Positions 1 through 64,000 of a stretch of 64,000 nucleotides of DNA are shown here, in pieces. The translations under genes and the position numbers were made by a program. How positions within the stretch are numbered: the first letter of the stretch is position 1; each line of letters begins with the position of its first letter. The notes beneath the pieces are model-generated. The model was not told the origin of the DNA. It saw only the letters and a list, made by a program, of their open reading frames with translations, and did no database searches. Source of the stretch: Natronobacterium haloterrestre (GTDB lineage: Archaea > Halobacteriota > Halobacteria > Halobacteriales > Natrialbaceae); NCBI RefSeq assembly GCF_900112205.1, contig NZ_FOKW01000003.1, forward strand, positions 248,001 to 312,000, in the 5' to 3' direction.

Positions 1-2
1 GT

Positions 3-683
3 ACTTCGACCTCGAGTTCCCGGCCCGAGTACGGGATCGTCACCTGGCGCACCCGCGGGACGGACGCCGAGACGGGCGAGGCCCTGTGTGCCTACGAGCG
101 CACGAACATGATCCCGCGCCGGGAACCCGTCGCGACCGACGGGAGCGGCGCTACCGCTACGGAGGAGGGCGACGACGGTCCAGACCTCCCCGGCGAATTC
201 CTCGTCCCCGAAGGCGGCTACTTCGAGGACTTCGTCGCCGCGCTCGAGGAGGCCGCCGACCGGGACGCCGCCGTCGCCTATCGCCACGAGCGGGGCCGCA
301 CGCAGGACGACGTCACCGTCGCCTCGCTTCCGCTCGCGACGCTCAACACGGCCAAGCAGCACCACAACGCCGACGTCATGGCCGAGGCGCCGTCCGGCGA
401 CATCGTCACCTACGGCGACGTCACCCGCTCGACAGCGCTGGGTCACGCCCGTTCGGACGAACGGACCTGGCGCGAGGTCGGCTTCGACGACGAACGGTTC
501 CACACCTTCGTGACGCCGGGCGATACCGTCTACGCGTTTACACGCGTCCTCGAGGCCGAGGACGACGCCTCGCGGCCGGACCGGGCCGGCACCGTCCGGT
601 TCGAGCACATCGCCTTCAACCAGGACGACGACCCCGTCTACTCGGGGACCAGAACTGCGGAGATTCGCAAGCGACCGAACTGA
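3..683 (+). CDS. mch: Mesaconyl-CoA hydratase, MaoC-like (5' truncated)
   Basis: This is the C-terminal 226 residues of a hot-dog-fold (MaoC-like) hydratase; the frame is open from base 3, so the start lies outside the window. In the methylaspartate cycle, mesaconyl-CoA hydratase makes beta-methylmalyl-CoA, which the CitE-like lyase splits; a CitE-like gene follows after 28 bases, which is the main support for the assignment. The stretch around bases 340-450 (AKQHHNADVMAEAP) and the C-terminal HIAFNQDDDPVYSGTRTA match what I recall of haloarchaeal Mch. A general MaoC-family enoyl-CoA hydratase is the alternative. Confidence 0.75.
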   Translation, partial: TSTSSSRPEYGIVTWRTRGTDAETGEALCAYERTNMIPRREPVATDGSGATATEEGDDGPDLPGEFLVPEGGYFEDFVAALEEAADRDAAVAYRHERGRTQDDVTVASLPLATLNTAKQHHNADVMAEAPSGDIVTYGDVTRSTALGHARSDERTWREVGFDDERFHTFVTPGDTVYAFTRVLEAEDDASRPDRAGTVRFEHIAFNQDDDPVYSGTRTAEIRKRPN

Positions 684-711
684 TATCCAGACCACACCGC
701 TCACCGATACC

Positions 712-1755
712 ATGACCGACGACATCCGACTCTGTCGAACCTTCCAGACCGCACCGGCCGCCGTTCCGAAAGACGACTCGGCGAAGTACCTCGTCTCCGG
801 CCTCGAGGCCGAGGGGTTCCAGGCCCCCGACTGGCTCGTGCCCGACCTCGAGGACGGCACCGCGCCCGACATGAAAGCCGAGGGGCTCGAGAACACGATC
901 GAGAAGGTGCCCGAGTACGAGTTTCCGGGGGAGATCTGGCCCCGCGTCGAGTGGAGCTACGAGGACGCGTCGTTCCGCGAGAAGGGCCGGGAGCAGATCG
1001 ACCGGCTCGTCGCCGACCTGGGCGACGACATAGAGGGCGTCGTCGTCCCCAAGGTGGGGCGGCTGGCGGACGTCGAACGCGCCGCGGAGGCGGTCGCCGA
1101 GGCCGAGCGCGAACACGGCTACGCGGACGGCTCGATCGGTCTCTCGATCATCGTCGAGACCGGACGGGCCCGGTCGGACCTGCGCGAGATCGCGAAGTTC
1201 GGTGCGGATTCGCGACTCACCGCGCTGGTCTTCGGCCCGGTCGACTACGCCGCGGAACTCGGCGGCCGCGACCTCGGCGACGGGATGCCCCGCTGGGAGG
1301 GCCTGCTCGAGGCGCTGTCGAACGAGGCCAGCGCGGCGGGCCTGCTCGCGATCGGCGGTCCGTTCGACGACCTGTTCACGGAACGTGCCGGGCTGACCTA
1401 CTACAACGCCGAGGAGTACGCCGACCAGATCGAGTACGAGGCCCGGATCGGCCTCGACGGCTCCTGGTCGCTGTATCCGAAACAGACGATTCAGGCGAAC
1501 ACCGTCCACATGCCCACGCCCGAGGAACTCGAGCGCGACGTGAGCAAGATCGAGCGGTTCAACGCCGCCAAGCGGGAGGGAACCGGCGCCGTGACCCTGG
1601 ACGGTCAGATGGTCGACGAGGCCACGTTCAAGAACTTCAAGAACACCGTCGAGCAGGTGCGGGCGATCGACGCGACCCGGCCCGAGCAGACCGCTGACTA
1701 CTACGACGAGGACCTGCTCGAGCGCGCGCTCGAACTCGAGTTGTCCTACCGGTAA
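712..1755 (+). CDS. citE: L-malyl-CoA / beta-methylmalyl-CoA lyase (HpcH/HpaI, CitE-like)
   Basis: A 347-residue CitE-like aldolase. Family members cleave (methyl)malyl-CoA to glyoxylate plus acetyl- or propionyl-CoA. Visible family features are the acidic metal-binding segment WLVPDLEDGTAPD (about residues 42-54), the beta-strand VVVPKVG (about 112) and FGPVDYAAELG (about 175). It follows the mesaconyl-CoA hydratase in the same direction with 28 bases between, so the two probably share a transcript and act in consecutive steps of the methylaspartate cycle. Substrate preference (malyl versus methylmalyl) cannot be told from sequence. Confidence 0.82.
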   Translation: MTDDIRLCRTFQTAPAAVPKDDSAKYLVSGLEAEGFQAPDWLVPDLEDGTAPDMKAEGLENTIEKVPEYEFPGEIWPRVEWSYEDASFREKGREQIDRLVADLGDDIEGVVVPKVGRLADVERAAEAVAEAEREHGYADGSIGLSIIVETGRARSDLREIAKFGADSRLTALVFGPVDYAAELGGRDLGDGMPRWEGLLEALSNEASAAGLLAIGGPFDDLFTERAGLTYYNAEEYADQIEYEARIGLDGSWSLYPKQTIQANTVHMPTPEELERDVSKIERFNAAKREGTGAVTLDGQMVDEATFKNFKNTVEQVRAIDATRPEQTADYYDEDLLERALELELSYR

Positions 1756-1846
1756 CGGGGCCTGTGGCGGATCGGGATCGAAGCGACTACCGGCCGATCC
1801 GGCCGGCGACCATGACCGTTTTGTGATCGGTCACGTACACGTCGGT

Positions 1847-2236
1847 ATGGCAGATACCGACACGGGACGCGATCCGGAAGCGCTCGTCAGGGAGTACTAC
1901 GACCTCGTGGACGCCGACGAATACGACGACCTCGTCGCACTCTTCACCGACGACGTTCGGTACGAACGTCCCGGACAGGGTGCGATCGAGGGCCGCGAGG
2001 CGCTGCGGCGGTTCTACGAGGCGGAACGGCCGCTCGAGGAGGGGAGCCACGAGGTGCACGACGTGGTCGTCGACCGGGAGCGAGGTGACGGCCCGACGGT
2101 CGCGGTCCGCGGCACCTTCTCCGGCCGGCAGAGCGAGGAGACGGTCGAGTTCGGCTTTGCCGACTTCCACGAGTTGACCCCCGAAAGGGACGCTATCGCT
2201 CGCCGCTACACGTTTACTGATCGCGACGAGGTGTGA
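1847..2236 (+). CDS. SnoaL-like / NTF2-fold small protein
   Basis: A 129-residue protein with the SnoaL/ketosteroid-isomerase-like pattern: an N-terminal helix (ALVREYYDLVDADEYDD), then LFTDDVRYERPG and IEGREALRRFYE, typical of NTF2-like folds. I chose the ATG at 1847 because the protein then begins directly before the first helix; an in-frame ATG at 1823 would add eight residues without family character. Such proteins range from isomerases to stress-induced binding proteins, so no substrate is proposed. It stands alone between the CitE-like lyase and a tRNA gene. Confidence 0.7.
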   Translation: MADTDTGRDPEALVREYYDLVDADEYDDLVALFTDDVRYERPGQGAIEGREALRRFYEAERPLEEGSHEVHDVVVDRERGDGPTVAVRGTFSGRQSEETVEFGFADFHELTPERDAIARRYTFTDRDEV

Positions 2237-2278
2237 GCCTCGCCACCGGACCCGTCACGCGGATTGGCGGTGGCGGAG

Positions 2279-2299
2279 GGAGGGGATGCGATTCGAACG
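2279..2299 (-). repeat. Partial direct copy of the tRNA-Ser 3' end
   Basis: On the plus strand this 21-base segment matches tRNA bases 2410-2430 (T-arm and acceptor 3' half) at 18 of 21 positions, in the same orientation, 110 bases beyond the tRNA 3' end. It could be a remnant of integration at the tRNA 3' end or part of a hairpin with the inverted copy at 2356-2370. Confidence 0.55.
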
Positions 2300-2355
2300 A
2301 CGTGACGACGGTCCGGGTCGCTCGCTCCGCTCGCGTTCCGGGCTGGGACGTCCCT

Positions 2356-2370
2356 AGTTCAACTCCCATC
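2356..2370 (+). repeat. Inverted T-arm-like copy downstream of tRNA-Ser
   Basis: The plus strand reads AGTTCAACTCCCATC, which resembles the tRNA-Ser T-arm (GGTTCGAATCCCATC on the minus strand) but is in the opposite orientation to the tRNA. It lies between the tRNA and the direct copy at 2279-2299 and could pair with either. Confidence 0.45.
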
Positions 2371-2408
2371 GACGTCGCTGTTGCTCACGAATTAGTTTGC
2401 GAGAGCAA

Positions 2409-2492
2409 CGGTGGGGATGGGATTCGAACCCATGAGGCTTGACAGCCACCTGCTCTCAAGGCAGGCGCGTTAGGCCGCTCTGCCACCCCACC
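2409..2492 (-). tRNA. tRNA-Ser (anticodon TGA)
   Basis: An 84-base minus-strand gene with a long variable arm. The acceptor stem pairs GGTGGGG with CCCCACC and the discriminator is G. The anticodon stem CCTGC/GCAGG encloses the loop CTTGAGA, giving anticodon TGA, which reads UCA serine codons. The T-arm is ATGGG-TTCGAAT-CCCAT. No intron is seen and CCA is not encoded. Confidence 0.95.
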
Positions 2493-2559
2493 TCACCTCG
2501 GCTTACCCGGTCCGCTCAAAAAGGGTTATCGGTCTCGAGTTCGGTCTCGGTCGTCCAAG

Positions 2560-3342
2560 TCACCCGTCGCCTTCGTCCTCGAGTTCGATCTCGTCTCCGT
2601 CCCCGACGGTCACGCCGATCTCCTCGAGCGTCGCCTTCGTCGCGGTCGCCGTTAGCCGCCCGGCGACCGCTCGAGCCTCGAGGGTCGCCGTCGTCGCCGC
2701 GAGCCCCGAGGGCGTCGACACGGTCGGAACCATCGGCGCGAAGCCGAGGTCCACCCCCGCCTCGCCGACCCGGTTCGCGAGCGTCGCGTGCGACGGCGGC
2801 GCGTACGCGTCCGCGAAGTCGATCGGTTCCGCGACCCCGAAGGCGGCCAGGTACGTGTGCCCGCCGGAGGACGGCCCGAGCACGACGTCGTGGCGGCGCA
2901 GGGCCATCGCCGCGCCGTCGATCTCCGAGCGTCCCACCGCGGGGGCGGTCGGCTCCAGTATCCCTGCGCTGCCGGCCTCCTCGCGCTCGAGGAGGTGCGT
3001 GACCGTGTTCCCGACCCGCGCCGAGCGGGTCGAACCGACCTGACGCTCGAACCGGACGTCCGCGAGGTCGATCGCCGCGTCCGCGAGAGCGTCGGCGACG
3101 AGGTCGCGGATCTCGGATTCGGGATCCGGCCGGTCATCACCGGCGTACTCGACGGGGAGCGTCCCGGCGTCGCGGTAGTTGACCAACAGGTCGCCGCCGC
3201 TGTCGGCGGCCGCACGAACCGTGTCCGAGACGGCCGCCTCGTAGAGGGCGACGGCGTCGGCCGCCGAGAGCGGCGTTCGTTCGACGAGGGCCGGCAGGAC
3301 CAGCCCTTCCCGCGGCGGATCGACCGGCAGGACGACGATCAT
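2560..3342 (-). CDS. Conserved haloarchaeal protein, possible GT-A-like (DUF2064/CofC-like) fold
   Basis: A 260-residue soluble protein (262 if the GTG at 3348 is used). It starts MIVVLPVDPPREGLVLPALV and contains LLVNYRDAGTLP and, near residue 150, MALRRHDVVLGPSSGGHTYLAAF. This layout (early beta-strand, then a glycine-rich segment after VVLGP) resembles the DUF2064/CofC-like nucleotide-sugar fold, but the catalytic signatures are not clear enough to name a reaction. It runs toward the tRNA-Ser gene and is divergent from the small membrane protein at 3493. Confidence 0.6.
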   Translation of the reverse strand: MIVVLPVDPPREGLVLPALVERTPLSAADAVALYEAAVSDTVRAAADSGGDLLVNYRDAGTLPVEYAGDDRPDPESEIRDLVADALADAAIDLADVRFERQVGSTRSARVGNTVTHLLEREEAGSAGILEPTAPAVGRSEIDGAAMALRRHDVVLGPSSGGHTYLAAFGVAEPIDFADAYAPPSHATLANRVGEAGVDLGFAPMVPTVSTPSGLAATTATLEARAVAGRLTATATKATLEEIGVTVGDGDEIELEDEGDG

Positions 3343-3460
3343 GTCCACTCCTCCGTCGGCCCGACCCTTGAACGCGACGTTTCTGCCTTTCGGCGGTTCG
3401 CTGTCCCGGTTTCGATCCCGGCGCCGCGTGAATCACCGCTTGGACCCGAACACGACGAAT

Positions 3461-3468
3461 AAATTATA
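3461..3468 (+). promoter_or_regulatory. TATA box for the membrane protein at 3493
   Basis: AAATTATA lies 25-32 bases before the ATG, the usual archaeal distance to a transcription start, so the mRNA is probably leaderless. It stands out from the GC-rich surroundings. Confidence 0.6.
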
Positions 3469-3492
3469 CCCGTCGCGTCCGTTGGTCGGGGT

Positions 3493-3717
3493 ATGAACGA
3501 TCGTACTCTCTCCATCACCGGACTGGTCGGAACGCTCGTCGCCGTCGCGCTCGCGGCGCTGGGCGTCTACGGTTTCCTCACCGGCTACGCTCTCGAGAAC
3601 CCGGGCGACCTGTTCGTACCGTCGCTGGGCGTGCTGGCGATCGTGGCCGTCGTCGTCGGCGCGCTGGTCCTCCTGGGAGCACGCTCGAGGCGGTGGCGGG
3701 AGAACCCGTACTGGTGA
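3493..3717 (+). CDS. Small two-helix membrane protein
   Basis: A 74-residue protein with two hydrophobic helices: about residues 8-29 (GLVGTLVAVALAALGVYGF) and 42-65 (SLGVLAIVAVVVGALVLL). It ends with the basic tail ARSRRWRENPYW, probably cytoplasmic. Function is unknown. The gene has its own TATA box 25-32 bases before the ATG and faces the uracil-DNA glycosylase gene tail to tail, so it is probably a single-gene unit. Confidence 0.75.
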   Translation: MNDRTLSITGLVGTLVAVALAALGVYGFLTGYALENPGDLFVPSLGVLAIVAVVVGALVLLGARSRRWRENPYW

Positions 3718-3739
3718 GCAGTCGGACGGCGACCGACGA

Positions 3740-4411
3740 CTACCGCTCCCGTCGGCCCTTCGTCTGCCGGTAATCCGATGCCATCAGCTCCGCGAAGTGC
3801 TCGAGCCACGCCTGCGTCTGGGCGTCGGTCTGCTCGCGGGGATCGATCATCGGCACCAGGGCGAACCCGCGCCCGCGGATGGTCGTCGCGTGTGCGTCGG
3901 GAAGCGAGAGGTCCTCGGCGGGGGTCGTCGTGTACTCCGTCCCGAGTTCCTCGAGGGCTCGCTCGCCGACCGGGACGAGCACCTCGGGGTTGATCGACCT
4001 GATCTCGGCGTTGAGGAAGGGCTCGCAGTTGCCGATCTCCTCGTCGGCCGGCGGGCGCTCGGGATCGCGACACCGCGTCAGGTTCGTCAGGTAGACCTTC
4101 TCGAGGGTGGGGCGATCCGCGGGCGAGGTGGCGTCACAGAGCGCGAGTCGCTCGAGGATGCGCCGGAGCGTGGTGCCGTCGTTTTCGTTCTCGTTCTCGT
4201 TCTCGGCCTCGTCCCCGTCGCCTTCCGACAGAAACGGAACCCCGACGTCGTCGGCCCGCGCGGTCGGCCGCTCGCCGACGAACAGGAAGTCGGCCCCGAC
4301 GTCGCCGTAGCCGTGTACGATCCGGTTCCGGGTCTCGCACAGCGCCGGACAGTTCCGGCAGTCCTCGTCCATTCCGTACGGGTTCGCTCGGGTGTGCTGG
4401 TTCGCGTCCAC
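3740..4411 (-). CDS. Uracil-DNA glycosylase, family 4-like (Fe-S)
   Basis: A 223-residue DNA-repair enzyme that removes uracil from DNA. The N-terminal CRNCPALC (about residues 18-25), LTRCRDP (about 120) and GNCEPFL (about 135) supply cysteines placed like the Fe-S ligands of family 4 glycosylases. FLFVGERP and the extended YLTNLTRC segment fit the active-site regions. The start is a GTG; an internal ATG (4372) would lose twelve residues. A low-complexity insert of Glu-Asn repeats (about residues 72-79) follows EGDGDEA, encoded by a 6-base tandem repeat. This insert is unusual for the family. Confidence 0.85.
   Translation of the reverse strand: MDANQHTRANPYGMDEDCRNCPALCETRNRIVHGYGDVGADFLFVGERPTARADDVGVPFLSEGDGDEAENENENENDGTTLRRILERLALCDATSPADRPTLEKVYLTNLTRCRDPERPPADEEIGNCEPFLNAEIRSINPEVLVPVGERALEELGTEYTTTPAEDLSLPDAHATTIRGRGFALVPMIDPREQTDAQTQAWLEHFAELMASDYRQTKGRRER
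4182..4206. repeat. Hexanucleotide tandem repeat inside the uracil-DNA glycosylase gene
   Basis: About three and a half units of TCGTTC (plus strand) encode alternating Glu-Asn. Slippage would change protein length in two-residue steps without shifting the frame. Confidence 0.75.
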
Positions 4412-4506
4412 GTTCGCGTTCGACTCGGCGTTCGGCGGGCAAAAGGTGTGCGGCTGGCGACGGATCCAGCACGGGGTACGCGTCGCCGCTCGAGAGCCGA
4501 GCCGGT

Positions 4507-4806
4507 TCAGCGACCGAGACCGCCCTGCTCCGTGACCTCGAGGATGAACTTGACGTTGCGGACGATCTCCTCGGGCGTCGTGTCCTCGTCCTCGTCGTAG
4601 AGGTCGCTGGTCCGGTAGAGGATGTTCGCGAGCTGTTTGCTCTCGCTCGTCTCCCCGCGGACGTCGTCGGCGATCTCGCGGAGGAACTCGACGCGCTCGG
4701 GGTCGGGGTCGGGCTGGTAGCCGCCGCCGTCGGCCGCCGGGGTCGGGGTCGGGGTCGGGGTCGAGGTCGATTCGGCGTCGTCCTCGGACGAACGTTCGCC
4801 GGTCAT
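4507..4806 (-). CDS. Conserved haloarchaeal protein downstream of mrp
   Basis: A 99-residue acidic protein. The N-terminal third is low complexity, with a Thr-Pro repeat encoded by a GGTCGG tandem repeat. The C-terminal 65 residues look folded and helical, with VEFLREIADDVRGE and EIVRNVKFILEVTEQGG. I do not recognise the family. It starts two bases after the stop of the Mrp-type ATPase gene, so it is very probably cotranscribed and may support Fe-S assembly; that is inference from position only. Confidence 0.7.
   Translation of the reverse strand: MTGERSSEDDAESTSTPTPTPTPAADGGGYQPDPDPERVEFLREIADDVRGETSESKQLANILYRTSDLYDEDEDTTPEEIVRNVKFILEVTEQGGLGR
4739..4763. repeat. GGTCGG hexanucleotide repeat encoding Thr-Pro
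   Basis: About four 6-base units lie within the gene at 4507-4806 and encode a Pro-Thr run near its N-terminus. Unit length preserves the frame. Confidence 0.75.
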
Positions 4807-4808
4807 GG

Positions 4809-5897
4809 TTAGCGGTCGGGGGCCGTCGGTTCGCCGCCGCTCGCCCGGGAGACGTTGCGCCGGTGGACGATCCCGACGTTGTTCGCGACGTTCTCGGTAA
4901 TCGTCCGGAACGCGTCGCCGGCCTCGCTGCCGTCGTCCCCGTCGCTCTCGAGTACCGTCGGCTCCCCGCCGTCGCCGCCCTCGCGGACGGCCGGATCGAG
5001 CGGGATCGAGCCCAGGAACGGCATCTCGTGGGTGTCCGCGAACTCCTCGCCGCCGCCGGAGTCGAAGATGTCGTGTTCGCTCCCGCAGTCGGGGCAGGCG
5101 AACGTCGACATGTTCTCGGCGATCCCCAGCACGACGGTATCGTGTTTGGCGAACATCTCCAGGCCCTTCCGGGCGTCGTCGAGGGCGACGTCCTGGGGCG
5201 TCGTGACGATCACCGCGCCCGTGACTGGCATCGTCTGGAGCATCGTCAGTTGCGTGTCGCCGGTGCCCGGCGGGAGGTCGACCACGAGGTAGTCGAGGTT
5301 GCCCCACTCGACGTCCTCGGTCAACTGGGTGATCACCTTGTGGACCATCGGACCGCGCCAGATGACGGGGTCGTCCTCGCCGGTGAGGAAGGCCATGCTC
5401 ATCAGCTTCACGCCGTACTTCTCCGGCGGGACGAGCGTCTCCTCTTCGGTCGCCATCGGCGGTTCGTCGGCGTCGACCATCCGCGGTACGTTGGGGCCGT
5501 AGACGTCGGCATCGAAGAGGCCGACGCGCGCCCCGAGTTGCGAGAGGCCGGCCGCGAGGTTGACCGCGACGGTCGACTTGCCGACCCCGCCCTTTCCGGA
5601 GGCGACGGCGATGACGTTCTTGACGCCCGGCAGGACCGCCTCCTCGTCGCTTCCCTCGTCGCGGTCCGCGATGCTCGCCGAGAGGTCGGGGTCGAGGCCC
5701 TCCTCGAGCAGGACCTCGCGGACCTCCGCCGCGATGTCGGATTCGGTGGGCGAGTACGGGGCCCCGAGCGCGAGGTCGACGTCGACCTCGTCGCCCTCGA
5801 CCGTGAGGTCGTTGACGAGCCCGAGCGAGACGATGTCGTCGCCGAGTTCCGGGTCCTCGACCGATCGGAGCAGGTCGAGAACGGCGTCTTCGTCCAT
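4809..5897 (-). CDS. mrp: Mrp/NBP35-family Fe-S cluster carrier ATPase
   Basis: A 362-residue ParA-type ATPase of the Mrp/ApbC group, which binds and delivers Fe-S clusters to apoproteins in the cytosol. An N-terminal MIP18/PaaD-like domain (residues 1-85; VLDLLRSVEDPELGDDIVSL) is followed by a linker and the deviant Walker A motif SGKGGVGKST (about residue 103). VVDLPPGTGD and a CPDC pair (about residue 260), the cluster-binding cysteines, follow. The ATG at 5897 was chosen because it begins exactly at the MIP18-like domain. The gene at 4507-4806 follows after two bases. Confidence 0.92.
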   Translation of the reverse strand: MDEDAVLDLLRSVEDPELGDDIVSLGLVNDLTVEGDEVDVDLALGAPYSPTESDIAAEVREVLLEEGLDPDLSASIADRDEGSDEEAVLPGVKNVIAVASGKGGVGKSTVAVNLAAGLSQLGARVGLFDADVYGPNVPRMVDADEPPMATEEETLVPPEKYGVKLMSMAFLTGEDDPVIWRGPMVHKVITQLTEDVEWGNLDYLVVDLPPGTGDTQLTMLQTMPVTGAVIVTTPQDVALDDARKGLEMFAKHDTVVLGIAENMSTFACPDCGSEHDIFDSGGGEEFADTHEMPFLGSIPLDPAVREGGDGGEPTVLESDGDDGSEAGDAFRTITENVANNVGIVHRRNVSRASGGEPTAPDR

Positions 5898-6000
5898 GTC
5901 GGTAGGTTCGTCCGACGGTCGAAAAGGGTTGTGTTCACCGGAGGGGCCGTCGCCGCGGGCCTCGAGGGCGCCGTGGGGCGATCGATCACGAAAGGGTCGC

Positions 6001-6840
6001 TTACTCTTCCCCTTCCCCTTCCCCTTCCTCCCGATTCGCCTCGAACCAGTCGACGGCGAAGTCGACGAGCGGGCGCTGGGCGAGCAGTTTCGCGTCGCCG
6101 ACCCCGACCTGGCCCGCCTCGAAGGCCTCCGGGCGAGCACGCTCGAAGGCCTCGCCACAATCCGGGAAGTCATCGTCGTCGATCGCGAGGTCCTCCCACT
6201 CGACCCACTCGCGGTCGCCGTCGACGAGCACGGCGCTCGCGTGGCTCGTCGTCTCGAGGTCGACATCCGCGCGATACTCCGCGAGGTGGAGCGAGGTGTT
6301 CGTCGCGTGGGTGGTGCCCAGAAACAGGACCCGACCCTCGAGGTCGTAGACTCGGGCGAGCGGCGACGACTCGCCGAGCGAGTAGTCGTACGGGTGATCC
6401 CCGGTGACGAACTCGGCGTCGGCCCCCCACGCGGCGAAGGAGTGTTGCGGGTGGGCGCTCCGGCGGACGCCCGGGTAGGACCGGAAGCACTCGCCGATGG
6501 CGCCCATCCCCTGGGTCGGTGTCACGGCGGGCCGGTACGGCGGCATCTCCTCGCGAACCGTATCGTACCAGGAGTCGGGTACCGGCGGGTTCCCCATGTT
6601 GGTCGGGTCCCTGTTGCCGGGCGAGTGCGTCGGCATCACGAGCGTCCCGTCCTCTCCGAGGACACGCTGGAGGGCGTCGACCACGGCAGGAGCGCCACCA
6701 CAGACCCACCCCAGGGAGGACAGCGAACCGTGGACCAGCACCGTCTCCCCGGCCGCCACGCCGAGGTCGCGGAGATCCGTCGTCAGCGACTCGACCGTGA
6801 TCGGCTCCGACGATCGCTCTTCGGGCAGCGGATCGCTCAT
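6001..6840 (-). CDS. AAC(3)-family N-acetyltransferase
   Basis: A 279-residue protein of the aminoglycoside 3-N-acetyltransferase family, which uses acetyl-CoA to acetylate an amine. Typical segments are GETVLVHGSLSSLGWVCGG (about residues 31-50), TLVMPTHSPGNRDP (about 65), HPQHSFAAWG (about 120) and FLGTTHATNTSLHLAEY (about 165). Many environmental members do not act on drugs, so the natural substrate is open. The last residues form a Glu-Gly run encoded by a CTTCCC repeat just before the stop. It is a single gene facing away from the mrp operon promoter region. Confidence 0.85.
   Translation of the reverse strand: MSDPLPEERSSEPITVESLTTDLRDLGVAAGETVLVHGSLSSLGWVCGGAPAVVDALQRVLGEDGTLVMPTHSPGNRDPTNMGNPPVPDSWYDTVREEMPPYRPAVTPTQGMGAIGECFRSYPGVRRSAHPQHSFAAWGADAEFVTGDHPYDYSLGESSPLARVYDLEGRVLFLGTTHATNTSLHLAEYRADVDLETTSHASAVLVDGDREWVEWEDLAIDDDDFPDCGEAFERARPEAFEAGQVGVGDAKLLAQRPLVDFAVDWFEANREEGEGEGEE
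6004..6030. repeat. CTTCCC hexanucleotide repeat at the AAC(3)-like C-terminus
   Basis: About four units of a 6-base repeat encode the final Glu-Gly residues of the acetyltransferase-like protein, immediately before its stop codon. Confidence 0.75.
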
Positions 6841-6917
6841 GGGCCGACGTCCGCGGGTCACGGCATAAGTTTCGTGGCGGAAGGGCACTCGAGCCTCGAG
6901 CCCGCCGTTCGACACGG

Positions 6918-7247
6918 TCACCCCATGAAGTCGAACCGCGGCCCGCCGTAGGTCGGCGGATCCGGCTCGAGTTCGACCCCTTGCTCGTAACGGACGAAGT
7001 TGAGGTAGAACGGCCGGCCACAGCCCTCGATGGGCGCGCCCTCGAGGTCGGTGACGGGGCCGTCCTCGCCGCAGACGAAGGCGATGCCGTCGGCGGCCTC
7101 TCGCTGCTCGAGGGGGTCGTCCGGGGCGGCGTACTCCCAGCCGGGCTGGGAGCGTTTCGTGACCGAACGATCCGCGAGGTCGAGCGGCCGTTCGATGCTC
7201 GTGACGGATCCACAGTGAGGGCAAGTGTATCGGACGGTAGCGGTCAT
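6918..7247 (-). CDS. Haloarchaeal zinc-ribbon-like hypothetical protein
   Basis: A 109-residue protein starting MTATVRYTCPHCGSVTSIER. The CPHC pair near residue 9, together with later single cysteines in FVCGEDG and IEGCGRPFYLNF, suggests a zinc-bound fold. Function is unknown. The ATG at 7247 was preferred over upstream in-frame starts because those run into AT-rich noncoding sequence and the next base block holds a TATA-like element at the leaderless distance. It marks the left edge of the AT-rich island. Confidence 0.7.
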   Translation of the reverse strand: MTATVRYTCPHCGSVTSIERPLDLADRSVTKRSQPGWEYAAPDDPLEQREAADGIAFVCGEDGPVTDLEGAPIEGCGRPFYLNFVRYEQGVELEPDPPTYGGPRFDFMG

Positions 7248-7271
7248 TAGACGGAGATAGGTTCCACAGCC

Positions 7272-7282
7272 ATCTATATTTT
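7272..7282 (-). promoter_or_regulatory. TATA element for the gene at 6918-7247
   Basis: The minus strand reads AAAAATATAGA 25-35 bases before the ATG at 7247, fitting a leaderless archaeal transcript. The surrounding DNA is AT-rich, so specificity is limited. Confidence 0.45.
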
Positions 7283-7639
7283 TCATATCGCATACACACC
7301 CACACTTGGACATAACTATAGTAAATTGAACCATCAGTTCTAGTAACACATTTGATATGGAAAACAGAGTCCCTCGAGCAGTTAGATCCCAGAATATCTA
7401 ATATAGTTAGATTACTAGAAATGAAAAATATGGTGCTAACCAGACCTAAATGGTAGGTATTGATCAGGAGTTTGAATTGTATTATATGCGTTATAATTAT
7501 GATTACGATGGTTTTGAGCATATGTACAACTCATCCGGTGAAGTAAACACTACCAAATTTATTAAGATTGTAGGGTAGTATAAAATGTCGTATTATTTTA
7601 AGTCATGAAGCACTAATCTATGTGTTGAAATAACTGATA
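7283..7639. other. AT-rich gene-free stretch (left part of island)
   Basis: About 360 bases with a sharp drop in G+C relative to both flanks, containing many TA-rich tracts and no convincing frame. It includes the probable promoter of the lipoprotein gene at 7640 (ttattttaag near 7592). Confidence 0.6.
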
Positions 7640-8023
7640 ATGAAACGACGGAAGTTACTGATCAGCTCGTACTCAGGAGTATTATTTACCTCTTCCGGTT
7701 GCATAAATTTAAAGCGTGATGAAAACGTTGATATTTATCTTGCAAATGCGACTAGTGATTTTATCACGTTTCATATAAAGTTTCAAACATTATCTGACCG
7801 ACTAGTCCTATGCGAAAATTATGAGCTTGAGCCAAACACTCGAAGGCGCATTGAAAACGTTGTCCCGCATGGAAAATATTCCGTATCAGTGAATATCAAT
7901 GGGAAGCTTGTTAGTGAGAATTATCCATTTATTGAAACTGATTGTGAGGAGCAAAAACTAACTGCTGAAATTTGGGAAGAAGACGGAGAGTATCGGACTG
8001 AATTAGACCAAAACAGATGCTGA
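7640..8023 (+). CDS. Putative Tat/Sec lipoprotein in AT-rich island
   Basis: A 127-residue protein beginning MKRRKLLISSYSGVLFTSSGC: a basic start, a short hydrophobic stretch and a lipobox-like SSGC at about residue 21, so it is probably a lipid-anchored extracytoplasmic protein. The mature part is beta-rich (VDIYLANATSDFITFHIKF; GKYSVSVNING) and could form an immunoglobulin-like domain. Codon use is AT-rich and unlike the neighbours, indicating recent acquisition. I do not recognise the family. Confidence 0.65.
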   Translation: MKRRKLLISSYSGVLFTSSGCINLKRDENVDIYLANATSDFITFHIKFQTLSDRLVLCENYELEPNTRRRIENVVPHGKYSVSVNINGKLVSENYPFIETDCEEQKLTAEIWEEDGEYRTELDQNRC

Positions 8024-8944
8024 GTAGAATTCTCTGAGCATGATTTCACAGAGGACTGGACTGGGTTATGTCGTCTCAGTCTTCCGTGAGTTCCCGGCTC
8101 TCTACGATCCCTACTTGTTTCAGGTCATCACTCTTTAGAAATTCACCACCTACTTCGAAGAACGCGAAGTCACCTACTCGAACGTCTACAACGACTTAGC
8201 AGATACTACGACTCGTAGATGCTCAAACGATCGACTGGCAAGTACTGAGCGATAGGAGCCGGTCTATCTGTATAACAGGTAGCAATGTTCCGCGGACGAA
8301 CGAGCGGGCACCGCCCGCTCGAATGCGATGGAGAGTTTCACATCAAAGCCTACGCCCACATAGGGAGTGAGTCTGTCCCGTCACCGACCACGACCAGTTC
8401 GATAAGGTCCTCAACCAGTGATCGAGGAGATCGAACGGGGGGTTGCGGCGGACCTTCGATTCGACGACTGATTTAGCTCGTCGTAACAGTAGCTTCTTCT
8501 TCATTCAGGGGGATGAAACTAGATCGCTCGACGGGCCAACTGACCGTCCGAGGGAGAAAGATTATTTCTGCATATCACTACTATCAATCATTCACTTAAA
8601 CAGACACCTATAGCAAGTCGGCGAAGAAATCTACAACGTTAGAACGTATCTGAGAGAAGAAACCGCTGATCTCTTCCATTTCGGCGTCACTATTGGCAAC
8701 GTCAGCATACCGCCAACAAAAATAGCACCTCACTCACCGTCAAACAGCGTCGTAGGCACTGGACCAACTTTCCGCGAAGTCCGGTGGGGTGGACGGTATG
8801 GCCGACGGAAGGTTGGAGTTAGAGTACGGCCTCACGAAGACTACGGACAAAGCCTAACGGATACTGTTGCTTCCAGCGAGGGTGGGGTTCGAGCCGCTGA
8901 CAACTCCCGGAACACCTTTCTCCCTGACGGGAATCGATTCAGGT
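8024..8944. other. Decayed region with coding remnants (right part of island)
   Basis: Intermediate G+C, no intact gene over 900 bases. Two stretches still look like former coding sequence. One lies around 8070-8240, where a frame reading LGYVVSVFREFPALYDPYL is interrupted by an in-frame TAG and continues as KFTTYFEEREVTYSNVYNDL. The other is around 8615-8700, with a frame reading QVGEEIYNVRTYLREE. A perfect 9-bp-arm hairpin lies at 8301-8321. This looks like the residue of a mobile or strain-specific insertion; the families were not recognised. Confidence 0.5.
8301..8321. repeat. Perfect hairpin, CGAGCGGGC arms
   Basis: CGAGCGGGC, loop ACC, GCCCGCTCG. The nine-base arms pair perfectly with a three-base loop. 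It is not followed by a T-run. Confidence 0.7.
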
Positions 8945-9796
8945 ATGATCGACGAGACGGTCGAGGAGATCCAGGAGATGCAGACCCACAGCTCCTCGGT
9001 GGTCGCCGTCAACGCGACCCGCGCCTTAGAGGAGCTGACCGAGCGGGAGTTCGCCACCGTCGACGAGTACGTCCGCGCCCTCGAGCGCAACGGCTCCGTG
9101 CTCCGGCGAGCCAACCCCTCCCACGCGTCGCTACAAAACGCCGTCCGTGACGTCGTCGAGGACGTCGCCGAGGCCGACCCCGACAGCGTCGACGAGGCGA
9201 AGGAGCTTACCCGGGACCGCATCGACGCCGTCGTCTCGCGGGTCGAGTCCGGCAAGCGCCTGGCCGCCGAAAACGCCGTCGACCTCCTCGAGGACGGCGC
9301 GACGTTGTTGACCCACGACTACTCCTCGACGGTCATCGAGGCCCTCGAGTTGGCGACCGACGCGGGCAAGACCTTCGACGTCTACGTCACCGAGGCCCGA
9401 CCCCGCTACATCGGTCGGAAAACCGCCCGCACGCTCGCGGATCTCGAGGGCGTCGACCCCACGCTCATCACCGACAGCGCCCACGGCCACTACCTCGCCG
9501 AGTGCGACCGCGTGCTCGTCGGGATGGACTGCATCGTCGAGGACACCCTCTACAACCGGGTCGGGACCTTCCCCATCGCCGCGAGCGCGGCACAGGTCGA
9601 CGTTCCCGTCACCGTAGTGGGGTCGGCCTCGAAGATCGTCAGCGAGGGGTTCGTCTTCGAGACCGAGTTCCGCTCCGGCACCGAGGTGATGCCCGAACCC
9701 GCGGAGGGGTTCGACGTGGAGAATCCGGCCTACGACGCGACGCCGGTCGACTTGCTCGAGAGCGTGGTGACCGACGAGGGGCGACAACGGTTCTGA
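8945..9796 (+). CDS. eIF2B alpha/beta/delta-family protein, possible ribose-1,5-bisphosphate isomerase
   Basis: A 283-residue member of the eIF2B/MtnA superfamily. In archaea this group includes ribose-1,5-bisphosphate isomerase of the AMP/RuBisCO III pathway and aIF2B-like proteins. An N-terminal helical domain (1-115) precedes a Rossmann-like domain with LLTHDYSSTVIEAL, VYVTEARPRYIGRKTA (about 140-155) and VLVGMDCIVEDTLYNRVGTF (about 190-210). The last holds the conserved acidic residue of the family. The ATG at 8945 begins the first helix. Isomerase versus regulatory role cannot be decided without its neighbours; no RuBisCO gene is in the window. Confidence 0.8.
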   Translation: MIDETVEEIQEMQTHSSSVVAVNATRALEELTEREFATVDEYVRALERNGSVLRRANPSHASLQNAVRDVVEDVAEADPDSVDEAKELTRDRIDAVVSRVESGKRLAAENAVDLLEDGATLLTHDYSSTVIEALELATDAGKTFDVYVTEARPRYIGRKTARTLADLEGVDPTLITDSAHGHYLAECDRVLVGMDCIVEDTLYNRVGTFPIAASAAQVDVPVTVVGSASKIVSEGFVFETEFRSGTEVMPEPAEGFDVENPAYDATPVDLLESVVTDEGRQRF

Positions 9797-9871
9797 TCGC
9801 CTCGTTCGTCGCTACTGGACGTTCTTCACCGCCTAGGGACGCTTTTCCTTGCTTTCCGTCGTACGGGAAGT

Positions 9872-11155
9872 ATGCGTCTCGTCCAGGTGTTCGTTCCGCG
9901 GGGAAAGCTCGAGGTCGTCCTCGAGACGGCCGACGAAGCCGGCGTCGACTACGCCGTCTCCGAAGCGGCGAGTTACGGCGAGTTCGAGGCGCTCGTCTCG
10001 ATCCCCGTCCCCCCAGACGCCGTCGAACCGCTCCTGGCGGCGTTTCGCACCGCCGGGCTCCCGGAATCGTCTTACACCGTCGTCACCGCCGCGGAGACGA
10101 TCATCTCCGAGCGGATGCCCGAGATCGACGACGGCACCGGAACCAGGATTTCCCGCGAGGAACTCGAGGCTCGAGCGCGGGAACTCGCGCCGGCCGCGTC
10201 GACGTACTTCGTCCTGCTAGTTGTGAGCACGATCATCGCGACGGCCGGGCTGTTGCTCGACTCCGCGGCCACGATCATCGGCGCGATGGTCGTCGCGCCG
10301 CTGATGGGACCGGCGCTGGCCGCCAGCGTCGGCGTCGTCGTCGACGACGAGGAACTCGCGGCCCGCGGGGTCGTCCTGCAGGTCGCCGGGCTGGCGGCGA
10401 CGGTCGCGACGGCCGCCGTCCTCGGCTGGCTGCTCCGGGGAACCGTGTTGCTCCCGCCCGGGTTCGACATCACCGCGGTGCCCCAGATACGAGAGCGGAT
10501 CACGCCGAACGTGATCGCACTGTTTCTCGCACTCGGCTCCGGGGTTGCGGGCGTCGTTAGCCTCGTTCGGAACGTCGGATCGGTGCTCGTCGGTGTCGCC
10601 ATCGCGGTCGCGCTCGTTCCACCGGCCGCGACGGTCGGGCTGGGAATCGCCTGGTGGCACCCGACGGTCGTCGTGACTGCCGGGACCCTCGTCCTCGTCA
10701 ACTTGCTCTCGATCAACCTCACCGCGCTCCTGTTGCTGTGGGGCGTCGGCTACCGTCCGGAACGGACCGAACGGATCGACCGCGTCTACGACCGCCTCCG
10801 ATCGCGCGTCGTCGTGTTGCTGGCCGCGATCGCCGTCCTCTCGCTCGTCCTCGGCGGCGTCACCTACGGCACCTACCAGACCGCCGCGGTCGAACACGAG
10901 GTCCGGACCGAACTCGAGTCGATGAGCGACGATCCGGCGTTCGAGGCGTTCCGGTTCCAGGAGATCGGCGTCGATTACGAACTCATCGACGTCTACAGGG
11001 ACGACCCCCCGTCGGTGACCGTCCTCGTCGAACGGCCGGCCGGTGAGGCCGAATCCGCGGACTTCGCCGACCGCGTCAGGGAACGACTGGAAGAGGCCAC
11101 CGGGACCGATCTCGAGGTCACCGTGGAACTGGTCGATACGCAGCGAAGCGGGTGA
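9872..11155 (+). CDS. DUF389 / TIGR00341-family membrane protein
   Basis: A 427-residue protein. A soluble N-terminal domain (about 1-110) is followed by five or six membrane helices carrying the DUF389 hallmarks: ATAGLLLDSAATIIGAMVVAPLMGP (about 126-150) and ALGSGVAGVVSLVRNVGSVLVGVAIAVALVPP (about 215-247). A soluble C-terminal tail follows (about 345-427). Function is unknown. The gene starts 75 bases after the eIF2B-family gene and is followed by an 81-bp palindromic element that separates it from the convergent ThuA-like gene. Confidence 0.88.
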   Translation: MRLVQVFVPRGKLEVVLETADEAGVDYAVSEAASYGEFEALVSIPVPPDAVEPLLAAFRTAGLPESSYTVVTAAETIISERMPEIDDGTGTRISREELEARARELAPAASTYFVLLVVSTIIATAGLLLDSAATIIGAMVVAPLMGPALAASVGVVVDDEELAARGVVLQVAGLAATVATAAVLGWLLRGTVLLPPGFDITAVPQIRERITPNVIALFLALGSGVAGVVSLVRNVGSVLVGVAIAVALVPPAATVGLGIAWWHPTVVVTAGTLVLVNLLSINLTALLLLWGVGYRPERTERIDRVYDRLRSRVVVLLAAIAVLSLVLGGVTYGTYQTAAVEHEVRTELESMSDDPAFEAFRFQEIGVDYELIDVYRDDPPSVTVLVERPAGEAESADFADRVRERLEEATGTDLEVTVELVDTQRSG

Positions 11156-11172
11156 CGGTCGGTCCTGGCGTC

Positions 11173-11253
11173 ATACGGATTGCTGTAACTGTTTACCGGT
11201 GCAACCGCAGGACGGTCGCGGTTGCGCCGGTAATGACTTACAGCAGTCCGTAT
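11173..11253. repeat. 81-bp palindromic element, copy 1 (MITE-like)
   Basis: An imperfect inverted repeat with ends ATACGGA/TCCGTAT and inner arms TTACCGG...GCAACCGC / GCGGTTGC...CCGGTAA. It is identical over all 81 bases to the element at 50740-50820. Its right-hand final base is also the last base of the TGA stop (minus strand) of the ThuA-like gene. It carries no coding frame. Confidence 0.9.
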
Positions 11254-11987
11254 CAGTCCAGGTCCCGCTCGCGGTTGCCGAACGTCCGGCCGGTCCCTTC
11301 TTCCCCGTCGGTCGGCCCAGCCCAGTCGACGGCGTTGCGAAGGACCCGGCGCACCTCCTCGTTCTCGTAGATCGGGTACGTCTCGTGACCCGGTCGGAAG
11401 TAGAAGATCCGACCGTTGCCCCGCCGGTAGCAACAGCCGCTGCGGAACACCTCGCCGCCCTCGAACCAACTCGAGAACACGAGCCGATCGGGTTCGGGAA
11501 CGTCGAACGGCTCGCCGTACATCTCGGTTTCGGGCAGTTCGATGTACTCGTCGATCCCCTCGGCGATCGGGTGGCCGGGGTCGACGACCCAGAGCCGCTC
11601 GGTGCCGCCGTCCTCGCGCCACTGGAGGTTACACGTCGTCCCCATGAGCCGCTTGAACGGCTTCGAGAAGTGCCCCGAGTGGAGGACGATCAGCCCCATC
11701 CCCTCGAGCACCCGTTCCTGGACACGGTCGACGACCTCGTCCGCGACCTCGTCGTGGGCCTCGTGACCCCACCACAGCAGGACGTCCGTCTCCTCGAGGA
11801 CCGACGGCGGGAGGCCGTGATCCGGCTCGTCCAGTGTCGCGGTTCGGATCTCGAGAGTCGAGTCCGCCGGCTGTCCGTCGGCGAGCGCGTCGGCGATCGT
11901 CTCGTGAATCCCGTCGGGGTACACCGCCGCGGCCTCGTCCTCCTCGCGCTCGTGGCGGTACTCGTTCCAGATCGTAACGGTGGTCAT
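11253..11987 (-). CDS. ThuA-like protein (trehalose utilisation family)
   Basis: A 244-residue ThuA-domain protein with a class-I glutaminase-amidotransferase-like fold. Segments typical of the family are [11 protein letters not shown] (start), [14 protein letters not shown] (about 85-98), [20 protein letters not shown] (about 115) and [14 protein letters not shown] (about 210). In Sinorhizobium, ThuA works with ThuB, a Gfo/Idh/MocA dehydrogenase, in trehalose breakdown; a Gfo/Idh/MocA gene lies just across the divergent promoter region. The ATG at 11987 was chosen over a longer frame because it opens the first beta-strand. Confidence 0.85.
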
Positions 11988-12158
11988 CCCGTGGGTCTGG
12001 GCCGGCGACGTCCTTAGTTCGGCCGGTCGGCTCACCCCCCGTTGACCCGTAACATGCGATTTCGGCCGGTTCCGATCGCCCGACGAACGCCGATCGGCGA
12101 CCGACGCTCACGTCCGCGTGACAGTCACGATCTCCGAGTAATTAATCGGTCACAACCC

Positions 12159-12166
12159 TTATTTCG
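12159..12166 (+). promoter_or_regulatory. TATA-like element before leader ORF 12187
   Basis: CTTATTTC is centred about 25 bases before the ATG at 12187, so transcription would start at or next to that ATG. An AT-rich segment (taattaat at 12137-12145) lies upstream and is the alternative box. Confidence 0.4.
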
Positions 12167-12186
12167 ATCGCTGCCCGCGTTTCGCT

Positions 12187-12279
12187 ATGAACCGGGATCG
12201 TTCGAAATCGGGATCGAAACGACGTATTTCTGACCACTCGACACCACGACTCGGATCGAAAGGAGGTGTTTCGCGGTGA
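12187..12279 (+). CDS. Candidate 30-residue leader ORF coupled to the Gfo/Idh gene
   Basis: A very short frame starting ATG-AAC-CGG, rich in Arg, Lys and Ser, and ending TGA at 12277-12279. The stop overlaps the GTG start of the dehydrogenase (12276) in a GTGA. The dehydrogenase Shine-Dalgarno (AGGAGGTG, 12262-12269) lies inside the short frame. A TATA-like element sits where a transcript would begin at this ATG. This is consistent with translational coupling; there is no independent evidence that the peptide is made or conserved. Confidence 0.35.
   Translation: MNRDRSKSGSKRRISDHSTPRLGSKGGVSR
12262..12269 (+). promoter_or_regulatory. Strong Shine-Dalgarno for the GTG start at 12276
   Basis: AGGAGGTG ends six bases before the GTG start of the Gfo/Idh/MocA gene. 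This is unusually strong for this leaderless-dominated genome and decides the start. Confidence 0.75.
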
Positions 12280-13391
12280 TCGGCACGGGCGTCGGTGTCG
12301 GTATCGTCGGTCTCGGGGGGATGGGCCACCTCCACGCCCGTCACCTCGAGGAACTCGGCGCGGACGTCGTCGCCGGCGCGGACCTGGTGCCCGACCAGCG
12401 ACGGCGCTTCGCGGAGGAGTTCGCCGCGGAGACCTACGAGACCCACGAGGGGCTCGTCGTCGACGACGCCGTCGACGCGGTCGTCGTCACGACGCCCAAC
12501 CGATTCCACGAACCGATCACCGTCGACGCGCTCGAGGCCGGTCGCCACGTGCTCGTCGAGAAACCCCTCGCGCACACGCTCGATAGCGCCGAGCGGATCG
12601 CCGAGGCGGCGGCCCGGAGCGACGCGGTCTGTATGGTCGGGTTCCACAACCGTCACGCCGCGTCGATGGCGATGTTCGACGAACATCACGCGCGCGGCCG
12701 CTTCGGCGAACTCACCCACGTCGAAGCCAACTACGTCCGGCGGCGGGGCGTCCCCGGCCCCGGCTCCTGGTTCACCGATTCCGACCTCTCGGGCGGCGGT
12801 GCCCTGCTGGATATCGGCGTCCACGCCCTGGATCTGGCCCTCTATACGCTCGATTTCCCGGAGATCGCCGAGGTGTCGGGCGTCACGCGGACCACGTTCG
12901 GCACCCAGGAGGAGTACGCCGACCCCGAGGGGTTCGGCGACAACTGGGACGCCGAAGCCGAGACCTACGACGTCGACGACTCCGTCAGCGCCTTCATCCG
13001 AACGACCGCCGGCCAGACCATCTCGCTCGAGGCCGCGTGGGCGACCAACCGCGAGGAGAGTATGGACTTCCGGATCCGCGGCACCGAGGCCGGAGCCCAG
13101 TTCGACATCGGCGACACCGACATCGATATCCTCGAGGCCGGCACGGCCGGCGGCGACCACTACGCCGACGTCTCGCTCACCGGCGACGCCTCGATGACCG
13201 GCTACAAGAAACAGGATCGGGAGTTCCTCGAGGCCATCGTCAGCGAGACGCCGCCGACGACGAACACGGTCGACGAGGCCCTGACCGTCCAGCGTGTCAT
13301 CGATGCGATCTACCGCTCGAGCGAAACTGGCGGTTCCGTGAGCCTCGCGGAGACGAGCGAGGCGGTCGAACGGCGAACACAGATCAACTGA
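12276..13391 (+). CDS. Gfo/Idh/MocA-family oxidoreductase (ThuB-like)
   Basis: A 371-residue NAD(P)-dependent sugar dehydrogenase. The Rossmann motif GIVGLGGMGHLHARHL (about residues 9-24) is followed by VEKPLAHT (about 95-102; the EKP motif with the catalytic lysine region) and GGGALLDIGVHALDL (about 170-185). The last holds the conserved Asp and His. It starts at a GTG with a strong ribosome site. Position before a sugar ABC importer and beside a ThuA-like gene suggests it oxidises an imported sugar, as ThuB oxidises disaccharides to 3-keto forms; other substrates remain possible. Confidence 0.88.
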   Translation: MIGTGVGVGIVGLGGMGHLHARHLEELGADVVAGADLVPDQRRRFAEEFAAETYETHEGLVVDDAVDAVVVTTPNRFHEPITVDALEAGRHVLVEKPLAHTLDSAERIAEAAARSDAVCMVGFHNRHAASMAMFDEHHARGRFGELTHVEANYVRRRGVPGPGSWFTDSDLSGGGALLDIGVHALDLALYTLDFPEIAEVSGVTRTTFGTQEEYADPEGFGDNWDAEAETYDVDDSVSAFIRTTAGQTISLEAAWATNREESMDFRIRGTEAGAQFDIGDTDIDILEAGTAGGDHYADVSLTGDASMTGYKKQDREFLEAIVSETPPTTNTVDEALTVQRVIDAIYRSSETGGSVSLAETSEAVERRTQIN

Positions 13392-13535
13392 ACCGATTCG
13401 GCCTCCGCCGAGTTAGCCCGGGTCAGACTTTTCACGTCCGTTTTCAGCCGTTCTCCGATCGTTTTACGATCTCGGACAGCGAGTAGTGTCTCGGCGTTCC
13501 GCTCCCGGACCTGGTAGTGCGGATCAGTACCAAAG

Positions 13536-13545
13536 GTATTAATAC
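13536..13545. promoter_or_regulatory. Palindrome GTATTAATAC in the ABC-operon promoter
   Basis: A perfect 10-bp palindrome about 37 bases before the start codon of the substrate-binding protein gene. It overlaps the best TATA candidate (TATTAATA) and could be both TATA box and operator. Confidence 0.4.
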
Positions 13546-13581
13546 GTATCATAACGATTTTTTCCAGTACAGAAGTTCACT

Positions 13582-14907
13582 ATGGATCGTAATAATTCTG
13601 GCAATCGTGGGAGGACGCGACGAACCGTACTACAGGGAGCGGGGACTGCAGCCGTCGTCGGCCTCGCCGGGTGTCTCGGCGGTGACGATGAAGCCGAAGA
13701 CCTGGACGAACTGCTCGAGGAGGATCCCGACGAGTACGAACCCGTCGAGATCGGTCACTGGTGGACTGCGGGTGGCGAGGAAGAGGCGTTCCAGGCACTC
13801 GTCGAGGGCTTCGAGGAGGAGTACCCAGAGATCGAGGTCGAATCCTCCCCGTCCCCGGGCGGCGCAGGGAGCGCCCTCGAGGCGGACATCCGGAACCGCG
13901 TCGTCGACCAGGATCCGCCGAGTACCTTCCAGGTGTGGCCCGGACAGGCGCTGACGGATTACACCGAGGAAGACCTGCTATACGACATCGAGGGCCACGT
14001 CTGGGACGACGACATGCGTGAGGCCTATCTCGATGGCCCGGTCGACGTCTCGCGACCCCACGGCGACTTCGTCGCCGTACCGATCAACATCCACCGGCTG
14101 AACAACCTGTTCTACAACGTCGACGTCGTCGAAGAGGCGGACGTCGACGTCGAGTCCATCGACTCCCCGAGCGCGCTGCTCGATGTGATGGAGACCGTCG
14201 ACGAGGCGGGTTACGTCGGGATGGCACAGCAGACCCAGTCGGCGTGGTCGACGCTCCAGCTATGGGCGCAGGTGCTGCTCGGCGAGTACGGTGCCGACGT
14301 CTACGAGTCGTTCATCGAGGGCAACGTGGAGGACAACGAGTCCGAGATCCGCGACAGCCTGCAGATCGTCGTCGACTACAACGAGTACTTCAACGAGGAC
14401 GCGAGTTCGCTCAGCTGGGACGAGGCCAGCGGCTACATCAACCGCGGCGAGGCCGCCTTCTTCCACCAGGGCGACTGGGCCGCCGGCGAATACGAGGCCG
14501 ACGAGGACCTCGAGTACGGCGAGGACTGGGACCACGTCGCCTTCCCCGGCACCGAGGAGATGTACGCGCTGAACATGGACTCGTTCGTCTTCCCGAAGCA
14601 CAACCCGTCGCCGAACGCGACCGTTCGGTTCCTGCGGTACGCCGGCTCGGCCGACGCACAGGAACGGTTCAACCCGGCGAAGGGGTCGATCCCGCCGCGG
14701 ACGGACGTTCCCGACGACGCGTTCACTCCGTTCCTGCAGGACCAGATGTCCGACTTCGAGGGCTCGAGCGAACAGCCGCCATCGGTCGCCCACGGACTGG
14801 CGGTCGCCCCCAGCATTCAGACCGACATCGAGGGCGCGTTCGCCAACTTCATCGACAACTGGGACGTCGACGCGGCCTACCAGGAACTCGTCGACAGCTT
14901 CGAATAG
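13582..14907 (+). CDS. Sugar ABC transporter substrate-binding lipoprotein
   Basis: A 441-residue family 1 solute-binding protein (COG1653). The Tat signal has RTRRTVLQGAG (about residues 11-21) and the lipobox LAGC (about 28-31), so it is exported folded and lipid-anchored outside the membrane. The mature part has WWTAGGEEEAFQALVEGFEE, and later AFFHQGDWAAGEYE (about 290), typical of sugar binders. It heads an operon with two permeases and an ATPase. It resembles ThuE/MalE-type proteins; the sugar is not deducible. Confidence 0.9.
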   Translation: MDRNNSGNRGRTRRTVLQGAGTAAVVGLAGCLGGDDEAEDLDELLEEDPDEYEPVEIGHWWTAGGEEEAFQALVEGFEEEYPEIEVESSPSPGGAGSALEADIRNRVVDQDPPSTFQVWPGQALTDYTEEDLLYDIEGHVWDDDMREAYLDGPVDVSRPHGDFVAVPINIHRLNNLFYNVDVVEEADVDVESIDSPSALLDVMETVDEAGYVGMAQQTQSAWSTLQLWAQVLLGEYGADVYESFIEGNVEDNESEIRDSLQIVVDYNEYFNEDASSLSWDEASGYINRGEAAFFHQGDWAAGEYEADEDLEYGEDWDHVAFPGTEEMYALNMDSFVFPKHNPSPNATVRFLRYAGSADAQERFNPAKGSIPPRTDVPDDAFTPFLQDQMSDFEGSSEQPPSVAHGLAVAPSIQTDIEGAFANFIDNWDVDAAYQELVDSFE

Positions 14908-14949
14908 GATCAGCATCGCCACCTCACCTGACCCGACCTGACCTGATCT

Positions 14950-15926
<977 letters not shown>

Positions 15927-15927
<1 letters not shown>

Positions 15928-16820
15928 TGGCAACCGAAACGAGCGACGAAAGCGGCCTCACTGGGACGGTGTCCGATCTATCACTCAACCGCGTCGCCCT
16001 CTACGGGGCGTTGCTCGCGTTCGTCGGGCTCTACCTGTCGCCGCTGTACAGCGGCCTGACGACGTCGTTCAAGACCCAGCAGGCGTTCACCCAGACCTCG
16101 CCGCTGCAGCCGCCGATCGAACTGTTGCCGGTCCCGCACCTCGAGGGGTTCACGATCGACCCGTGGCTCACCGCCGGGAGCGAACTGGCGTTCTCGATGA
16201 TCAACAGCTTCGCGATGGTGATTCCCGCCACGGTGTTGTCGGCGCTGCTGGGGAGCCTGACGGCCTACGGACTGACGAAAGTCGACTGGCGCGGCCAGGC
16301 GTTCCTGCTCGCGCTGTTCCTTGCCGCGGTGTTCATCCCGTACCAGGCGGTACTGGTCCCGCTGCGGCAGTTCTGGTCGATCGTCGACATTTCGAGTCTC
16401 CACGAGCGGGGCGAACTCGTCGAACTGACGATCACGCACATCGCCTACGGGATCCCGATCTGTACGATCCTGTTCCGGTCGTACTACCAGACGCTCGACG
16501 ACGAACTCATCGAGGCCGCCCGCCTCGACGGGGCGAGCCTCGCCCGGATCTACCGGAAGATCGTCCTGCCGCTGTCGCTGCCGATGTTCGCCGTCACGCT
16601 GATCTACCAGTTCACGCAGGTCTGGAACGACTTCCTGTTCGCGCTGGTGTTGCTCAGCAACCGGGCGAACTACGTCGTCACCCTCGAGTTGAACGCGCTC
16701 CAGGGGTCGATGGCGACGGACTACGGCGTCCAGATGGCCGGGGCGTTCATCGCGGCGTTGCCGACGATCCTGGTGTACATCATGTTCGGGGAACAGTTCG
16801 CCAAGGGGCAGACGCTCTAA
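15927..16820 (+). CDS. Sugar ABC transporter permease (MalG/ThuG type)
   Basis: A 297-residue permease with about six membrane helices (first LYGALLAFVGLYLSPLYSGL). The EAA loop reads LIEAARLDGASLARIYRKIV (about residues 195-214). The start was taken at 15927 because its ATG overlaps the upstream permease stop by one base; a longer frame upstream is only a shadow of that gene. It pairs with the preceding permease as the heterodimeric channel. Confidence 0.92.
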
Positions 16821-16830
16821 CTACCAAACA

Positions 16831-17982
16831 ATGGCAGACCTCACACTCGACGACGTAAGCAAAGTCTTCGTAGAGAACGACGGCAACGAGATCACCGCCG
16901 TCGACGACGTCAGCCTCGAGATCGACGACGGGGAGTTTCTGGTCCTCGTCGGCCCCTCGGGCTGTGGGAAGTCGACGACGCTGCGGATGGTCGCGGGCCT
17001 CGAGACGGTCTCGTCCGGCGAGATCCGCCTCGACGACAGGGTGATCAACGACCGACAGCCGAAAGAGCGGGACATCGCGATGGTGTTCCAGTCGTACGCG
17101 CTGTACCCCCACATGACCGTGCGCGAGAACATGTCGTTCGGCCTCGAGGAGTCGACCGACATGCCCGACGACGAGATCGCGTCGGTCGTCGCGGAGGCGG
17201 CCGAGATGCTCGGCATCGACGAGTTGCTGGACCGGAAACCGGACGACCTCTCGGGCGGCCAGCAACAGCGCGTCGCGCTCGGCCGTGCGATCGTCCGCGA
17301 TCCGGAAGTGTTCCTGCTGGACGAGCCGCTTTCGAACCTGGACGCGAAGCTCCGTGCCCAGATGCGGACTGAACTCCAGCGGCTCCAGGAGGAACTCGAC
17401 GTGGCGACGATCTACGTCACCCACGACCAGACCGAGGCGATGACGATGGCCGACAAGATCGCCATCCTGGACGATGGCCAACTCCAGCAGGTCGGCACGC
17501 CCCTCGAGTGTTACCACGAGCCCGAGAACCTGTTCGTCGCGGGCTTCATCGGCGAACCCTCGATGAACTTCTTCGACGTCTCCCTCGACACCGCGGACGA
17601 GCGCCTCGTCCACGACGACTTCGACTACGCCCTCTCCGCGGAGACGCAGTCGGCTCTCGACGGAACCGAAGCGCTCGTGCTGGGCATCCGCCCTGAAGAC
17701 ATCTCGATCGGCGGGGACGCCGACGACGACCACCGCTACGAAACCGTCGTCGACGTCGTCGAGCCGATGGGCAACGAGAATAACGTCTACCTGACGTTCG
17801 AGGAGGGTGACGGCTCGGAGACGTTCGTCGCGACGATCGACGGCCTCGAGCGCGTCGAGGAGGGTGAACGCGTCGTCGCCCACGTCCCCGAGGACGCCAT
17901 CCACGTCTTCGACCGGCGCACGGGTCGGGCGCTTCGAAACCGGCGACTCGAGTCCGAGACGGCGACCGAGCCGCAGTTGTAG
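16831..17982 (+). CDS. Sugar ABC transporter ATPase (MalK/UgpC type)
   Basis: A 383-residue ATPase that powers the importer. The Walker A is GPSGCGKST (residues 41-49), the signature LSGGQQQR is near 135, the Walker B is VFLLDEPLSNLDAKLR, and the switch is THDQTEAM. The C-terminal 140 residues form the MalK-type regulatory OB domain (LVLGIRPEDISIGG). It starts ten bases after the second permease and completes the importer. Confidence 0.93.
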   Translation: MADLTLDDVSKVFVENDGNEITAVDDVSLEIDDGEFLVLVGPSGCGKSTTLRMVAGLETVSSGEIRLDDRVINDRQPKERDIAMVFQSYALYPHMTVRENMSFGLEESTDMPDDEIASVVAEAAEMLGIDELLDRKPDDLSGGQQQRVALGRAIVRDPEVFLLDEPLSNLDAKLRAQMRTELQRLQEELDVATIYVTHDQTEAMTMADKIAILDDGQLQQVGTPLECYHEPENLFVAGFIGEPSMNFFDVSLDTADERLVHDDFDYALSAETQSALDGTEALVLGIRPEDISIGGDADDDHRYETVVDVVEPMGNENNVYLTFEEGDGSETFVATIDGLERVEEGERVVAHVPEDAIHVFDRRTGRALRNRRLESETATEPQL

Positions 17983-17997
17983 CCCCCACGCCCGTCG

Positions 17998-18744
17998 CTA
18001 CTTCTCTTCGCCGTCGACGTCCGCCGCCAGTCGATACCCGCGGCCTACCAGCCGCGCCGCCACGACGTGGACGTAGAAGGCCGCGAAGACGGCCGCCACG
18101 CCGACCGGCGTCGCGCTCGAGAGCGCGGTCGGGAGCACGATCCAGCCGGGTGCGAGGAACAGCGCCGCGACGGTCCAGGCGATGAAGTAACTCCCGTGGC
18201 CGATCACCGACCGATACGAACGGAGTCCCAGGGCCTCGCGGAGGCTGCCGCCCGCGGCGAGCCGACCGACCGCCGCGGGGTAGACGTAAGCGAACGACAG
18301 GACGACCAGGAGGACGGCCGTCGAGATTCCGAACAGCGAGAGCGCGCCCACGAACCCGATCTCGTCGGCCGAGGCGACGGGCAGTCGACGCAACCCGGCG
18401 ACGGCGACGGCGACCACTAATACGGGGACCACGGCGTACACGACGGTGAGGGCGGAGAGGCGACACCCCTTCCACGCCAGTTCGGCGAACGGTCGGAATC
18501 CGGGTGGGTCGTCGCCGCCACGGACGCTTCGCTCGACCACTCGCAGGAGATAGCCCAGGAGCGCGACGACGGGCACCGCGGCCAGCGAGCCGACGACGGC
18601 GGCCAGCGGGGACGGGGCAGTAACGAGAGTCAACTGCACCAGGATCGCCGTTGCGATCCCGAGGACCCCACCCGTTGCAAACAGGTCCGCAGTGCGGTCG
18701 CCGCGGAAGGGATAGCGGGCCCCGTCCTCGATTCCGAACACCAT
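17998..18744 (-). CDS. DUF4013-family membrane protein
   Basis: A 248-residue polytopic protein with about six hydrophobic segments and an N-terminal amphipathic start (MVFGIEDGARYPFRGDRTADLF), as seen in haloarchaeal DUF4013 proteins. FRPFAELAWKGCRLSAL and LAAGGSLREALGLRS connect membrane pairs. Function is unknown. The ATG at 18744 was preferred to a much longer frame that runs back through the upstream acyl-CoA synthetase gene on the same strand. It is convergent with the ABC operon. Confidence 0.78.
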   Translation of the reverse strand: MVFGIEDGARYPFRGDRTADLFATGGVLGIATAILVQLTLVTAPSPLAAVVGSLAAVPVVALLGYLLRVVERSVRGGDDPPGFRPFAELAWKGCRLSALTVVYAVVPVLVVAVAVAGLRRLPVASADEIGFVGALSLFGISTAVLLVVLSFAYVYPAAVGRLAAGGSLREALGLRSYRSVIGHGSYFIAWTVAALFLAPGWIVLPTALSSATPVGVAAVFAAFYVHVVAARLVGRGYRLAADVDGEEK

Positions 18745-18842
18745 TCTCGAGCGTGTGCCCCGTTCGGACGGGGGTCGTATAACGATTTCAGTACGCGGCG
18801 ACGACGTCGTGAACGGCGTCCGTCGGCTCGGGAGCGGCCCTC

Positions 18843-20546
18843 TCAGACCGACTCGCCGGCGTCCGCCTCCTCGGTGGCCTCGTCCCGCAGTTCCGTGCGC
18901 CGGATCTTTCCGGTCACCGTCTTGGGTAACTCCTCGCGGAACTCGATCTCGCGGGGGTACTCGTGGGCGGACAGTTCTTCGCGGACGTGGGTCTTGATGT
19001 CCTCCGCGAGGTCCGCGGACGGCTCGGCGGTCTCGCTGGGCACGACGAAGGCCTTGACGATGGTTCCGCGCTTGCGGTCCGGCTTCGGGACGACCGCCGC
19101 CTCCGCGACGGCCGTGTGTTCGCCGAGCGAACTCTCGACCTCGAACGGGCCGATCCGGTAGCCCGAGGAGATGATGATGTCGTCGGCCCGTCCCTCGAAC
19201 CAGAAGTAGCCGTCCTCGTCCTTGTGCGCGAGGTCGCCCGAGAGGTACCAGCCGTCGACGAAACACTCCTCGGTCTTCTCGGGCTTCTCCCAGTAGCCCG
19301 CGAAGAAACAGGGGTAGTCCCCCCGCTGGGCGATCTCGCCGGTCTCCCCGGGCTCGAGCGGTTCACCCGTCTCGGGGTCGACGATGTCGGCGGTGACGCC
19401 GGGCAGGGGCTTGCCCATGCTGCCGGGCCGGACCTCCATGGCGGGGTAGTTGTTGATGATCATGTTCCCCGTCTCGGTCTGCCCGTAGGTGTCGTGGATC
19501 GTCACGCCGAGGGTCTCCTCGCCCCACTCGACGACGCCGGCGGAGAGCGGCTCGCCGATCGAGAGGGCGTGACGAAGGTCGAGGTCGACCCCCTCGAGGA
19601 CCTCCTCCTTCTCCCGGAGCATCCGGTAGGCGGTCGGCACGCTGAACAGCACGGTGATCGGGTACTCGTCCAGTAGCTCGGCCCACTCCTCGGGGTCGAA
19701 CTCGCCTTCGTAGGTGAAAAGCGAGGTGCCCCAGAACCACGCGCCGAGGATGTTGATCGGTCCGGTCAGCCAGCCCAGATCGCCCGTCGACCAGTAGAGG
19801 TCGTCGTCCCGGAGGTCGGCGGCGAACCGCTGGGTCGCCGCCACGCCCGTCACCCAGCGGTGTTCGTGGAGGACGCCCTTCGCCGGACCGGTCGTCCCGC
19901 TCGTGTAGTACAGCAGTGCGTTGTCATCGCCGCTCGTTTGTGCCGTCTCGTAGGTCGGCGCAGCGTCCGCAAGCGCCGCGTCGAACTCGAGGTCGTTGTC
20001 CGCGAGGTCCCTGTTCCCGTCCCCGTCGTCGTCCCCGTCCCCGCGGTCGACGACGATCACGTGCTCGACCGACGGCGCGTCCTCGAGCGCCTCGGCGACG
20101 GTGTCGCGGTTTCCGCTCGTCGTCACCACGGCCGACGCGTCGCAGTCCGCGAGCCGGTAGGAGATGCCGTCGGGGCCGAACCGCTCGTTGATCCCGCCGA
20201 AGACGGCACCCCGCTTGAGCGTCCCGATCAGGGCGACGTAGTGTTCCGGGATTCGGGGCAAGTACGTGAACACGCGTTCGCTGCGCTCGATGCCGAGGTC
20301 CTCGAGGACGTTCGCGAACCGGTTCGATCGTTCGGAAAGCGCCTCGAAGGTCAGGGTCCGGGACTCGCCGTCGACGCCGACCTGGCGGAGCGCGACGCGG
20401 TCCCCGCCAGCGGCGTGGCGATCACAGACCTCGTGTGCGACGTTGATCGACTCGGGCGCGTCCCAGTCGGCCTCGGCGTAGATATCCTCCCAGTCGAACG
20501 ATTCGTAGGTCGACTCGTACTCCTCGAGGTTGTATTCGTCCGGCAT
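18843..20546 (-). CDS. AMP-forming acyl-CoA synthetase
   Basis: A 567-residue ANL-superfamily enzyme that activates a carboxylic acid via an acyl-AMP and loads CoA. Core motifs: YYTSGTTGPAKG (P-loop, about 215-226), HDTYGQTETGN (about 345), YLSGDLAHKDEDGYFWFEGR (hinge region, about 440) and LPKTVTGKIRR with the catalytic lysine near the C-terminus (about 545). The layout is like acetyl-/medium-chain acyl-CoA synthetases; chain length is not predictable. An Asp-Gly run (about residue 165) comes from low-complexity DNA. It is a single gene. Confidence 0.9.
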   Translation of the reverse strand: MPDEYNLEEYESTYESFDWEDIYAEADWDAPESINVAHEVCDRHAAGGDRVALRQVGVDGESRTLTFEALSERSNRFANVLEDLGIERSERVFTYLPRIPEHYVALIGTLKRGAVFGGINERFGPDGISYRLADCDASAVVTTSGNRDTVAEALEDAPSVEHVIVVDRGDGDDDGDGNRDLADNDLEFDAALADAAPTYETAQTSGDDNALLYYTSGTTGPAKGVLHEHRWVTGVAATQRFAADLRDDDLYWSTGDLGWLTGPINILGAWFWGTSLFTYEGEFDPEEWAELLDEYPITVLFSVPTAYRMLREKEEVLEGVDLDLRHALSIGEPLSAGVVEWGEETLGVTIHDTYGQTETGNMIINNYPAMEVRPGSMGKPLPGVTADIVDPETGEPLEPGETGEIAQRGDYPCFFAGYWEKPEKTEECFVDGWYLSGDLAHKDEDGYFWFEGRADDIIISSGYRIGPFEVESSLGEHTAVAEAAVVPKPDRKRGTIVKAFVVPSETAEPSADLAEDIKTHVREELSAHEYPREIEFREELPKTVTGKIRRTELRDEATEEADAGESV

Positions 20547-20712
20547 ATGTTCGGCGACAACAATGACCGATATAACTGTTATCCCGCCTCGATCTCGAGG
20601 ACAGCGGAGGCGGATCAGTTCCGGGAATCGGCGGCGAGAATCGGATCGGGATCGGTCGCGACGCTGTCGAAGAACGGTCGACGGCGAAAACGTGGAAGGC
20701 CGCGATGAAGTA

Positions 20713-20945
20713 CCACGGGCGCGGTGGCCCGTGGCTTCGCCGTGGTCTCTGGCACGAGGCCAGCGGAACGACCGATGGCGGATTTAATTCCGCCCGCGCT
20801 CGTCTCTGGAGAGACTCGCGTGGAACCAGTAACACCCGAACACACTGGGAGTGCCACCGCAACAGAGGGCGTCTGTTGCAGCCGTGGCGGGTGTATCCGT
20901 GGGCGTCCGCCCCTTCACGAGGGCGCGACACAGGCCCGGCGTCGT
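20713..20945. repeat. Run of GC-rich hairpins (possible structured RNA)
   Basis: Perfect short stems in sequence: CCACGGGC/GCCCGTGG (20713-20734), GGCGGA/TCCGCC (20777-20794), GTCTC/GAGAC (20802-20815) and an outer ACACCCG/CGGGTGT (20832-20894). The outer stem encloses GCCAC/GTGGC and GCAACAGA/TCTGTTGC (20859-20879). GGGCG/CGCCC (20901-20912) follows. The nested set in the middle is what a folded RNA would show. The strand is undetermined. Confidence 0.5.
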
Positions 20946-20946
20946 T

Positions 20947-20990
20947 CGAAAATCTCCGATTTTCGTGATCACGAAAGACTCCGTCTTTCG
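20947..20990. repeat. Three interlocked palindromes
   Basis: CGAAAATC-TCC-GATTTTCG (20947-20965), CGTGATCACG (20964-20973) and CGAAAGAC-TCC-GTCTTTCG (20972-20990) overlap by two bases each. The two outer hairpins have the same three-base loop. Confidence 0.75.
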
Positions 20991-21134
20991 GACGACACCG
21001 CGTCTTATCCTGAAGTGGGTGCGCGGGTTTTGCGAGGCCGATAACGTGGGTTCCAGCTAACAGTATGGCATCCCGATAGTTAAAAACGGGGACGCAGCCG
21101 AGCGGACGTGCTTCACCCCCGCCCGCGGTGTTGA

Positions 21135-21178
21135 CGCAAATCGAAGATTTGCGAAAGCCGAAAACCGCAGGTTTTCGG
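21135..21178. repeat. Two adjacent three-base-loop hairpins after psmB
   Basis: CGCAAATC-GAA-GATTTGCG (21135-21153) and CCGAAAACC-GCA-GGTTTTCGG (21158-21178). They lie 30-70 bases beyond the psmB stop on the minus strand and may end its transcript; the stop-proximal sequence also has a run of A residues on the plus-strand complement. Confidence 0.65.
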
Positions 21179-21207
21179 AAGGGCGGGAAACTCGCGCTGC
21201 TTTTTGT

Positions 21208-21939
21208 TTAGACGACTTCGTCGAAGTCGTGGTGCCCGTGGATGTCGACGCCCTCGTCGGTGATTTCACAGAGGAAGACCCCGTTACCCGATCCCGTGTC
21301 GCGCTCGGCGGCGGACTTGATCGAGCGGGCGGCGATCGTCGTCGCCTCGTCGTTCGAGAGGTCGTCCTCGTAGGACTGCTCGAGGTGACCGTAGGCCAGT
21401 TGCATCCCGGAACCGGTGACGGTGTAGTCGTCCTCCATGACGCCGCCGGCGGGGTCGATGCTGAAGACGTGGCTGCCCTCGTCGTCGACGCCGCCCAGGA
21501 TCGGGTGGATGGCGAAGAACGGGCCGCCGCGGGCGAAGTTACCTGCCAGGTTGGCCAGCGCCTCGATGCTCATGTCCTCGCCGCGGCGGGACTCGTAGAG
21601 GTTGACCTCGGCGCGCAGCGTCGAGATGAACGACTGGGCACCGCCGACGCTGCCGACGAGCGTCAGGGCACCGGTCGGGTGGATCTGTTCGACCTTCTGG
21701 ACGTTCTTGTTCGAGACGAATCGGCCGCCGAGGCTGGCGCGCATGTCCGTCGCGATGACGACGCCGTCCTCGGTCGTGATGCCGATGGTCGTCGTTCCCG
21801 TCTTGTTGACGTTGTCGAGATCGGCCTGGGTCAGGTCGTTGCGGGGCATCGAGCCGACTTCGGGCTCGTACGGGTTCGAGCTGTCGGCCAGCTGGTCGAC
21901 CGTCCGAGAGAAGTCCGAGTCGTGTGTGGGCGTACGCAT
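21208..21939 (-). CDS. psmB: Archaeal 20S proteasome beta subunit
   Basis: A 243-residue proteolytic subunit of the 20S core. The propeptide (residues 1-48) ends KTG, and autocleavage would expose Thr49 of TTTIGITTEDGVVIATD as the nucleophile. Also visible are ATDMRASLGGRFVSNKNVQKVEQI (catalytic lysine region) and SGMQLAYG plus SGNGVFLCEI late in the protein. The start gives the typical haloarchaeal MRTPTHD opening. A TATA box lies 24-31 bases upstream, so the transcript is probably leaderless. It stands alone, without an alpha-subunit gene nearby. Confidence 0.95.
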   Translation of the reverse strand: MRTPTHDSDFSRTVDQLADSSNPYEPEVGSMPRNDLTQADLDNVNKTGTTTIGITTEDGVVIATDMRASLGGRFVSNKNVQKVEQIHPTGALTLVGSVGGAQSFISTLRAEVNLYESRRGEDMSIEALANLAGNFARGGPFFAIHPILGGVDDEGSHVFSIDPAGGVMEDDYTVTGSGMQLAYGHLEQSYEDDLSNDEATTIAARSIKSAAERDTGSGNGVFLCEITDEGVDIHGHHDFDEVV

Positions 21940-21962
21940 TGCTCGAAGGATACGGCCGGGAA

Positions 21963-21970
21963 GATATAAA
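21963..21970 (-). promoter_or_regulatory. TATA box of psmB
   Basis: TTTATATC on the minus strand, 24-31 bases before the ATG at 21939. Confidence 0.7.
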
Positions 21971-22098
21971 ACCCCGGCGGTCACCACCGGCGTTTCCGCT
22001 TTCACGGCCGAACCGCAGACGAACACCCCTCGGCGTCGGTGCGTCGACCGCTTTCCCTCACGACATCCGACGACAGGACGGCTAGAGGGGTTATGCGT

Positions 22099-22130
22099 CG
22101 GCTCTCGAGGGGGTCGACCCTCGAGAGCCG
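22099..22130. terminator. Strong 13-bp hairpin between psmB and the 55-residue gene
   Basis: CGGCTCTCGAGGG, loop GGTCGA, CCCTCGAGAGCCG; the arms pair perfectly. It lies about 105 bases beyond the stop of the small minus-strand gene and upstream of the psmB promoter, so it may insulate the two. There is no T-run, so the terminator call is tentative. Confidence 0.45.
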
Positions 22131-22234
22131 GGACGGTTCGGTCGTCGGCCGTCGGCTATCGCTCGTCGCCCGAGACGCGTCGCTTGTCGGTGTCGTGACC
22201 GTCGAAAAGCTCGGATCGCGGTATCAGTCCATGG

Positions 22235-22402
22235 TTACTGGGCGGCTTCGTAGGCGTCCTCGACGTTTCCGAGGACCTGGTGGATCGGCAGCGTTACCCC
22301 GGCCTGTCGGGCGGCCACCGCGAGCGGCATCGCCAGGATGCCGACCACGATACACAGCTGGTACAGTGCGAACAGGGTTGCGCGGTACACGCGGGATATC
22401 AT
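22235..22402 (-). CDS. 55-residue membrane protein
   Basis: A small frame reading MISRVYRATLFALYQLCIVV and continuing through GILAMPLAVAARQAGVTL, ending VEDAYEAAQ. One hydrophobic helix (about residues 9-32) and a short polar tail suggest a single-pass membrane protein. Support comes from sensible codon use, a clear TATA box (22433-22440) at 31-38 bases, and isolation between noncoding stretches. Function is unknown. Confidence 0.7.
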   Translation of the reverse strand: MISRVYRATLFALYQLCIVVGILAMPLAVAARQAGVTLPIHQVLGNVEDAYEAAQ

Positions 22403-22432
22403 CAGCGTTCAGCCGTGGCTCAGACGAGGGCA

Positions 22433-22440
22433 GTATATAA
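22433..22440 (-). promoter_or_regulatory. TATA box of the 55-residue gene
   Basis: TTATATAC on the minus strand, 31-38 bases before the ATG at 22402; implies a leader of only about six bases. Confidence 0.6.
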
Positions 22441-22738
22441 GCTTTCTTGAAACACTGTTTCTATAATGGTTGTTAATGTAAGAACGGGTCGACGCCGTCG
22501 TGCGATTCAACTCGAGTTGCGCTAGCAGCAACTCGAGTCGGACCGGAGCCGAAATCCGACTATCCAGGCGGGAATCGACGGGAGGAATTCTCGTAACTTA
22601 TGAGCATAATCGGACTCACGTGCGCACCTGGCCCGCGGAGACGAGCCCTGTCCCGCCGTCTCGATCGGGGAGCGTTCGCGTCGCCTCGTGACGAGTCCGA
22701 ACCGCAAAGCAGGAAACCCCCCGGAACGACCACCGTAT
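22441..22738. other. Gene-free divergent promoter region
   Basis: Lies between the 55-residue gene and the DUF555 gene. It contains an AT-rich stretch (22441-22480), an 11-bp-arm inverted repeat at 22510-22538 (ACTCGAGTTGC/GCAACTCGAGT) and no convincing frame. Confidence 0.55.
22510..22538. repeat. Inverted repeat ACTCGAGTTGC/GCAACTCGAGT
   Basis: Perfect 11-base arms with a seven-base spacer (gctagca). It is placed between two divergent genes, about 200 bases from the DUF555 start; a regulatory site or cruciform is possible. Confidence 0.6.
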
Positions 22739-23095
22739 ATGGGCAACTATCTCGTCGCGATGGAAGCTGCATGGCTCGTTCGTGACGTCGAAGAGATCGA
22801 CGACGCGATCGGCGTCGCCGTCAGCGAGGCCGGGAAACGACTCAACCAGGAGGACATGGACTACGTCGAGGTCGAGGTCGGCGCGACGGGCTGTCCCGCC
22901 TGTGGCGAACCGTTCGACTCCGCGTTCATCGCGGCCGACACTGCCCTGGTGGGGCTCGCACTCGAGATGGAGGTGTTCAACGCCGACGGCGAGGAACACG
23001 CCTCCCGTATCGCCAAAAGCGAGGTCGGTGGGGCACTGCGTGACGTTCCGCTGACCGTCGTCGAGGTCATCGAATCGCCGGACGAGGACGCGTAA
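22739..23095 (+). CDS. DUF555 / UPF0212-family protein
   Basis: A 118-residue archaeal protein matching the UPF0212 pattern from [17 protein letters not shown] through the CPACG zinc-type pair (about residues 53-57) to [14 protein letters not shown]. Function is unknown. The start at 22739 matches the family's usual opening; an in-frame upstream extension has no such character. Confidence 0.88.
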
Positions 23096-23206
23096 CGGCT
23101 CGACTGACGGGCGTTCGTCACGCCCTCCAGGGTCGCCGGCGGTCAACGACCCACGGCCCGGACCACTGCGGACGACTTTTGACGATGCCGCCTCGAGTGT
23201 CAGGGG

Positions 23207-24733
23207 ATGCTGCGCAAGGAGTTCCTCCGCGTCTCGCGGGCCGGCGGCGGCTACCACCCGGGGTTCGCCGAGCGGTCGGACCGGCCCCTCGCGGCCCGCG
23301 TCATCGGCACATTTCAGGGCCACGTCGGGGAACCCCGGGGCGACCTCGAGGACGCGCTGACCGACCTCGAGCGCGAGAGCGACGACTACAAGCTGGTCCG
23401 CGGGCTCGCGGCCCTCGTCGAGCGCGAGACGACGTTCGAGACCGACGCGCCGATCGAACCCGAACGCGCGCGGCGCGCGGCGTTCGAGGCCGCGGAGGCC
23501 GTCGGCGTCGTCAGCGAGGAGGAACGGGCGATGGCGCTCGTCCGCGCCGGCGAGTCCCTTCCCGTCTCGGCCGACGACCTCGAGCGATCCCTCTACGCCG
23601 ACCTCGAGGAGCGACAGGTCCTGACCGCGGTCGAGCCGCGCTGGGACCCGGACGGCCTGCTCGCACAGTACAACCTCTCGCTGGCCCAGACCGCGCTGTT
23701 CGACGCGACCGAGCTCCGGGTGCGCTCGAGCGATCCGAAGGCGCTGGTGTCGGCGATCAAGCGGCTCCGGCTCATGTACGAGATCCGGCGGGACGACTCG
23801 TCGAAGGGAAACGACGCGGCCAGCGACCGCGAACTCGTCGTCACCGGCCCTACGCGGCTCTTCCGCTCGACGCGGCGCTACGGGACGCGGTTCGCGCGGC
23901 TCCTGCGAACGGTCGCGAGCGCCGAGGCGTGGCACCTCGAGGCGACGATCGACGACCGCGGCACGGAACGGACGCTTTCGCTCTCCCACGAGGACCCCGT
24001 CGACGTCCCCGACGCCGATCCCGTCACCGACGTCAGCTTCGACAGCGGCGTCGAGGCCGACTTCGCGGCCCGGTTCGAGGACCTGGACCTCGACTGGGAA
24101 CTCGTCCGCGAACCCGAACCGCTCGCGGCCGGAACGCGGGTCATGATCCCCGACTTCGCCTTCGAGTATTCCCACGGGGAGTTTCGCGTCTACTTCGAGA
24201 TCATGGGGTTCTGGACGCCCGAGTACGTCGAGAAGAAGCTGGGGCAGCTCGAGGACCTCGAGGACGTCGACATGCTCGTGGCCGTCGACGAGTCGCTCGG
24301 CGTCGGCGAGGAGATCGCCGCGCGGGACCACCGGGCGATCCCGTACTCGGGGTCGGTGCGGGTCAAGGACGTCGTCGACGCCCTCCGGGAGTACGAGCGG
24401 GACCTCGTCGCCGAGAGCGCGGCCCGACTCCCCGAGGAACTGATCCCCGAGGACGACGCCGTCGGCCTCGAGGAACTCGCCGACCGTCACGGCGTGAGCG
24501 CGGACGCCCTCGAGGAGGCGGCGTTCCCCGAACACGAGCGGGTCGGCCGGACGCTGGTCCGGCCCGCCGTGCTCGAGGAGGTCGACGCGGAGATCGAACC
24601 CGGAACGGACCTCGCGGCCGTCGAGTCGTTGCTCACCGAACGAGGGATCGGCGACTCGAGTGCCGTCCTCTCGCATCTCGGCTACCGGGTCGAGTGGGAG
24701 GGGCTCGGCGGCGGCACGGTCCGCGAGCGGTGA
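23207..24733 (+). CDS. DUF790-family nuclease (Bax1-like)
   Basis: A 508-residue archaeal protein starting MLRKEFLRVSRAGGGYHPGF, as in DUF790/Bax1 proteins, the nuclease partners of the XPB helicase in archaeal DNA repair. The middle region has LLAQYNLSLAQTALFDATEL and RLRLMYEI. The C-terminal part holds the nuclease-like core MIPDFAFEYSHGEFRVYFEIMGFW (about 315-340), with Asp and Glu in the positions expected for metal binding. In many genomes the gene adjoins xpb, but here it sits alone between DUF555 and a glutaredoxin-like gene. Confidence 0.82.
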   Translation: MLRKEFLRVSRAGGGYHPGFAERSDRPLAARVIGTFQGHVGEPRGDLEDALTDLERESDDYKLVRGLAALVERETTFETDAPIEPERARRAAFEAAEAVGVVSEEERAMALVRAGESLPVSADDLERSLYADLEERQVLTAVEPRWDPDGLLAQYNLSLAQTALFDATELRVRSSDPKALVSAIKRLRLMYEIRRDDSSKGNDAASDRELVVTGPTRLFRSTRRYGTRFARLLRTVASAEAWHLEATIDDRGTERTLSLSHEDPVDVPDADPVTDVSFDSGVEADFAARFEDLDLDWELVREPEPLAAGTRVMIPDFAFEYSHGEFRVYFEIMGFWTPEYVEKKLGQLEDLEDVDMLVAVDESLGVGEEIAARDHRAIPYSGSVRVKDVVDALREYERDLVAESAARLPEELIPEDDAVGLEELADRHGVSADALEEAAFPEHERVGRTLVRPAVLEEVDAEIEPGTDLAAVESLLTERGIGDSSAVLSHLGYRVEWEGLGGGTVRER

Positions 24734-24815
24734 GTGCGGGCGATTCCGTCTACTGGGGCCGATGTCTTCGCCTGCCTGTCGAACGCTTAGGGCCGCCCGC
24801 GATGTACGGTGCCCG

Positions 24816-25079
24816 ATGCTCGAGCTCTACCAGGCCGAGGGCTGCCCGCACAGCACCGAGGTGCGCGAGAAACTCACCGAACTCGGCGTCTCCTACGTCG
24901 TCCACAACCCGCGACTGACGGGGGACGAGGGCGGGGACGTGCTCAACGGGCAGGCCCACGCCGAACTGACTGCGATCGGCGGCGAGGACTCGATCCCGTT
25001 CCTCGTCGATACCGCCCGCGAGGAAACGCGCTACGAGAGCGAGGCGATCGTCGACTACCTCGAGGACCACTACGCGTAG
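24816..25079 (+). CDS. Glutaredoxin/GST-N-domain-like thiol protein
   Basis: An 87-residue thioredoxin-fold protein. The active-site motif is GCPHS with Cys10, and SIPFLVD at about residue 60 supplies the cis-proline loop. VDYLEDHYA ends the last helix. It is the size of a free glutaredoxin but the single-cysteine CPHS motif resembles the N-terminal domain of glutathione transferases. Haloarchaea use gamma-glutamylcysteine rather than glutathione. It precedes the dioxygenase gene by 58 bases. Confidence 0.78.
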   Translation: MLELYQAEGCPHSTEVREKLTELGVSYVVHNPRLTGDEGGDVLNGQAHAELTAIGGEDSIPFLVDTAREETRYESEAIVDYLEDHYA

Positions 25080-25137
25080 CGGTTCAGCAGTAGGGCGGGT
25101 GCTCGGACGTTATCCCGCTCGAGCGCGTACGGCCACT

Positions 25138-26070
25138 ATGGACGCATCCACGCCCGGCATCCACCACGTTACGGCCGTCGCGAGCGATCCCCAGCGGATA
25201 CACGACTTCTACGCCGAAACCCTCGGCCTGCGGCTCGTCAAGCGAAGCGTCAACCAGGACGACACGGACGTCTATCACCTCTTCTACGCCGACCACGAGG
25301 GCCGGCCCGGAACGAGCATGACCCTCTTCCCCTATCCCGAGGCGGGCTCCGGCCGGGTCGGGACGGGACAGGTCGCGGCCGTCTCGTTTCTCGTCCCTGC
25401 GGGGTCGCTCGAGTACTGGCGCGAGCGCCTCGAGGAGGCCGGCGCGGAGCCCGGGGAGGTCGTCGACCGGTTCGGGGACGACGTCCTCCCGTTCAGCGAT
25501 CCGGACGGCCTCCCGCTGGAACTGGTCGCCCGTCCCGACGCCCCCGAACCGAATCTGCCGGAGAGCCCCGTCGCGCACGCCCACGCGATCCGGGGTTTCT
25601 TCGGCGTGACGCTGTCGCTGACCGGCACCGAACCGACGGCGGACCTGCTCACGGGAATGGGCTACCGGCAGACTGACCGTTCGGCGGACGGGACCCGACT
25701 GCGCTACGAGGCCAACGGCGACCTGGGGTACGTCGTCGACGTCCTGGCGAAGCCACAGGCTCCCCGGGGCCTCCCGGGAGCGGGCACCGTCCACCACGTC
25801 GCCTACCGGATCGACCGCGAGGACCAGGGGGCGTGGCGGGAGTTCCTGATCGACCGCGGACTGCGTCCGACGGAGGTCATCGACCGGAAGTGGTTCGAGT
25901 CGATCTACGTCCGCGAGTACGAGAACGTCCTCTTCGAGTTCGCGACCGAAGAACCGGGCTACACCGTCGACGAGGACCTCGAGGCCCTCGGCGAACGTCT
26001 GGTCCTCCCGGAGTGGCTCGAGGACCGGCGGGCGGGGATCGAGGCGTCGCTGCCGGCGCTGTCGACGTAG
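25138..26070 (+). CDS. VOC-family ring-cleaving dioxygenase (MhqO-like)
   Basis: A 310-residue protein with two vicinal-oxygen-chelate modules. It begins GIHHVTAVASDPQRIHDFYA (metal-binding His in HHVT), and the second module has GTVHHVAYRIDRED (about 219-232) and VLFEFATEEPGY with a Glu ligand (about 265). This pattern fits the MhqA/MhqO group that opens hydroquinone rings. Substrate is unknown. It is probably cotranscribed with the thiol protein upstream. Confidence 0.85.
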   Translation: MDASTPGIHHVTAVASDPQRIHDFYAETLGLRLVKRSVNQDDTDVYHLFYADHEGRPGTSMTLFPYPEAGSGRVGTGQVAAVSFLVPAGSLEYWRERLEEAGAEPGEVVDRFGDDVLPFSDPDGLPLELVARPDAPEPNLPESPVAHAHAIRGFFGVTLSLTGTEPTADLLTGMGYRQTDRSADGTRLRYEANGDLGYVVDVLAKPQAPRGLPGAGTVHHVAYRIDREDQGAWREFLIDRGLRPTEVIDRKWFESIYVREYENVLFEFATEEPGYTVDEDLEALGERLVLPEWLEDRRAGIEASLPALST

Positions 26071-26074
26071 TCGG

Positions 26075-26653
26075 CTAGAGGTCTCGCTGGCGCCCCTTCG
26101 GCACCATCGACCGCAACTCCCCGTGGACGTACAGGCCGATCCCGAGCGGCTCGAGGGCGTCCCGGTCGACGGGTTCACCGTCGCCACTCCGTTCGTCCTC
26201 CGCCCCGACTTCGACCCCGACCTCGTGGGCCGCGATCAGGTACCCCCAGTCGCCGTCCCACTCGAGTTCCTGGTCCTCGCCGGCGGCGAACCGCCGGGCG
26301 CGCTCGCGGTCGAGTTCGATCACGCACGCCTCGGCGTGGCGGCCGAACCGCTGGGCGAAGTCCGTGGTCGGCTTCCAGTGTTCCTGGCGGGTCCGCAGGC
26401 AGGTCATCCCCATCGCCTCGATCTCGACCGGCGTCGGTGCCTCGCCGCCGTAGATCCAGATCTTGCCCGCGCCCTTCTCCCAGAACGTGTGCCCGTCGAA
26501 GGTCTCCGGCGGGATCGCGAACCGGTCCGCGAAGTACTCGAGGACCTCCTCGCGGCTGACCCGGCCCTCGACGGTGCGATCGGCGGGCGTTTCGGGGAGT
26601 CGATCGAACCGCTGGCCGTCGTTTTTCTCGAGTTCGTCGGGTCCGTCGCTCAT
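26075..26653 (-). CDS. Partner protein of the NSUN methyltransferase (putative RNA-binding)
   Basis: A 192-residue soluble protein whose ATG overlaps the stop of the RNA m5C methyltransferase gene by four bases (ATGA), so the two are translationally coupled. It contains FWEKGAGKIWIYGGEAPTPV and ALEPLGIGLYVHGELRSM; the latter resembles the segment seen in PUA-like RNA-binding tails of NOL1/NOP2/Sun proteins. I infer that it supplies the substrate-recognition part that is fused to the enzyme in other lineages. Confidence 0.72.
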   Translation of the reverse strand: MSDGPDELEKNDGQRFDRLPETPADRTVEGRVSREEVLEYFADRFAIPPETFDGHTFWEKGAGKIWIYGGEAPTPVEIEAMGMTCLRTRQEHWKPTTDFAQRFGRHAEACVIELDRERARRFAAGEDQELEWDGDWGYLIAAHEVGVEVGAEDERSGDGEPVDRDALEPLGIGLYVHGELRSMVPKGRQRDL

Positions 26654-27558
26654 GCTGTCACCTCCAGTTTCGCCACGAAGAACCCGCCCGTGTCGTTGTG
26701 GTGCGGGTAGATCCTGGCCGCCCGCTCGAGGCTCTCGTCGAACTCCTGGCCGTCCCACTCGGTGAGTCCGGGCGCGTGCTCGAGACCGAGGTCGAACTCG
26801 AGGACGCGACAGTCCTCCTCCTCGAGGACGTGCTGGACGACCGCCTCGTTCTCCTCGGGGGCGAAGGTACACGTCGAGTAGACGACGGTGCCGCCCGCCG
26901 TCGTGGCCTGGACGGCCCGTCGGAGGATGCCCTTCTGGATGCCCGAGACGGAGGCGATGTGGTCCTCCGACCAGTTCTCGAGGGCGTCGGGGTTCTTCCG
27001 GATCGTCCCCTCGCAGGAACAGGGCGCATCGACCAGCGCGCGGTCGAACTCGTCGAACGAGAACGGCGAGAGCGAGTAGTTGCGCGCGTCGGCGTTGGTC
27101 ACGGCGAGGTTCGTCGCTCCCAGCCGTTCGGCGTTAAATCGGAGCGCCGAAATCCGTCCCAGGTTGCTGTCGTTGGCGACCACGGTCCCCTCGTCGTCCA
27201 TCAGCGCCGCGATCTGGGTCGCCTTCCCGCCAGGGGCGGCGCAGGCGTCCCAGACGCGCTCGCCGGGTTGGGGATCGAGGACGACCGGCGGGACGGCCGA
27301 GACTTCCTCCTGGCCGTGGGTGAAGCCGTGGAACGAGGCCCAGGTTGCCCCCGGCGAATCCGTCTCGAGGCGCAACACCCGCGGGTTCCAGTCGGCCTGA
27401 TCGAACTCGACGCCGTCCTCCTCGAGGGTGGCGGTCGCTCGCTCGACCGAGGTCTTGATGGTATTGACGCGGACGGCGGTTCCAAGCGGCCGCCGACAGG
27501 CCGCCAGAAACGCCTCGAAGTCGTCGACGATCGGTCGATACCGCTCGAGTGGCTCCAT
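26650..27558 (-). CDS. NOL1/NOP2/Sun-family RNA m5C methyltransferase
   Basis: A 302-residue SAM-dependent enzyme that methylates cytosine C5 in rRNA or tRNA. Motif I is WDACAAPGGKATQIA (about residues 107-121), motif IV is DAPCSCEGTIRKNP (about 185-198) and motif VI is VVYSTCTFAPEENE (about 240). The two catalytic cysteines are in PCS and STC. The ATG at 27558 begins the family's short N-terminal domain (MEPLERYRPIVDDFEAFL). Target RNA is undetermined. Confidence 0.9.
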   Translation of the reverse strand: MEPLERYRPIVDDFEAFLAACRRPLGTAVRVNTIKTSVERATATLEEDGVEFDQADWNPRVLRLETDSPGATWASFHGFTHGQEEVSAVPPVVLDPQPGERVWDACAAPGGKATQIAALMDDEGTVVANDSNLGRISALRFNAERLGATNLAVTNADARNYSLSPFSFDEFDRALVDAPCSCEGTIRKNPDALENWSEDHIASVSGIQKGILRRAVQATTAGGTVVYSTCTFAPEENEAVVQHVLEEEDCRVLEFDLGLEHAPGLTEWDGQEFDESLERAARIYPHHNDTGGFFVAKLEVTA

Positions 27559-27779
27559 CGGGTGGCGGTTCGCGGGGACGGCGCTTGTGGGTTTCGAAGG
27601 CTCGCGCCGCGGCGTCGGCCGCGAAACGGGACCGACTCGAGGATTGCCGGGACTCCGTATCGGTTGTCGGCGACGGAACGACGGCGTATTGCCCTCCAGC
27701 ATCGATTTCGTCGTCCGATCGCCATCAAAAACACTTCCAACGAATTTTTTATTCCTCGTTTCGTTCCGGCCGACGAGAA

Positions 27780-29156
27780 ATGACTACGGAGACGGACGCT
27801 CGAGACGTCGTGGTCGTCGGCGGCGGAACCGCCGGCTGTTTCGCGGCGGCGACCGCGGCCCGTGACGGACTCGACGTCGTCCTCCTCGAGCGGAAAACCG
27901 AGGCGGAAGCCGGCCACATCGCCTGCGGGGACGGTATCAAGGGAAAGAGTACCTTCCCGGACGTGATCGACCGCGAACGACTCAAGGAGGAGTCGTTCAC
28001 GAACCGCTCGATCACCCGCGGCATCTTCGAGAACCCGCAGACGGGCGAGACCCTCGAGATCCCCTTCGGCGAGTCAGGGGCCGTCGTCGACCGATGGCAG
28101 TACGGCCGGGTTCTGCTCGACGAGACCGAGCGCGCCGGCGCGGAGATCCACTACGAGACCGTGGTCAACGACGTGATCCAGCCCGACGAGCGCGTCGAGG
28201 GCGTCGTCGCCGTCCGTGACGGCGACCCGATCGAGTACGAGGCCGAGGTCGTCGTCGACGCCGCGGGCGCGCTGTCGGTGCTGCAGGATCGGGCCGACCT
28301 GACGGGTTCGACGTTCGATACTAACATCGACTACTCGCAGTTCTGTTCGGCCTACCGGGAGGTACTCGAGGTGCCAGAGCCAGTCGACTGGTCGGACGCG
28401 CTCGTGTTCAAGCCGACCGAAGAGCTCGGATACCTGTGGTATTTCCCGCGCTCGGCGACGGAGATCAACGCCGGGCTGGGGTTCCAGATGAGCGAGGAGC
28501 CGATGCACCTCGTCGACGCGCTGCGGGCGGACCTGACGAACCGCGCGGAGTTTGCCGACGCGACGGTGACGGACAAACTCGGCGCGGCACTGCCGACGCG
28601 CCGTCCCCTCGACTCTGCCGTCCATCCCGGATTCGTCGCGGTCGGCGACGCCGCAGCCCACGTCAACCCCTGTACCGGCGGCGGCATCCCGGGCGCGGCG
28701 GAGGCCGGCCACTGGGCCGCCGAGGTCGCCGCGGAAGCCATCGCCGACGGCGACGTGAGCGAGGCCGCCCTGTGGCCGTACAACGAGCGCGTCCAGACCG
28801 GCTTCGGGAAACGGTTCGCCGCGATGGACTGTTACAACATCTTCGGGACCGCCCACGACCTCGAGGAACTGGTCTCCGTCGTCACCGCCATCCCCGGCCA
28901 GCAACTGATCGACGCGATCGGCAAAACCGGGACCGCCGAGATGGACCTGGGGCTCAAACTCAAGACCCTGCTCCGGACGGTCGGCCACTGGGACGTGATC
29001 TACGAACTGTACAGGGTCCAGCGGACCGCCACCTCGCTCAAGGACGTCTACGACAGCTACCCCTCGAGTCCCGACGGGTTCGACGCCTGGCAGGCGGAAC
29101 GCGATTCCGTGATGGATCGCCTCTACGAGATCACGGACGCGGCGCCGAAGTACTGA
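27780..29156 (+). CDS. Geranylgeranyl reductase family protein
   Basis: A 458-residue FAD-dependent reductase that saturates isoprenoid chains of archaeal lipids. The FAD-binding motif is VVVGGGTAGCFAAATAARDG (about residues 11-30), followed by LLERK. GDAAAHVNPCTGGGIPGAAEAG (about 289-310) is the second FAD motif with the conserved PCTGGGI. The ATG at 27780 follows a T-rich TATA-like element (27745-27752). It is divergent from the NSUN gene. Digeranylgeranylglycerophospholipid reductase is the likely identity, but haloarchaea carry several paralogues. Confidence 0.88.
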   Translation: MTTETDARDVVVVGGGTAGCFAAATAARDGLDVVLLERKTEAEAGHIACGDGIKGKSTFPDVIDRERLKEESFTNRSITRGIFENPQTGETLEIPFGESGAVVDRWQYGRVLLDETERAGAEIHYETVVNDVIQPDERVEGVVAVRDGDPIEYEAEVVVDAAGALSVLQDRADLTGSTFDTNIDYSQFCSAYREVLEVPEPVDWSDALVFKPTEELGYLWYFPRSATEINAGLGFQMSEEPMHLVDALRADLTNRAEFADATVTDKLGAALPTRRPLDSAVHPGFVAVGDAAAHVNPCTGGGIPGAAEAGHWAAEVAAEAIADGDVSEAALWPYNERVQTGFGKRFAAMDCYNIFGTAHDLEELVSVVTAIPGQQLIDAIGKTGTAEMDLGLKLKTLLRTVGHWDVIYELYRVQRTATSLKDVYDSYPSSPDGFDAWQAERDSVMDRLYEITDAAPKY

Positions 29157-29228
29157 CGGCGCGCGGCGTTTCGGCCGCGGTAAAATATCAGGGACGCTTA
29201 TACCCCACGGGACCGACGGGCCGATACC

Positions 29229-30749
29229 GTGTCACACGAGAGGCCCCTCACGGCGCTGTCAGCGACCGAACTCGCCGACCGGATCCGACGACGCGAGATC
29301 ACTGCAACCGAGGCCGTCGACGCCCACCTCGAGCGCATCCGCGAACGCGACGCCGAGATCAACGCGTTCGTGACTGTCACCGGGGAGCGGGCGCTCGAGG
29401 CCGCCGCGGCGGCCGATCGGGTCCTCGAACGTGGCGAGGCACGAAGGGCCTCGGGGCCTCGAGCGGGGAGCGAAGCGACCCGTGAGACCGGCGAGGCCGT
29501 CGGCCCGCTGCACGGCGTGCCCATCGCGCTGAAGGACCTCGGCGGGCTGAAAGAGGGAGTTCGGCACACGTTCGGTTCGGCGCTGTTCGCCGACCACGTC
29601 GCGGACCGGACGGCGACGATCGTCGAGCGACTCGAGGACGCGGGCGCGATCGTCCTCGGGAAGACGAACACGCCGGCGTTCGGCCACAAGGGAACGACCG
29701 TCAACGACGTCGTCGGTCCGACGGCGTCGCCGATCGACACCGACCTGAACGCCGGGGGCTCCTCGGGCGGGTCGGCCGCGGCCGTCGCGGCCGGGATGGT
29801 CCCGATCGCGACCGGCAGCGACGCCGGCGGCTCGATCCGCATCCCGGCCGCCTGCTGTGGCGTCTACGGCCTGAAGCCCACGTTCGGGCTGGTCCCCGAC
29901 GACGGCCGGCCGAGCGCGTTCGGGCGGTCGACCCACAACGTCACGAAGGGGTCCCTGACCAGAAGCGTCGAGGACGCCGCGCTGGCGCTGTCGATGATGG
30001 CCGGTCCCGACCCCGCCGATCCGCGAAGCGTCCCCGTCGACGTCGATCCGTTCGCCGCCCTCGAGCGCCCGGCGTCGGAGCTCCGGATCGCCTACAGCCC
30101 CGACCTCGAGGCGTTCCCCGTCGAGGACGACGTCCGGGCCGTCGTCGAGGACGCTCTCGGGGCGTTCGAGGCCGCGGGCGCGACGGTCGAGGAGGTGCGG
30201 GTCGATCACGGTTACTCGATGGGCGAGTTGGGGGAGGCCGTCGAGCCGACGTTCACGACCGCGATGCTTCGAGCAGCGACGATGCTCGAGGAGTCCGCCG
30301 GGATCGACCTCCGGGAGCACGAGGACGAGGTGCCGGACAGCCTCCTCGAGATGATCCGGACCGGCGAGGGGTACGGTCCCGCCGACCTCGCGCGGACCGA
30401 ACCCGTCAGGACGGACGTCTTCGACGCCGTCCAGGACGTGCTCGGGGAGTACGACGTCCTCGTGACGCCGACGCTCTCGCGGGTCGGCGTCGGCCTCCGC
30501 GAGGACCCCGGCGTCGACGCCTGGGACTGGTCGCTCGCGTGGCCGTTCAACTGGACCGGCCACCCGGCCGCCTCCGCACCCGCCGGCCTGACGGAGCGGG
30601 GCCACCCCGTCGGCATCCAGCTCGTCGGTCGCCGGTTCGAGGACGGAACGGTGCTCGCGGCGAGTGCCGCCCTCGAGCGGGAACGACCGTGGGACCGGCT
30701 GTACGGATTCGAGGGCCGAGCCGGGGAGGGCGGCGACGAACGGGAGTAA
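29229..30749 (+). CDS. Amidase signature enzyme
   Basis: A 506-residue amidase-signature hydrolase. The Ser-cisSer-Lys triad is visible: Lys102 in IALKDLGG, and the [14 protein letters not shown] (about 177-190) to [13 protein letters not shown] (about 198-210) stretch with both serines. It starts with GTG at 29229. An Arg/Gly-rich insert (around residues 66-88) precedes the [10 protein letters not shown] block. It could be GatA-like, but no gatB/gatC is adjacent, so a catabolic or arylamide amidase is more likely. Confidence 0.85.
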
Positions 30750-30815
30750 TCCCGAAATACCGTCTCGCTGTCCGCAACCCAAACCCACTTTCCTCCCCTC
30801 TCCCTTCGTTCGAAC

Positions 30816-31655
<840 letters not shown>

Positions 31656-31763
31656 CGGACGACGGCGGGAGCGGATAATATCGTCTTACCGTCGGTTGAG
31701 TAACCTGTAGGCGACGCTGAAAAAGAAGGAAAGTTTACGGTACGCCGGTATTTTAGGTTGGGT

Positions 31764-32534
31764 ATGTCCACCCGCACGCGGAGCCGTGGCGGTGGTGGGA
31801 TAGTCGGTGCGGTTAAGACCGACTTACGGCGGTTACACGGGGCCTGGATGGAACTCGTCTTTCCCAGGCAGCGTGGCCGCGGCCACTCCGTCATGGGCAG
31901 ATGGGAACCGGAAACGCTGCCACAGAAGATCGCCTACTACGCCTGGAGCGCGCTCGGCACGATCGGTCTCCTCGTTCTGTATCCGCTGACGGTCGTCGGC
32001 CTCGCCACCCGCTACTACGCGGCGAAACTCGACTCGACCCGAACCCGCCTGGGTATCGTCGGCGTGACCGTGGTCGCGCTGGTCGGCTGGGGGCTGCTGA
32101 CGCTCGCCTGGGGCGTGATGTCCTACATGGAACAGATCGACATCCCGATCGCGTCGGTGGTCGCCGTCGCGGCGGCAAGCGGCGTTGCAGTCGTCTCGAC
32201 TGCACTCGCCGCGGCCTGTGCGAAGTTCGGCGGCCGGTGGCTCACCGTCCTCCTTGCCTATCCCTTCGCGATGACCTCGCTGTTCCTGCCGCCGGTCGTC
32301 GCCGCCCTGGTGACGCCGGCCCTGGAACCGCACGTCCTCGAGCCAAGCTACGCCTTCGCCGTCTGGCTGCTCGAGAACCCGCTGTCGATCGGCGGGATCA
32401 ACGAGTTCCTCTGGGCGAACTTCGAACTCGAGGGCGCAGCCTACGCGGGGATGTGGGTCGGCATCTCGTTCCCGCTGGGTTGGTTCCTCGGAATCGTCGT
32501 CGCGCTGGCGAACCTGGTTCGTCCCTCCGAGTAG
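31764..32534 (+). CDS. Polytopic membrane protein, unknown function
   Basis: A 256-residue protein with a basic N-terminal 60 residues and about five hydrophobic helices (for example ALGTIGLLVLYPLTVVGLA and LGIVGVTVVALVGWGLLTLAW). The sequence between helices is short and polar. I do not recognise a family. The ATG at 31764 was taken rather than the TTG at 31758, which would add only two residues. Confidence 0.75.
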   Translation: MSTRTRSRGGGGIVGAVKTDLRRLHGAWMELVFPRQRGRGHSVMGRWEPETLPQKIAYYAWSALGTIGLLVLYPLTVVGLATRYYAAKLDSTRTRLGIVGVTVVALVGWGLLTLAWGVMSYMEQIDIPIASVVAVAAASGVAVVSTALAAACAKFGGRWLTVLLAYPFAMTSLFLPPVVAALVTPALEPHVLEPSYAFAVWLLENPLSIGGINEFLWANFELEGAAYAGMWVGISFPLGWFLGIVVALANLVRPSE

Positions 32535-32568
32535 GACACGCCGACGAACCGGCCCCCGGTTTCGGGAA

Positions 32569-32576
32569 ACATAAGG
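32569..32576 (+). promoter_or_regulatory. TATA-like element for the gene at 32599
   Basis: AACATAAG lies 23-30 bases before the ATG, suiting a leaderless transcript. Confidence 0.45.
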
Positions 32577-32598
32577 GAAGCTACTCCTAACCTTGCGT

Positions 32599-32790
32599 AT
32601 GGACTTCGACCTGAAGACCACCGCAGGCGTCTTTGTCGCGATCGTTGCGCTCGGCACCCTCGGTCTGATCGGGGCACCGATGATGACCACCGAAACCATC
32701 CTGATGATGGTCACGCCGTCGATGGCCGTCTTCGGCCTCGTCATGCTCGCACTCGGTGTCAAACACGGCGAGTACCGCGCAACGAACTGA
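32599..32790 (+). CDS. Two-helix small membrane protein
   Basis: A 63-residue protein with two hydrophobic helices (TTAGVFVAIVALGTLGLIGA and MVTPSMAVFGLVMLALGV) joined by MMTTETILM, and a short polar tail. It looks like a common haloarchaeal small membrane protein. Function is unknown. It runs convergent with the transducer gene. Confidence 0.72.
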   Translation: MDFDLKTTAGVFVAIVALGTLGLIGAPMMTTETILMMVTPSMAVFGLVMLALGVKHGEYRATN

Positions 32791-32864
32791 GAAAGCCGGT
32801 AGAATCGACCCCTGACCGTCCTCGAGCGCGTGAACTGCGTGTTCGAGTCCGAGACGCCGATCGA

Positions 32865-34796
32865 CTACGCTTCTCGATCGCCGCTCGAGTTCGAGAGTTT
32901 CCGAACGTTCTCCGCGAGTTCCTCGACCGCAGCCTCCTGTTGTTCCGTCTCGTCGACGATCTCCTGGGTCGTTTCCCGCACGGCGTCCGAACTCGAGCGG
33001 AGGTCCTCGACGGTGGCCGCGACCTCCTCGACGGTCGTCGCCTGGTCGTCGTTGGCGTCGGCGACCTCCTCGATGCCGGTCGCGGCGGACTCGGCCTGTC
33101 TGGAGATTTCCCGGAACGACTCGAGGGCGTTCTCGATCTCGGCGTCGACGTCCTCGATCCGCTCGCGGGCGGTTTCGACCCCGTCGACCGTCTCGTCGGC
33201 CTGTTCGCGGACGAGCTGGATCTGGTCTGCGATCTCCTCGGTGTAATCTTGGGTCTCCGTGGCGAGGTTCTTCACCTCGTTGGCCACGACGGCGAAGCTC
33301 GCGCCCGTCTCGTCGGCCTTGGCCGCCTCGATGTTGGCGTTGATCGCCAGCAGGTTGGTCTGGTCGGCGATGTCGTCGATCAGTTCGACGACGGCGTCGA
33401 TCTCCTCCATGTACTCGTCGAGTTGCTCGACGGTCTCGAACAGGTCCTCGCTGGTTTCGACCAGTTCGTCGGTCACCTCGCGGGCATCCTCGCCGGCCTC
33501 GACGCCGCTGTCGGCCTCCTCGAGTGCGTCCTCGGCCGCCTCGACGACCCCGTCGGAGGAGGCGGCGACCTCCTCCATCGTCGCCGAGAAGTCGCTGATC
33601 TCGTCTGCGACCGCCTCCAGGGAGTCGTTCTGGTCGGCGACCTGCTCGTCGATGCGGTACGCCGACTCGGCGGCGCGCTCGATCGACCCCTCGAGATCCC
33701 GCGTGCGGTCGTCGACGCGTTCGACCAGTGACTGGAAGTTTTCGGCCATCTCATTGACGTCGTCAGTCAGCTCCAGCAGCGCCGGATTGACGACGTCGTG
33801 CTCGTCCTCGAAGGTCGCGCGGGCCGAGAGGTCGCCCTCGCCGATCCGTCCGAGCGTGTCGGTCACCTCGCCGATCAGTTCCGTGACGGCCCGCTCGTGG
33901 AGGATCTCCTCGCTGCGGTCCTCGACGAGTTCCAGGACGGCCTCGAGGTCGCCGTCCTCGTCGAACAGCGCCATTGCGAGAAACGAGATGTGCGTCTCCC
34001 GGCCCTGCTTGTCCTTGGTGACGCTCGTGTCCTCGTAGACGATCCGGTCGGCGTAGCCGTACTCCTCGTCGACGCGCTCGACGTCCCAGTGGTCTTCCGC
34101 GTCGCGCGGGTTCTCGGCCACCTTGTCGACGAGGCTCCGGTGGCGACGGCCGTCGGTGTACGTGGCCGCAGCGATGGTCTCCCGGTTGTCCTCCCCGAGA
34201 AACTCCCGGTGGCCCTCGTCCAGCCCGAGCAGGCGATTGAGGGGGTCGTTGTACGCCAGTACGGTGTGATCGTCGGCGATGAGAAACGCCGGGTAGGGGA
34301 TCGCCTCGAAGACGTCCGCGAGCGGAACCTCGCTTTCGACGCCCTCGTCGGCGAACGCGTCGGCCGCCACCTGCAGATCGACCAGCGTCGCCCGGAGCCC
34401 GGCACGGAGCGCCTCGCGTGCCTCCGACGGCGAGGCGCCCGCCTCGAGCGCGTCGAACGCCTCGTCGACGAGGTCGTCGACGACCGCCCCGTAGCTGGCG
34501 ACGAATTCCGAGGGCGAGGCCCCCTGACTCGCCTGCGCCCCGACGACGTCGGCGACCTGCCGTTCGCGATCGGCCCCCGCCTCGGACTCGAGCACCGACG
34601 AGAGGAGCGCGGCCTGGTCGGCGGCCGCGTCCGCCCCGATCGAACTCGAGTACGCCGACTCGACGTCGTCGGTTCCGATCTCGAGTTCCGGTTCTCCATC
34701 CGGCGCGACTGCATCGAACTGCCGCTTTGCATCCCCGCCGTACCCTACTGCTCGCCTCGCGCTATCGATCCGCGTGTCGGCGATTCGTTCAGCCAT
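32865..34796 (-). CDS. Soluble methyl-accepting transducer with PAS domain
   Basis: A 643-residue chemotaxis-type transducer without membrane helices. An N-terminal helical domain (1-160) is followed by a PAS domain (about 163-310; [23 protein letters not shown]), a HAMP-like stretch (about 310-370) and a long coiled coil. The signalling tip is [15 protein letters not shown] (about 500), the part that contacts CheW/CheA. It would sense a cytoplasmic cue such as redox state or energy level. No other che genes are near. A TATA box (34817-34826) lies 21-30 bases before the ATG. Confidence 0.88.
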
Positions 34797-34816
34797 ACCA
34801 GGGAATCACACGGATC

Positions 34817-34826
34817 GATATTATAG
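34817..34826 (-). promoter_or_regulatory. TATA box of the transducer gene
   Basis: CTATAATATC on the minus strand, 21-30 bases before the ATG at 34796. Confidence 0.6.
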
Positions 34827-34950
34827 CCGCAGGCCGACATGTAAACCCGTTCGGGCGCGTCGCTTCGGCCCCGTTACCTCTCTCGCCTCGCGGGGCCGCC
34901 ACAACGGGGAAGAAACGGGCAATGCTGAGTGCCCCGACCGGGAGAATAGA

Positions 34951-34970
34951 ACTGAACTGAACTGAACTGG
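34951..34970. repeat. Pentanucleotide repeat ACTGA x4
   Basis: Four 5-base units (the last ACTGG) lie in the noncoding gap between the transducer gene and the PAPS-reductase-family gene. Confidence 0.75.
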
Positions 34971-35005
34971 CTGGACTGGTCGAAACCGCCCGCGTTTCGG
35001 TTACC

Positions 35006-35977
35006 TCACATGTAGCCGAGGTCGCGCAGTCGCTCCATGAGGTCCTCCTTGTCCTGGGCGCGACCCGCACGCTCGGTCGTCCCCTCGAGGTCCTGGAGCC
35101 AGGCGGGGTCCTCGTCGCTTTTCTCCGTACTGACTTCGCTGCCGAGCGAGCGGAAGCCGGCGAAGTACTTCGGCGAGATCGGGATATCCTCCTGGGTGAC
35201 GCCCTCGGGGAGGTCGTCGTCGGCCTCCGGGACGTAGCCCTCCTCGGGGAACTCGTCGACGGTGTCCGGGACGACGAAGTTCCAGAAGGCGTCCCAGACG
35301 GCGGCCTCGTCGAACTGGAGGATGGGCTGAACCCGGTCGTGGGGCGGGTAGATGTCGGGATCGTGGCGCGGCGAGAAGAACGTCTCGTCGGCGCGGGCCT
35401 CCTGTTCGTCCCACCGAACGCCCGAGATGACGCCGTCGATGTCGTACTCCTCTAAGGCGTCGTTGAGCGCGACCGTCTTCAGCAGGTGGTTGCCGACGTA
35501 GGTGTCGAGCAGGAACGGGAACGTGTCCTCCTCGTACTCGAGGATCTCGCGGACGTGGTGGCGGTTGTGATCGGATAGCTCCGAGATGTCGATCTCGTCG
35601 CCGGGCTCGAGGCCGTGTTCGTCGACGTATCCGCCGACGTCCTCGTTGCGCGCGTAGATGACCTCGAGGTCCCACTCGTCGGCCCAGTGGTCGACGAAGT
35701 CGTGGATCCCGTCGAAGTGCTGGTAGTGGTCGATGAAGACCGCCGGGGGAACCTCGAGGTCGAACCGGTCCGCGACCTCCTTGATGAAGTACAGCGTGAG
35801 CGTCGAATCCTTGCCACCGGTCCACATGACCGCGGGGTTCTCGTACTCCTCCAGTCCCTCCCTGGTGACCTCGATGGCCTTCTCGATCTTGTCCTGGATA
35901 TGCGGATAGTCCTCCGGGTCTTCGCCGTCGCCCTCGTCGTAGTCGACGTCGACGTACTCGGGGAAGTTCTCTGACAT
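35006..35977 (-). CDS. PAPS-reductase-family (PP-loop) protein
   Basis: A 323-residue protein of the phosphoadenosine phosphosulfate reductase / PP-loop ATPase superfamily. The PP motif is MWTGGKDSTLTLYFIKEV (about residues 50-67), and ISGVRWDEQEARADETFFSP (about 180) is the second conserved segment. Members act in sulfate reduction, thiolation or adenylation; the cysteine needed for classical PAPS reduction is not evident, so a sulfur-transfer or nucleotide-binding role is possible. The start at 35977 follows a palindrome and a TATA-like element. Confidence 0.8.
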   Translation of the reverse strand: MSENFPEYVDVDYDEGDGEDPEDYPHIQDKIEKAIEVTREGLEEYENPAVMWTGGKDSTLTLYFIKEVADRFDLEVPPAVFIDHYQHFDGIHDFVDHWADEWDLEVIYARNEDVGGYVDEHGLEPGDEIDISELSDHNRHHVREILEYEEDTFPFLLDTYVGNHLLKTVALNDALEEYDIDGVISGVRWDEQEARADETFFSPRHDPDIYPPHDRVQPILQFDEAAVWDAFWNFVVPDTVDEFPEEGYVPEADDDLPEGVTQEDIPISPKYFAGFRSLGSEVSTEKSDEDPAWLQDLEGTTERAGRAQDKEDLMERLRDLGYM

Positions 35978-35980
35978 CGT

Positions 35981-35998
35981 GTAATTAGATATAATTAC
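35981..35998. promoter_or_regulatory. Candidate operator GTAATTA-n4-TAATTAC
   Basis: A perfect inverted repeat with seven-base arms and a four-base spacer. It lies 4-21 bases before the ATG of the PAPS-reductase-family gene and between it and a TATA-like TTTTACC (36002-36008). A protein bound here would block the transcription start. Confidence 0.55.
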
Positions 35999-36001
35999 CA
36001 C

Positions 36002-36008
36002 GGTAAAA
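36002..36008 (-). promoter_or_regulatory. TATA-like element of the PAPS-reductase-family gene
   Basis: TTTTACC on the minus strand, 25-31 bases before the ATG at 35977; would place the transcript start at or near the ATG. Confidence 0.4.
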
Positions 36009-36082
36009 CCCTTTTGGGGACCGGAAACCTCTGTCGGAAGCCTGGGACGGGAGAGCCGCCGGTACGGGCACGATTTTCCGCC

Positions 36083-36136
36083 GACCCCGCTGATCCCGTC
36101 GATCCCGCCGACCCCGCCGACCCCGCCGATCCCGTC
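36083..36136. repeat. Six tandem 9-mers (GAYCCCGYC) after the epimerase gene
   Basis: Six 9-base units with only T/C variation between them. They begin two bases beyond the stop of the UDP-GlcNAc 2-epimerase gene and lie in the upstream region of the PAPS-reductase-family gene. Noncoding. Confidence 0.8.
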
Positions 36137-36138
36137 GC

Positions 36139-37275
36139 TCAGTCCAGTGGCACCGCTTCGATTCCCCGAGTCGGTTCGTCGATCTCGACGTCCTCGACCT
36201 CGACCTCACCGTCGATTTCCCGCCGGAGAAGCGTAACGATCCGTCGACTCGCCAGCCCATCGCCGTAGGGCCTGGGATGGGAGTCGGGATCCCAGTCGGT
36301 CGCGAGCGCGTCCCGAATCCGGTCGTCGTCGGAGCCGACGAGCCGGTTCCAGCCCGCTTCGACCGTCTCGACCCACTCGGTCTCGGACCGCAGCGTGACA
36401 CACCGCGTCTCGAGGAAGAACGCCTCCTTCTGGACGCCACCGGAATCGGTCGCGACCCGCTCGGCCGCGTCGAGCAACCGGACGAAGTCGAGATACCCCT
36501 GCGGTTCGATCACCTCGAGCGCGTCGGTCGCCCGGTCCCAGAGCCCGTACTCTCGGAGCCGTTCGACGGTCCGCGGATGTGCCGGGAAAACGACCGGCAG
36601 CGGCGCGTCGGCAAGCGCAGAGACGATCGACTCGAGGTTCTCTCTGACGTCGGTGTTGCGCTGTCTGTGGACCGTCGCCAGGACGAACTCGCCGTCCTCG
36701 AGGCCGAGATTCTCGAGGATCGTCGAGGCCTCCTGGGACCGCTCGCGGGCCTCGAGTAGGGCGTCGTACATCACGTCGCCGGTCCAGTAGACGCCGTCGG
36801 AGATGCCTTCGTCGGCGAGGTTCCGGACGGCCGCCTCGCTCGGGGCGAAACACAGTTCCGAGGCGTGGTCGGTCATGATCCGGTTGACCTCCTCGGGCAT
36901 CTCCCGGTCGTCGCTCCGGAGGCCGGCCTCGACGTGGGCGACCTCGACGTCGCGTTTCGCGCCGACGATCGCCCCCGCAAGCGTCGAGTTCGTGTCGCCG
37001 TACAGCAGGAGTGCGTCCGGGGAGACCTCCTCCAGTACGGGCTCGAGGGCGGCGATCATCTTCGCGGTCTGGCGTCCGTGGGTGTCCGACTGGACCCCCA
37101 GGTTGTAGTCGGGCTCGGGGATGTCGAGTTCCTCGAAGAAGACGTCCGACATCTCCTCGTCGTAGTGTTGCCCGGTGTGGACCAGTGCCTCCTCGCCGAC
37201 GTCGCGGAGCTTTCTGGAGACGGTCGCGGCCTTGACGAACTGGGGACGAGCCCCGACGATCGAACAGACGCGCAT
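36139..37275 (-). CDS. wecB: UDP-N-acetylglucosamine 2-epimerase (non-hydrolysing)
   Basis: A 378-residue GT-B-fold enzyme interconverting UDP-GlcNAc and UDP-ManNAc for surface polysaccharide or glycoprotein synthesis. It opens MRVCSIVGARPQFVKAATVS, with HTGQHYDEEMSD (about 35), LLLYGDTNST (about 90), HVEAGLRSDDREMPEEVNR (about 110) and TDSGGVQKEAFFL (about 285), all typical. The ATG at 37275 starts exactly at the family opening. No other glycan genes are in the window; the usual partner UDP-ManNAc dehydrogenase must be elsewhere. Confidence 0.92.
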   Translation of the reverse strand: MRVCSIVGARPQFVKAATVSRKLRDVGEEALVHTGQHYDEEMSDVFFEELDIPEPDYNLGVQSDTHGRQTAKMIAALEPVLEEVSPDALLLYGDTNSTLAGAIVGAKRDVEVAHVEAGLRSDDREMPEEVNRIMTDHASELCFAPSEAAVRNLADEGISDGVYWTGDVMYDALLEARERSQEASTILENLGLEDGEFVLATVHRQRNTDVRENLESIVSALADAPLPVVFPAHPRTVERLREYGLWDRATDALEVIEPQGYLDFVRLLDAAERVATDSGGVQKEAFFLETRCVTLRSETEWVETVEAGWNRLVGSDDDRIRDALATDWDPDSHPRPYGDGLASRRIVTLLRREIDGEVEVEDVEIDEPTRGIEAVPLD

Positions 37276-37813
37276 CAGTTCACCTCCGCGACTGCGGGTC
37301 GGTGGGTCCGAACGTCCGGGACGATCGATCCGACGAGAAACGCAAGCGGGCGGGTAAAGCGAGTTAGAGTTGCGCCCGCGGGCATCGCGCGGAGGGACCA
37401 CTCCCGTCGACTGACGTTCACCTCGGAGAGCATGTACCCGTCGTTCCAGCGGCCGGCATATCGTTATCAGCGCGCTACCCCGTACAGCGCCGTTCTGTCG
37501 GGCTATAGCGCCCATGAACCCCGAATTCGACCGTGATGGGGCTCGAGCCGAGGGTTTCAGGTCACGGCCCGAACGCCTATCGATACGATACAGTTCGGAA
37601 AGGAAACCGTTCCGAACTCCACGAAAACGGGGACCTCCGAACAGGAACCGCCTTCCGTCGCGAATCGAGTCGCTACTCGCGCCGGCCGTTCGCGGCCGTC
37701 CACGCCGGCGACGGTTTGCGGCCGATTTCCGTCCATGTACGGTGACCGAACTTCAAGGAGGTCGTGATTAACGCGAACGGTGATCCGTTATCGTCCCCGA
37801 CGAATCGATCGAT
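37276..37813. other. Gene-free stretch upstream of wecB
   Basis: I see no convincing gene in these 538 bases. An inverted repeat, GTTCGGAA (37593-37600) with TTCCGAAC (37610-37617), lies mid-way. The left part presumably holds the wecB promoter (minus strand) but no clear TATA box was found. Confidence 0.5.
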
Positions 37814-38134
37814 ATGACCGAGCGGCCGCCCTCACCGCCGTCCCCCGACCTACAGTCTCCCACCCCGATCGAGTCCGACGACGCCGAGGCCTCCCCGGCC
37901 GATCCGATCGTCGTAACCACCACACAACTCGCCACGACCCTCGAGGAGTGGCTCGGCCACCCGCCCGACGAGGACCTGCTCGAGACCCTGTTGCTGGAAC
38001 TGGATCGACGCGACTTCCTCGAGTGTGCGGGCGTGACTCGAGACGGCGACTACCGGTGGAACGTCACCGAAACGCCGGAGCGGGTGGGCGACGCGATCGC
38101 CGAGGTCGTCGTGAGCGCGCTGTGCTCCGACTAA
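37814..38134 (+). CDS. Small acidic hypothetical protein
   Basis: A 106-residue protein. The first 30 residues are Pro/Ser/Asp-rich and probably disordered. The rest (TTTQLATTLEEWLGHPPDEDLLETLLLELDRRDFL) looks helical and ends in a short strand (DYRWNVTETPERVGDAIAEVV), reminiscent of a winged-helix-like fold. No family was recognised. Coding bias is normal for this genome. Confidence 0.6.
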   Translation: MTERPPSPPSPDLQSPTPIESDDAEASPADPIVVTTTQLATTLEEWLGHPPDEDLLETLLLELDRRDFLECAGVTRDGDYRWNVTETPERVGDAIAEVVVSALCSD

Positions 38135-38293
38135 CGGCCACGGTCGTCTACGACGCCGACCGGTCGGAGACGAGCGTCTCCGGTTGTTTACGACTGTGTC
38201 GATGGTGCCGACCGCAGGCCGATCGAAGAAACGACTCGAGCGAGTAAGGCGAGAGAAGCAAACGCGGCGCGGAACGCCTCGTGTACGCGCCGA

Positions 38294-38875
38294 TCAGTCG
38301 CTGATGAACTTGTTGTCTCGCCAGTTGACACCCGTCTCGCCGGACCCGTGATCGCGCGGCCCTTCGACGACCTCGATGTCGGCCGGCCGGGGCTCCCCCT
38401 CGACGATCCGGGTCGCCTCGAGTTCGCCGTTGCGCTCCGAAATAGCGGTCAGCGTCCCCTTCTCGGCTGCCTCGGCGATCTCACAGAGGACGAGGAACAT
38501 CTCGTACTGGAGCAGCGAGTTCTGGAGGACCGTCTCCCGGTCACCCTTGAACGCCGCGAACTCGACGAGTTCGGATTCGATCTCCTCTTCCTCTTCCTCG
38601 TCCCAGCTGAAGGATTGGCGGCGCTCGTCCGGGTCCTCCTCGTAGACGCGGTTCTCCGTGACGCTGGCCTTGAGCTGGGCGGTCGGCGTGTACTTGCTGA
38701 CGGACTGATCCTCCGCGACCGCCTTGAGGATCAGGGTGTTGTTCCGCCGTGTGATCTCGACGTCTTCGATCCCGTCGGGGTATTTCGCCTCCTCGATGTG
38801 GTCCCGAAGGTCCTCGAGGGGTAGTTCGAGCGTCGAATGCAACCGATATACGTGTCTGGATTCCTCAGTTGACAT
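38294..38875 (-). CDS. Conserved haloarchaeal protein
   Basis: A 193-residue acidic protein starting MSTEESRHVYRLHSTLELPL. A first domain (about 1-80) has an alternating pattern (LEDLRDHIEEAKYPDGIEDVEITRRNN...). A run of Glu (EEEEEEIESELVEF) and a helical C-terminal part (YEMFLVLCEIAEAAEKGTL) follow. Function is unknown. A TATA-like CATATAAG (38923-38930, minus) lies about 50 bases before the start, implying a short leader. Confidence 0.7.
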   Translation of the reverse strand: MSTEESRHVYRLHSTLELPLEDLRDHIEEAKYPDGIEDVEITRRNNTLILKAVAEDQSVSKYTPTAQLKASVTENRVYEEDPDERRQSFSWDEEEEEEIESELVEFAAFKGDRETVLQNSLLQYEMFLVLCEIAEAAEKGTLTAISERNGELEATRIVEGEPRPADIEVVEGPRDHGSGETGVNWRDNKFISD

Positions 38876-39012
38876 AGTGGGGAGTACGGCGAGGGTTCTT
38901 GCTCGCTAGTACGCCCGGGTGACTTATATGATCTGCTATTAACTGCGTGAAATACCAGTACGGACAAATTCAAGTCCCGGCTACGGTCCGTCCCGGTGAA
39001 CGGGGACAGAAC

Positions 39013-39357
39013 TCACTCCGCGTTGAGCGTCTCGGCCAGTTCGCCGCGTTCCTCGAGTTCCTCGAGAACGTCCGAGCCACCGACGAACTCCCCGTCGACG
39101 AACGTCTGCGGGATGGTCTCCCAGCCGCTGTGGTCCTCGAGGGCGACGCGGAACTCGTCCAGCGATTCGAGGACGTCGACCGTCTCGTACTCGTCGCGGT
39201 GCTGATCGATGAGGCCGAGCGCCTTTCGCGAGTAGCCACACTGGGGCATGAGTTCGGTCCCCTTCATGAAGAGGACGACCTCGTTGTCCTCGAGCGCCTC
39301 GGCGACCTGCTCGTTGACCTCCTCCTGATCGAGTCCCTGGTTCGGTGGGAATTCCAT
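39013..39357 (-). CDS. Monothiol glutaredoxin (Grx4/GrxD-like)
   Basis: A 114-residue thioredoxin-fold protein. The motif PQCGYS with Cys40, preceded by LFMKGT, is the hallmark of monothiol glutaredoxins. WETIPQTFVDGEFVGGSDVL supplies the cis-proline and GG motifs. In other organisms these proteins carry [2Fe-2S] clusters with a low-molecular-weight thiol; in haloarchaea the thiol would be gamma-glutamylcysteine. It stands alone. Confidence 0.9.
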   Translation of the reverse strand: MEFPPNQGLDQEEVNEQVAEALEDNEVVLFMKGTELMPQCGYSRKALGLIDQHRDEYETVDVLESLDEFRVALEDHSGWETIPQTFVDGEFVGGSDVLEELEERGELAETLNAE

Positions 39358-39429
39358 GTCCCGTCGTACGGCAGTGAAAGGGATAGGCCTTGCGTCACCA
39401 CCCCGCGGAGGTAACTGAAACGGGTTACG

Positions 39430-40791
<1,362 letters not shown>

Positions 40792-40865
40792 GGCTATAGT
40801 CCGCTCTTTGGACCGGAGAAGTGAGTGTCTTTGTCCTCGACGCGGGCGAAGCGTCGAGAGCGGGG

Positions 40866-41849
40866 TCAGTTGTAGAAGGCTTCCGCCACGAGCAGCGGGA
40901 AGACAAGCGTCGCCTCGGCCTCGACCTGGGCGTAGTTCGTCTCGGTGTCGTCCTTGATCTTGCCCCACGAGACGGCCTCGTTCGGCGGCGCGCCCGACAG
41001 CGAGCCGTCGCCTTCCATCCCCGTCGAGATGTAGACGGCGTAGTCCGCGCCGCCGCGGAAGAGGTTCGTCATGATGGCGTGGTGTTTCGGCACGCCGCCG
41101 CCGACGGCGATCAGGCCCGTCGTATCCGCGAGCATGCCGTCCTCGATCAGCTTCTCGTAGTCGTCTAAGATCTCGATGCCGATGTCCGAATCCGTGTCCT
41201 GTCGCTGCCGGTAGTAGTAGAGGAAGTTCCCGACCTCGGCGTCGGTCAGTGCCGGACAGTAGACCGGCACGTCGTTGTCCGCGGCCTGCTTGAGCACCGA
41301 ATCCTCGTCCTCGAGGGTCGCACCGAGTTCGCGGGCGAACTCGGTCGGCGTGCGGATCGACTCCTCGGCGAAGAAGTCGTCGAAGAAGTCGTAGAGGTAC
41401 TCCTCGAGCCAGACGTACCGGTCGGAGGGGACGAAAATGTTGCCCAGCCGGTTGATGCCGCGTTCGCGGAGTTCGGCCTCGTCGGCGTCCCACTCGCCCA
41501 TCTTGAACGGCTTGGCGGTCTTGATGACGTCCTCGGTCAGCGACCCCGAGGTGGTGATGACGACGTCGACGTAGCCGTCGCGGACGAGCGCGGCGACGAC
41601 CTCGCGAAGCCCCGAGGAGACGATGTTCGAGGTCAGCGTGAGATAGATCGTCGCCTCCTCCTCCTGCATCCGTTCGGTGACGTCGATCGCTTCGGAGAGG
41701 TGGGTCGCCTGGAAGCCGGTCGTCTCGTAGGACTCGAGCAGCGTCGACAGGTCGAGGTCGCCACGGAAGTCGTGGCCGCGAACGTCCGCCGTCTCCAGGT
41801 CTTCGTCGCTACCCGGGACGACGTGATCGCGGGACGAATCGTCGGTCAT
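40866..41849 (-). CDS. dys: Deoxyhypusine synthase
   Basis: A 327-residue enzyme that starts hypusine formation on aIF5A by transferring an aminobutyl group from spermidine. Residues near the C-terminus match the human enzyme closely. GGGVPKHH (Lys255) and EAVSWGKI (Lys297) are 42 residues apart, the same spacing as human Lys287 and Lys329, the latter being the catalytic lysine. LTLTSNIVSSGLREVV and ITTSGSLTEDVIKT are NAD-site segments. The ATG at 41849 is preferred to a GTG three codons earlier. A TATA-like GCTTAAAC lies about 25 bases upstream. Confidence 0.93.
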   Translation of the reverse strand: MTDDSSRDHVVPGSDEDLETADVRGHDFRGDLDLSTLLESYETTGFQATHLSEAIDVTERMQEEEATIYLTLTSNIVSSGLREVVAALVRDGYVDVVITTSGSLTEDVIKTAKPFKMGEWDADEAELRERGINRLGNIFVPSDRYVWLEEYLYDFFDDFFAEESIRTPTEFARELGATLEDEDSVLKQAADNDVPVYCPALTDAEVGNFLYYYRQRQDTDSDIGIEILDDYEKLIEDGMLADTTGLIAVGGGVPKHHAIMTNLFRGGADYAVYISTGMEGDGSLSGAPPNEAVSWGKIKDDTETNYAQVEAEATLVFPLLVAEAFYN

Positions 41850-41943
41850 ACACGACACCAGGAAGAGGAACGGTTTAAGCTACGTGTTAGCCGTCCGGTA
41901 TGCGCCGCTTACCCAGTCCCAGTCGGCCGTCCGGCCGGCTGAG

Positions 41944-42741
41944 TCAATCCGCCGCCGTCGGCGACTCGAGCACCTCGAGTTTCTCGGCGGCGTAGCCGAA
42001 GACGTCCCGGTAGCCGTACGGCGACATCAGTACGGGGTAGAACGGTTCGTCGGCGACCTGTTCGTTCCCGTCGGCCGCCGCGAACGGTGCTCCGGCCTCG
42101 ACTTCGGTGAAGTTCTCGACGAACACCTCGTAGGTGTCGGCCGGTTCCTTGGGCACGACGTCGGTGAGCCGGAAGACCGGCAGATCCCGCGAGACGGTGT
42201 CGCCGGGCAGCACGCCGACGGCGGTGAGAAACGCCCGCATCAGTCGGTTCGCGTTCTGGGCGGCCGACTCCGATCCCTGCTGTCCACACTCGACCTCGAT
42301 CGTGTCGATCTCGGTCATCAACCGCCCTTCGGCGAAGTTCTCCGTCTCGACCATCGCCGTCACCGGGAGTTGCGGACACAGTCTCGCCGCGGTCTCGTCG
42401 ACGCCATCGACGATCGCGAACGGATCCGCGTAGCTCTGGGTCGAGTGCATCGAGAACGTGAGACAGTCCTCGAGTTCCTCGACGAGACGGTGGGCGAGCC
42501 GACGCTCGTGGGTCTCGGCGTCGGGATCGCCGGGGAAGACCCGGTTGAGGTCCTCGTCGACGAACCGGACGCGTCGCTCGAGGGCTTTCTCGTTGGCGAC
42601 GACGAGTTTGACTGGGCGCTGGACGGTCGGCCGTTCCTCGAGCAACCGTTCGACCGCGCGGACGCCGCAGGGTTCGTCGCCGTGAACGCCGGCGAGGACC
42701 GCGATTTCCGGCGTCCCCGACCCGATCTGTGCGACTCTCAT
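41944..42741 (-). CDS. Succinylglutamate desuccinylase/aspartoacylase-family zinc hydrolase
   Basis: A 265-residue M14-like zinc carboxypeptidase-fold enzyme that cleaves amide-linked acyl groups. The metal ligands are visible: VLAGVHGDEPCG (His and Glu, about residues 18-25) and FSMHSTQSY (His, about 98). DEDLNRVFPGDP gives the conserved Asn-Arg. VECGQQG carries the likely catalytic Glu. A start at 42747 would add two residues. The substrate is undetermined; haloarchaeal members often occur alone, as here. Confidence 0.85.
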   Translation of the reverse strand: MRVAQIGSGTPEIAVLAGVHGDEPCGVRAVERLLEERPTVQRPVKLVVANEKALERRVRFVDEDLNRVFPGDPDAETHERRLAHRLVEELEDCLTFSMHSTQSYADPFAIVDGVDETAARLCPQLPVTAMVETENFAEGRLMTEIDTIEVECGQQGSESAAQNANRLMRAFLTAVGVLPGDTVSRDLPVFRLTDVVPKEPADTYEVFVENFTEVEAGAPFAAADGNEQVADEPFYPVLMSPYGYRDVFGYAAEKLEVLESPTAAD

Positions 42742-42860
42742 CAACATACGGGAGGATCCGAAGCCCCAAAGGCGACACGGTTCGGGCGCCACGGCGGGGA
42801 TCGGCTCCCGTCGCGGTCGGTGTCAGGCCGCAATCGTATCGAACCGTGGGCTCTACGACC

Positions 42861-43865
42861 CTACACGAGCGACCGAACCACGTCGCCGACGGCGCGCCCC
42901 TCCGCGACCACGTCGCGACGGTAGTGCATGTAGACGGCCCCGAGCGGCGGTTGGAGCAGGTATGCCAGCGCGATGGGCAGGATCGCTTCGGTCGGGAGCG
43001 TCTCGGAGGCGGCGGCGATGGCGACGGCGATCGAGAGGTTGCGCATGCTCGTCGCGTAGATCAGCGCGATTCCCTGTTCGGTCGGCAGTAGCGTCCGACC
43101 GACGGCGACCCCGACGAGCAGTAATCCAGCGTAGAACAGCACCAGCGGCACGATCGTGATCGCCGAGCCGATCGGATCCGAGAGGATCGCCTGGCTGCGC
43201 ATCGTCATCGCGATGAACACGATCGCCATCACGCCGAGTGAGCTCGCGCCGCCGAACAGCGGCTTCAACCGCCTGAAGCCGCTCGAGCCCTGCTTCCGGA
43301 GGAGGAGCCGCCGCGTGACGTTGCCGGCGATCATCGGGACGACGACGAACAGTGCCATCTGTCGGTAGAGTGCCCCCGGGTCGAAGGTAGCGCCGTCCCC
43401 GACGAGCAGGGAGAGATACGCTGGCAGGACGACGACCGCGGTGAGTAGATTCGCGGCCATCGCAACCAGCGCGGCCTCGAGGTCGCCGTCGGCCAGGCCC
43501 GTCCAGGCAGCCGTCATCCCGGAGGTCGGGATGAGCGCGATGAGATAGAGGCCGACCGCGTAGGCCGGATTACCGGCGAAAAACAGCCGTGCCAGGGCGA
43601 TTGCGAGCACCGGCACCACCGCGAAGTTGATCGCGAGACTGAGCGCGACCGGCGCGACGTGGTCCCGGACGTTGAGCACCTCCTTGAGATCGATGTTGAT
43701 CATCATCGGGTAGATCATGAGGAACAACACCGGCGTGATCGCGCTCTGCAGGAGTCGTTTGGTCCCCGCATCGAACACCTGGCCGGCCAACAGTCCGAGC
43801 ACGAGCGAAGCGACGACCACGTAGAGCAAGTTCCGCTTGATACCCAGTAGTACTCGCCTGATCAT
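42861..43865 (-). CDS. BASS/ACR3-family transporter
   Basis: A 334-residue protein with about ten membrane helices. It belongs to the bile-acid:Na+ symporter fold group that also contains arsenite pumps. The typical segments are FLMIYPMMINIDLKEVL (about residues 46-62) and LIPTSGMTAAWTGLADGD (about 127-144), and EQGIALIYATSMRNLSIAVA (about 265). FLMIYPMM is like the ACR3 FxMIYPMM signature, but the cysteine of classical ACR3 arsenite carriers is not evident. Its ATG overlaps the stop of a 38-residue leader ORF. Confidence 0.82.
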   Translation of the reverse strand: MIRRVLLGIKRNLLYVVVASLVLGLLAGQVFDAGTKRLLQSAITPVLFLMIYPMMINIDLKEVLNVRDHVAPVALSLAINFAVVPVLAIALARLFFAGNPAYAVGLYLIALIPTSGMTAAWTGLADGDLEAALVAMAANLLTAVVVLPAYLSLLVGDGATFDPGALYRQMALFVVVPMIAGNVTRRLLLRKQGSSGFRRLKPLFGGASSLGVMAIVFIAMTMRSQAILSDPIGSAITIVPLVLFYAGLLLVGVAVGRTLLPTEQGIALIYATSMRNLSIAVAIAAASETLPTEAILPIALAYLLQPPLGAVYMHYRRDVVAEGRAVGDVVRSLV

Positions 43866-43978
43866 GCCGTCGCCTCCGCGGTTCGCAGCCGAGACAGTTC
43901 CTTCGGCCGTGTTGCGGTTCGACCGCGTGACTCGAGGGCCGCTCCGCCGACGGACCGCCCTCTCGTGGTAGCTACCAT
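43862..43978 (-). CDS. Candidate 38-residue leader ORF coupled to the BASS/ACR3 gene
   Basis: A short minus-strand frame that starts ATG at 43978 (Met-Val-Ala-Thr-Thr-Arg) and ends TGA at 43864-43862, overlapping the transporter ATG as ATGA. It is rich in Arg, Ala and Thr. A perfect inverted repeat (43983-44000) lies directly before it. Without this ORF the transporter would have a leader of more than 100 bases, unusual here. Expression is unproven. Confidence 0.35.
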   Translation of the reverse strand: MVATTRGRSVGGAALESRGRTATRPKELSRLRTAEATA

Positions 43979-43982
43979 GATT

Positions 43983-44000
43983 GTATAGTTACCACTATAC
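43983..44000. promoter_or_regulatory. Candidate operator GTATAGT-n4-ACTATAC
   Basis: A perfect inverted repeat with seven-base arms and four-base spacer. It lies 5-22 bases before the leader ORF that precedes the BASS/ACR3 gene and overlaps the likely TATA region. The geometry is the same as the site at 35981-35998. Confidence 0.5.
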
Positions 44001-44241
44001 TACAAATCACTTTCGACACCGCTACCTGCACAGTAGCCCTGTTCATCGAGTTGCCACGCGGATCGACGACGATCGAACGACGATGGGTGACCCCTGCTAC
44101 TACAGCGTTCACGAACCGCCACCGTCCGGTTTATCGATCGAACCAGCGATCGTTCGACTGTTCGGATGCCGGACCAGTGAGGTCGACCGGCGGACGGAGC
44201 GACCCAGCCGAACGAACCGCCGGGCTTCCCCGGTAACGACA
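44001..44241. other. Divergent intergenic stretch
   Basis: Between the BASS/ACR3 promoter and the lipoyl-E3 promoter I see no gene. The plus-strand frame that runs through it into the E3 gene has no protein character. Confidence 0.5.
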
Positions 44242-44254
44242 CACAATAATTGTG
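44242..44254. promoter_or_regulatory. Palindrome CACAATAATTGTG upstream of the lipoyl-E3 gene
   Basis: A perfect odd palindrome (six-base arms, one-base centre) that ends nine bases before the TATA box at 44264-44271. This is the usual place for a regulator of archaeal transcription. Confidence 0.5.
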
Positions 44255-44263
44255 CATCAAAGA

Positions 44264-44271
44264 CAATATTA
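44264..44271 (+). promoter_or_regulatory. TATA box of the lipoyl-E3 gene
   Basis: CAATATTA lies 25-32 bases before the ATG at 44296, implying a leaderless transcript. Confidence 0.6.
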
Positions 44272-44295
44272 ACCACAACTACCAACCGTCGAACG

Positions 44296-46170
44296 ATGAC
44301 CTACGAGTTCGAGGTCCCCGAACTGGGAGACGACGTCGCTTTCGGACTGCTGGTGAATTACAACGTCGAAGTCGGAGACGAGGTCGAGGAGGGGGAACTC
44401 CTCGCCGAAGTAGAGACGGACAAGTCGGTGATCGAAGTGACTGCGCCCGTCTCGGGAACCGTCCGCGAGCGCGTCGCCGACGGCGGAGAGACCGTCCGGG
44501 TCGGCGAACCGTTGCTCCGATTCGAAGACGTCGACGAACCGGGAAGCGACGGGGGGAGCGAAGACGACGATCTGACGCCCGCAGTTACCCGACTCGAGGC
44601 CGACGGCGAGTCCGGCGACGAGTCGATGCCGGCCGACGACGCGGACGACAGTGTGACCCCCGCAGTCACACGGGTCTCGGACATCGGCTCCGACACAGGC
44701 TCCGACACAGGCTCCGACTCCGACTCCGAGGACGGAACGGAGATCGACCTCGCGCCCGACCTGACCGTCGACGCCGTGCCAGAAGAGACGGAAGTCCTCG
44801 TCGTCGGCGGCGGCCCCGGTGGCTACGTCGCGGCGATCCGCGGCGCACAACTCGGGCTCGAGGTCACGCTCGTCGAGCGCGACGCCTACGGAGGAACCTG
44901 TCTCAACAGCGGTTGCATTCCGTCGAAGGCCCTCATCCACGGCGCGAACGTCGTCGAGGAGGCGACGAGCGCCGAACACCTCGGTATCACCGCCGAGGTC
45001 GACGTCGACGCTGCGGAGTTGGCCTCCTGGAAGAATGGCGTCGTCGACGATCTCACCGGAGGCGTCGAACAACTCCTTCGTGGCGCCGGCGTGACGCTCG
45101 TCGAGGGGCGGGCGGAGTTCGTCGACGACCACCGGGCCCGAATCGCGACCGAGGAAGGCGACGCATCCCTGGCGTTCGAGTACGCGATCGTCGCCACCGG
45201 CAGTCGCCCCCTCGAGGTGCCCGGGTTCGAGCCCGACGGGGAACGCGTGCTGGACTCCAGTGACGCGCTCGACCTCGAGTCGATCCCGGAGCGGCTGGTC
45301 GTCGTCGGCGCGGGCTACATCGGGATGGAACTGTCGACGGTCTTCGCGAAGCTCGGGACCGACGTCACCGTCGTCGAGATGTTCGACGACGTGCTTCCGA
45401 TGTACGGGGAGGCCGTCTCGCGCGTCGTTCGCGAACGCGCCCGCGAACTGGGGGTCGAATTCCGGTTCGGCGAGCGCGCGGCCGACTGGGAGCCGACCGG
45501 CGACGGCGTCGAGCTCACGACGGAGGCCGAGGACGGCTCGACCGCCCGCCTCGAGGCCGACGCGGTGCTCGTCGTGGCCGGTCGCGAACCCGTCACCGAC
45601 ACGGCGAACGTCGAGGCGCTGGGACTCGAACCCGACGACGACGGGTTCCTGTCGACCGACGCCCAGGGCCGAACGACTCGAGATCACGTCTTCGCCGTCG
45701 GCGACGTCGCTGGCGAGCCGATGCTGGCACACAAGGCGAGCTACGAGGGAGAGATCGCAGCGGCCGCCATCGCCGGCGAACCCGCCGTGCTCGACCGCGA
45801 TGCGATGCCCGCCGCAGTGTTTACGGACCCCGAAGTCGCGACCGTCGGTCTGACCCGCGAGGAGGCCACAGAGGCGGGCTACGATCCCGTCGTCGGAAAG
45901 ATGCCCCTCCGTGCGAACGGCCGGGCGCTCACCGTCGAGGCGACCGACGGCTTCGTCCAGGTCGTCGTCGATACACCCTCGGAACGACTCCTCGGTGCAC
46001 AACTGGTCGCGCCGAACGCCTCCGAACTGATCGGCGAGGTCGCGCTCGCGATCGACGTCGGCCTCGAGGCTTCGACGGTCGCCGAGACGGTCCATACCCA
46101 TCCGACGCTCTCCGAGGCAGTCATGGAGGCCGCGGCCGACGCTCTCGGCGAGGCGGTTCACACGCGATGA
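44296..46170 (+). CDS. Lipoyl-domain-fused dihydrolipoyl dehydrogenase (E3)
   Basis: A 624-residue fusion. Residues 1-80 are a biotinyl/lipoyl domain with the lipoylation site Lys43 in VETDKSVIEV. Residues 80-160 are an acidic linker with two TPAVTR motifs and a Gly-Ser-Asp-Thr repeat. The rest is a complete FAD-dependent dihydrolipoyl dehydrogenase: VVGGGPGGYVAAIRGAQLG, the redox pair Cys202/Cys207 in GGTCLNSGCIPSK, NAD motif VVGAGYIGMELS, VFAVGDVAG, and the C-terminal HTHPTLSE. So the enzyme can oxidise its own lipoyl arm. There are no E1/E2 genes beside it; an OsmC-family gene follows. Confidence 0.92.
   Translation: MTYEFEVPELGDDVAFGLLVNYNVEVGDEVEEGELLAEVETDKSVIEVTAPVSGTVRERVADGGETVRVGEPLLRFEDVDEPGSDGGSEDDDLTPAVTRLEADGESGDESMPADDADDSVTPAVTRVSDIGSDTGSDTGSDSDSEDGTEIDLAPDLTVDAVPEETEVLVVGGGPGGYVAAIRGAQLGLEVTLVERDAYGGTCLNSGCIPSKALIHGANVVEEATSAEHLGITAEVDVDAAELASWKNGVVDDLTGGVEQLLRGAGVTLVEGRAEFVDDHRARIATEEGDASLAFEYAIVATGSRPLEVPGFEPDGERVLDSSDALDLESIPERLVVVGAGYIGMELSTVFAKLGTDVTVVEMFDDVLPMYGEAVSRVVRERARELGVEFRFGERAADWEPTGDGVELTTEAEDGSTARLEADAVLVVAGREPVTDTANVEALGLEPDDDGFLSTDAQGRTTRDHVFAVGDVAGEPMLAHKASYEGEIAAAAIAGEPAVLDRDAMPAAVFTDPEVATVGLTREEATEAGYDPVVGKMPLRANGRALTVEATDGFVQVVVDTPSERLLGAQLVAPNASELIGEVALAIDVGLEASTVAETVHTHPTLSEAVMEAAADALGEAVHTR
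44686..44718. repeat. 12-mer tandem repeat in the E3 linker
   Basis: GGCTCCGACACA twice plus a partial third copy encode Gly-Ser-Asp-Thr units in the linker between the lipoyl and FAD domains. Copy number changes would alter linker length in frame. Confidence 0.8.
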
Positions 46171-46283
46171 CGACACTCGAGGGCTGATACGGTAATCTAT
46201 TCGACGGAGGCAATCGGCCAGTTTTCATCCCGTTACCCCCGTATTCGACCCCGCTATTTACGGATCGGCGAGACACAAGGTAT

Positions 46284-46291
46284 TTCATAAA
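46284..46291 (+). promoter_or_regulatory. TATA box of the OsmC-family gene
   Basis: TTCATAAA lies 26-33 bases before the ATG at 46317, so the OsmC gene has its own leaderless promoter in addition to any read-through from the E3 gene. Confidence 0.6.
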
Positions 46292-46316
46292 ACTGTGTTA
46301 ACTAAGCAATACTAAT

Positions 46317-46709
46317 ATGACAGACATCGACCTCACGACGACCAACGAGGACGGGTTCGATACGAAAAGCGTCATCGGCGACTTCGCCGTCGCCGTCGAT
46401 CCAATGAACGAAACCGGACCGAACCCCAACGAGGTACTCGTCGCCGACTACGCGTCGTGTTTCCTCCCTGCGGTTCGGATGGGCGCCCAAAAGAACGGCC
46501 TCGAGGACCCCGGGAAGATGGAGATCGATGCCGAGGCCGACCTCGACGACCACGACAATCTCGAGTCGATCCGGTTCACACTGAAAGTCGAAGCCGATCT
46601 CGACGACCCCGAAGAACTCGTCGAGATCGGCGAACAGTATTGTCACGTCCACACAGCGCTACGTGACGGACTCCACGCCGACGTGACGGTCGTCGACGAC
46701 GCGTTCTGA
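46317..46709 (+). CDS. OsmC/Ohr-family protein
   Basis: A 130-residue OsmC-fold protein. The peroxidatic-type cysteine is Cys48 in VADYASCFLPAV and the second is Cys109 in EQYCHVHTAL, the two-cysteine layout of peroxidase-active OsmC/Ohr proteins. NETGPNPNEVL precedes the first. These enzymes reduce organic hydroperoxides and in bacteria take electrons from lipoylated proteins plus dihydrolipoyl dehydrogenase. The fused lipoyl-E3 gene lies 146 bases upstream, which makes a functional pair plausible. Confidence 0.85.
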   Translation: MTDIDLTTTNEDGFDTKSVIGDFAVAVDPMNETGPNPNEVLVADYASCFLPAVRMGAQKNGLEDPGKMEIDAEADLDDHDNLESIRFTLKVEADLDDPEELVEIGEQYCHVHTALRDGLHADVTVVDDAF

Positions 46710-46821
46710 TCACGGCGACCACTCGAGAGACCACACGCTCCTTCCCCACCCTTCAGACGGACCGTTGGACAGCAGTGCCGGCGAAATCAGTCGTCTCCGT
46801 GTGCCCACCGTTCCGATCGGC

Positions 46822-47316
46822 TCACTCCTCGAGTGACGCTGCGTACTCGCGGTCGACCTGTCGCGCCGTCGGGTACTCGGCGTCGAGGCGGATCTGCCAC
46901 CCGTCGAGGTAAGACGGATCCTCGAGGGCGTTCGAGACGGCCGTCCGAACGTCGAGGACGTCGACCCCGTAGTAGTCGGCGGGCGTCCCGCGGAGGTACT
47001 GCAGCGCCGTCCGGAACAGCGATCGCATCCCGTCGTCGTCCTCGAAGTCGTGGTGTTTGTACGCGCCGGCGGCGACCTGGACCATCCCGTGGAGGAAGGC
47101 GCTCTCGGTCCGGCCGCGACCGTAGTTGTACCACTCGTCTTCGAAACAGTCGTGGCTCTCGTGATAGTCGCCGGCGTTGAACAGGCGGACGCCGTGAACC
47201 GTTGCCCGCCGGAGCGTCGCGTGTTTCCAGCGGTTCTCGGACTCGAGCCAGCCGGTCGGCGGATCGGTGGGATCCGGCGGCGGATCGACGGTCGGGTCCG
47301 TCGTGTGGTCGGCCAT
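46822..47316 (-). CDS. DUF309-family protein
   Basis: A 164-residue helical protein with the DUF309 core: [20 protein letters not shown] (about residues 43-62), [16 protein letters not shown] (about 73-88) and a helical end. The N-terminal 25 residues are Pro/Asp-rich. Function is unknown. It is convergent with the OsmC-family gene and divergent from the zinc-ribbon gene. Confidence 0.85.
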
Positions 47317-47515
47317 GGCTCCGTATTGGAGTCGAGGACGGGTATACCGTTCGGCGTACCGCCGAAAACCGACGGGTAACGCGACAATCAACGAGATATT
47401 TCGACCATGTGGCGGGAGGCCACCGGAACGTCGACGGTGGGGTCCGTCGCCGTATATAGTGCATACACAGTGTCAGGCAAGGCCTTATTCGCCTGTGGAC
47501 CGTTTCCCGAGATAG

Positions 47516-47647
47516 ATGAATCATCCGTACGGGCGGTGTGAGAACTGCGGGAACCGTCTCTACGAACACGTCGACGGCGGCTACCGGTGCCCGAACTGCG
47601 AGACGCTGTACTCACAGGACACGCTCGAACAGTCGCCCTCGGTCTGA
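47516..47647 (+). CDS. 43-residue zinc-ribbon protein
   Basis: A very short gene: MNHPYGRCENCGNRLYEHVD, then GGYRCPNCETLYSQDTLEQS. Two CxxC pairs (Cys8/11 and Cys25/28) form a complete zinc ribbon. Small zinc-finger proteins of this size are common in haloarchaea; some affect swarming or biofilm formation. Good coding bias and the paired cysteines make it a real gene. The ATATA sequence near 47454 is about 60 bases upstream. Confidence 0.8.
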   Translation: MNHPYGRCENCGNRLYEHVDGGYRCPNCETLYSQDTLEQSPSV

Positions 47648-47842
47648 GGCCGCTCGAGACTGGCCTGGCCGGTCGTTTCTTCGAGCGCCCCGATCGGGTG
47701 GTATACGATAGCGACGCGAACGGACGCCGGTCGCCGACGGAGACTCGATGCTACCCCTGCCGAACCGGAAGAGGGGGCGACCCTCGAGAGACGAGGAAAA
47801 TCGCAGACTATTCAAACGACACGGACGTACGGACGATTGCGT

Positions 47843-47925
47843 GCGAGGGTAGCCAAGCGGTCAACGGCGGCGGACTCAAGATCCGCTCGTGTAGACGTTC
47901 GTGGGTTCGATTCCCTCCCCTCGCA
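47843..47925 (+). tRNA. tRNA-Leu (anticodon CAA)
   Basis: An 83-base gene with acceptor stem GCGAGGG/CCCTCGC, discriminator A, and anticodon stem GCGGA/TCCGC around the loop CTCAAGA. The anticodon CAA reads UUG. A long variable arm is present. The T-stem pairs GTGGG with CCCTC, which leaves one T-T mismatch. No intron is seen and CCA is not encoded. Confidence 0.93.
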
Positions 47926-47961
47926 TCGCAACGAAGTGCAAATCGCACTGAGTGAGATGCA

Positions 47962-47974
47962 GGAGGGATCGAAC
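47962..47974 (-). repeat. Inverted T-arm copy downstream of tRNA-Leu
   Basis: The plus strand reads GGAGGGATCGAAC, the reverse complement of the tRNA-Leu T-loop region with one base missing. It can pair with either direct copy (47905-47930 or 48013-48038). Confidence 0.6.
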
Positions 47975-48012
47975 GACGCCGGGGTTCCGCCGAAGCGCAA
48001 ATCCCGGAGGTA

Positions 48013-48038
48013 GTTCGATTCCCTCCCCTCGCATCGCA
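48013..48038 (+). repeat. Exact 26-bp direct copy of the tRNA-Leu 3' end
   Basis: All 26 bases match 47905-47930, which spans the T-loop, acceptor 3' half, discriminator and five flanking bases. The copies are 108 bases apart. It resembles an attachment-site duplication around a minimal insertion, or one arm of a hairpin with 47962-47974. Confidence 0.85.
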
Positions 48039-48243
48039 TGCGGCGCGAACGCGCCGGAAAGATGCGGAAGATCAGCACGACGCGATCTTCCCTCGCAAAA
48101 TTCTCGAGAACCCGATCCCCGTCGAGAGCGACGGCTCCGTCTCTCGCCGTCGCGTGAAGAGGACAAAACACTTATACGACGGCTGAAAACCGCGCTACCG
48201 ACTCGGGACGCGAACAACGACCTCACGAGCGGAGTACGACGGA

Positions 48244-49830
48244 ATGTCCGCCACAGCAACGACCGACGATCGGGAGGACCGCGACGGGGCCGACGGAACG
48301 GCCACCAACGGGTCGGTCCGGCGCGCCGCGAGCGCCCTCCTCGCGCCGCGATTCGGGATCGATCCCCGGGCGCTCGCGGCGTTCCGGATCGCCGTCGGTC
48401 TGGTCGTGCTCGGTGACCTGCTTTTCGTGCGCCTCCCGGGCGTACGGGCCTTCTACACCGACGCCGGGGTGTTCCCGCGGTCGACGCTGGCGACGCTGTA
48501 CCCGCCGTTCGAATCCGCGTCGTTGCACGCACTGTCCGGCGACGCGTGGTTCCAGTACCTCCTGCTCGGGGTCGCCGCCGTCGCCGCGCTCTCGTTGACC
48601 GTCGGCTACCGGACCCGGATCGCGACGGCCGTTTCCGCGATCCTGCTTGCGTCGTTACACGCCCGGAACCCGCTGGTGTTGAACGGTGGCGATACGATCC
48701 TGTTGTCGCTGCTCGTGCTGGGACTCTTCCTCCCGCTCGGCGTGCGGTGGTCGGTCGACACGATGCGACGCGCCGAAGACGCGACGGAGAGCAGACGCGG
48801 GACCGACGACGACCGCGTCCTCTCGGTCGCCACCGGGACGATCCTCGTTCACTTCGTCGTCATCTACGCGATCAACGGTGCGGTCAAGTTCCAGAGCGAG
48901 GCCTGGATGGACGGGACGGCGACGCCGCGTATCTTCCACCTCGAGCAGTACATCGTCTGGCTCGGCCCCTGGGTGGCGAACCTGGGGACGACGCTGGTCG
49001 TCGCGAACTGGGCCTGGGTCGCCCTGCTCTGTGGCTCGGTCCTGTTGCTCGTCTTTACCGACCGACTCCGGGCCGCACTCGCGTTCGCGTTCGTCGGCTG
49101 TGAACTGGGGCTGGCCGCGACGATGCGACTCGGCGCGTTCCCGTTCGTCATGGTAGCGGCCCTGTTGTTGTTCCTTCCGCCACGGATCTGGGACCGCCTC
49201 GAGGCGGCGCTGAAAACTGTGGGCGGTCGGGATCCGCGGGCCGTCGGGGAGTCGATCGGCTCCCGGATCCTCGCCGTAGAGCGCGCTGCGTTGCCATCGG
49301 TTCCGGTGGGGAGAAGGGACGTTCCGGCCCGGACGACCGTCCGCCGGCTGGGACGCGTGACAGTCTCGGTCGTCCTCGTCTGTTTCCTCGTCGCCGTCGT
49401 CACCTGGCAACTGGCCGGCGCGGGGTTCGTCGACTCCCCGACCGACGTCGACGAGATCGAGGAGGCGAGCTGGTCGTTCTTCGCGCCGAATCCCCCCGAC
49501 GCCTACTGGTGGTACGCCTGGGAAGCCGACCTCGAGGGCGGCGAGACGGTCGGGACGCTCACGGATGGGGCCGGCGAAATCGATCGCCCGCCGGACGCCG
49601 CGGACACCTACCCCTCGGTCCTCTGGAAGCGGTACGGCACCGACCTGCGGTACGGTGGCGACGCTCACTACGAGCCCCTGGCCGACTACCGCTGTCGCCG
49701 GGTGGCGGACGATTCCACCTACGACGGCGAACCGGAGACGGTGCGGCTGTACCACGTCGAGCAGCCGGTGACGGTCGACGGGCGGGTCGGCGATCCGGTC
49801 GCGGACCTGCGCCTCGAGCACGACTGTTGA
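48244..49830 (+). CDS. HTTM-domain membrane protein
   Basis: A 528-residue protein with the HTTM (vitamin K-dependent carboxylase-like) membrane domain. ALAAFRIAVGLVVLGDLLF (about residues 44-62) is followed by FYTDAGVFPRSTLATLYPP and about seven more helices, with ARNPLVLNGGDTILLSLLVLG (about 139-159) as the typical mid-domain block. A basic loop leads to a final helix (about 370-390) and a soluble C-terminal domain (WSFFAPNPPDAYWWYAWEAD). Function of archaeal members is unknown. Confidence 0.85.
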   Translation: MSATATTDDREDRDGADGTATNGSVRRAASALLAPRFGIDPRALAAFRIAVGLVVLGDLLFVRLPGVRAFYTDAGVFPRSTLATLYPPFESASLHALSGDAWFQYLLLGVAAVAALSLTVGYRTRIATAVSAILLASLHARNPLVLNGGDTILLSLLVLGLFLPLGVRWSVDTMRRAEDATESRRGTDDDRVLSVATGTILVHFVVIYAINGAVKFQSEAWMDGTATPRIFHLEQYIVWLGPWVANLGTTLVVANWAWVALLCGSVLLLVFTDRLRAALAFAFVGCELGLAATMRLGAFPFVMVAALLLFLPPRIWDRLEAALKTVGGRDPRAVGESIGSRILAVERAALPSVPVGRRDVPARTTVRRLGRVTVSVVLVCFLVAVVTWQLAGAGFVDSPTDVDEIEEASWSFFAPNPPDAYWWYAWEADLEGGETVGTLTDGAGEIDRPPDAADTYPSVLWKRYGTDLRYGGDAHYEPLADYRCRRVADDSTYDGEPETVRLYHVEQPVTVDGRVGDPVADLRLEHDC

Positions 49831-49939
49831 CCGGGCGATGCCCGACGCCGGACGGACGCGAATCGAGCCGAGGGAAGGGGCCGAGGGCCGATCGTCACGA
49901 ACCGCTACACCTTTTCGCCGCCGGGGCGATCCTTCGGCA

Positions 49940-50740
49940 ATGAGCGAGCAATCGGATCGCGAATCCGTCGCCCTGGAGGCGGCCGAAGCCGGCGCCGAGG
50001 TCGCCGCCGATTCTTTCCGTGGCAGCCTCGACGTCGACAAGAAAGACGGCAAAACGGACGTCGTCACCCAGGCAGATCACGAGGCCCAGGAGCGCGTCGT
50101 CGAGACGATCCGCGCGGCGTTCCCCGAGGACCCGATCGTCGGCGAAGAAGACGAGGAACTGAAGGCCGTCCCCGAGGAGGGGCCGGCCTGGATCGTCGAC
50201 CCCATCGACGGGACGAACAACTACGTCGCCGGCATCCGGGCGTTCGGGACGGCCGTCGCGGCGGTCGTCGACGGCGAACCCGTCGCCGGGGCGAACGTCT
50301 TCCCCGCGCTCGGGGACACCTACCGCGTCGGCCCCGAGGGTGCATTCCGCAACGGACGAAACCTGTCGGTCAGCGACTACGAGGACCCCGACATGGCGAC
50401 GGCCTGTCCGACCTTCTGGTGGGATTTCGACCACCGCGGCGAGTACGGCCGGGCCGCCCGCGCGCTCGTCGAGCGGTTCGGCGACGTCCGCCGGTTCGGC
50501 TGCGCTCAGCTCGAGCTCGCGCTGGTCGCCGCCGGGGGGCTCGAGGGTGTCGTCACTAACAAACAGGCGAACCCGTGGGACACGGTCGCCGGCGTCGCGA
50601 TGATCCGGGAGGCCGGCGGCGTCGTCACCGATCTCGAGGGGAACCGCTGGCGACACGACAGCCACGGGCTCGTGGCCTCGAACGGCGGGATCCACGACGA
50701 GTTGCTCGAGGCGGCCAACGAGATCGAGGCCGACGACTGA
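49940..50740 (+). CDS. Inositol monophosphatase-family phosphatase
   Basis: A 266-residue metal-dependent phosphatase. VGEEDEEL (Glu ligand, about residue 70), WIVDPIDGTNNYV (about 86-98; the DPIDGT metal site) and NPWDTVAGVAMIREAGG (about 210-226) are all present. Substrates in archaea include inositol-1-phosphate and fructose-1,6-bisphosphate. Its TGA stop shares its last base with the 81-bp palindromic element copy 2. Confidence 0.92.
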   Translation: MSEQSDRESVALEAAEAGAEVAADSFRGSLDVDKKDGKTDVVTQADHEAQERVVETIRAAFPEDPIVGEEDEELKAVPEEGPAWIVDPIDGTNNYVAGIRAFGTAVAAVVDGEPVAGANVFPALGDTYRVGPEGAFRNGRNLSVSDYEDPDMATACPTFWWDFDHRGEYGRAARALVERFGDVRRFGCAQLELALVAAGGLEGVVTNKQANPWDTVAGVAMIREAGGVVTDLEGNRWRHDSHGLVASNGGIHDELLEAANEIEADD

Positions 50741-50820
50741 TACGGATTGCTGTAACTGTTTACCGGTGCAACCGCAGGACGGTCGCGGTTGCGCCGGTAA
50801 TGACTTACAGCAGTCCGTAT
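50740..50820. repeat. 81-bp palindromic element, copy 2 (MITE-like)
   Basis: Identical to the element at 11173-11253. Its first base is the final A of the phosphatase TGA stop. The inverted ends read ATACGGA and TCCGTAT. Confidence 0.9.
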
Positions 50821-50828
50821 GACGAGTG

Positions 50829-51245
50829 CTACAGGATCGTCACGTTGAGCGCGTACGGCCAGGTCGCGTTGGCCACCGCGAGGAAGGCCAGCGCGCCGCC
50901 GGCCCCGAAGACGTTCTTCAGGAAGTGGTTCAACTCGTTCTGTGCCTCCTCGCCCTCGAGCGACCAGAAGTCGTGCATCGTCATCGCCGACCCGAGGAGG
51001 AAGACGGCGAGTGCACCGGCCCCGAGGGCAGGAACGACACCGAGGACGACCGAGACGCCGCCGAAGATCAGCGTGCCGCCGCTGAGCGGCACAAGGAGTC
51101 GCGGGGCCGGGAGCCCCTTGAACTCGGCGTACCCGATCATCGACTCGGCGTCGACCAGGTTGTTCACCCCCATGAACGCGAGGATTCCGCCGAAGATCAG
51201 ACGGGCACTCAGAAACGCCACGTCCGCGAGCGCGGATTCGAACAT
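50829..51245 (-). CDS. DoxX-family membrane protein
   Basis: A 138-residue protein with four hydrophobic helices in the DoxX arrangement: FLSARLIFGGILAFMGVNNL (about residues 11-30), then LLVPLSGGTLIFGGVSVVLG, and AVFLLGSAMTMHDFWSLEG (about 80-98), whose MHDFW is typical. DoxX proteins associate with quinone-linked oxidoreductases or sulfur metabolism. It runs toward the phosphatase gene with the 81-bp element between. Confidence 0.85.
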   Translation of the reverse strand: MFESALADVAFLSARLIFGGILAFMGVNNLVDAESMIGYAEFKGLPAPRLLVPLSGGTLIFGGVSVVLGVVPALGAGALAVFLLGSAMTMHDFWSLEGEEAQNELNHFLKNVFGAGGALAFLAVANATWPYALNVTIL

Positions 51246-51567
51246 CAGTTTCCCACCCCCCGGAGTCGCGTCCGGAAGCGGGAGCGATCATCGTGTGCTT
51301 CGTGTATCGAGAGTCGGTCGACCATTGCACCCTCACATCGTCGCCGCACGGATATATCGTTTCGCGAACATCAATGTAAGCGGGTAACACCGGCGTCAAC
51401 GGGGGACGCCGGCAAAACCCAGTCGGGAAAAATACGCCAGCCGATAGGTTCCGGTGGGGATGGTGATAGCCTCGAGCGTCCGATTCCGCGGGGACCGGGA
51501 CACGACACGGGGATACGCCTCCGGAGAAATCGGAAACGGTAAGCGGACGCCCCGACGGATATCGGAT
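51246..51567. other. Divergent promoter region, no gene seen
   Basis: Between the DoxX and DUF63 genes. It contains GGATATATCG (51348-51357), a perfect palindrome that may serve as TATA box, and no frame with protein character. A plus-strand frame in the last 110 bases is only an extension of the DUF63 reading frame. Confidence 0.5.
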
Positions 51568-52692
51568 ATGTACGAGTCCGTCGAGCGGTACGGGCCCGAG
51601 CGCGTCTGGGCCGCGACCGTTCTCGTCCTCGCGTCCGCGGTGATTCTGCTCGCCGCCCTCTTTCCACAGCGGGTGTACGTCGACATCATCTGGCAGTACT
51701 ACTGGGGCCCCGTCGTCGCCGACGCCCACGGCTGGAGTTGCGTCGCCTGGGCCGGCGGCGAACAGGTCCCCTGTGGCGAAGCCCCCAGCGCGGGGCCGAC
51801 CGCCGAACCCGGCTATACGTTCGTCTCCTACGCCGGCTACATCCCGACGCTGGTACTGGCCGTCATCGGCGTCGTCTTCCTCATCAAGCGCCTCGAGATC
51901 GAACGCTACCGTGCGGGTTTCTACGGACTGTTCCCGTTCATGCTGTTCGGCGGGGCGCTCCGCGTCGTCGAGGACACGAACGTCGCCGCGTTCCGCTACA
52001 CCGGCGAACTCGCGATCGATCTCCCCTGGGTCGGCTTCCTGATCAGCCCGCTGATCTACTTCGTGGTCTTCCTCGTGACGCTGTTTGCCGTCGTCGGTTC
52101 GGTCTGGCTCGACCGGAACGACTACGTATCGGGGTACGAGTACCCGCTGTTCGGCATCGGCACCGCATTGCTGACCCTGACCGTCGGCTACCTCGGAGTC
52201 ACCGCGGCGACCGAAGAGTACGCCACCTTCTACCCATACCTGCTGTTGACGACGCTCGCGGTCGCGACCCTCGCGACGTGGCTCACCTGGACGGCGATCG
52301 AACGCTTCGCACCCGAAATCAACCGCGGTACCCGGTTCATGGGCGCGGTCGTCATCTGGGCGCACGCGGTCGACGGCGTCGCGAACGTGATCGGACTCGA
52401 CTGGGCGACGGCCTTCGGCCACGATCGGAACCTCGCGCCCAAACACCCGGTCAACGAGGCCATCGTCGACTTCACCGGCTCGATTCTGCCGGCCGAAATC
52501 GCCGAGGTGACGGGAGCGGCCTGGCCGTTCCTGCTCGTCAAACTCGCAGCCGCAGTCTTCGTCGTCTGGATCTTCAACGAGGAGATATTCGAGGAGAGTC
52601 CGCGCTACGCCATCCTGCTGATGATCACCGTCGTCGCGGTCGGACTCGGTCCCGGGACTCGTGACATGCTGCGGGCCACGTTCGGCGTCTGA
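51568..52692 (+). CDS. DUF63-family membrane protein
   Basis: A 374-residue archaeal protein with about nine membrane helices. [28 protein letters not shown] (about 89-116), [20 protein letters not shown] (about 121-140) and [21 protein letters not shown] (about 258-278) are DUF63 blocks. Function is unknown. The ATG at 51568 begins the first helix region ([20 protein letters not shown]). Its TGA stop abuts the diverged third palindromic element. Confidence 0.88.
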
Positions 52693-52769
52693 TACGGGGT
52701 ACCGTCCGTCAGCACCGGCGCAACCGTGATCCGGCCGTGTTGTGCCAGTAACCCGGTAGGAATCCGTCT
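52692..52769. repeat. Diverged copy of the palindromic element (copy 3)
   Basis: It starts at the final A of the DUF63 stop, as copy 2 does for its gene. The ends ATACGG and TCCGTCT and the core ACCGGCGCAACCG ... GTTGTGCCAGTAA match the 81-bp element with many substitutions, so it is an older copy. Confidence 0.6.
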
Positions 52770-52785
52770 GAACCGGGCCGTCGCC

Positions 52786-53601
52786 CTACTCGCCGCTTGC
52801 GTCGCCGCGTTCGGTCGGCTCCCACGCGTCGGCGTCAGCCCAGAGTTCGTCGAAACTCGCCGCGAGTTCGCGGGCCGTATCGTCCTCCCGGAAGTTGACG
52901 ACCGCCAGCAACTCGTCCGGCGCGGCCGGGTTGACGACCTCGAGACAGGCCTCCGCGTCGTCCAGTACGATGAACCGCCGTTCCGGGACGCTGTCGGCCC
53001 GTCGGATCTCCATGCCGGCCTCAAGCAGGTCCGTGACTCGATCCTCGGCCTGATCGATCTCGGTCACCAGCAGTCGGATCGAGACGCCCAGATCGAGGAG
53101 ATTCCGGAGCCGATCGGCGAACGCCGCCTCGAGTGCCGGGCTGACGTCGACCGTCGCCGCGGCGATCCGGATGGAGTCGTCGACCGCGGCGAACCGCTCG
53201 AGCAACAGATCGCGGGCCGCCTCCTCGTGGAGCGCGCTCGTCGTGAACCCCTCGTCCTCGTCGCCGTCCGTGATTCCCGAGAGCGCGTCGGACGCTGACG
53301 CCGCCGTTCGTTCGTACGCTGCCCGTTCTTCCTCGAGTTCCTCGAGCCGTCGCTCCTTGAGCCGGGCGACCGCCTCCTCGGGTTCGACGTGGACGTACGT
53401 TCGGGGGCGACCGTCGTCGGCTCTCGCGAGCGACCGATCGACCAGCGAGTTGAGGACGTCGTAGACTCGCCCGCGTGGGACGTCGGACTCGTCGGCGACC
53501 TGGTCCGCCGTCATCGGACCGTTGCCCGCGAGTACGACGTAGGCCCGCGCCTCGTAGTTCGAAAGGCCGAGTTCGGCCAGTAGCTCGGTGTGATCGTCCA
53601 T
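52786..53601 (-). CDS. TrmB-family transcriptional regulator
   Basis: A 271-residue regulator. The N-terminal winged helix (residues 1-75) reads LLAELGLSNYEARAYVVLAG and VADESDVPRGRVYDVLNSLV, the TrmB pattern. A coiled coil (about 78-105) and a C-terminal PLD-like effector domain follow. TrmB proteins control sugar, lipid or transport genes by binding palindromes. It is divergent from the COG1361/RND operon, with an 18-20 bp palindrome between, so it is likely to control that operon and itself. Confidence 0.88.
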   Translation of the reverse strand: MDDHTELLAELGLSNYEARAYVVLAGNGPMTADQVADESDVPRGRVYDVLNSLVDRSLARADDGRPRTYVHVEPEEAVARLKERRLEELEEERAAYERTAASASDALSGITDGDEDEGFTTSALHEEAARDLLLERFAAVDDSIRIAAATVDVSPALEAAFADRLRNLLDLGVSIRLLVTEIDQAEDRVTDLLEAGMEIRRADSVPERRFIVLDDAEACLEVVNPAAPDELLAVVNFREDDTARELAASFDELWADADAWEPTERGDASGE

Positions 53602-53621
53602 ACTGGACCTACCGGTGAAAG

Positions 53622-53641
53622 AAACAACAAGCTTGTGGTTT
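53622..53641. promoter_or_regulatory. Candidate TrmB operator AAACaACAAGCTTGTgGTTT
   Basis: A 20-bp palindrome with one mismatched pair (lower case). It lies in the 83-base gap between the divergent TrmB gene and the COG1361 gene, 21 bases before the regulator start. Confidence 0.6.
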
Positions 53642-53684
53642 GTAATAGAAAGGTTGATACGTCACCTGCCGCAACAGTCACGCA

Positions 53685-55772
53685 ATGAGACGGACTCGGA
53701 TCGTCGCCCTCGGTTTCGTCTTGCTACTGCTGGCTGGAGCGCCGCTGATGACACCAGTGTCGGCCTCCGACGAGCCCGATTTCGACGTCTACCTCACGGA
53801 AAACATCGTCGCGCCGGGCGAGGAGACGACCCTCCAACTGGAGATTCGCAACGCCGCCTCGCCGTACGAGAACGATAGCGACGTCGGTGACCCGCCGCCG
53901 ACCGAGGCGCGCGACGTGACGGTCGAACTCAACGGGACGGACGCACCGGTCGACGTCAAGACCAACGAGACACCGGTTCCGACCATGTCGGCCCAGACGC
54001 TGCTGTCGGAATCGTTCACGATCGCCGTCGACGAGGACGCCGAGGCCGGGACGTACGAACTCGAGGCCGAGATCGAGTACACACACGGCGAGGACGACAG
54101 CAGCACCGACACCGAGACTGTCACGATCGTCGTCGAAGAGCGAGCGCGGTTCGAGGCCGTCGACGTTCACTCCGGCCTCGTCGTCGGCGACCGGGGACTG
54201 GTCACCCTGAAACTGAACAACACGGGCGTCGAGAACGCGAGCGACGCCGTCGTCCAGTTCGAGTCGCCGGATCAGAACGTCCAGACGATTACCGCGGCGG
54301 CCGACGGATCGGAGTCCCAGACGGGGCCGGCTGGCGGGGCGGCGCTCCAGCCGGTCGCCCCGACGAGCGAGGGATCCGACCTCCAGTCGTCCGGCAGCAC
54401 GGAGTACGTCGGCGACTGGAAGATCAACGAAACCGCGACGGTACAGGCAGCGATGGACGTCGATGCCGACGCGGTCGCGCGGACGTACCCCATCTCCGTG
54501 ACCGTCGACTTCCGCGACGGCGAGGGCGTCGATCGGACCTCCCGTGAGGTCCGTGTCGGTGCCGAGACAGCACCCGAACAGCAGTTCGCCGTCGAAAACC
54601 TCGAGACCGACCTCTACGTCGGCGAGGACGGGACGATCGAAGGGACGATCGTCAACGACGGTCCGAAACCGGTCAACGACACCGTTCTCGTCGTCGACGA
54701 CGGAGAAGAGGGGATCGTCCCGAACCTCGAGGAGGGACTCGGGAGCGGATCGAACGTCTACCCGCGCGAGACCCAGTATGCTGTCGGCGACCTGAAACCC
54801 GGTGAGGCGGCACCGTTCGAATTCCGGGTCGGCATCGGCGGGGAAGCCGAGCCCGGGCCGCGGGTGATGGAAGCAAACGTCAGGTACCGTAATATCCACG
54901 ACGACGTTCGAACGACGGGGGAGCCGGTCGACCTCCCGCTCGAGGTCGCACCCGAACGTGACGAGTTCGAGGTCGATGTGCTCAACGCCACCCAGAAGGT
55001 GGGCGAAACGCAGGAAATCTCGCTGCAGGTGACGAACACGAAGTCGGAGACGCTCACTGATATCGAGGCGAAACTCTACACGAACGATCCGCTCGACAAC
55101 CACGACGACGAGGGGTTCATCCCGTCGCTCGAACCCGGCGAGTCGGCGACGGTCACCTTCGAGGTCGAAGTCAGCGACGACGCGACCCCGCAGACCTACC
55201 CGCTTCGAATGGACTTCCGATACGACGACGAGCGCTCCAACTCGCAGTTGACCGATACGTACCGGATCCCGCTCGAAGTGGTCGAGCCCGAGGAGGGGAT
55301 CTCCACCCTGGCCATCCTCGCTGCGGCCGGGCTCCTCGGCGGCGTCGTGGCGGTCTGTTGGTGGTTCCGCGCTCGGATCGCCGCCGCCCTCGAGGGCGTG
55401 CCGGTGCTCGGGCGGATCGGGGACCTCGAGCTCCCTGGGCCGATCGCAAAGCGGCTCGGAGGGGACGAGAGCGGGGCCTCGGGAGCCGAGAGCGGGACCG
55501 GAACCGGCTACGGCGGCCACAGCCAGGTCGAAACCCCCGGAACCGACGCCGCCGAATCGGCGTTCGGTTACGACGAGACCGGCGACGTGGCATCGGATTC
55601 GGACGTCTGGCCGGCCGACTCCGACGATCCCGAAGACGCGTCCGATCCCTCCGTCGAACGGACCGAACGGACCGGCCCGACCGGGGACCGACTCGAGTAC
55701 GACGAGACCGATGCCGACGACTCCGAGGAACAGCCCGCCGATTCCGGCACCGAGTCAAACGTCGACCGCTAA
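53685..55772 (+). CDS. COG1361-type exported protein with C-terminal anchor
   Basis: A 695-residue secreted protein. A Sec signal (VALGFVLLLLAGAPLMTPVSA, cut near residue 28) leads to about four beta-sandwich repeats with repeated phrases such as APGEETTLQLEIRN, VGDRGLVTLKLNNTG and VGETQEISLQVTN. A single helix (LAILAAAGLLGGVVAVCWWF, about 545-565) anchors it, and an acidic low-complexity tail of about 110 residues follows inside. The RND permease starts six bases later, so this is probably its outer-face adaptor. Confidence 0.85.
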   Translation: MRRTRIVALGFVLLLLAGAPLMTPVSASDEPDFDVYLTENIVAPGEETTLQLEIRNAASPYENDSDVGDPPPTEARDVTVELNGTDAPVDVKTNETPVPTMSAQTLLSESFTIAVDEDAEAGTYELEAEIEYTHGEDDSSTDTETVTIVVEERARFEAVDVHSGLVVGDRGLVTLKLNNTGVENASDAVVQFESPDQNVQTITAAADGSESQTGPAGGAALQPVAPTSEGSDLQSSGSTEYVGDWKINETATVQAAMDVDADAVARTYPISVTVDFRDGEGVDRTSREVRVGAETAPEQQFAVENLETDLYVGEDGTIEGTIVNDGPKPVNDTVLVVDDGEEGIVPNLEEGLGSGSNVYPRETQYAVGDLKPGEAAPFEFRVGIGGEAEPGPRVMEANVRYRNIHDDVRTTGEPVDLPLEVAPERDEFEVDVLNATQKVGETQEISLQVTNTKSETLTDIEAKLYTNDPLDNHDDEGFIPSLEPGESATVTFEVEVSDDATPQTYPLRMDFRYDDERSNSQLTDTYRIPLEVVEPEEGISTLAILAAAGLLGGVVAVCWWFRARIAAALEGVPVLGRIGDLELPGPIAKRLGGDESGASGAESGTGTGYGGHSQVETPGTDAAESAFGYDETGDVASDSDVWPADSDDPEDASDPSVERTERTGPTGDRLEYDETDADDSEEQPADSGTESNVDR

Positions 55773-55778
55773 CGAGCG

Positions 55779-58199
55779 ATGTCCGACCAACCGGAGTCCG
55801 TCGAACGGATACTGGGGACGATCAATCACTGGATTATCGATCGTCCGCGGACGGTCATCGTCGTCTTCCTCCTCGTTACTGCGCTGTTTGCTGGCGGACT
55901 CGGTGCGATCGAAATGGACGCGGGGTTGAACGCGTTCACTGACGGGATCGACGCGCAGAACGCCCAGGACCAGGTCAACGAGGAGTTCGAGCCGCCGTTC
56001 GAGGAAGACGCCCCGACGACACAGCTCATCCACCGTGGCGAGAACGTGGTTAGTCGCGATGCCTTACTTCGGATGCTCGAGATCCAACACCACCTCGAGG
56101 AAAGCGAGGAACACCGCGTCACAGAGAGCTCGAGCGTCGCGGAAGGGGTCGCCCGGTCGATCGATCCCACGGCCGACACCAGGGAAGAACAGATCAGAAC
56201 GCTCGAAGGGGCGACCGACGCCCAGGTCAGAGAAACGGTCAGAGAACTGGGGGAAAACCCCGAGTTTGCGGCCTCGCTGAGCGAAGACTTCAGTCCCGCC
56301 GAACCCGAGGCATCGGCGACCGTCGCGGTCGTCACTCACGAGAGCGACGTCGACGAACAGGCGATCCAGTACCGGGTCCGTAGCACCGTCGAGTCGATGG
56401 ACGGCAACATCGTTACCTTCGGGAACGGCATCCTGGACACCGAGTTCGAGAACGTGATTTCGGACTCGATGGCGATCATCGTGCCGGTGGTCATCGTTTT
56501 GATCCTCGCGTTCCTGATTACGGCCTATCGTGACCCGTTCGACGTGGTGCTGGGACTCGTCTCGCTCGTCATGGCGGTGATCTGGACGTTCGGATTCACC
56601 GGGCACGCCGGGATCCCGTTCTCGATGGTGATGATCGCGATCCCGCCCCTGTTGCTCGCGGTCGGGATCGACTTCGGGATTCACGCCGTCAACCGGTACC
56701 GGGAAGAGCGCGTCGACGGTGCCGGGATCGAAGCGGGGATGGACACCGCCGCCACGCAGTTGCTCATCGCGTTCTTCATCGTCACCGGAACGACCGTCAT
56801 CGGCTTCGGCGCAAACGTCACCAGCGACCTCGCGCCGATCCGCGAGTTCGGGTTCGTCGCGAGCATCGGAATCACCTTTACGTTCTTCATCTTCGGGATC
56901 TTCCTGCCGGCGGCGAAGGTGTATCTCGATCAACTGCGAGACGCGTACGGTATCCGCGAGTTCGGCTCTTCACCGCTTGGCTCCGAAGATTCGCTGCTCG
57001 GGCGAGCCCTCCCCGTCGGTGCACACGTGGGGCGGCGGGCACCGATCGCGATGGTACTCGTCGCCCTGGTGGTGACCGCTGGAACCGGTGCGTACGCGAC
57101 GACCGTCGATACCACCTTCGAGGAGGAGGATTTCCTCCCGGCCGAGGAACTGCCCGGCTACGCCGAGACGATGCCCGAACCCCTGGCCCCCGAAGAGTAC
57201 ACCGTCACCGCGACGATCAACTACCTCGAGGACACCTTCGAGAGCGGCGAGGACGACGAGGTGACGATCTACGTCGAAGGGCCGATACACGAGGATCACG
57301 CCCTGGAGTCCGTCCACCGCGCCGGGAACGATCCGCCGTCGACGATCGTCACCGAGGATGGCCGGGCCGAGAGCAACAGCATCGTCGACGTGATGCACGA
57401 CCACGCGGAGAACGACGACGAGTTCGCTCGCCTGCTCGAGGCCAACGATATCGACGGCAACGGCGTCCCCGATCGCAACGTCGGGTACGTCCTCGATCGC
57501 CTCCTCGAATCGGACGCCCGTGACGACGCACTCGAGTACATTACCGAAGATCAGCGCAGTATGCGGGTGATCTACACCGTCGAGGCCGACGCTACTCAGG
57601 CCGAGGTCACGGAAGACGCCCGGGAGCTGGCGGCCGACTTCCGCCTGGATACCACACCGACCGGGGATATCGTCGTCTTCCACGAAACCTCGAAGGTGAT
57701 CCTGAACTCGTCGCTGTTCAGCCTCGCGCTGGCGCTCGTGTTCACCCTGGTGTTCCTGATGCTCATCTACCACGTACTCGAGGGGCGTGCGTCGCTAGGG
57801 ATTGCGAATATGTTTCCCATCGTGGTGACGGTCGCAGTGCTTGCCGGGACCATGCCGATACTCGACCTTCCCTTGAACGCGCTGACGGGAACCGTGCTGT
57901 CGCTCACGATCGGTGTCGGCGTCGCCTACTCGGTCCACGTCACTCACCGCTTCATCGACGAGTACAACGAGTGTGGGGACGCCTACGAGTCGCTCCTGAC
58001 GACGCTGCGTGGGACCGGTGGCGCGCTCACGGGGTCGATGCTGACGACCCTCGGTGGCTCGGCGTCGCTGATTCTGGCGATCACTCCGCTGCTCGGCCAG
58101 TTCGGACTCCTGATGTCGATCAGCGTCATCTACTCGTTCCTGATGGCGGTGGTCGTGTTGCCGCCGACGCTGGTGGTGTGGGAGCGTGTGGTCGGCTGA
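55779..58199 (+). CDS. RND/MMPL-superfamily permease
   Basis: An 806-residue protein with two halves of six helices each around extracytoplasmic loops. The first half opens RPRTVIVVFLLVTALFAGG and contains ILAFLITAYRDPFDVVLGLV and GIDFGIHAVNRYREE (the RND helix-4 acidic motif). The second half has LLIYHVLEGRASLGIANMFPI and LTIGVGVAYSVHVTHRFIDE. Such haloarchaeal proteins are thought to export lipids or hydrophobic compounds. It is coupled with the COG1361-type gene. Cargo is unknown. Confidence 0.9.
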   Translation: MSDQPESVERILGTINHWIIDRPRTVIVVFLLVTALFAGGLGAIEMDAGLNAFTDGIDAQNAQDQVNEEFEPPFEEDAPTTQLIHRGENVVSRDALLRMLEIQHHLEESEEHRVTESSSVAEGVARSIDPTADTREEQIRTLEGATDAQVRETVRELGENPEFAASLSEDFSPAEPEASATVAVVTHESDVDEQAIQYRVRSTVESMDGNIVTFGNGILDTEFENVISDSMAIIVPVVIVLILAFLITAYRDPFDVVLGLVSLVMAVIWTFGFTGHAGIPFSMVMIAIPPLLLAVGIDFGIHAVNRYREERVDGAGIEAGMDTAATQLLIAFFIVTGTTVIGFGANVTSDLAPIREFGFVASIGITFTFFIFGIFLPAAKVYLDQLRDAYGIREFGSSPLGSEDSLLGRALPVGAHVGRRAPIAMVLVALVVTAGTGAYATTVDTTFEEEDFLPAEELPGYAETMPEPLAPEEYTVTATINYLEDTFESGEDDEVTIYVEGPIHEDHALESVHRAGNDPPSTIVTEDGRAESNSIVDVMHDHAENDDEFARLLEANDIDGNGVPDRNVGYVLDRLLESDARDDALEYITEDQRSMRVIYTVEADATQAEVTEDARELAADFRLDTTPTGDIVVFHETSKVILNSSLFSLALALVFTLVFLMLIYHVLEGRASLGIANMFPIVVTVAVLAGTMPILDLPLNALTGTVLSLTIGVGVAYSVHVTHRFIDEYNECGDAYESLLTTLRGTGGALTGSMLTTLGGSASLILAITPLLGQFGLLMSISVIYSFLMAVVVLPPTLVVWERVVG

Positions 58200-58321
58200 A
58201 GGGGAGCGGCGGTCCCGGACTCGAGTCGAGAGACCGGTCGGCGAGTTCGGGTCCCACCCGAACTATTCCGTTCGGACCAGTAACACCCAAAACGGCGGCC
58301 GACAAACGACAGATATCACCG

Positions 58322-59959
58322 ATGATCGAATGGCGACGGCGGATCGTGCTGGCGACGGCGTTCGTCGTGGGGCTGGTGGCGTTGTACACCGTGGCATACC
58401 AGTGGGCGTTGCTCGTGTTCGAAGGCCACCAGACCTCGCTCGCGGACTCGTTACAGGTCGTCATCGAGGCCTTCACGACCGCAGGCTTCGGCGGCCACAC
58501 CGACCACTGGAACAGTACGGCGATGAACCTGTTCGTCGTCGGGATGAACCTCACCGGCGTCCTCCTCGTGTTTCTGGCACTGCCGATCTTCGTCGTCCCC
58601 CTGTTCCAGGAGGCGATCGCGGACCGGCCCGAGACGGAGACCGATCTCACGGATCACGTCATCATCTGTTCGTACTCCCCGCGCGAAGACGTCCTCCGGT
58701 CGGAACTCGAGGCCGCGGACGTGCCGTACGTGATCGTCGAGGAGGAGCCGGACGTCGTGCTCGAACTGAACGACGAGGGGATCGAGGCGATCCTCGGCGA
58801 CCCCGAACTCGAGGAAACGTTCGAACGGGCCAACCTCGACTCGGCCCGGGCGGTGGTCGCCGACGTCTCGGACGAGCGGTCCGTCTCGGTCATCCTGACG
58901 GTCAGGGAACTCGGCGACGACATCGACATCGTGAGCATCGCAGAAAGCAGGGAAGACGCCGTCTACCACCGGTACGCGGGCGCCGATCACGTGATCCGGC
59001 CCCGGCAGGTACTCGGCCACAGCCTCGCGGAGAAAGTGACGCTGTCGGTCACCCGGGAGCTCCGGGACACGATCGAGATCGGCGACGACTTCGAGATCTC
59101 GGAACTCGTGGTGAAAGGGGACAGCGACCTCGCGGGGAAAACGATCGCCGAGGCCGGACTCCGGGACCGGATCGGCGCGACGATCATCGGCGCGTGGTCC
59201 AACGGCGAGTTCGTCCCGACGCCGGAGCCCGACATGCGGATCGAGGGGAACACGATCCTGCTGGTCGCCGGCAGCCACGAGGAACTCGAGGAGGTTACGT
59301 CCCGAACGATCGCCCCGAACGGGCTGCGTGACGGGCAGGAACGGGTCGTCGTCGCCGGCCACGGGATCGTTGGACGAAGCGTCGCCAAGGCGCTGGACGA
59401 GGCCGGGCTCCCCCACACGGTGGTCGACACCGACAAAAACGGATCGGGCGTCGACGTGGTCGGGGACATCACGGATCCGACCACGCTGCTGGATGCCGAA
59501 ATCAAGGACGCCGACATCGTCGTGCTGGCGCTCGACGACGATACGGAAACGATGTACACGACGGTCGTCCTCGAGCGGATCACCCCCGAGACGGAGGTCA
59601 TCGCCAGGGCAAACGAGATCGAGAACACGGGGAAGCTCTACCGGGCCGGCGCGGAGTACGTGCTCGCGCTGTCGACGGTCACGGGACGGATGCTCTCGAC
59701 GGTGCTGCTCGAGGACGAGGAAGTGCTCTCCCCGGAGACGCAGTTCGAGATCATCCGTACGTCCGCGCCGGACCTCGCGGGTCGCACGCTCGAGGCGGCG
59801 GGGGTCCGGGAACGCACCGGTGCGACCGTCGTCGCCGTGGAACGAAACGGCGACCTGGTGACCAATCCCGGTCCCGAGTTTCGGGTTCGACGCGACGACA
59901 TGCTGGTCGTCACGGGGAGCGATACGGCGGTCAACGAGTTCATCAAGCTCGTCAGGTAA
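58322..59959 (+). CDS. Two-TM potassium-channel-like protein with two RCK units
   Basis: A 545-residue protein. TM1 (about residues 6-28), a pore helix and TM2 (about 69-92) frame the filter-like FTTAGFGGHTD (about 50-60). Two TrkA-N/TrkA-C (RCK) units follow: HVIICSYSPREDVLRSEL (about 110) and VVVAGHGIVGRSVAKALDE (about 343). RCK domains gate channels by ligand or NAD. The first Rossmann loop (SYSPRED) lacks the usual glycines, while the second has GHGIVG. The filter is GFGGH rather than GYGD, so selectivity may differ. Confidence 0.8.
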   Translation: MIEWRRRIVLATAFVVGLVALYTVAYQWALLVFEGHQTSLADSLQVVIEAFTTAGFGGHTDHWNSTAMNLFVVGMNLTGVLLVFLALPIFVVPLFQEAIADRPETETDLTDHVIICSYSPREDVLRSELEAADVPYVIVEEEPDVVLELNDEGIEAILGDPELEETFERANLDSARAVVADVSDERSVSVILTVRELGDDIDIVSIAESREDAVYHRYAGADHVIRPRQVLGHSLAEKVTLSVTRELRDTIEIGDDFEISELVVKGDSDLAGKTIAEAGLRDRIGATIIGAWSNGEFVPTPEPDMRIEGNTILLVAGSHEELEEVTSRTIAPNGLRDGQERVVVAGHGIVGRSVAKALDEAGLPHTVVDTDKNGSGVDVVGDITDPTTLLDAEIKDADIVVLALDDDTETMYTTVVLERITPETEVIARANEIENTGKLYRAGAEYVLALSTVTGRMLSTVLLEDEEVLSPETQFEIIRTSAPDLAGRTLEAAGVRERTGATVVAVERNGDLVTNPGPEFRVRRDDMLVVTGSDTAVNEFIKLVR

Positions 59960-60078
59960 TCGCCGCACTGCGGACCGACGCTCGGGCAGTCGCTTCGGCC
60001 CTGCCTATTGGACTCGGACAGAGGGGAACGGAGCGCAGTCGAGATCCGCAAAACCGAACGGAAACGGCACGACGGCTA

Positions 60079-61614
60079 TCAATCCGTCCAGTACGCCTTC
60101 GTCAGCAAAACGAGCACCGGGAAGATCTCCAGGCGGCCGATCCACATATAGAGGATCATCAGCAGTTTCGAACTCGTGGGGAAGTCGACGTACCCACCCA
60201 TCGGGCCGGTGATCGTCCCCAGCCCCGGTCCGATGTTCCCGAGCGTCGCGATCGATGCGCTGATGACGTCGAGCAGGTGGAGATCGAACCCTACGCGGGC
60301 CGCGTCCGCGGCGAACAGCGCGACGCCGGCGAAGAAGAGCACGAGGTACAGCAGCGTGAAGGCGTATATTCCCCGGACGGCCTCTTCGTCGAGGACTTGA
60401 CCGTTCATCCGGACGGGACGGACGGCTTCGGGATGGATCGTCGTGAACAGCTCCCGCCTGAGTGACTTGAGAATTACCAGCCACCGGAGAATCTTGACCC
60501 CGCCGCCGGTCGATCCCGTCGAACCGCCGATAAACATCGCGAACAGCAACAGCCCCTTACCCGGGCCATTCCAGGCGTCGAAGTCCATGTTCGCGTACCC
60601 CGTCGAGTTCGTCAGTGAGGCGATCTGGAAGGCCGCGTACCGAGCCGAACGCTCGATGTGTCCCCCCACCTGACCGGTTTGGGGCGTCTCGAGCGCGGAG
60701 AAGAACAGCACGACCACACCCACGACGGTCAGGACGGACACCGAGCCGAGGTAGAGGCGGAACTCGTTGTCCTGGAGCAGAGTCCTGACGTCCCCGGTGA
60801 TGACGTGCCACCACAGCACGAAGTTGACCCCGGCCGCGAACATGAACGGGATCACGAGCCACTGGACCAGCGGTGAGAACGCCTCGATACTGCGAGCTTC
60901 CGGGGAGAACCCGCCGGTCGGGAGGGTCGTGAACCCGTGAGCGATGGCGTTGTAGAGGTCCATGTTCGGTGCGTAGCCGAGCAGGTAGACCCCGTACAGC
61001 AACAGAATATAGATCACCGTGAGCGCGACGTAGGCGATCCAGAGCACGCGGGCCGTTTCGGCGATGTGGGGCGTGAGTTTCGAGACGCCCGGGCCCGGCG
61101 TCTCGGCTCGCATCAGTTCGGCGCCACCGACCGCCATCTGGGAGAGGATCGCGACCGCGAGGACGATAATCCCCATTCCGCCCAGCCACTGGGAGAGCTG
61201 ACGCCACATCAGCATCGCCCTGGAATGGGTGTCGAAGGAGATATCGCCCATCACCGTTGCTCCCGTCGTCGTGAAGCCGCTCATGCTCTCGAAGATGGCG
61301 TTGACCGGGTGCGCAACCGTTCCGTCACCCGCGAGGATGTACGGGAGCGCGCCGAAGACCGCCGCGAACAGCCAGGTCAGGGCGACGACGAGAAACGCCT
61401 CTCGAGCGCCCGGATCGGGCTCGGGATCGAGTTCACGAAGGAGGAGACCGAACGTGGCGGTGATGGCCATCGATGCGACGAACACCCAGAGGTCCTCGCC
61501 GCCGTAAACGAGCGCGATCAGGATGGGGACGACGAACGCGAGCGAAAGGAAGGCCAGTAGCGTTCCGACGAGACTCAACCCTGCCCGCCAGTCGACGTGT
61601 AACCTCCGTCGCAT
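60079..61614 (-). CDS. trkH: TrkH-family potassium uptake membrane subunit
   Basis: A 511-residue K+ transporter with about ten helices and four pore loops. SGFTTTGATV, HGFTTLPTGGFSP, SLTNSTGYANMD and ATLGNIGPGLG each provide the filter glycine. FIGGSTGSTGGGVKILRWLVI (about residues 370-390) is the conserved gating segment. It follows trkA with no spacing: trkA stops one base before its ATG region on the minus strand is complete, so the two are in one operon. Confidence 0.92.
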   Translation of the reverse strand: MRRRLHVDWRAGLSLVGTLLAFLSLAFVVPILIALVYGGEDLWVFVASMAITATFGLLLRELDPEPDPGAREAFLVVALTWLFAAVFGALPYILAGDGTVAHPVNAIFESMSGFTTTGATVMGDISFDTHSRAMLMWRQLSQWLGGMGIIVLAVAILSQMAVGGAELMRAETPGPGVSKLTPHIAETARVLWIAYVALTVIYILLLYGVYLLGYAPNMDLYNAIAHGFTTLPTGGFSPEARSIEAFSPLVQWLVIPFMFAAGVNFVLWWHVITGDVRTLLQDNEFRLYLGSVSVLTVVGVVVLFFSALETPQTGQVGGHIERSARYAAFQIASLTNSTGYANMDFDAWNGPGKGLLLFAMFIGGSTGSTGGGVKILRWLVILKSLRRELFTTIHPEAVRPVRMNGQVLDEEAVRGIYAFTLLYLVLFFAGVALFAADAARVGFDLHLLDVISASIATLGNIGPGLGTITGPMGGYVDFPTSSKLLMILYMWIGRLEIFPVLVLLTKAYWTD

Positions 61615-62949
61615 TCAGATCGCCTCGATTACGTCGTCGATGACTGCCGAGTCGACGAAGACGACGACGTGATCGCCGGGTTGGACGACCGTCTCGCCAC
61701 GGGGGGTGATGAGTTCACCCTGTCGGGAGATCGCCCCGATGACGACCCCATCGGGGAGCGACCGCATCGCGTCGACGATCGGCTTGCCGGAGAGGACCCC
61801 GTCGCCGTTGACCTCGAACTCGATGACCTCTGCCCGATCGTGCTCGAGCATGGCGACTTTTTCGGTGTGATCGGCGCGGGTAAAGCGGACGATCTCCTCG
61901 GCGGTTTCCTCGCGAGGGTTGACCGCGACGTCGACGCCGACGGTCTCGAAGAGGTCGGCGTACTCGCGGTTCTCGATGACTGCCACAGTGCGCTCCACGC
62001 CGATGCGTTCGGCCAGCAGCGAGACGAGCAGGTTCTTCTCGTCGCTGTCGAGCGCAGCGACGACGAGATCCGCCTCGTCGACGTGCTCGCGTATGAGAAA
62101 CTCCGCATCGGTCGCGTCGCTCTCCATCACCATCGTATTCGGCAGCGCCTCGGCGACTTCCCGGGCGCGCTCGTGGTCCCGTTCGATCAGTCGCGGCCGG
62201 TAGCCGTGGTCCTCGAACTCCCGGGCGGTCTGGTAGCCGACCTCGCCGCCGCCCACGACCACGACCTCGTTGCCCTCTTCGCTCGCCGGTGCAGCCACGT
62301 CTCTGGCGAAGTCGGCGACGGAACTGGTACTTCCGATGACCACGATTCGATCGCCTGCCTGCAACACCGTATCCCCGGTCGCGACGATCATCTCGTCGTC
62401 CCGGAAGACCCCTGCGAACGTCAGCGAGTCGTATCGGTCGGCGTCGCTCACCGTCGATCCGGCGACCGGACTTTCCGGACAGACTTCGAACTCCGCCATT
62501 CTGACCAGTCCGCCGACGAACGTGTCGACGTCCTGGGTCGCGGGCAGGTCGGAGATTCGAACGATCGCTCGCGCCGTCAACAGGTCCGTACAGACCATGA
62601 AGTCGACGCCGAACGCCCCCTGGGATCCCTCCCAGGTCTCGAGCAGGGTTCGGCGGCGCACGCGGGCGATCGTAAACGCGTCGCTGACGGTTTTGGTTGC
62701 ACCGCAGACGACGACGTTCGCTTCGTCGTCGTCCGTACAGGCGATGACGAGGTCGGCCCGTTCGACGTCCGCTTCCTCGAGCGTTCCCAGTTCGGTGCCG
62801 TCGCCCCGGAGCGCGAGCACGTCCCTGGAGTAGGTCAGTTCCTCGACGACGTCGGGGTCGCGGTCGACGACGACGACGTCGTGGGACTCCTCGAGGTTGT
62901 GGGCGATGGTCCGACCGACTTCCCCGGCTCCGACGATGACTACGCGCAT
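61615..62949 (-). CDS. trkA: TrkA peripheral subunit of the potassium transporter
   Basis: A 444-residue cytoplasmic NAD/NADH-binding protein that gates TrkH. It has two RCK units: MRVVIVGAGEVGRTIAHNLE at the start (VVDRDP follows) and EVVVVGGGEVGYQTAREFED near residue 228, each with a TrkA-C domain (VATGDTVLQAGDRIVVIG and GETVVQPGDHVVVFV). The adjacent membrane subunit TrkH is on the same strand directly downstream. The ATG at 62949 begins the first Rossmann strand; a longer frame adds nothing of family character. Confidence 0.93.
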   Translation of the reverse strand: MRVVIVGAGEVGRTIAHNLEESHDVVVVDRDPDVVEELTYSRDVLALRGDGTELGTLEEADVERADLVIACTDDDEANVVVCGATKTVSDAFTIARVRRRTLLETWEGSQGAFGVDFMVCTDLLTARAIVRISDLPATQDVDTFVGGLVRMAEFEVCPESPVAGSTVSDADRYDSLTFAGVFRDDEMIVATGDTVLQAGDRIVVIGSTSSVADFARDVAAPASEEGNEVVVVGGGEVGYQTAREFEDHGYRPRLIERDHERAREVAEALPNTMVMESDATDAEFLIREHVDEADLVVAALDSDEKNLLVSLLAERIGVERTVAVIENREYADLFETVGVDVAVNPREETAEEIVRFTRADHTEKVAMLEHDRAEVIEFEVNGDGVLSGKPIVDAMRSLPDGVVIGAISRQGELITPRGETVVQPGDHVVVFVDSAVIDDVIEAI

Positions 62950-63416
62950 CGTTTCCTCCGGACAGTTCGTTGTATCATGGGCGTGAGTATTAGTGTCATC
63001 GTATCGACCCGCCAGTCTCTTTACGACGGTCGCTCGGATCACCGCCGCTCTCTTGGCGCTTGACCTTTGCGTTTGGGGCTTATCAATCCGCTATCTCAGC
63101 GGAACCTATAACGTTGTCGATCGGTTTTTGGATCGCAAAACAGGGTCGGAAGAGATTATCGATCGGCAAGAGATCGGCGCTGAAACCGTAATAATCGGAA
63201 TCGACAGGTGCGAGTCGACGCGCTCGCACTCCCCGGATGGACAGTGAACAAACGAACCAATTAAGGGTTGGCTATCACTTGTTCCAGATGTTCTGGCACT
63301 GCCCCCGTGAGAGGGGCTGTTCGACGCGACCAGTGCGGCGAACCGAACGAAAAGACGGACTACTCGAATATGTCTATTCGAACGCTGAATCGAACACGGA
63401 CGATCGGGAGGACAGT
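62950..63416. other. Divergent intergenic stretch before the APC permease
   Basis: I see no gene in these 467 bases; a plus-strand frame (62993-63247) has no family character. A hairpin CCCC-GTGAGA-GGGG lies near 63304-63317. AT-rich patches (for example around 63258-63264) may hold the permease promoter. Confidence 0.5.
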
Positions 63417-64000
63417 ATGAGTGCCGACGAAGAACTCGCGAAGGACATCGGCCCGCTCGCCGCGCTGACGATCGGGATCGGGACGATGATCGGTGCCGGA
63501 ATCTTTGTGCTTCCCGGAACGGCCGTCGGGGAACTCGGTCCGCTCGCTTCGCTCGCGTTCGTCATTGGCGGCTGTATCGCCCTTCTAACCGCGCTGTCGG
63601 CGTCGGAACTGGGGACCGCGATGCCCGTTTCCGGCGGGGCATACTACTACGTCAACCAGGGGCTGGGCCCGCTGTTCGGCTCGATCGCCGGCTGGGGGAA
63701 CTGGATGGGACTTGCCTTCGCCTCGGCGTTTTACATGTACGGTTTCGGCGAGTACGTGAACGGTTTCGTGGCCGTCTCCGGCGTGACGGTCGGCCCGCTT
63801 GCCCTCAAGCCGGCTCAGATCATTGGTCTGGTCGGTGCCGTGTTCTTCATCGCCGTCAACTACGTCGGGGCGAAAGAGACGGGACAGATCCAGAACGTCA
63901 TCGTCATCACCCTACTCGCGATTCTGTCGGTTTTCACCCTGTTCGGCCTCCTCAACGCGGACGTCGAGACGCTGCGACCGTTCGATCCCTTCGGCTGGGA
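63417..64000 (+). CDS. APC-superfamily amino acid permease (3' truncated)
   Basis: The first 194 residues of a permease; the window ends inside the gene. LTIGIGTMIGAGIFVLPGTA (about residues 17-36) is the TM1 unwound region that binds the amino-acid backbone. ALSASELGTAMPVSGGAYYYV (about 59-79) is the second consensus. About five helices are visible. Haloarchaeal members often carry a C-terminal UspA domain, but that part is outside. The ATG at 63417 opens MSADEELAKDIG, typical of this group. Confidence 0.9.
   Translation, partial: MSADEELAKDIGPLAALTIGIGTMIGAGIFVLPGTAVGELGPLASLAFVIGGCIALLTALSASELGTAMPVSGGAYYYVNQGLGPLFGSIAGWGNWMGLAFASAFYMYGFGEYVNGFVAVSGVTVGPLALKPAQIIGLVGAVFFIAVNYVGAKETGQIQNVIVITLLAILSVFTLFGLLNADVETLRPFDPFGW

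Follow-up and report, generated by a model that had tools for sequence, protein, structure and literature searches.

A lipoyl-dihydrolipoyl dehydrogenase fusion encoded beside an OsmC-family protein in haloarchaea: a candidate lipoate-based dithiol relay

In all 15 fusions of a lipoyl domain to dihydrolipoyl dehydrogenase (E3) that were found in haloarchaea, spread over three families, the next gene downstream on the same strand encodes an OsmC-family protein. The best explanation of this pairing is probably an electron relay that runs from NADH to FAD, to the E3 pair Cys202/Cys207, to a lipoyl group on Lys43 and finally to Cys48/Cys109 of OsmC. The fusion and OsmC would form the core of a mobile haloarchaeal cassette, acting as a self-contained, lipoate-based dithiol relay.

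The lipoyl-E3 fusion

The window, i.e., the whole stretch of 64,000 nucleotides analyzed here, is located on contig C20 of a 4.5 Mb haloarchaeal genome. The fusion gene has the following features.

44242..44272, + strand: promoter-like region of the fusion, from sequence, with the palindrome CACAAT-A-ATTGTG (44242-44254) and a TATA-like CAATATTAA (44264-44272)
44296..46170, + strand: lipoyl-E3 fusion of 624 aa, open frame; PF00364, PF07992, PF02852 and TIGR01350 above cut-off
44305..44520, + strand: lipoyl domain, residues 4-75; PF00364 (Biotin_lipoyl) 66.1 bits, cut-off 22.1; model pLDDT 83-91
44422..44424, + strand: codon of Lys43, the predicted lipoylation site (V-E-T-D-K-S); invariant in a 9-row alignment and found in the order-level fusions
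44536..44766, + strand: flexible acidic linker, residues 81-157 (77 residues); pLDDT <50 throughout
44575..44592, + strand: linker motif, copy 1, TPAVTR, residues 94-99; core AV[ST][RHQ]
44656..44673, + strand: linker motif, copy 2, TPAVTR, residues 121-126; core AV[ST][RHQ]
44788..46161, + strand: dihydrolipoyl dehydrogenase domain, residues 165-622; TIGR01350 514.7 bits, cut-off 408.8
44899..44916, + strand: E3 redox disulfide Cys202/Cys207, GGTCLNSGC, GGTCLNSGCIPSK; invariant

A sequence-only reading of this DNA had proposed that one protein combines a lipoyl domain with a full dihydrolipoyl dehydrogenase, and both profiles (PF00364 and TIGR01350) bear this out; the positions that it gave for Lys43 (in VETDKS) and for Cys202/Cys207 (in GGTCLNSGC) are also correct. 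Assignment to E3 is based on the full-length equivalog profile, the CxxxxC disulfide and the C-terminal His-Glu pair (H602-P-T-L-S-E607, with H602 and E607 invariant), and the best PDB match of this domain is 1ebd (E 1.7e-126). The lipoyl domain combines a profile score above cut-off with the lysine in its turn (Lys43, ETDKS). Since ligase genes accompany 14 of the 15 fusions, lipoylation of Lys43 is very likely, and we hold this prediction with high confidence.

The same reading stated that no E1 or E2 genes lie nearby. This is true of the whole window, where tblastn with this genome's own E1 and E2 as queries detected none, the single E2 match being the lipoyl domain itself. A complete E1-E1-E2-E3 set is present elsewhere in the genome, on contig C13.

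Fusion linkers are 70-95 residues long and otherwise poorly conserved, and that of the window fusion is disordered in the model. A TPAV[T/S]R-like motif is nevertheless present in every one of them (15/15), in one to four copies by the strict core pattern; in the L054 linker the second copy reads TPVVTR. The core AV[ST][RHQ] occurs 34 times in the 15 linkers against 0.09 expected from shuffles of the same linkers, a contrast drawn from related, not independent, sequences. It occurs in both halves of the tree with differing copy numbers. The motif was absent from the linkers of the E2 proteins checked; with the linker modeled as disordered, its resemblance to the peripheral-subunit-binding domain was rejected as a sign of origin. 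That it serves as a docking element is a guess.

The OsmC protein and its relationship to Ohr

The neighboring gene has the following features.

46274..46316, + strand: OsmC promoter-like stretch; similar CACAAG...CAATA(C) upstream of OsmC in related loci, fusion-less ones included
46317..46709, + strand: small OsmC-family protein of 130 aa; PF02566 56.1 bits, cut-off 27.5; model pLDDT 94.4, OsmC/Ohr fold
46458..46460, + strand: Cys48, predicted reactive cysteine; invariant in 41 sequences
46641..46643, + strand: Cys109, predicted resolving cysteine; invariant in 41 sequences

This protein had been described as a two-cysteine protein of the OsmC/Ohr type. It does contain exactly two cysteines, 48 and 109, which are in register with both Ohr cysteines in the alignment, and profile (PF02566 over cut-off) and fold place it in the OsmC superfamily. 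The "Ohr-type" label, for its part, is not supported. The catalytic Arg of the N-terminal loop of Ohr has no counterpart, as all 15 cassette OsmC proteins lack an Arg ahead of Cys48; where Ohr has its catalytic Glu, ten positions before the reactive Cys, they have Asn or Val. Ohr models score far under their cut-offs (TIGR03561 gives 35.6 bits for the window OsmC, below 88.85), and by fold the protein is nearest to OsmC relatives of the YhfA type. The model matches 1ml8 (YhfA) with Z 14.3, 2onf (Thermoplasma) with 14.0 and Ohr with ~12; the nearest folds (1ml8, 2pn2, and 2onf, Z ~14) are ranked so closely that this is weak evidence, and the residues are the stronger.

Xylella Ohr loses all but a residual dihydrolipoamide-dependent activity on R19A or E51A substitution (PMC5962072). 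A similarly sized protein from Francisella, described as a hydroperoxide-resistance protein, showed no activity as a thiol peroxidase (PMC4069020). Given the absent Arg and Glu, a less rapid peroxidase and an enzyme acting on some other thiol oxidant are about equally likely. By family membership, an organic hydroperoxide is the default guess for the substrate, and it is possible, though somewhat doubtful, that peroxide is the main one.

The two genes, both on the + strand, are separated by 146 bp. The region upstream of the fusion is a putative promoter, and a similar CAATATTA box precedes most other fusions; the stretch upstream of OsmC is likewise a promoter candidate. As OsmC has its own conserved promoter-like stretch, the fusion and OsmC need not share one transcript. 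Half-sites of the CACAAT/ATTGTG type are found 5' of both genes (44242-44254; 46274-46316), with similar elements in relatives, and a regulator common to both is possible.

Conservation and history of the cassette

The full fusion is present in nine of 125 genomes of the family (Natrialbaceae), including those of Natrinema and Natribaculum. An order-level search with OsmC added six cassettes: one belongs to Halohasta salina and the other five to a single genus, apparently Halapricum, of a different family. The adjacency is therefore not peculiar to this strain, and its presence in 15 of 15 cases rules out chance; in L104 an opposite-strand gene lies between the fusion and OsmC.

Downstream of OsmC, 14 of the 15 cassettes encode LplB (89 aa) and then LplA (248 aa), which are missing beside the window copy. 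Cassette LplA matches PF21948 with 154 bits; LplB reaches 53.4 bits (E 2e-14) with NF053749, under the cut-off of 65. The two genes in relatives thus have the composition of the two-part lipoate ligase LplAB, a catalytic LplA with a small LplB subunit. On the Natribaculum luteum plasmid, the NCBI annotation agrees with this gene order and reads lpdA, OsmC family protein, universal stress protein (opposite strand), hypothetical protein, and lipoate A/B ligase. The annotated lpdA start there (L175:6001-7845) is an internal codon, which drops the lipoyl domain, and the frame is open from an upstream ATG.

The window fusion and the 14 others form one clade with 100/100 support against stand-alone E3s, a topology indicating that the fusion arose once. 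Pairwise distances of E3, OsmC, and LplA correlate (r 0.93-0.94), and the wider flanks differ between genera. A single fusion clade together with correlated distances indicates that the cassette moved and diverged as a unit, with OsmC differences of up to ~32%. The earlier claim of a complete reductase in two genes goes too far: the pairing of the fusion with OsmC is conserved, but related cassettes comprise at least four genes and OsmC can persist without the fusion.

A TDT/SLAC1-family transporter gene is divergent from the cassette in L048, L049, L099-L103, L106, and L107, and is kept where OsmC alone remains; in the window, an ACR3/SBF-type transporter occupies this position. A metalloid or sulfite role was considered on account of these adjoining TDT and ACR3/SBF-like transporters; the neighbors vary.

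Lipoate supply and carriers without E2

Among Natrialbaceae carriers, those with a cassette ligase possess three genes of the LplA/LipM type, of which the cassette gene scores highest; in the window genome, where the cassette has no ligase, there are two. LplB-LplA would lipoylate the fusion in other carriers; in the window genome, a ligase encoded elsewhere would have to do so. Four of the five Halapricum-like genomes (all ~99% complete) yielded no ligase besides that of the cassette. These four lack E2; their clear lipoyl proteins are the fusion and GcvH only (one genome has an extra weak biotin/lipoyl hit), and the fusion is their only E3 over the curated cut-off. Without E2, the fusion cannot be a 2-oxoacid dehydrogenase subunit in these organisms, where it may serve glycine cleavage as L-protein. 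E2 does exist in the window genome, but its absence from four carriers means that a 2-oxoacid dehydrogenase role is not the shared role of the fusion family. A subunit of a nearby complex was rejected on the same ground and for want of E1 and E2 in the window.

In Mycobacterium, AhpD-type proteins pass electrons from lipoyl proteins, so the AhpD-family gene that follows lplA in all five Halapricum-like cassettes (PF02627; TIGR00778 over cut-off) fits a redox role. The AhpD/CMD-family protein encoded directly after lplA at L099:10843-11181, and at the same place in L100-L103, contains CxxCxxxH. Upstream, the five cassettes have genes for a protein disulfide oxidoreductase and a TDT-type transporter.

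A separate link between lipoyl domains and OsmC

On contig C21 of the same genome, a single protein of 623 aa (G000:C21:194296-196164; L062:9297-11168) has the domain order lipoyl-PSBD-PSBD-E2-OsmC, in which the PSBDs are two E3-binding domains and OsmC is C-terminal. Its gene adjoins those of E1-alpha, E1-beta, and AcoX, and no E3 was detected within the 19.5 kb taken around this AcoX cluster. Full-length lipoyl-E2-OsmC proteins are encoded in at least 34 of the 125 family genomes when only single alignments are counted, and split alignments indicate several more. Their OsmC belongs to a different OsmC branch (~36% identical), which indicates that lipoyl and OsmC were joined at least twice. 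The case for a lipoyl-OsmC link is strong. No paper on an E2-OsmC fusion was found in the literature searched, subscription papers being outside its scope.

Seven deletion derivatives of this locus (L155:3863-4615, L156:4630-5379, L157, L158, L159, L160, and L162) encode proteins of ~250 aa in which a lipoyl-like domain without its lysine is joined to an intact OsmC with both cysteines; E1 and the E2 core have disappeared from these seven genomes' loci. Being deletion products without the lipoyl lysine, they were rejected as proof of a lipoyl-OsmC enzyme, and they are evidence against a strict lipoyl dependence of OsmC. In some AcoX clusters, E2-like proteins (L057:12734-14047, L058:11054-12412, L059, L060, and L161:12781-14256) have HxxxDG replaced, and their catalytic domain looks degraded.

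Cassette OsmC also occurs alone. In G015, the fusion has decayed to a 104-aa remnant beside an intact OsmC (84% identical), and in G075, G100, and G108 the fusion is missing and OsmC present; of these loci, those of G075 and G100 retain the upstream transporter but not lplBA. These four OsmC genes are under purifying selection (dN/dS ~0.1-0.2) and keep the same promoter-like stretch. Related core OsmC proteins are found in most haloarchaea, without lipoyl neighbors in the loci read. The persistence of OsmC after loss of the fusion, together with the cysteines kept by the lysine-less derivatives, implies that OsmC is able to use other donors.

Proposed relay and competing explanations

In the proposed relay, NADH would reduce FAD and then the Cys202-Cys207 disulfide of E3. 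Working in reverse, E3 would reduce the lipoyl group on Lys43 of its own flexible N-terminal domain or of that of its dimer partner. Up to this point the relay would be standard E3 chemistry in the reverse direction. The dihydrolipoyl arm would then reduce the Cys48-Cys109 disulfide that OsmC acquires on removing an oxidant. This last transfer, which we consider probable, draws on the genomic links and on precedent, as a chain from NADH through Lpd and a lipoyl protein to Ohr has been published (PMC5962072; PMC4069020). Neighboring genes point to relatedness of function, not to contact, and the contact of the lipoyl arm with OsmC is, like the direction of electron flow, presumed.

The fusion could instead be an ordinary metabolic E3, either the glycine-cleavage L-protein or a spare 2-oxoacid dehydrogenase E3, with an extra lipoyl domain as in Neisseria and with OsmC as a passenger. 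Bacterial lipoyl-E3 proteins are known (5u25, 1ojt, 1bhy), the E3 part scores over the equivalog cut-off, and in the four Halapricum-like genomes that have GcvH and the fusion as their only E3, a glycine-cleavage role is probable. However, the Natrialbaceae carriers checked have a second E3 over cut-off, which makes the fusion extra there; a passenger would not stay adjacent in 15 of 15 cases while the flanks change; and the E2-OsmC fusions would be left unexplained. We regard this account as unlikely. Much less probable still is a role of the fusion as E3 supplier to the AcoX-type complex of C21, in which E2 has a fused OsmC and for which no E3 lies in the 19.5 kb around the cluster. The closest stand-alone E3s (60-63% identical) do sit in AcoX clusters of other genomes, but the fusion carriers G062 and G066 have no full-length E2-OsmC, many E2-OsmC genomes have no fusion, four carriers have no E2 at all, and the C13 E3 could serve the complex.

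The survival of OsmC after loss of the fusion in four genomes, its own promoter-like stretch at every locus, and the related core OsmC of most haloarchaea, with no lipoyl neighbors in the loci read, would all fit a general thiol protein that works independently of the fusion, with thioredoxin, free thiols, or another lipoyl protein as donor, in a cassette of similarly controlled stress genes. This too seems improbable: no fusion was found without OsmC (15/15), and OsmC has separately been joined to lipoyl proteins by fusion. The relay from the fusion to OsmC is the reading that we prefer.

Comparison with known systems

The Ohr, Lpd, and lipoylated E2 of Xylella (Cussiol 2010; PMC5962072) resemble the haloarchaeal pair in the OsmC/Ohr fold, the two cysteines in register, and the use of E3 with a lipoyl partner. 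In contrast to Xylella, the lipoyl domain and E3 here share a polypeptide, its gene lies next to that of OsmC, relatives add a ligase, and the Ohr Arg and Glu are missing. In sulfur oxidation, the GcvH-like LbpA, part of sHdr, has its own ligase, sLpl(AB) (PMC10332631, PMC6067878), and is similarly a lipoyl protein outside 2-oxoacid metabolism with a dedicated ligase. A sulfur-oxidation reading was nevertheless set aside: the lipoyl domain, here on E3, is of the E2 type, and the cassettes showed no sHdr genes.

By its logic, the closest parallel appears to be the OsmC of Trichomonas hydrogenosomes, which, in work attributed to Nyvltova 2016 (cited in PMC10332631), reportedly acts with H- and L-protein. 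There too, E3, a lipoyl carrier, and OsmC would occur without a complete complex; however, they are separate glycine-system proteins of a eukaryote and, going by the title, are neither fused nor clustered. The N-terminal lipoyl domain fused to E3 has a counterpart in Neisseria (P64k 1bhy/1ojt; 5u25), where the protein is a pyruvate dehydrogenase component; it is not known to have an OsmC or ligase partner. Mycobacteria are said to use lipoyl and E3 as a peroxidase reductase in the AhpC-AhpD-Lpd-DlaT chain (attributed to Bryk 2002), which is similar in this respect and in the AhpD-like gene of Halapricum-like cassettes. No AhpC was seen in the cassette, unlike the mycobacterial chain, and OsmC stands where that chain has its last carrier.

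Both the components and the principle are already known from Ohr/Lpd, from Trichomonas OsmC with H- and L-protein, and from mycobacterial AhpD/Lpd/DlaT. The three-part E3/lipoyl/OsmC chain, proposed at the outset as a new arrangement, is not new in every respect, given the reported Trichomonas case. The literature searched offered nothing on point for haloarchaeal OsmC, lipoyl-E3, or OsmC-E2 fusions, and it yielded no description of the one-polypeptide donor with its own ligase, the Arg/Glu-less OsmC, the repeated linker motif, or E2-OsmC fusions.

Implications

A broader proposal, which we put forward as tentative and rather unlikely to hold in full, assigns haloarchaeal lipoate a dedicated role as redox carrier, separate from central metabolism. 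An NADH:lipoyl reductase made as one polypeptide, and served by a ligase of its own, would feed a distinct class of OsmC whose lack of the Ohr catalytic pair entails a different chemistry, the repeated TPAV[T/S]R of the linker would be a new docking element, and some lineages would have kept the system after losing every 2-oxoacid dehydrogenase complex. The fusion and OsmC offer a clean two-protein test of the lipoyl reduction of OsmC proteins, and with the lipoyl-E2-OsmC fusions that question can be put directly to a 2-oxoacid dehydrogenase complex. A working relay would be the simplest known lipoyl-dependent reductase, and it would place archaeal lipoate in thiol defence, apart from carbon metabolism.
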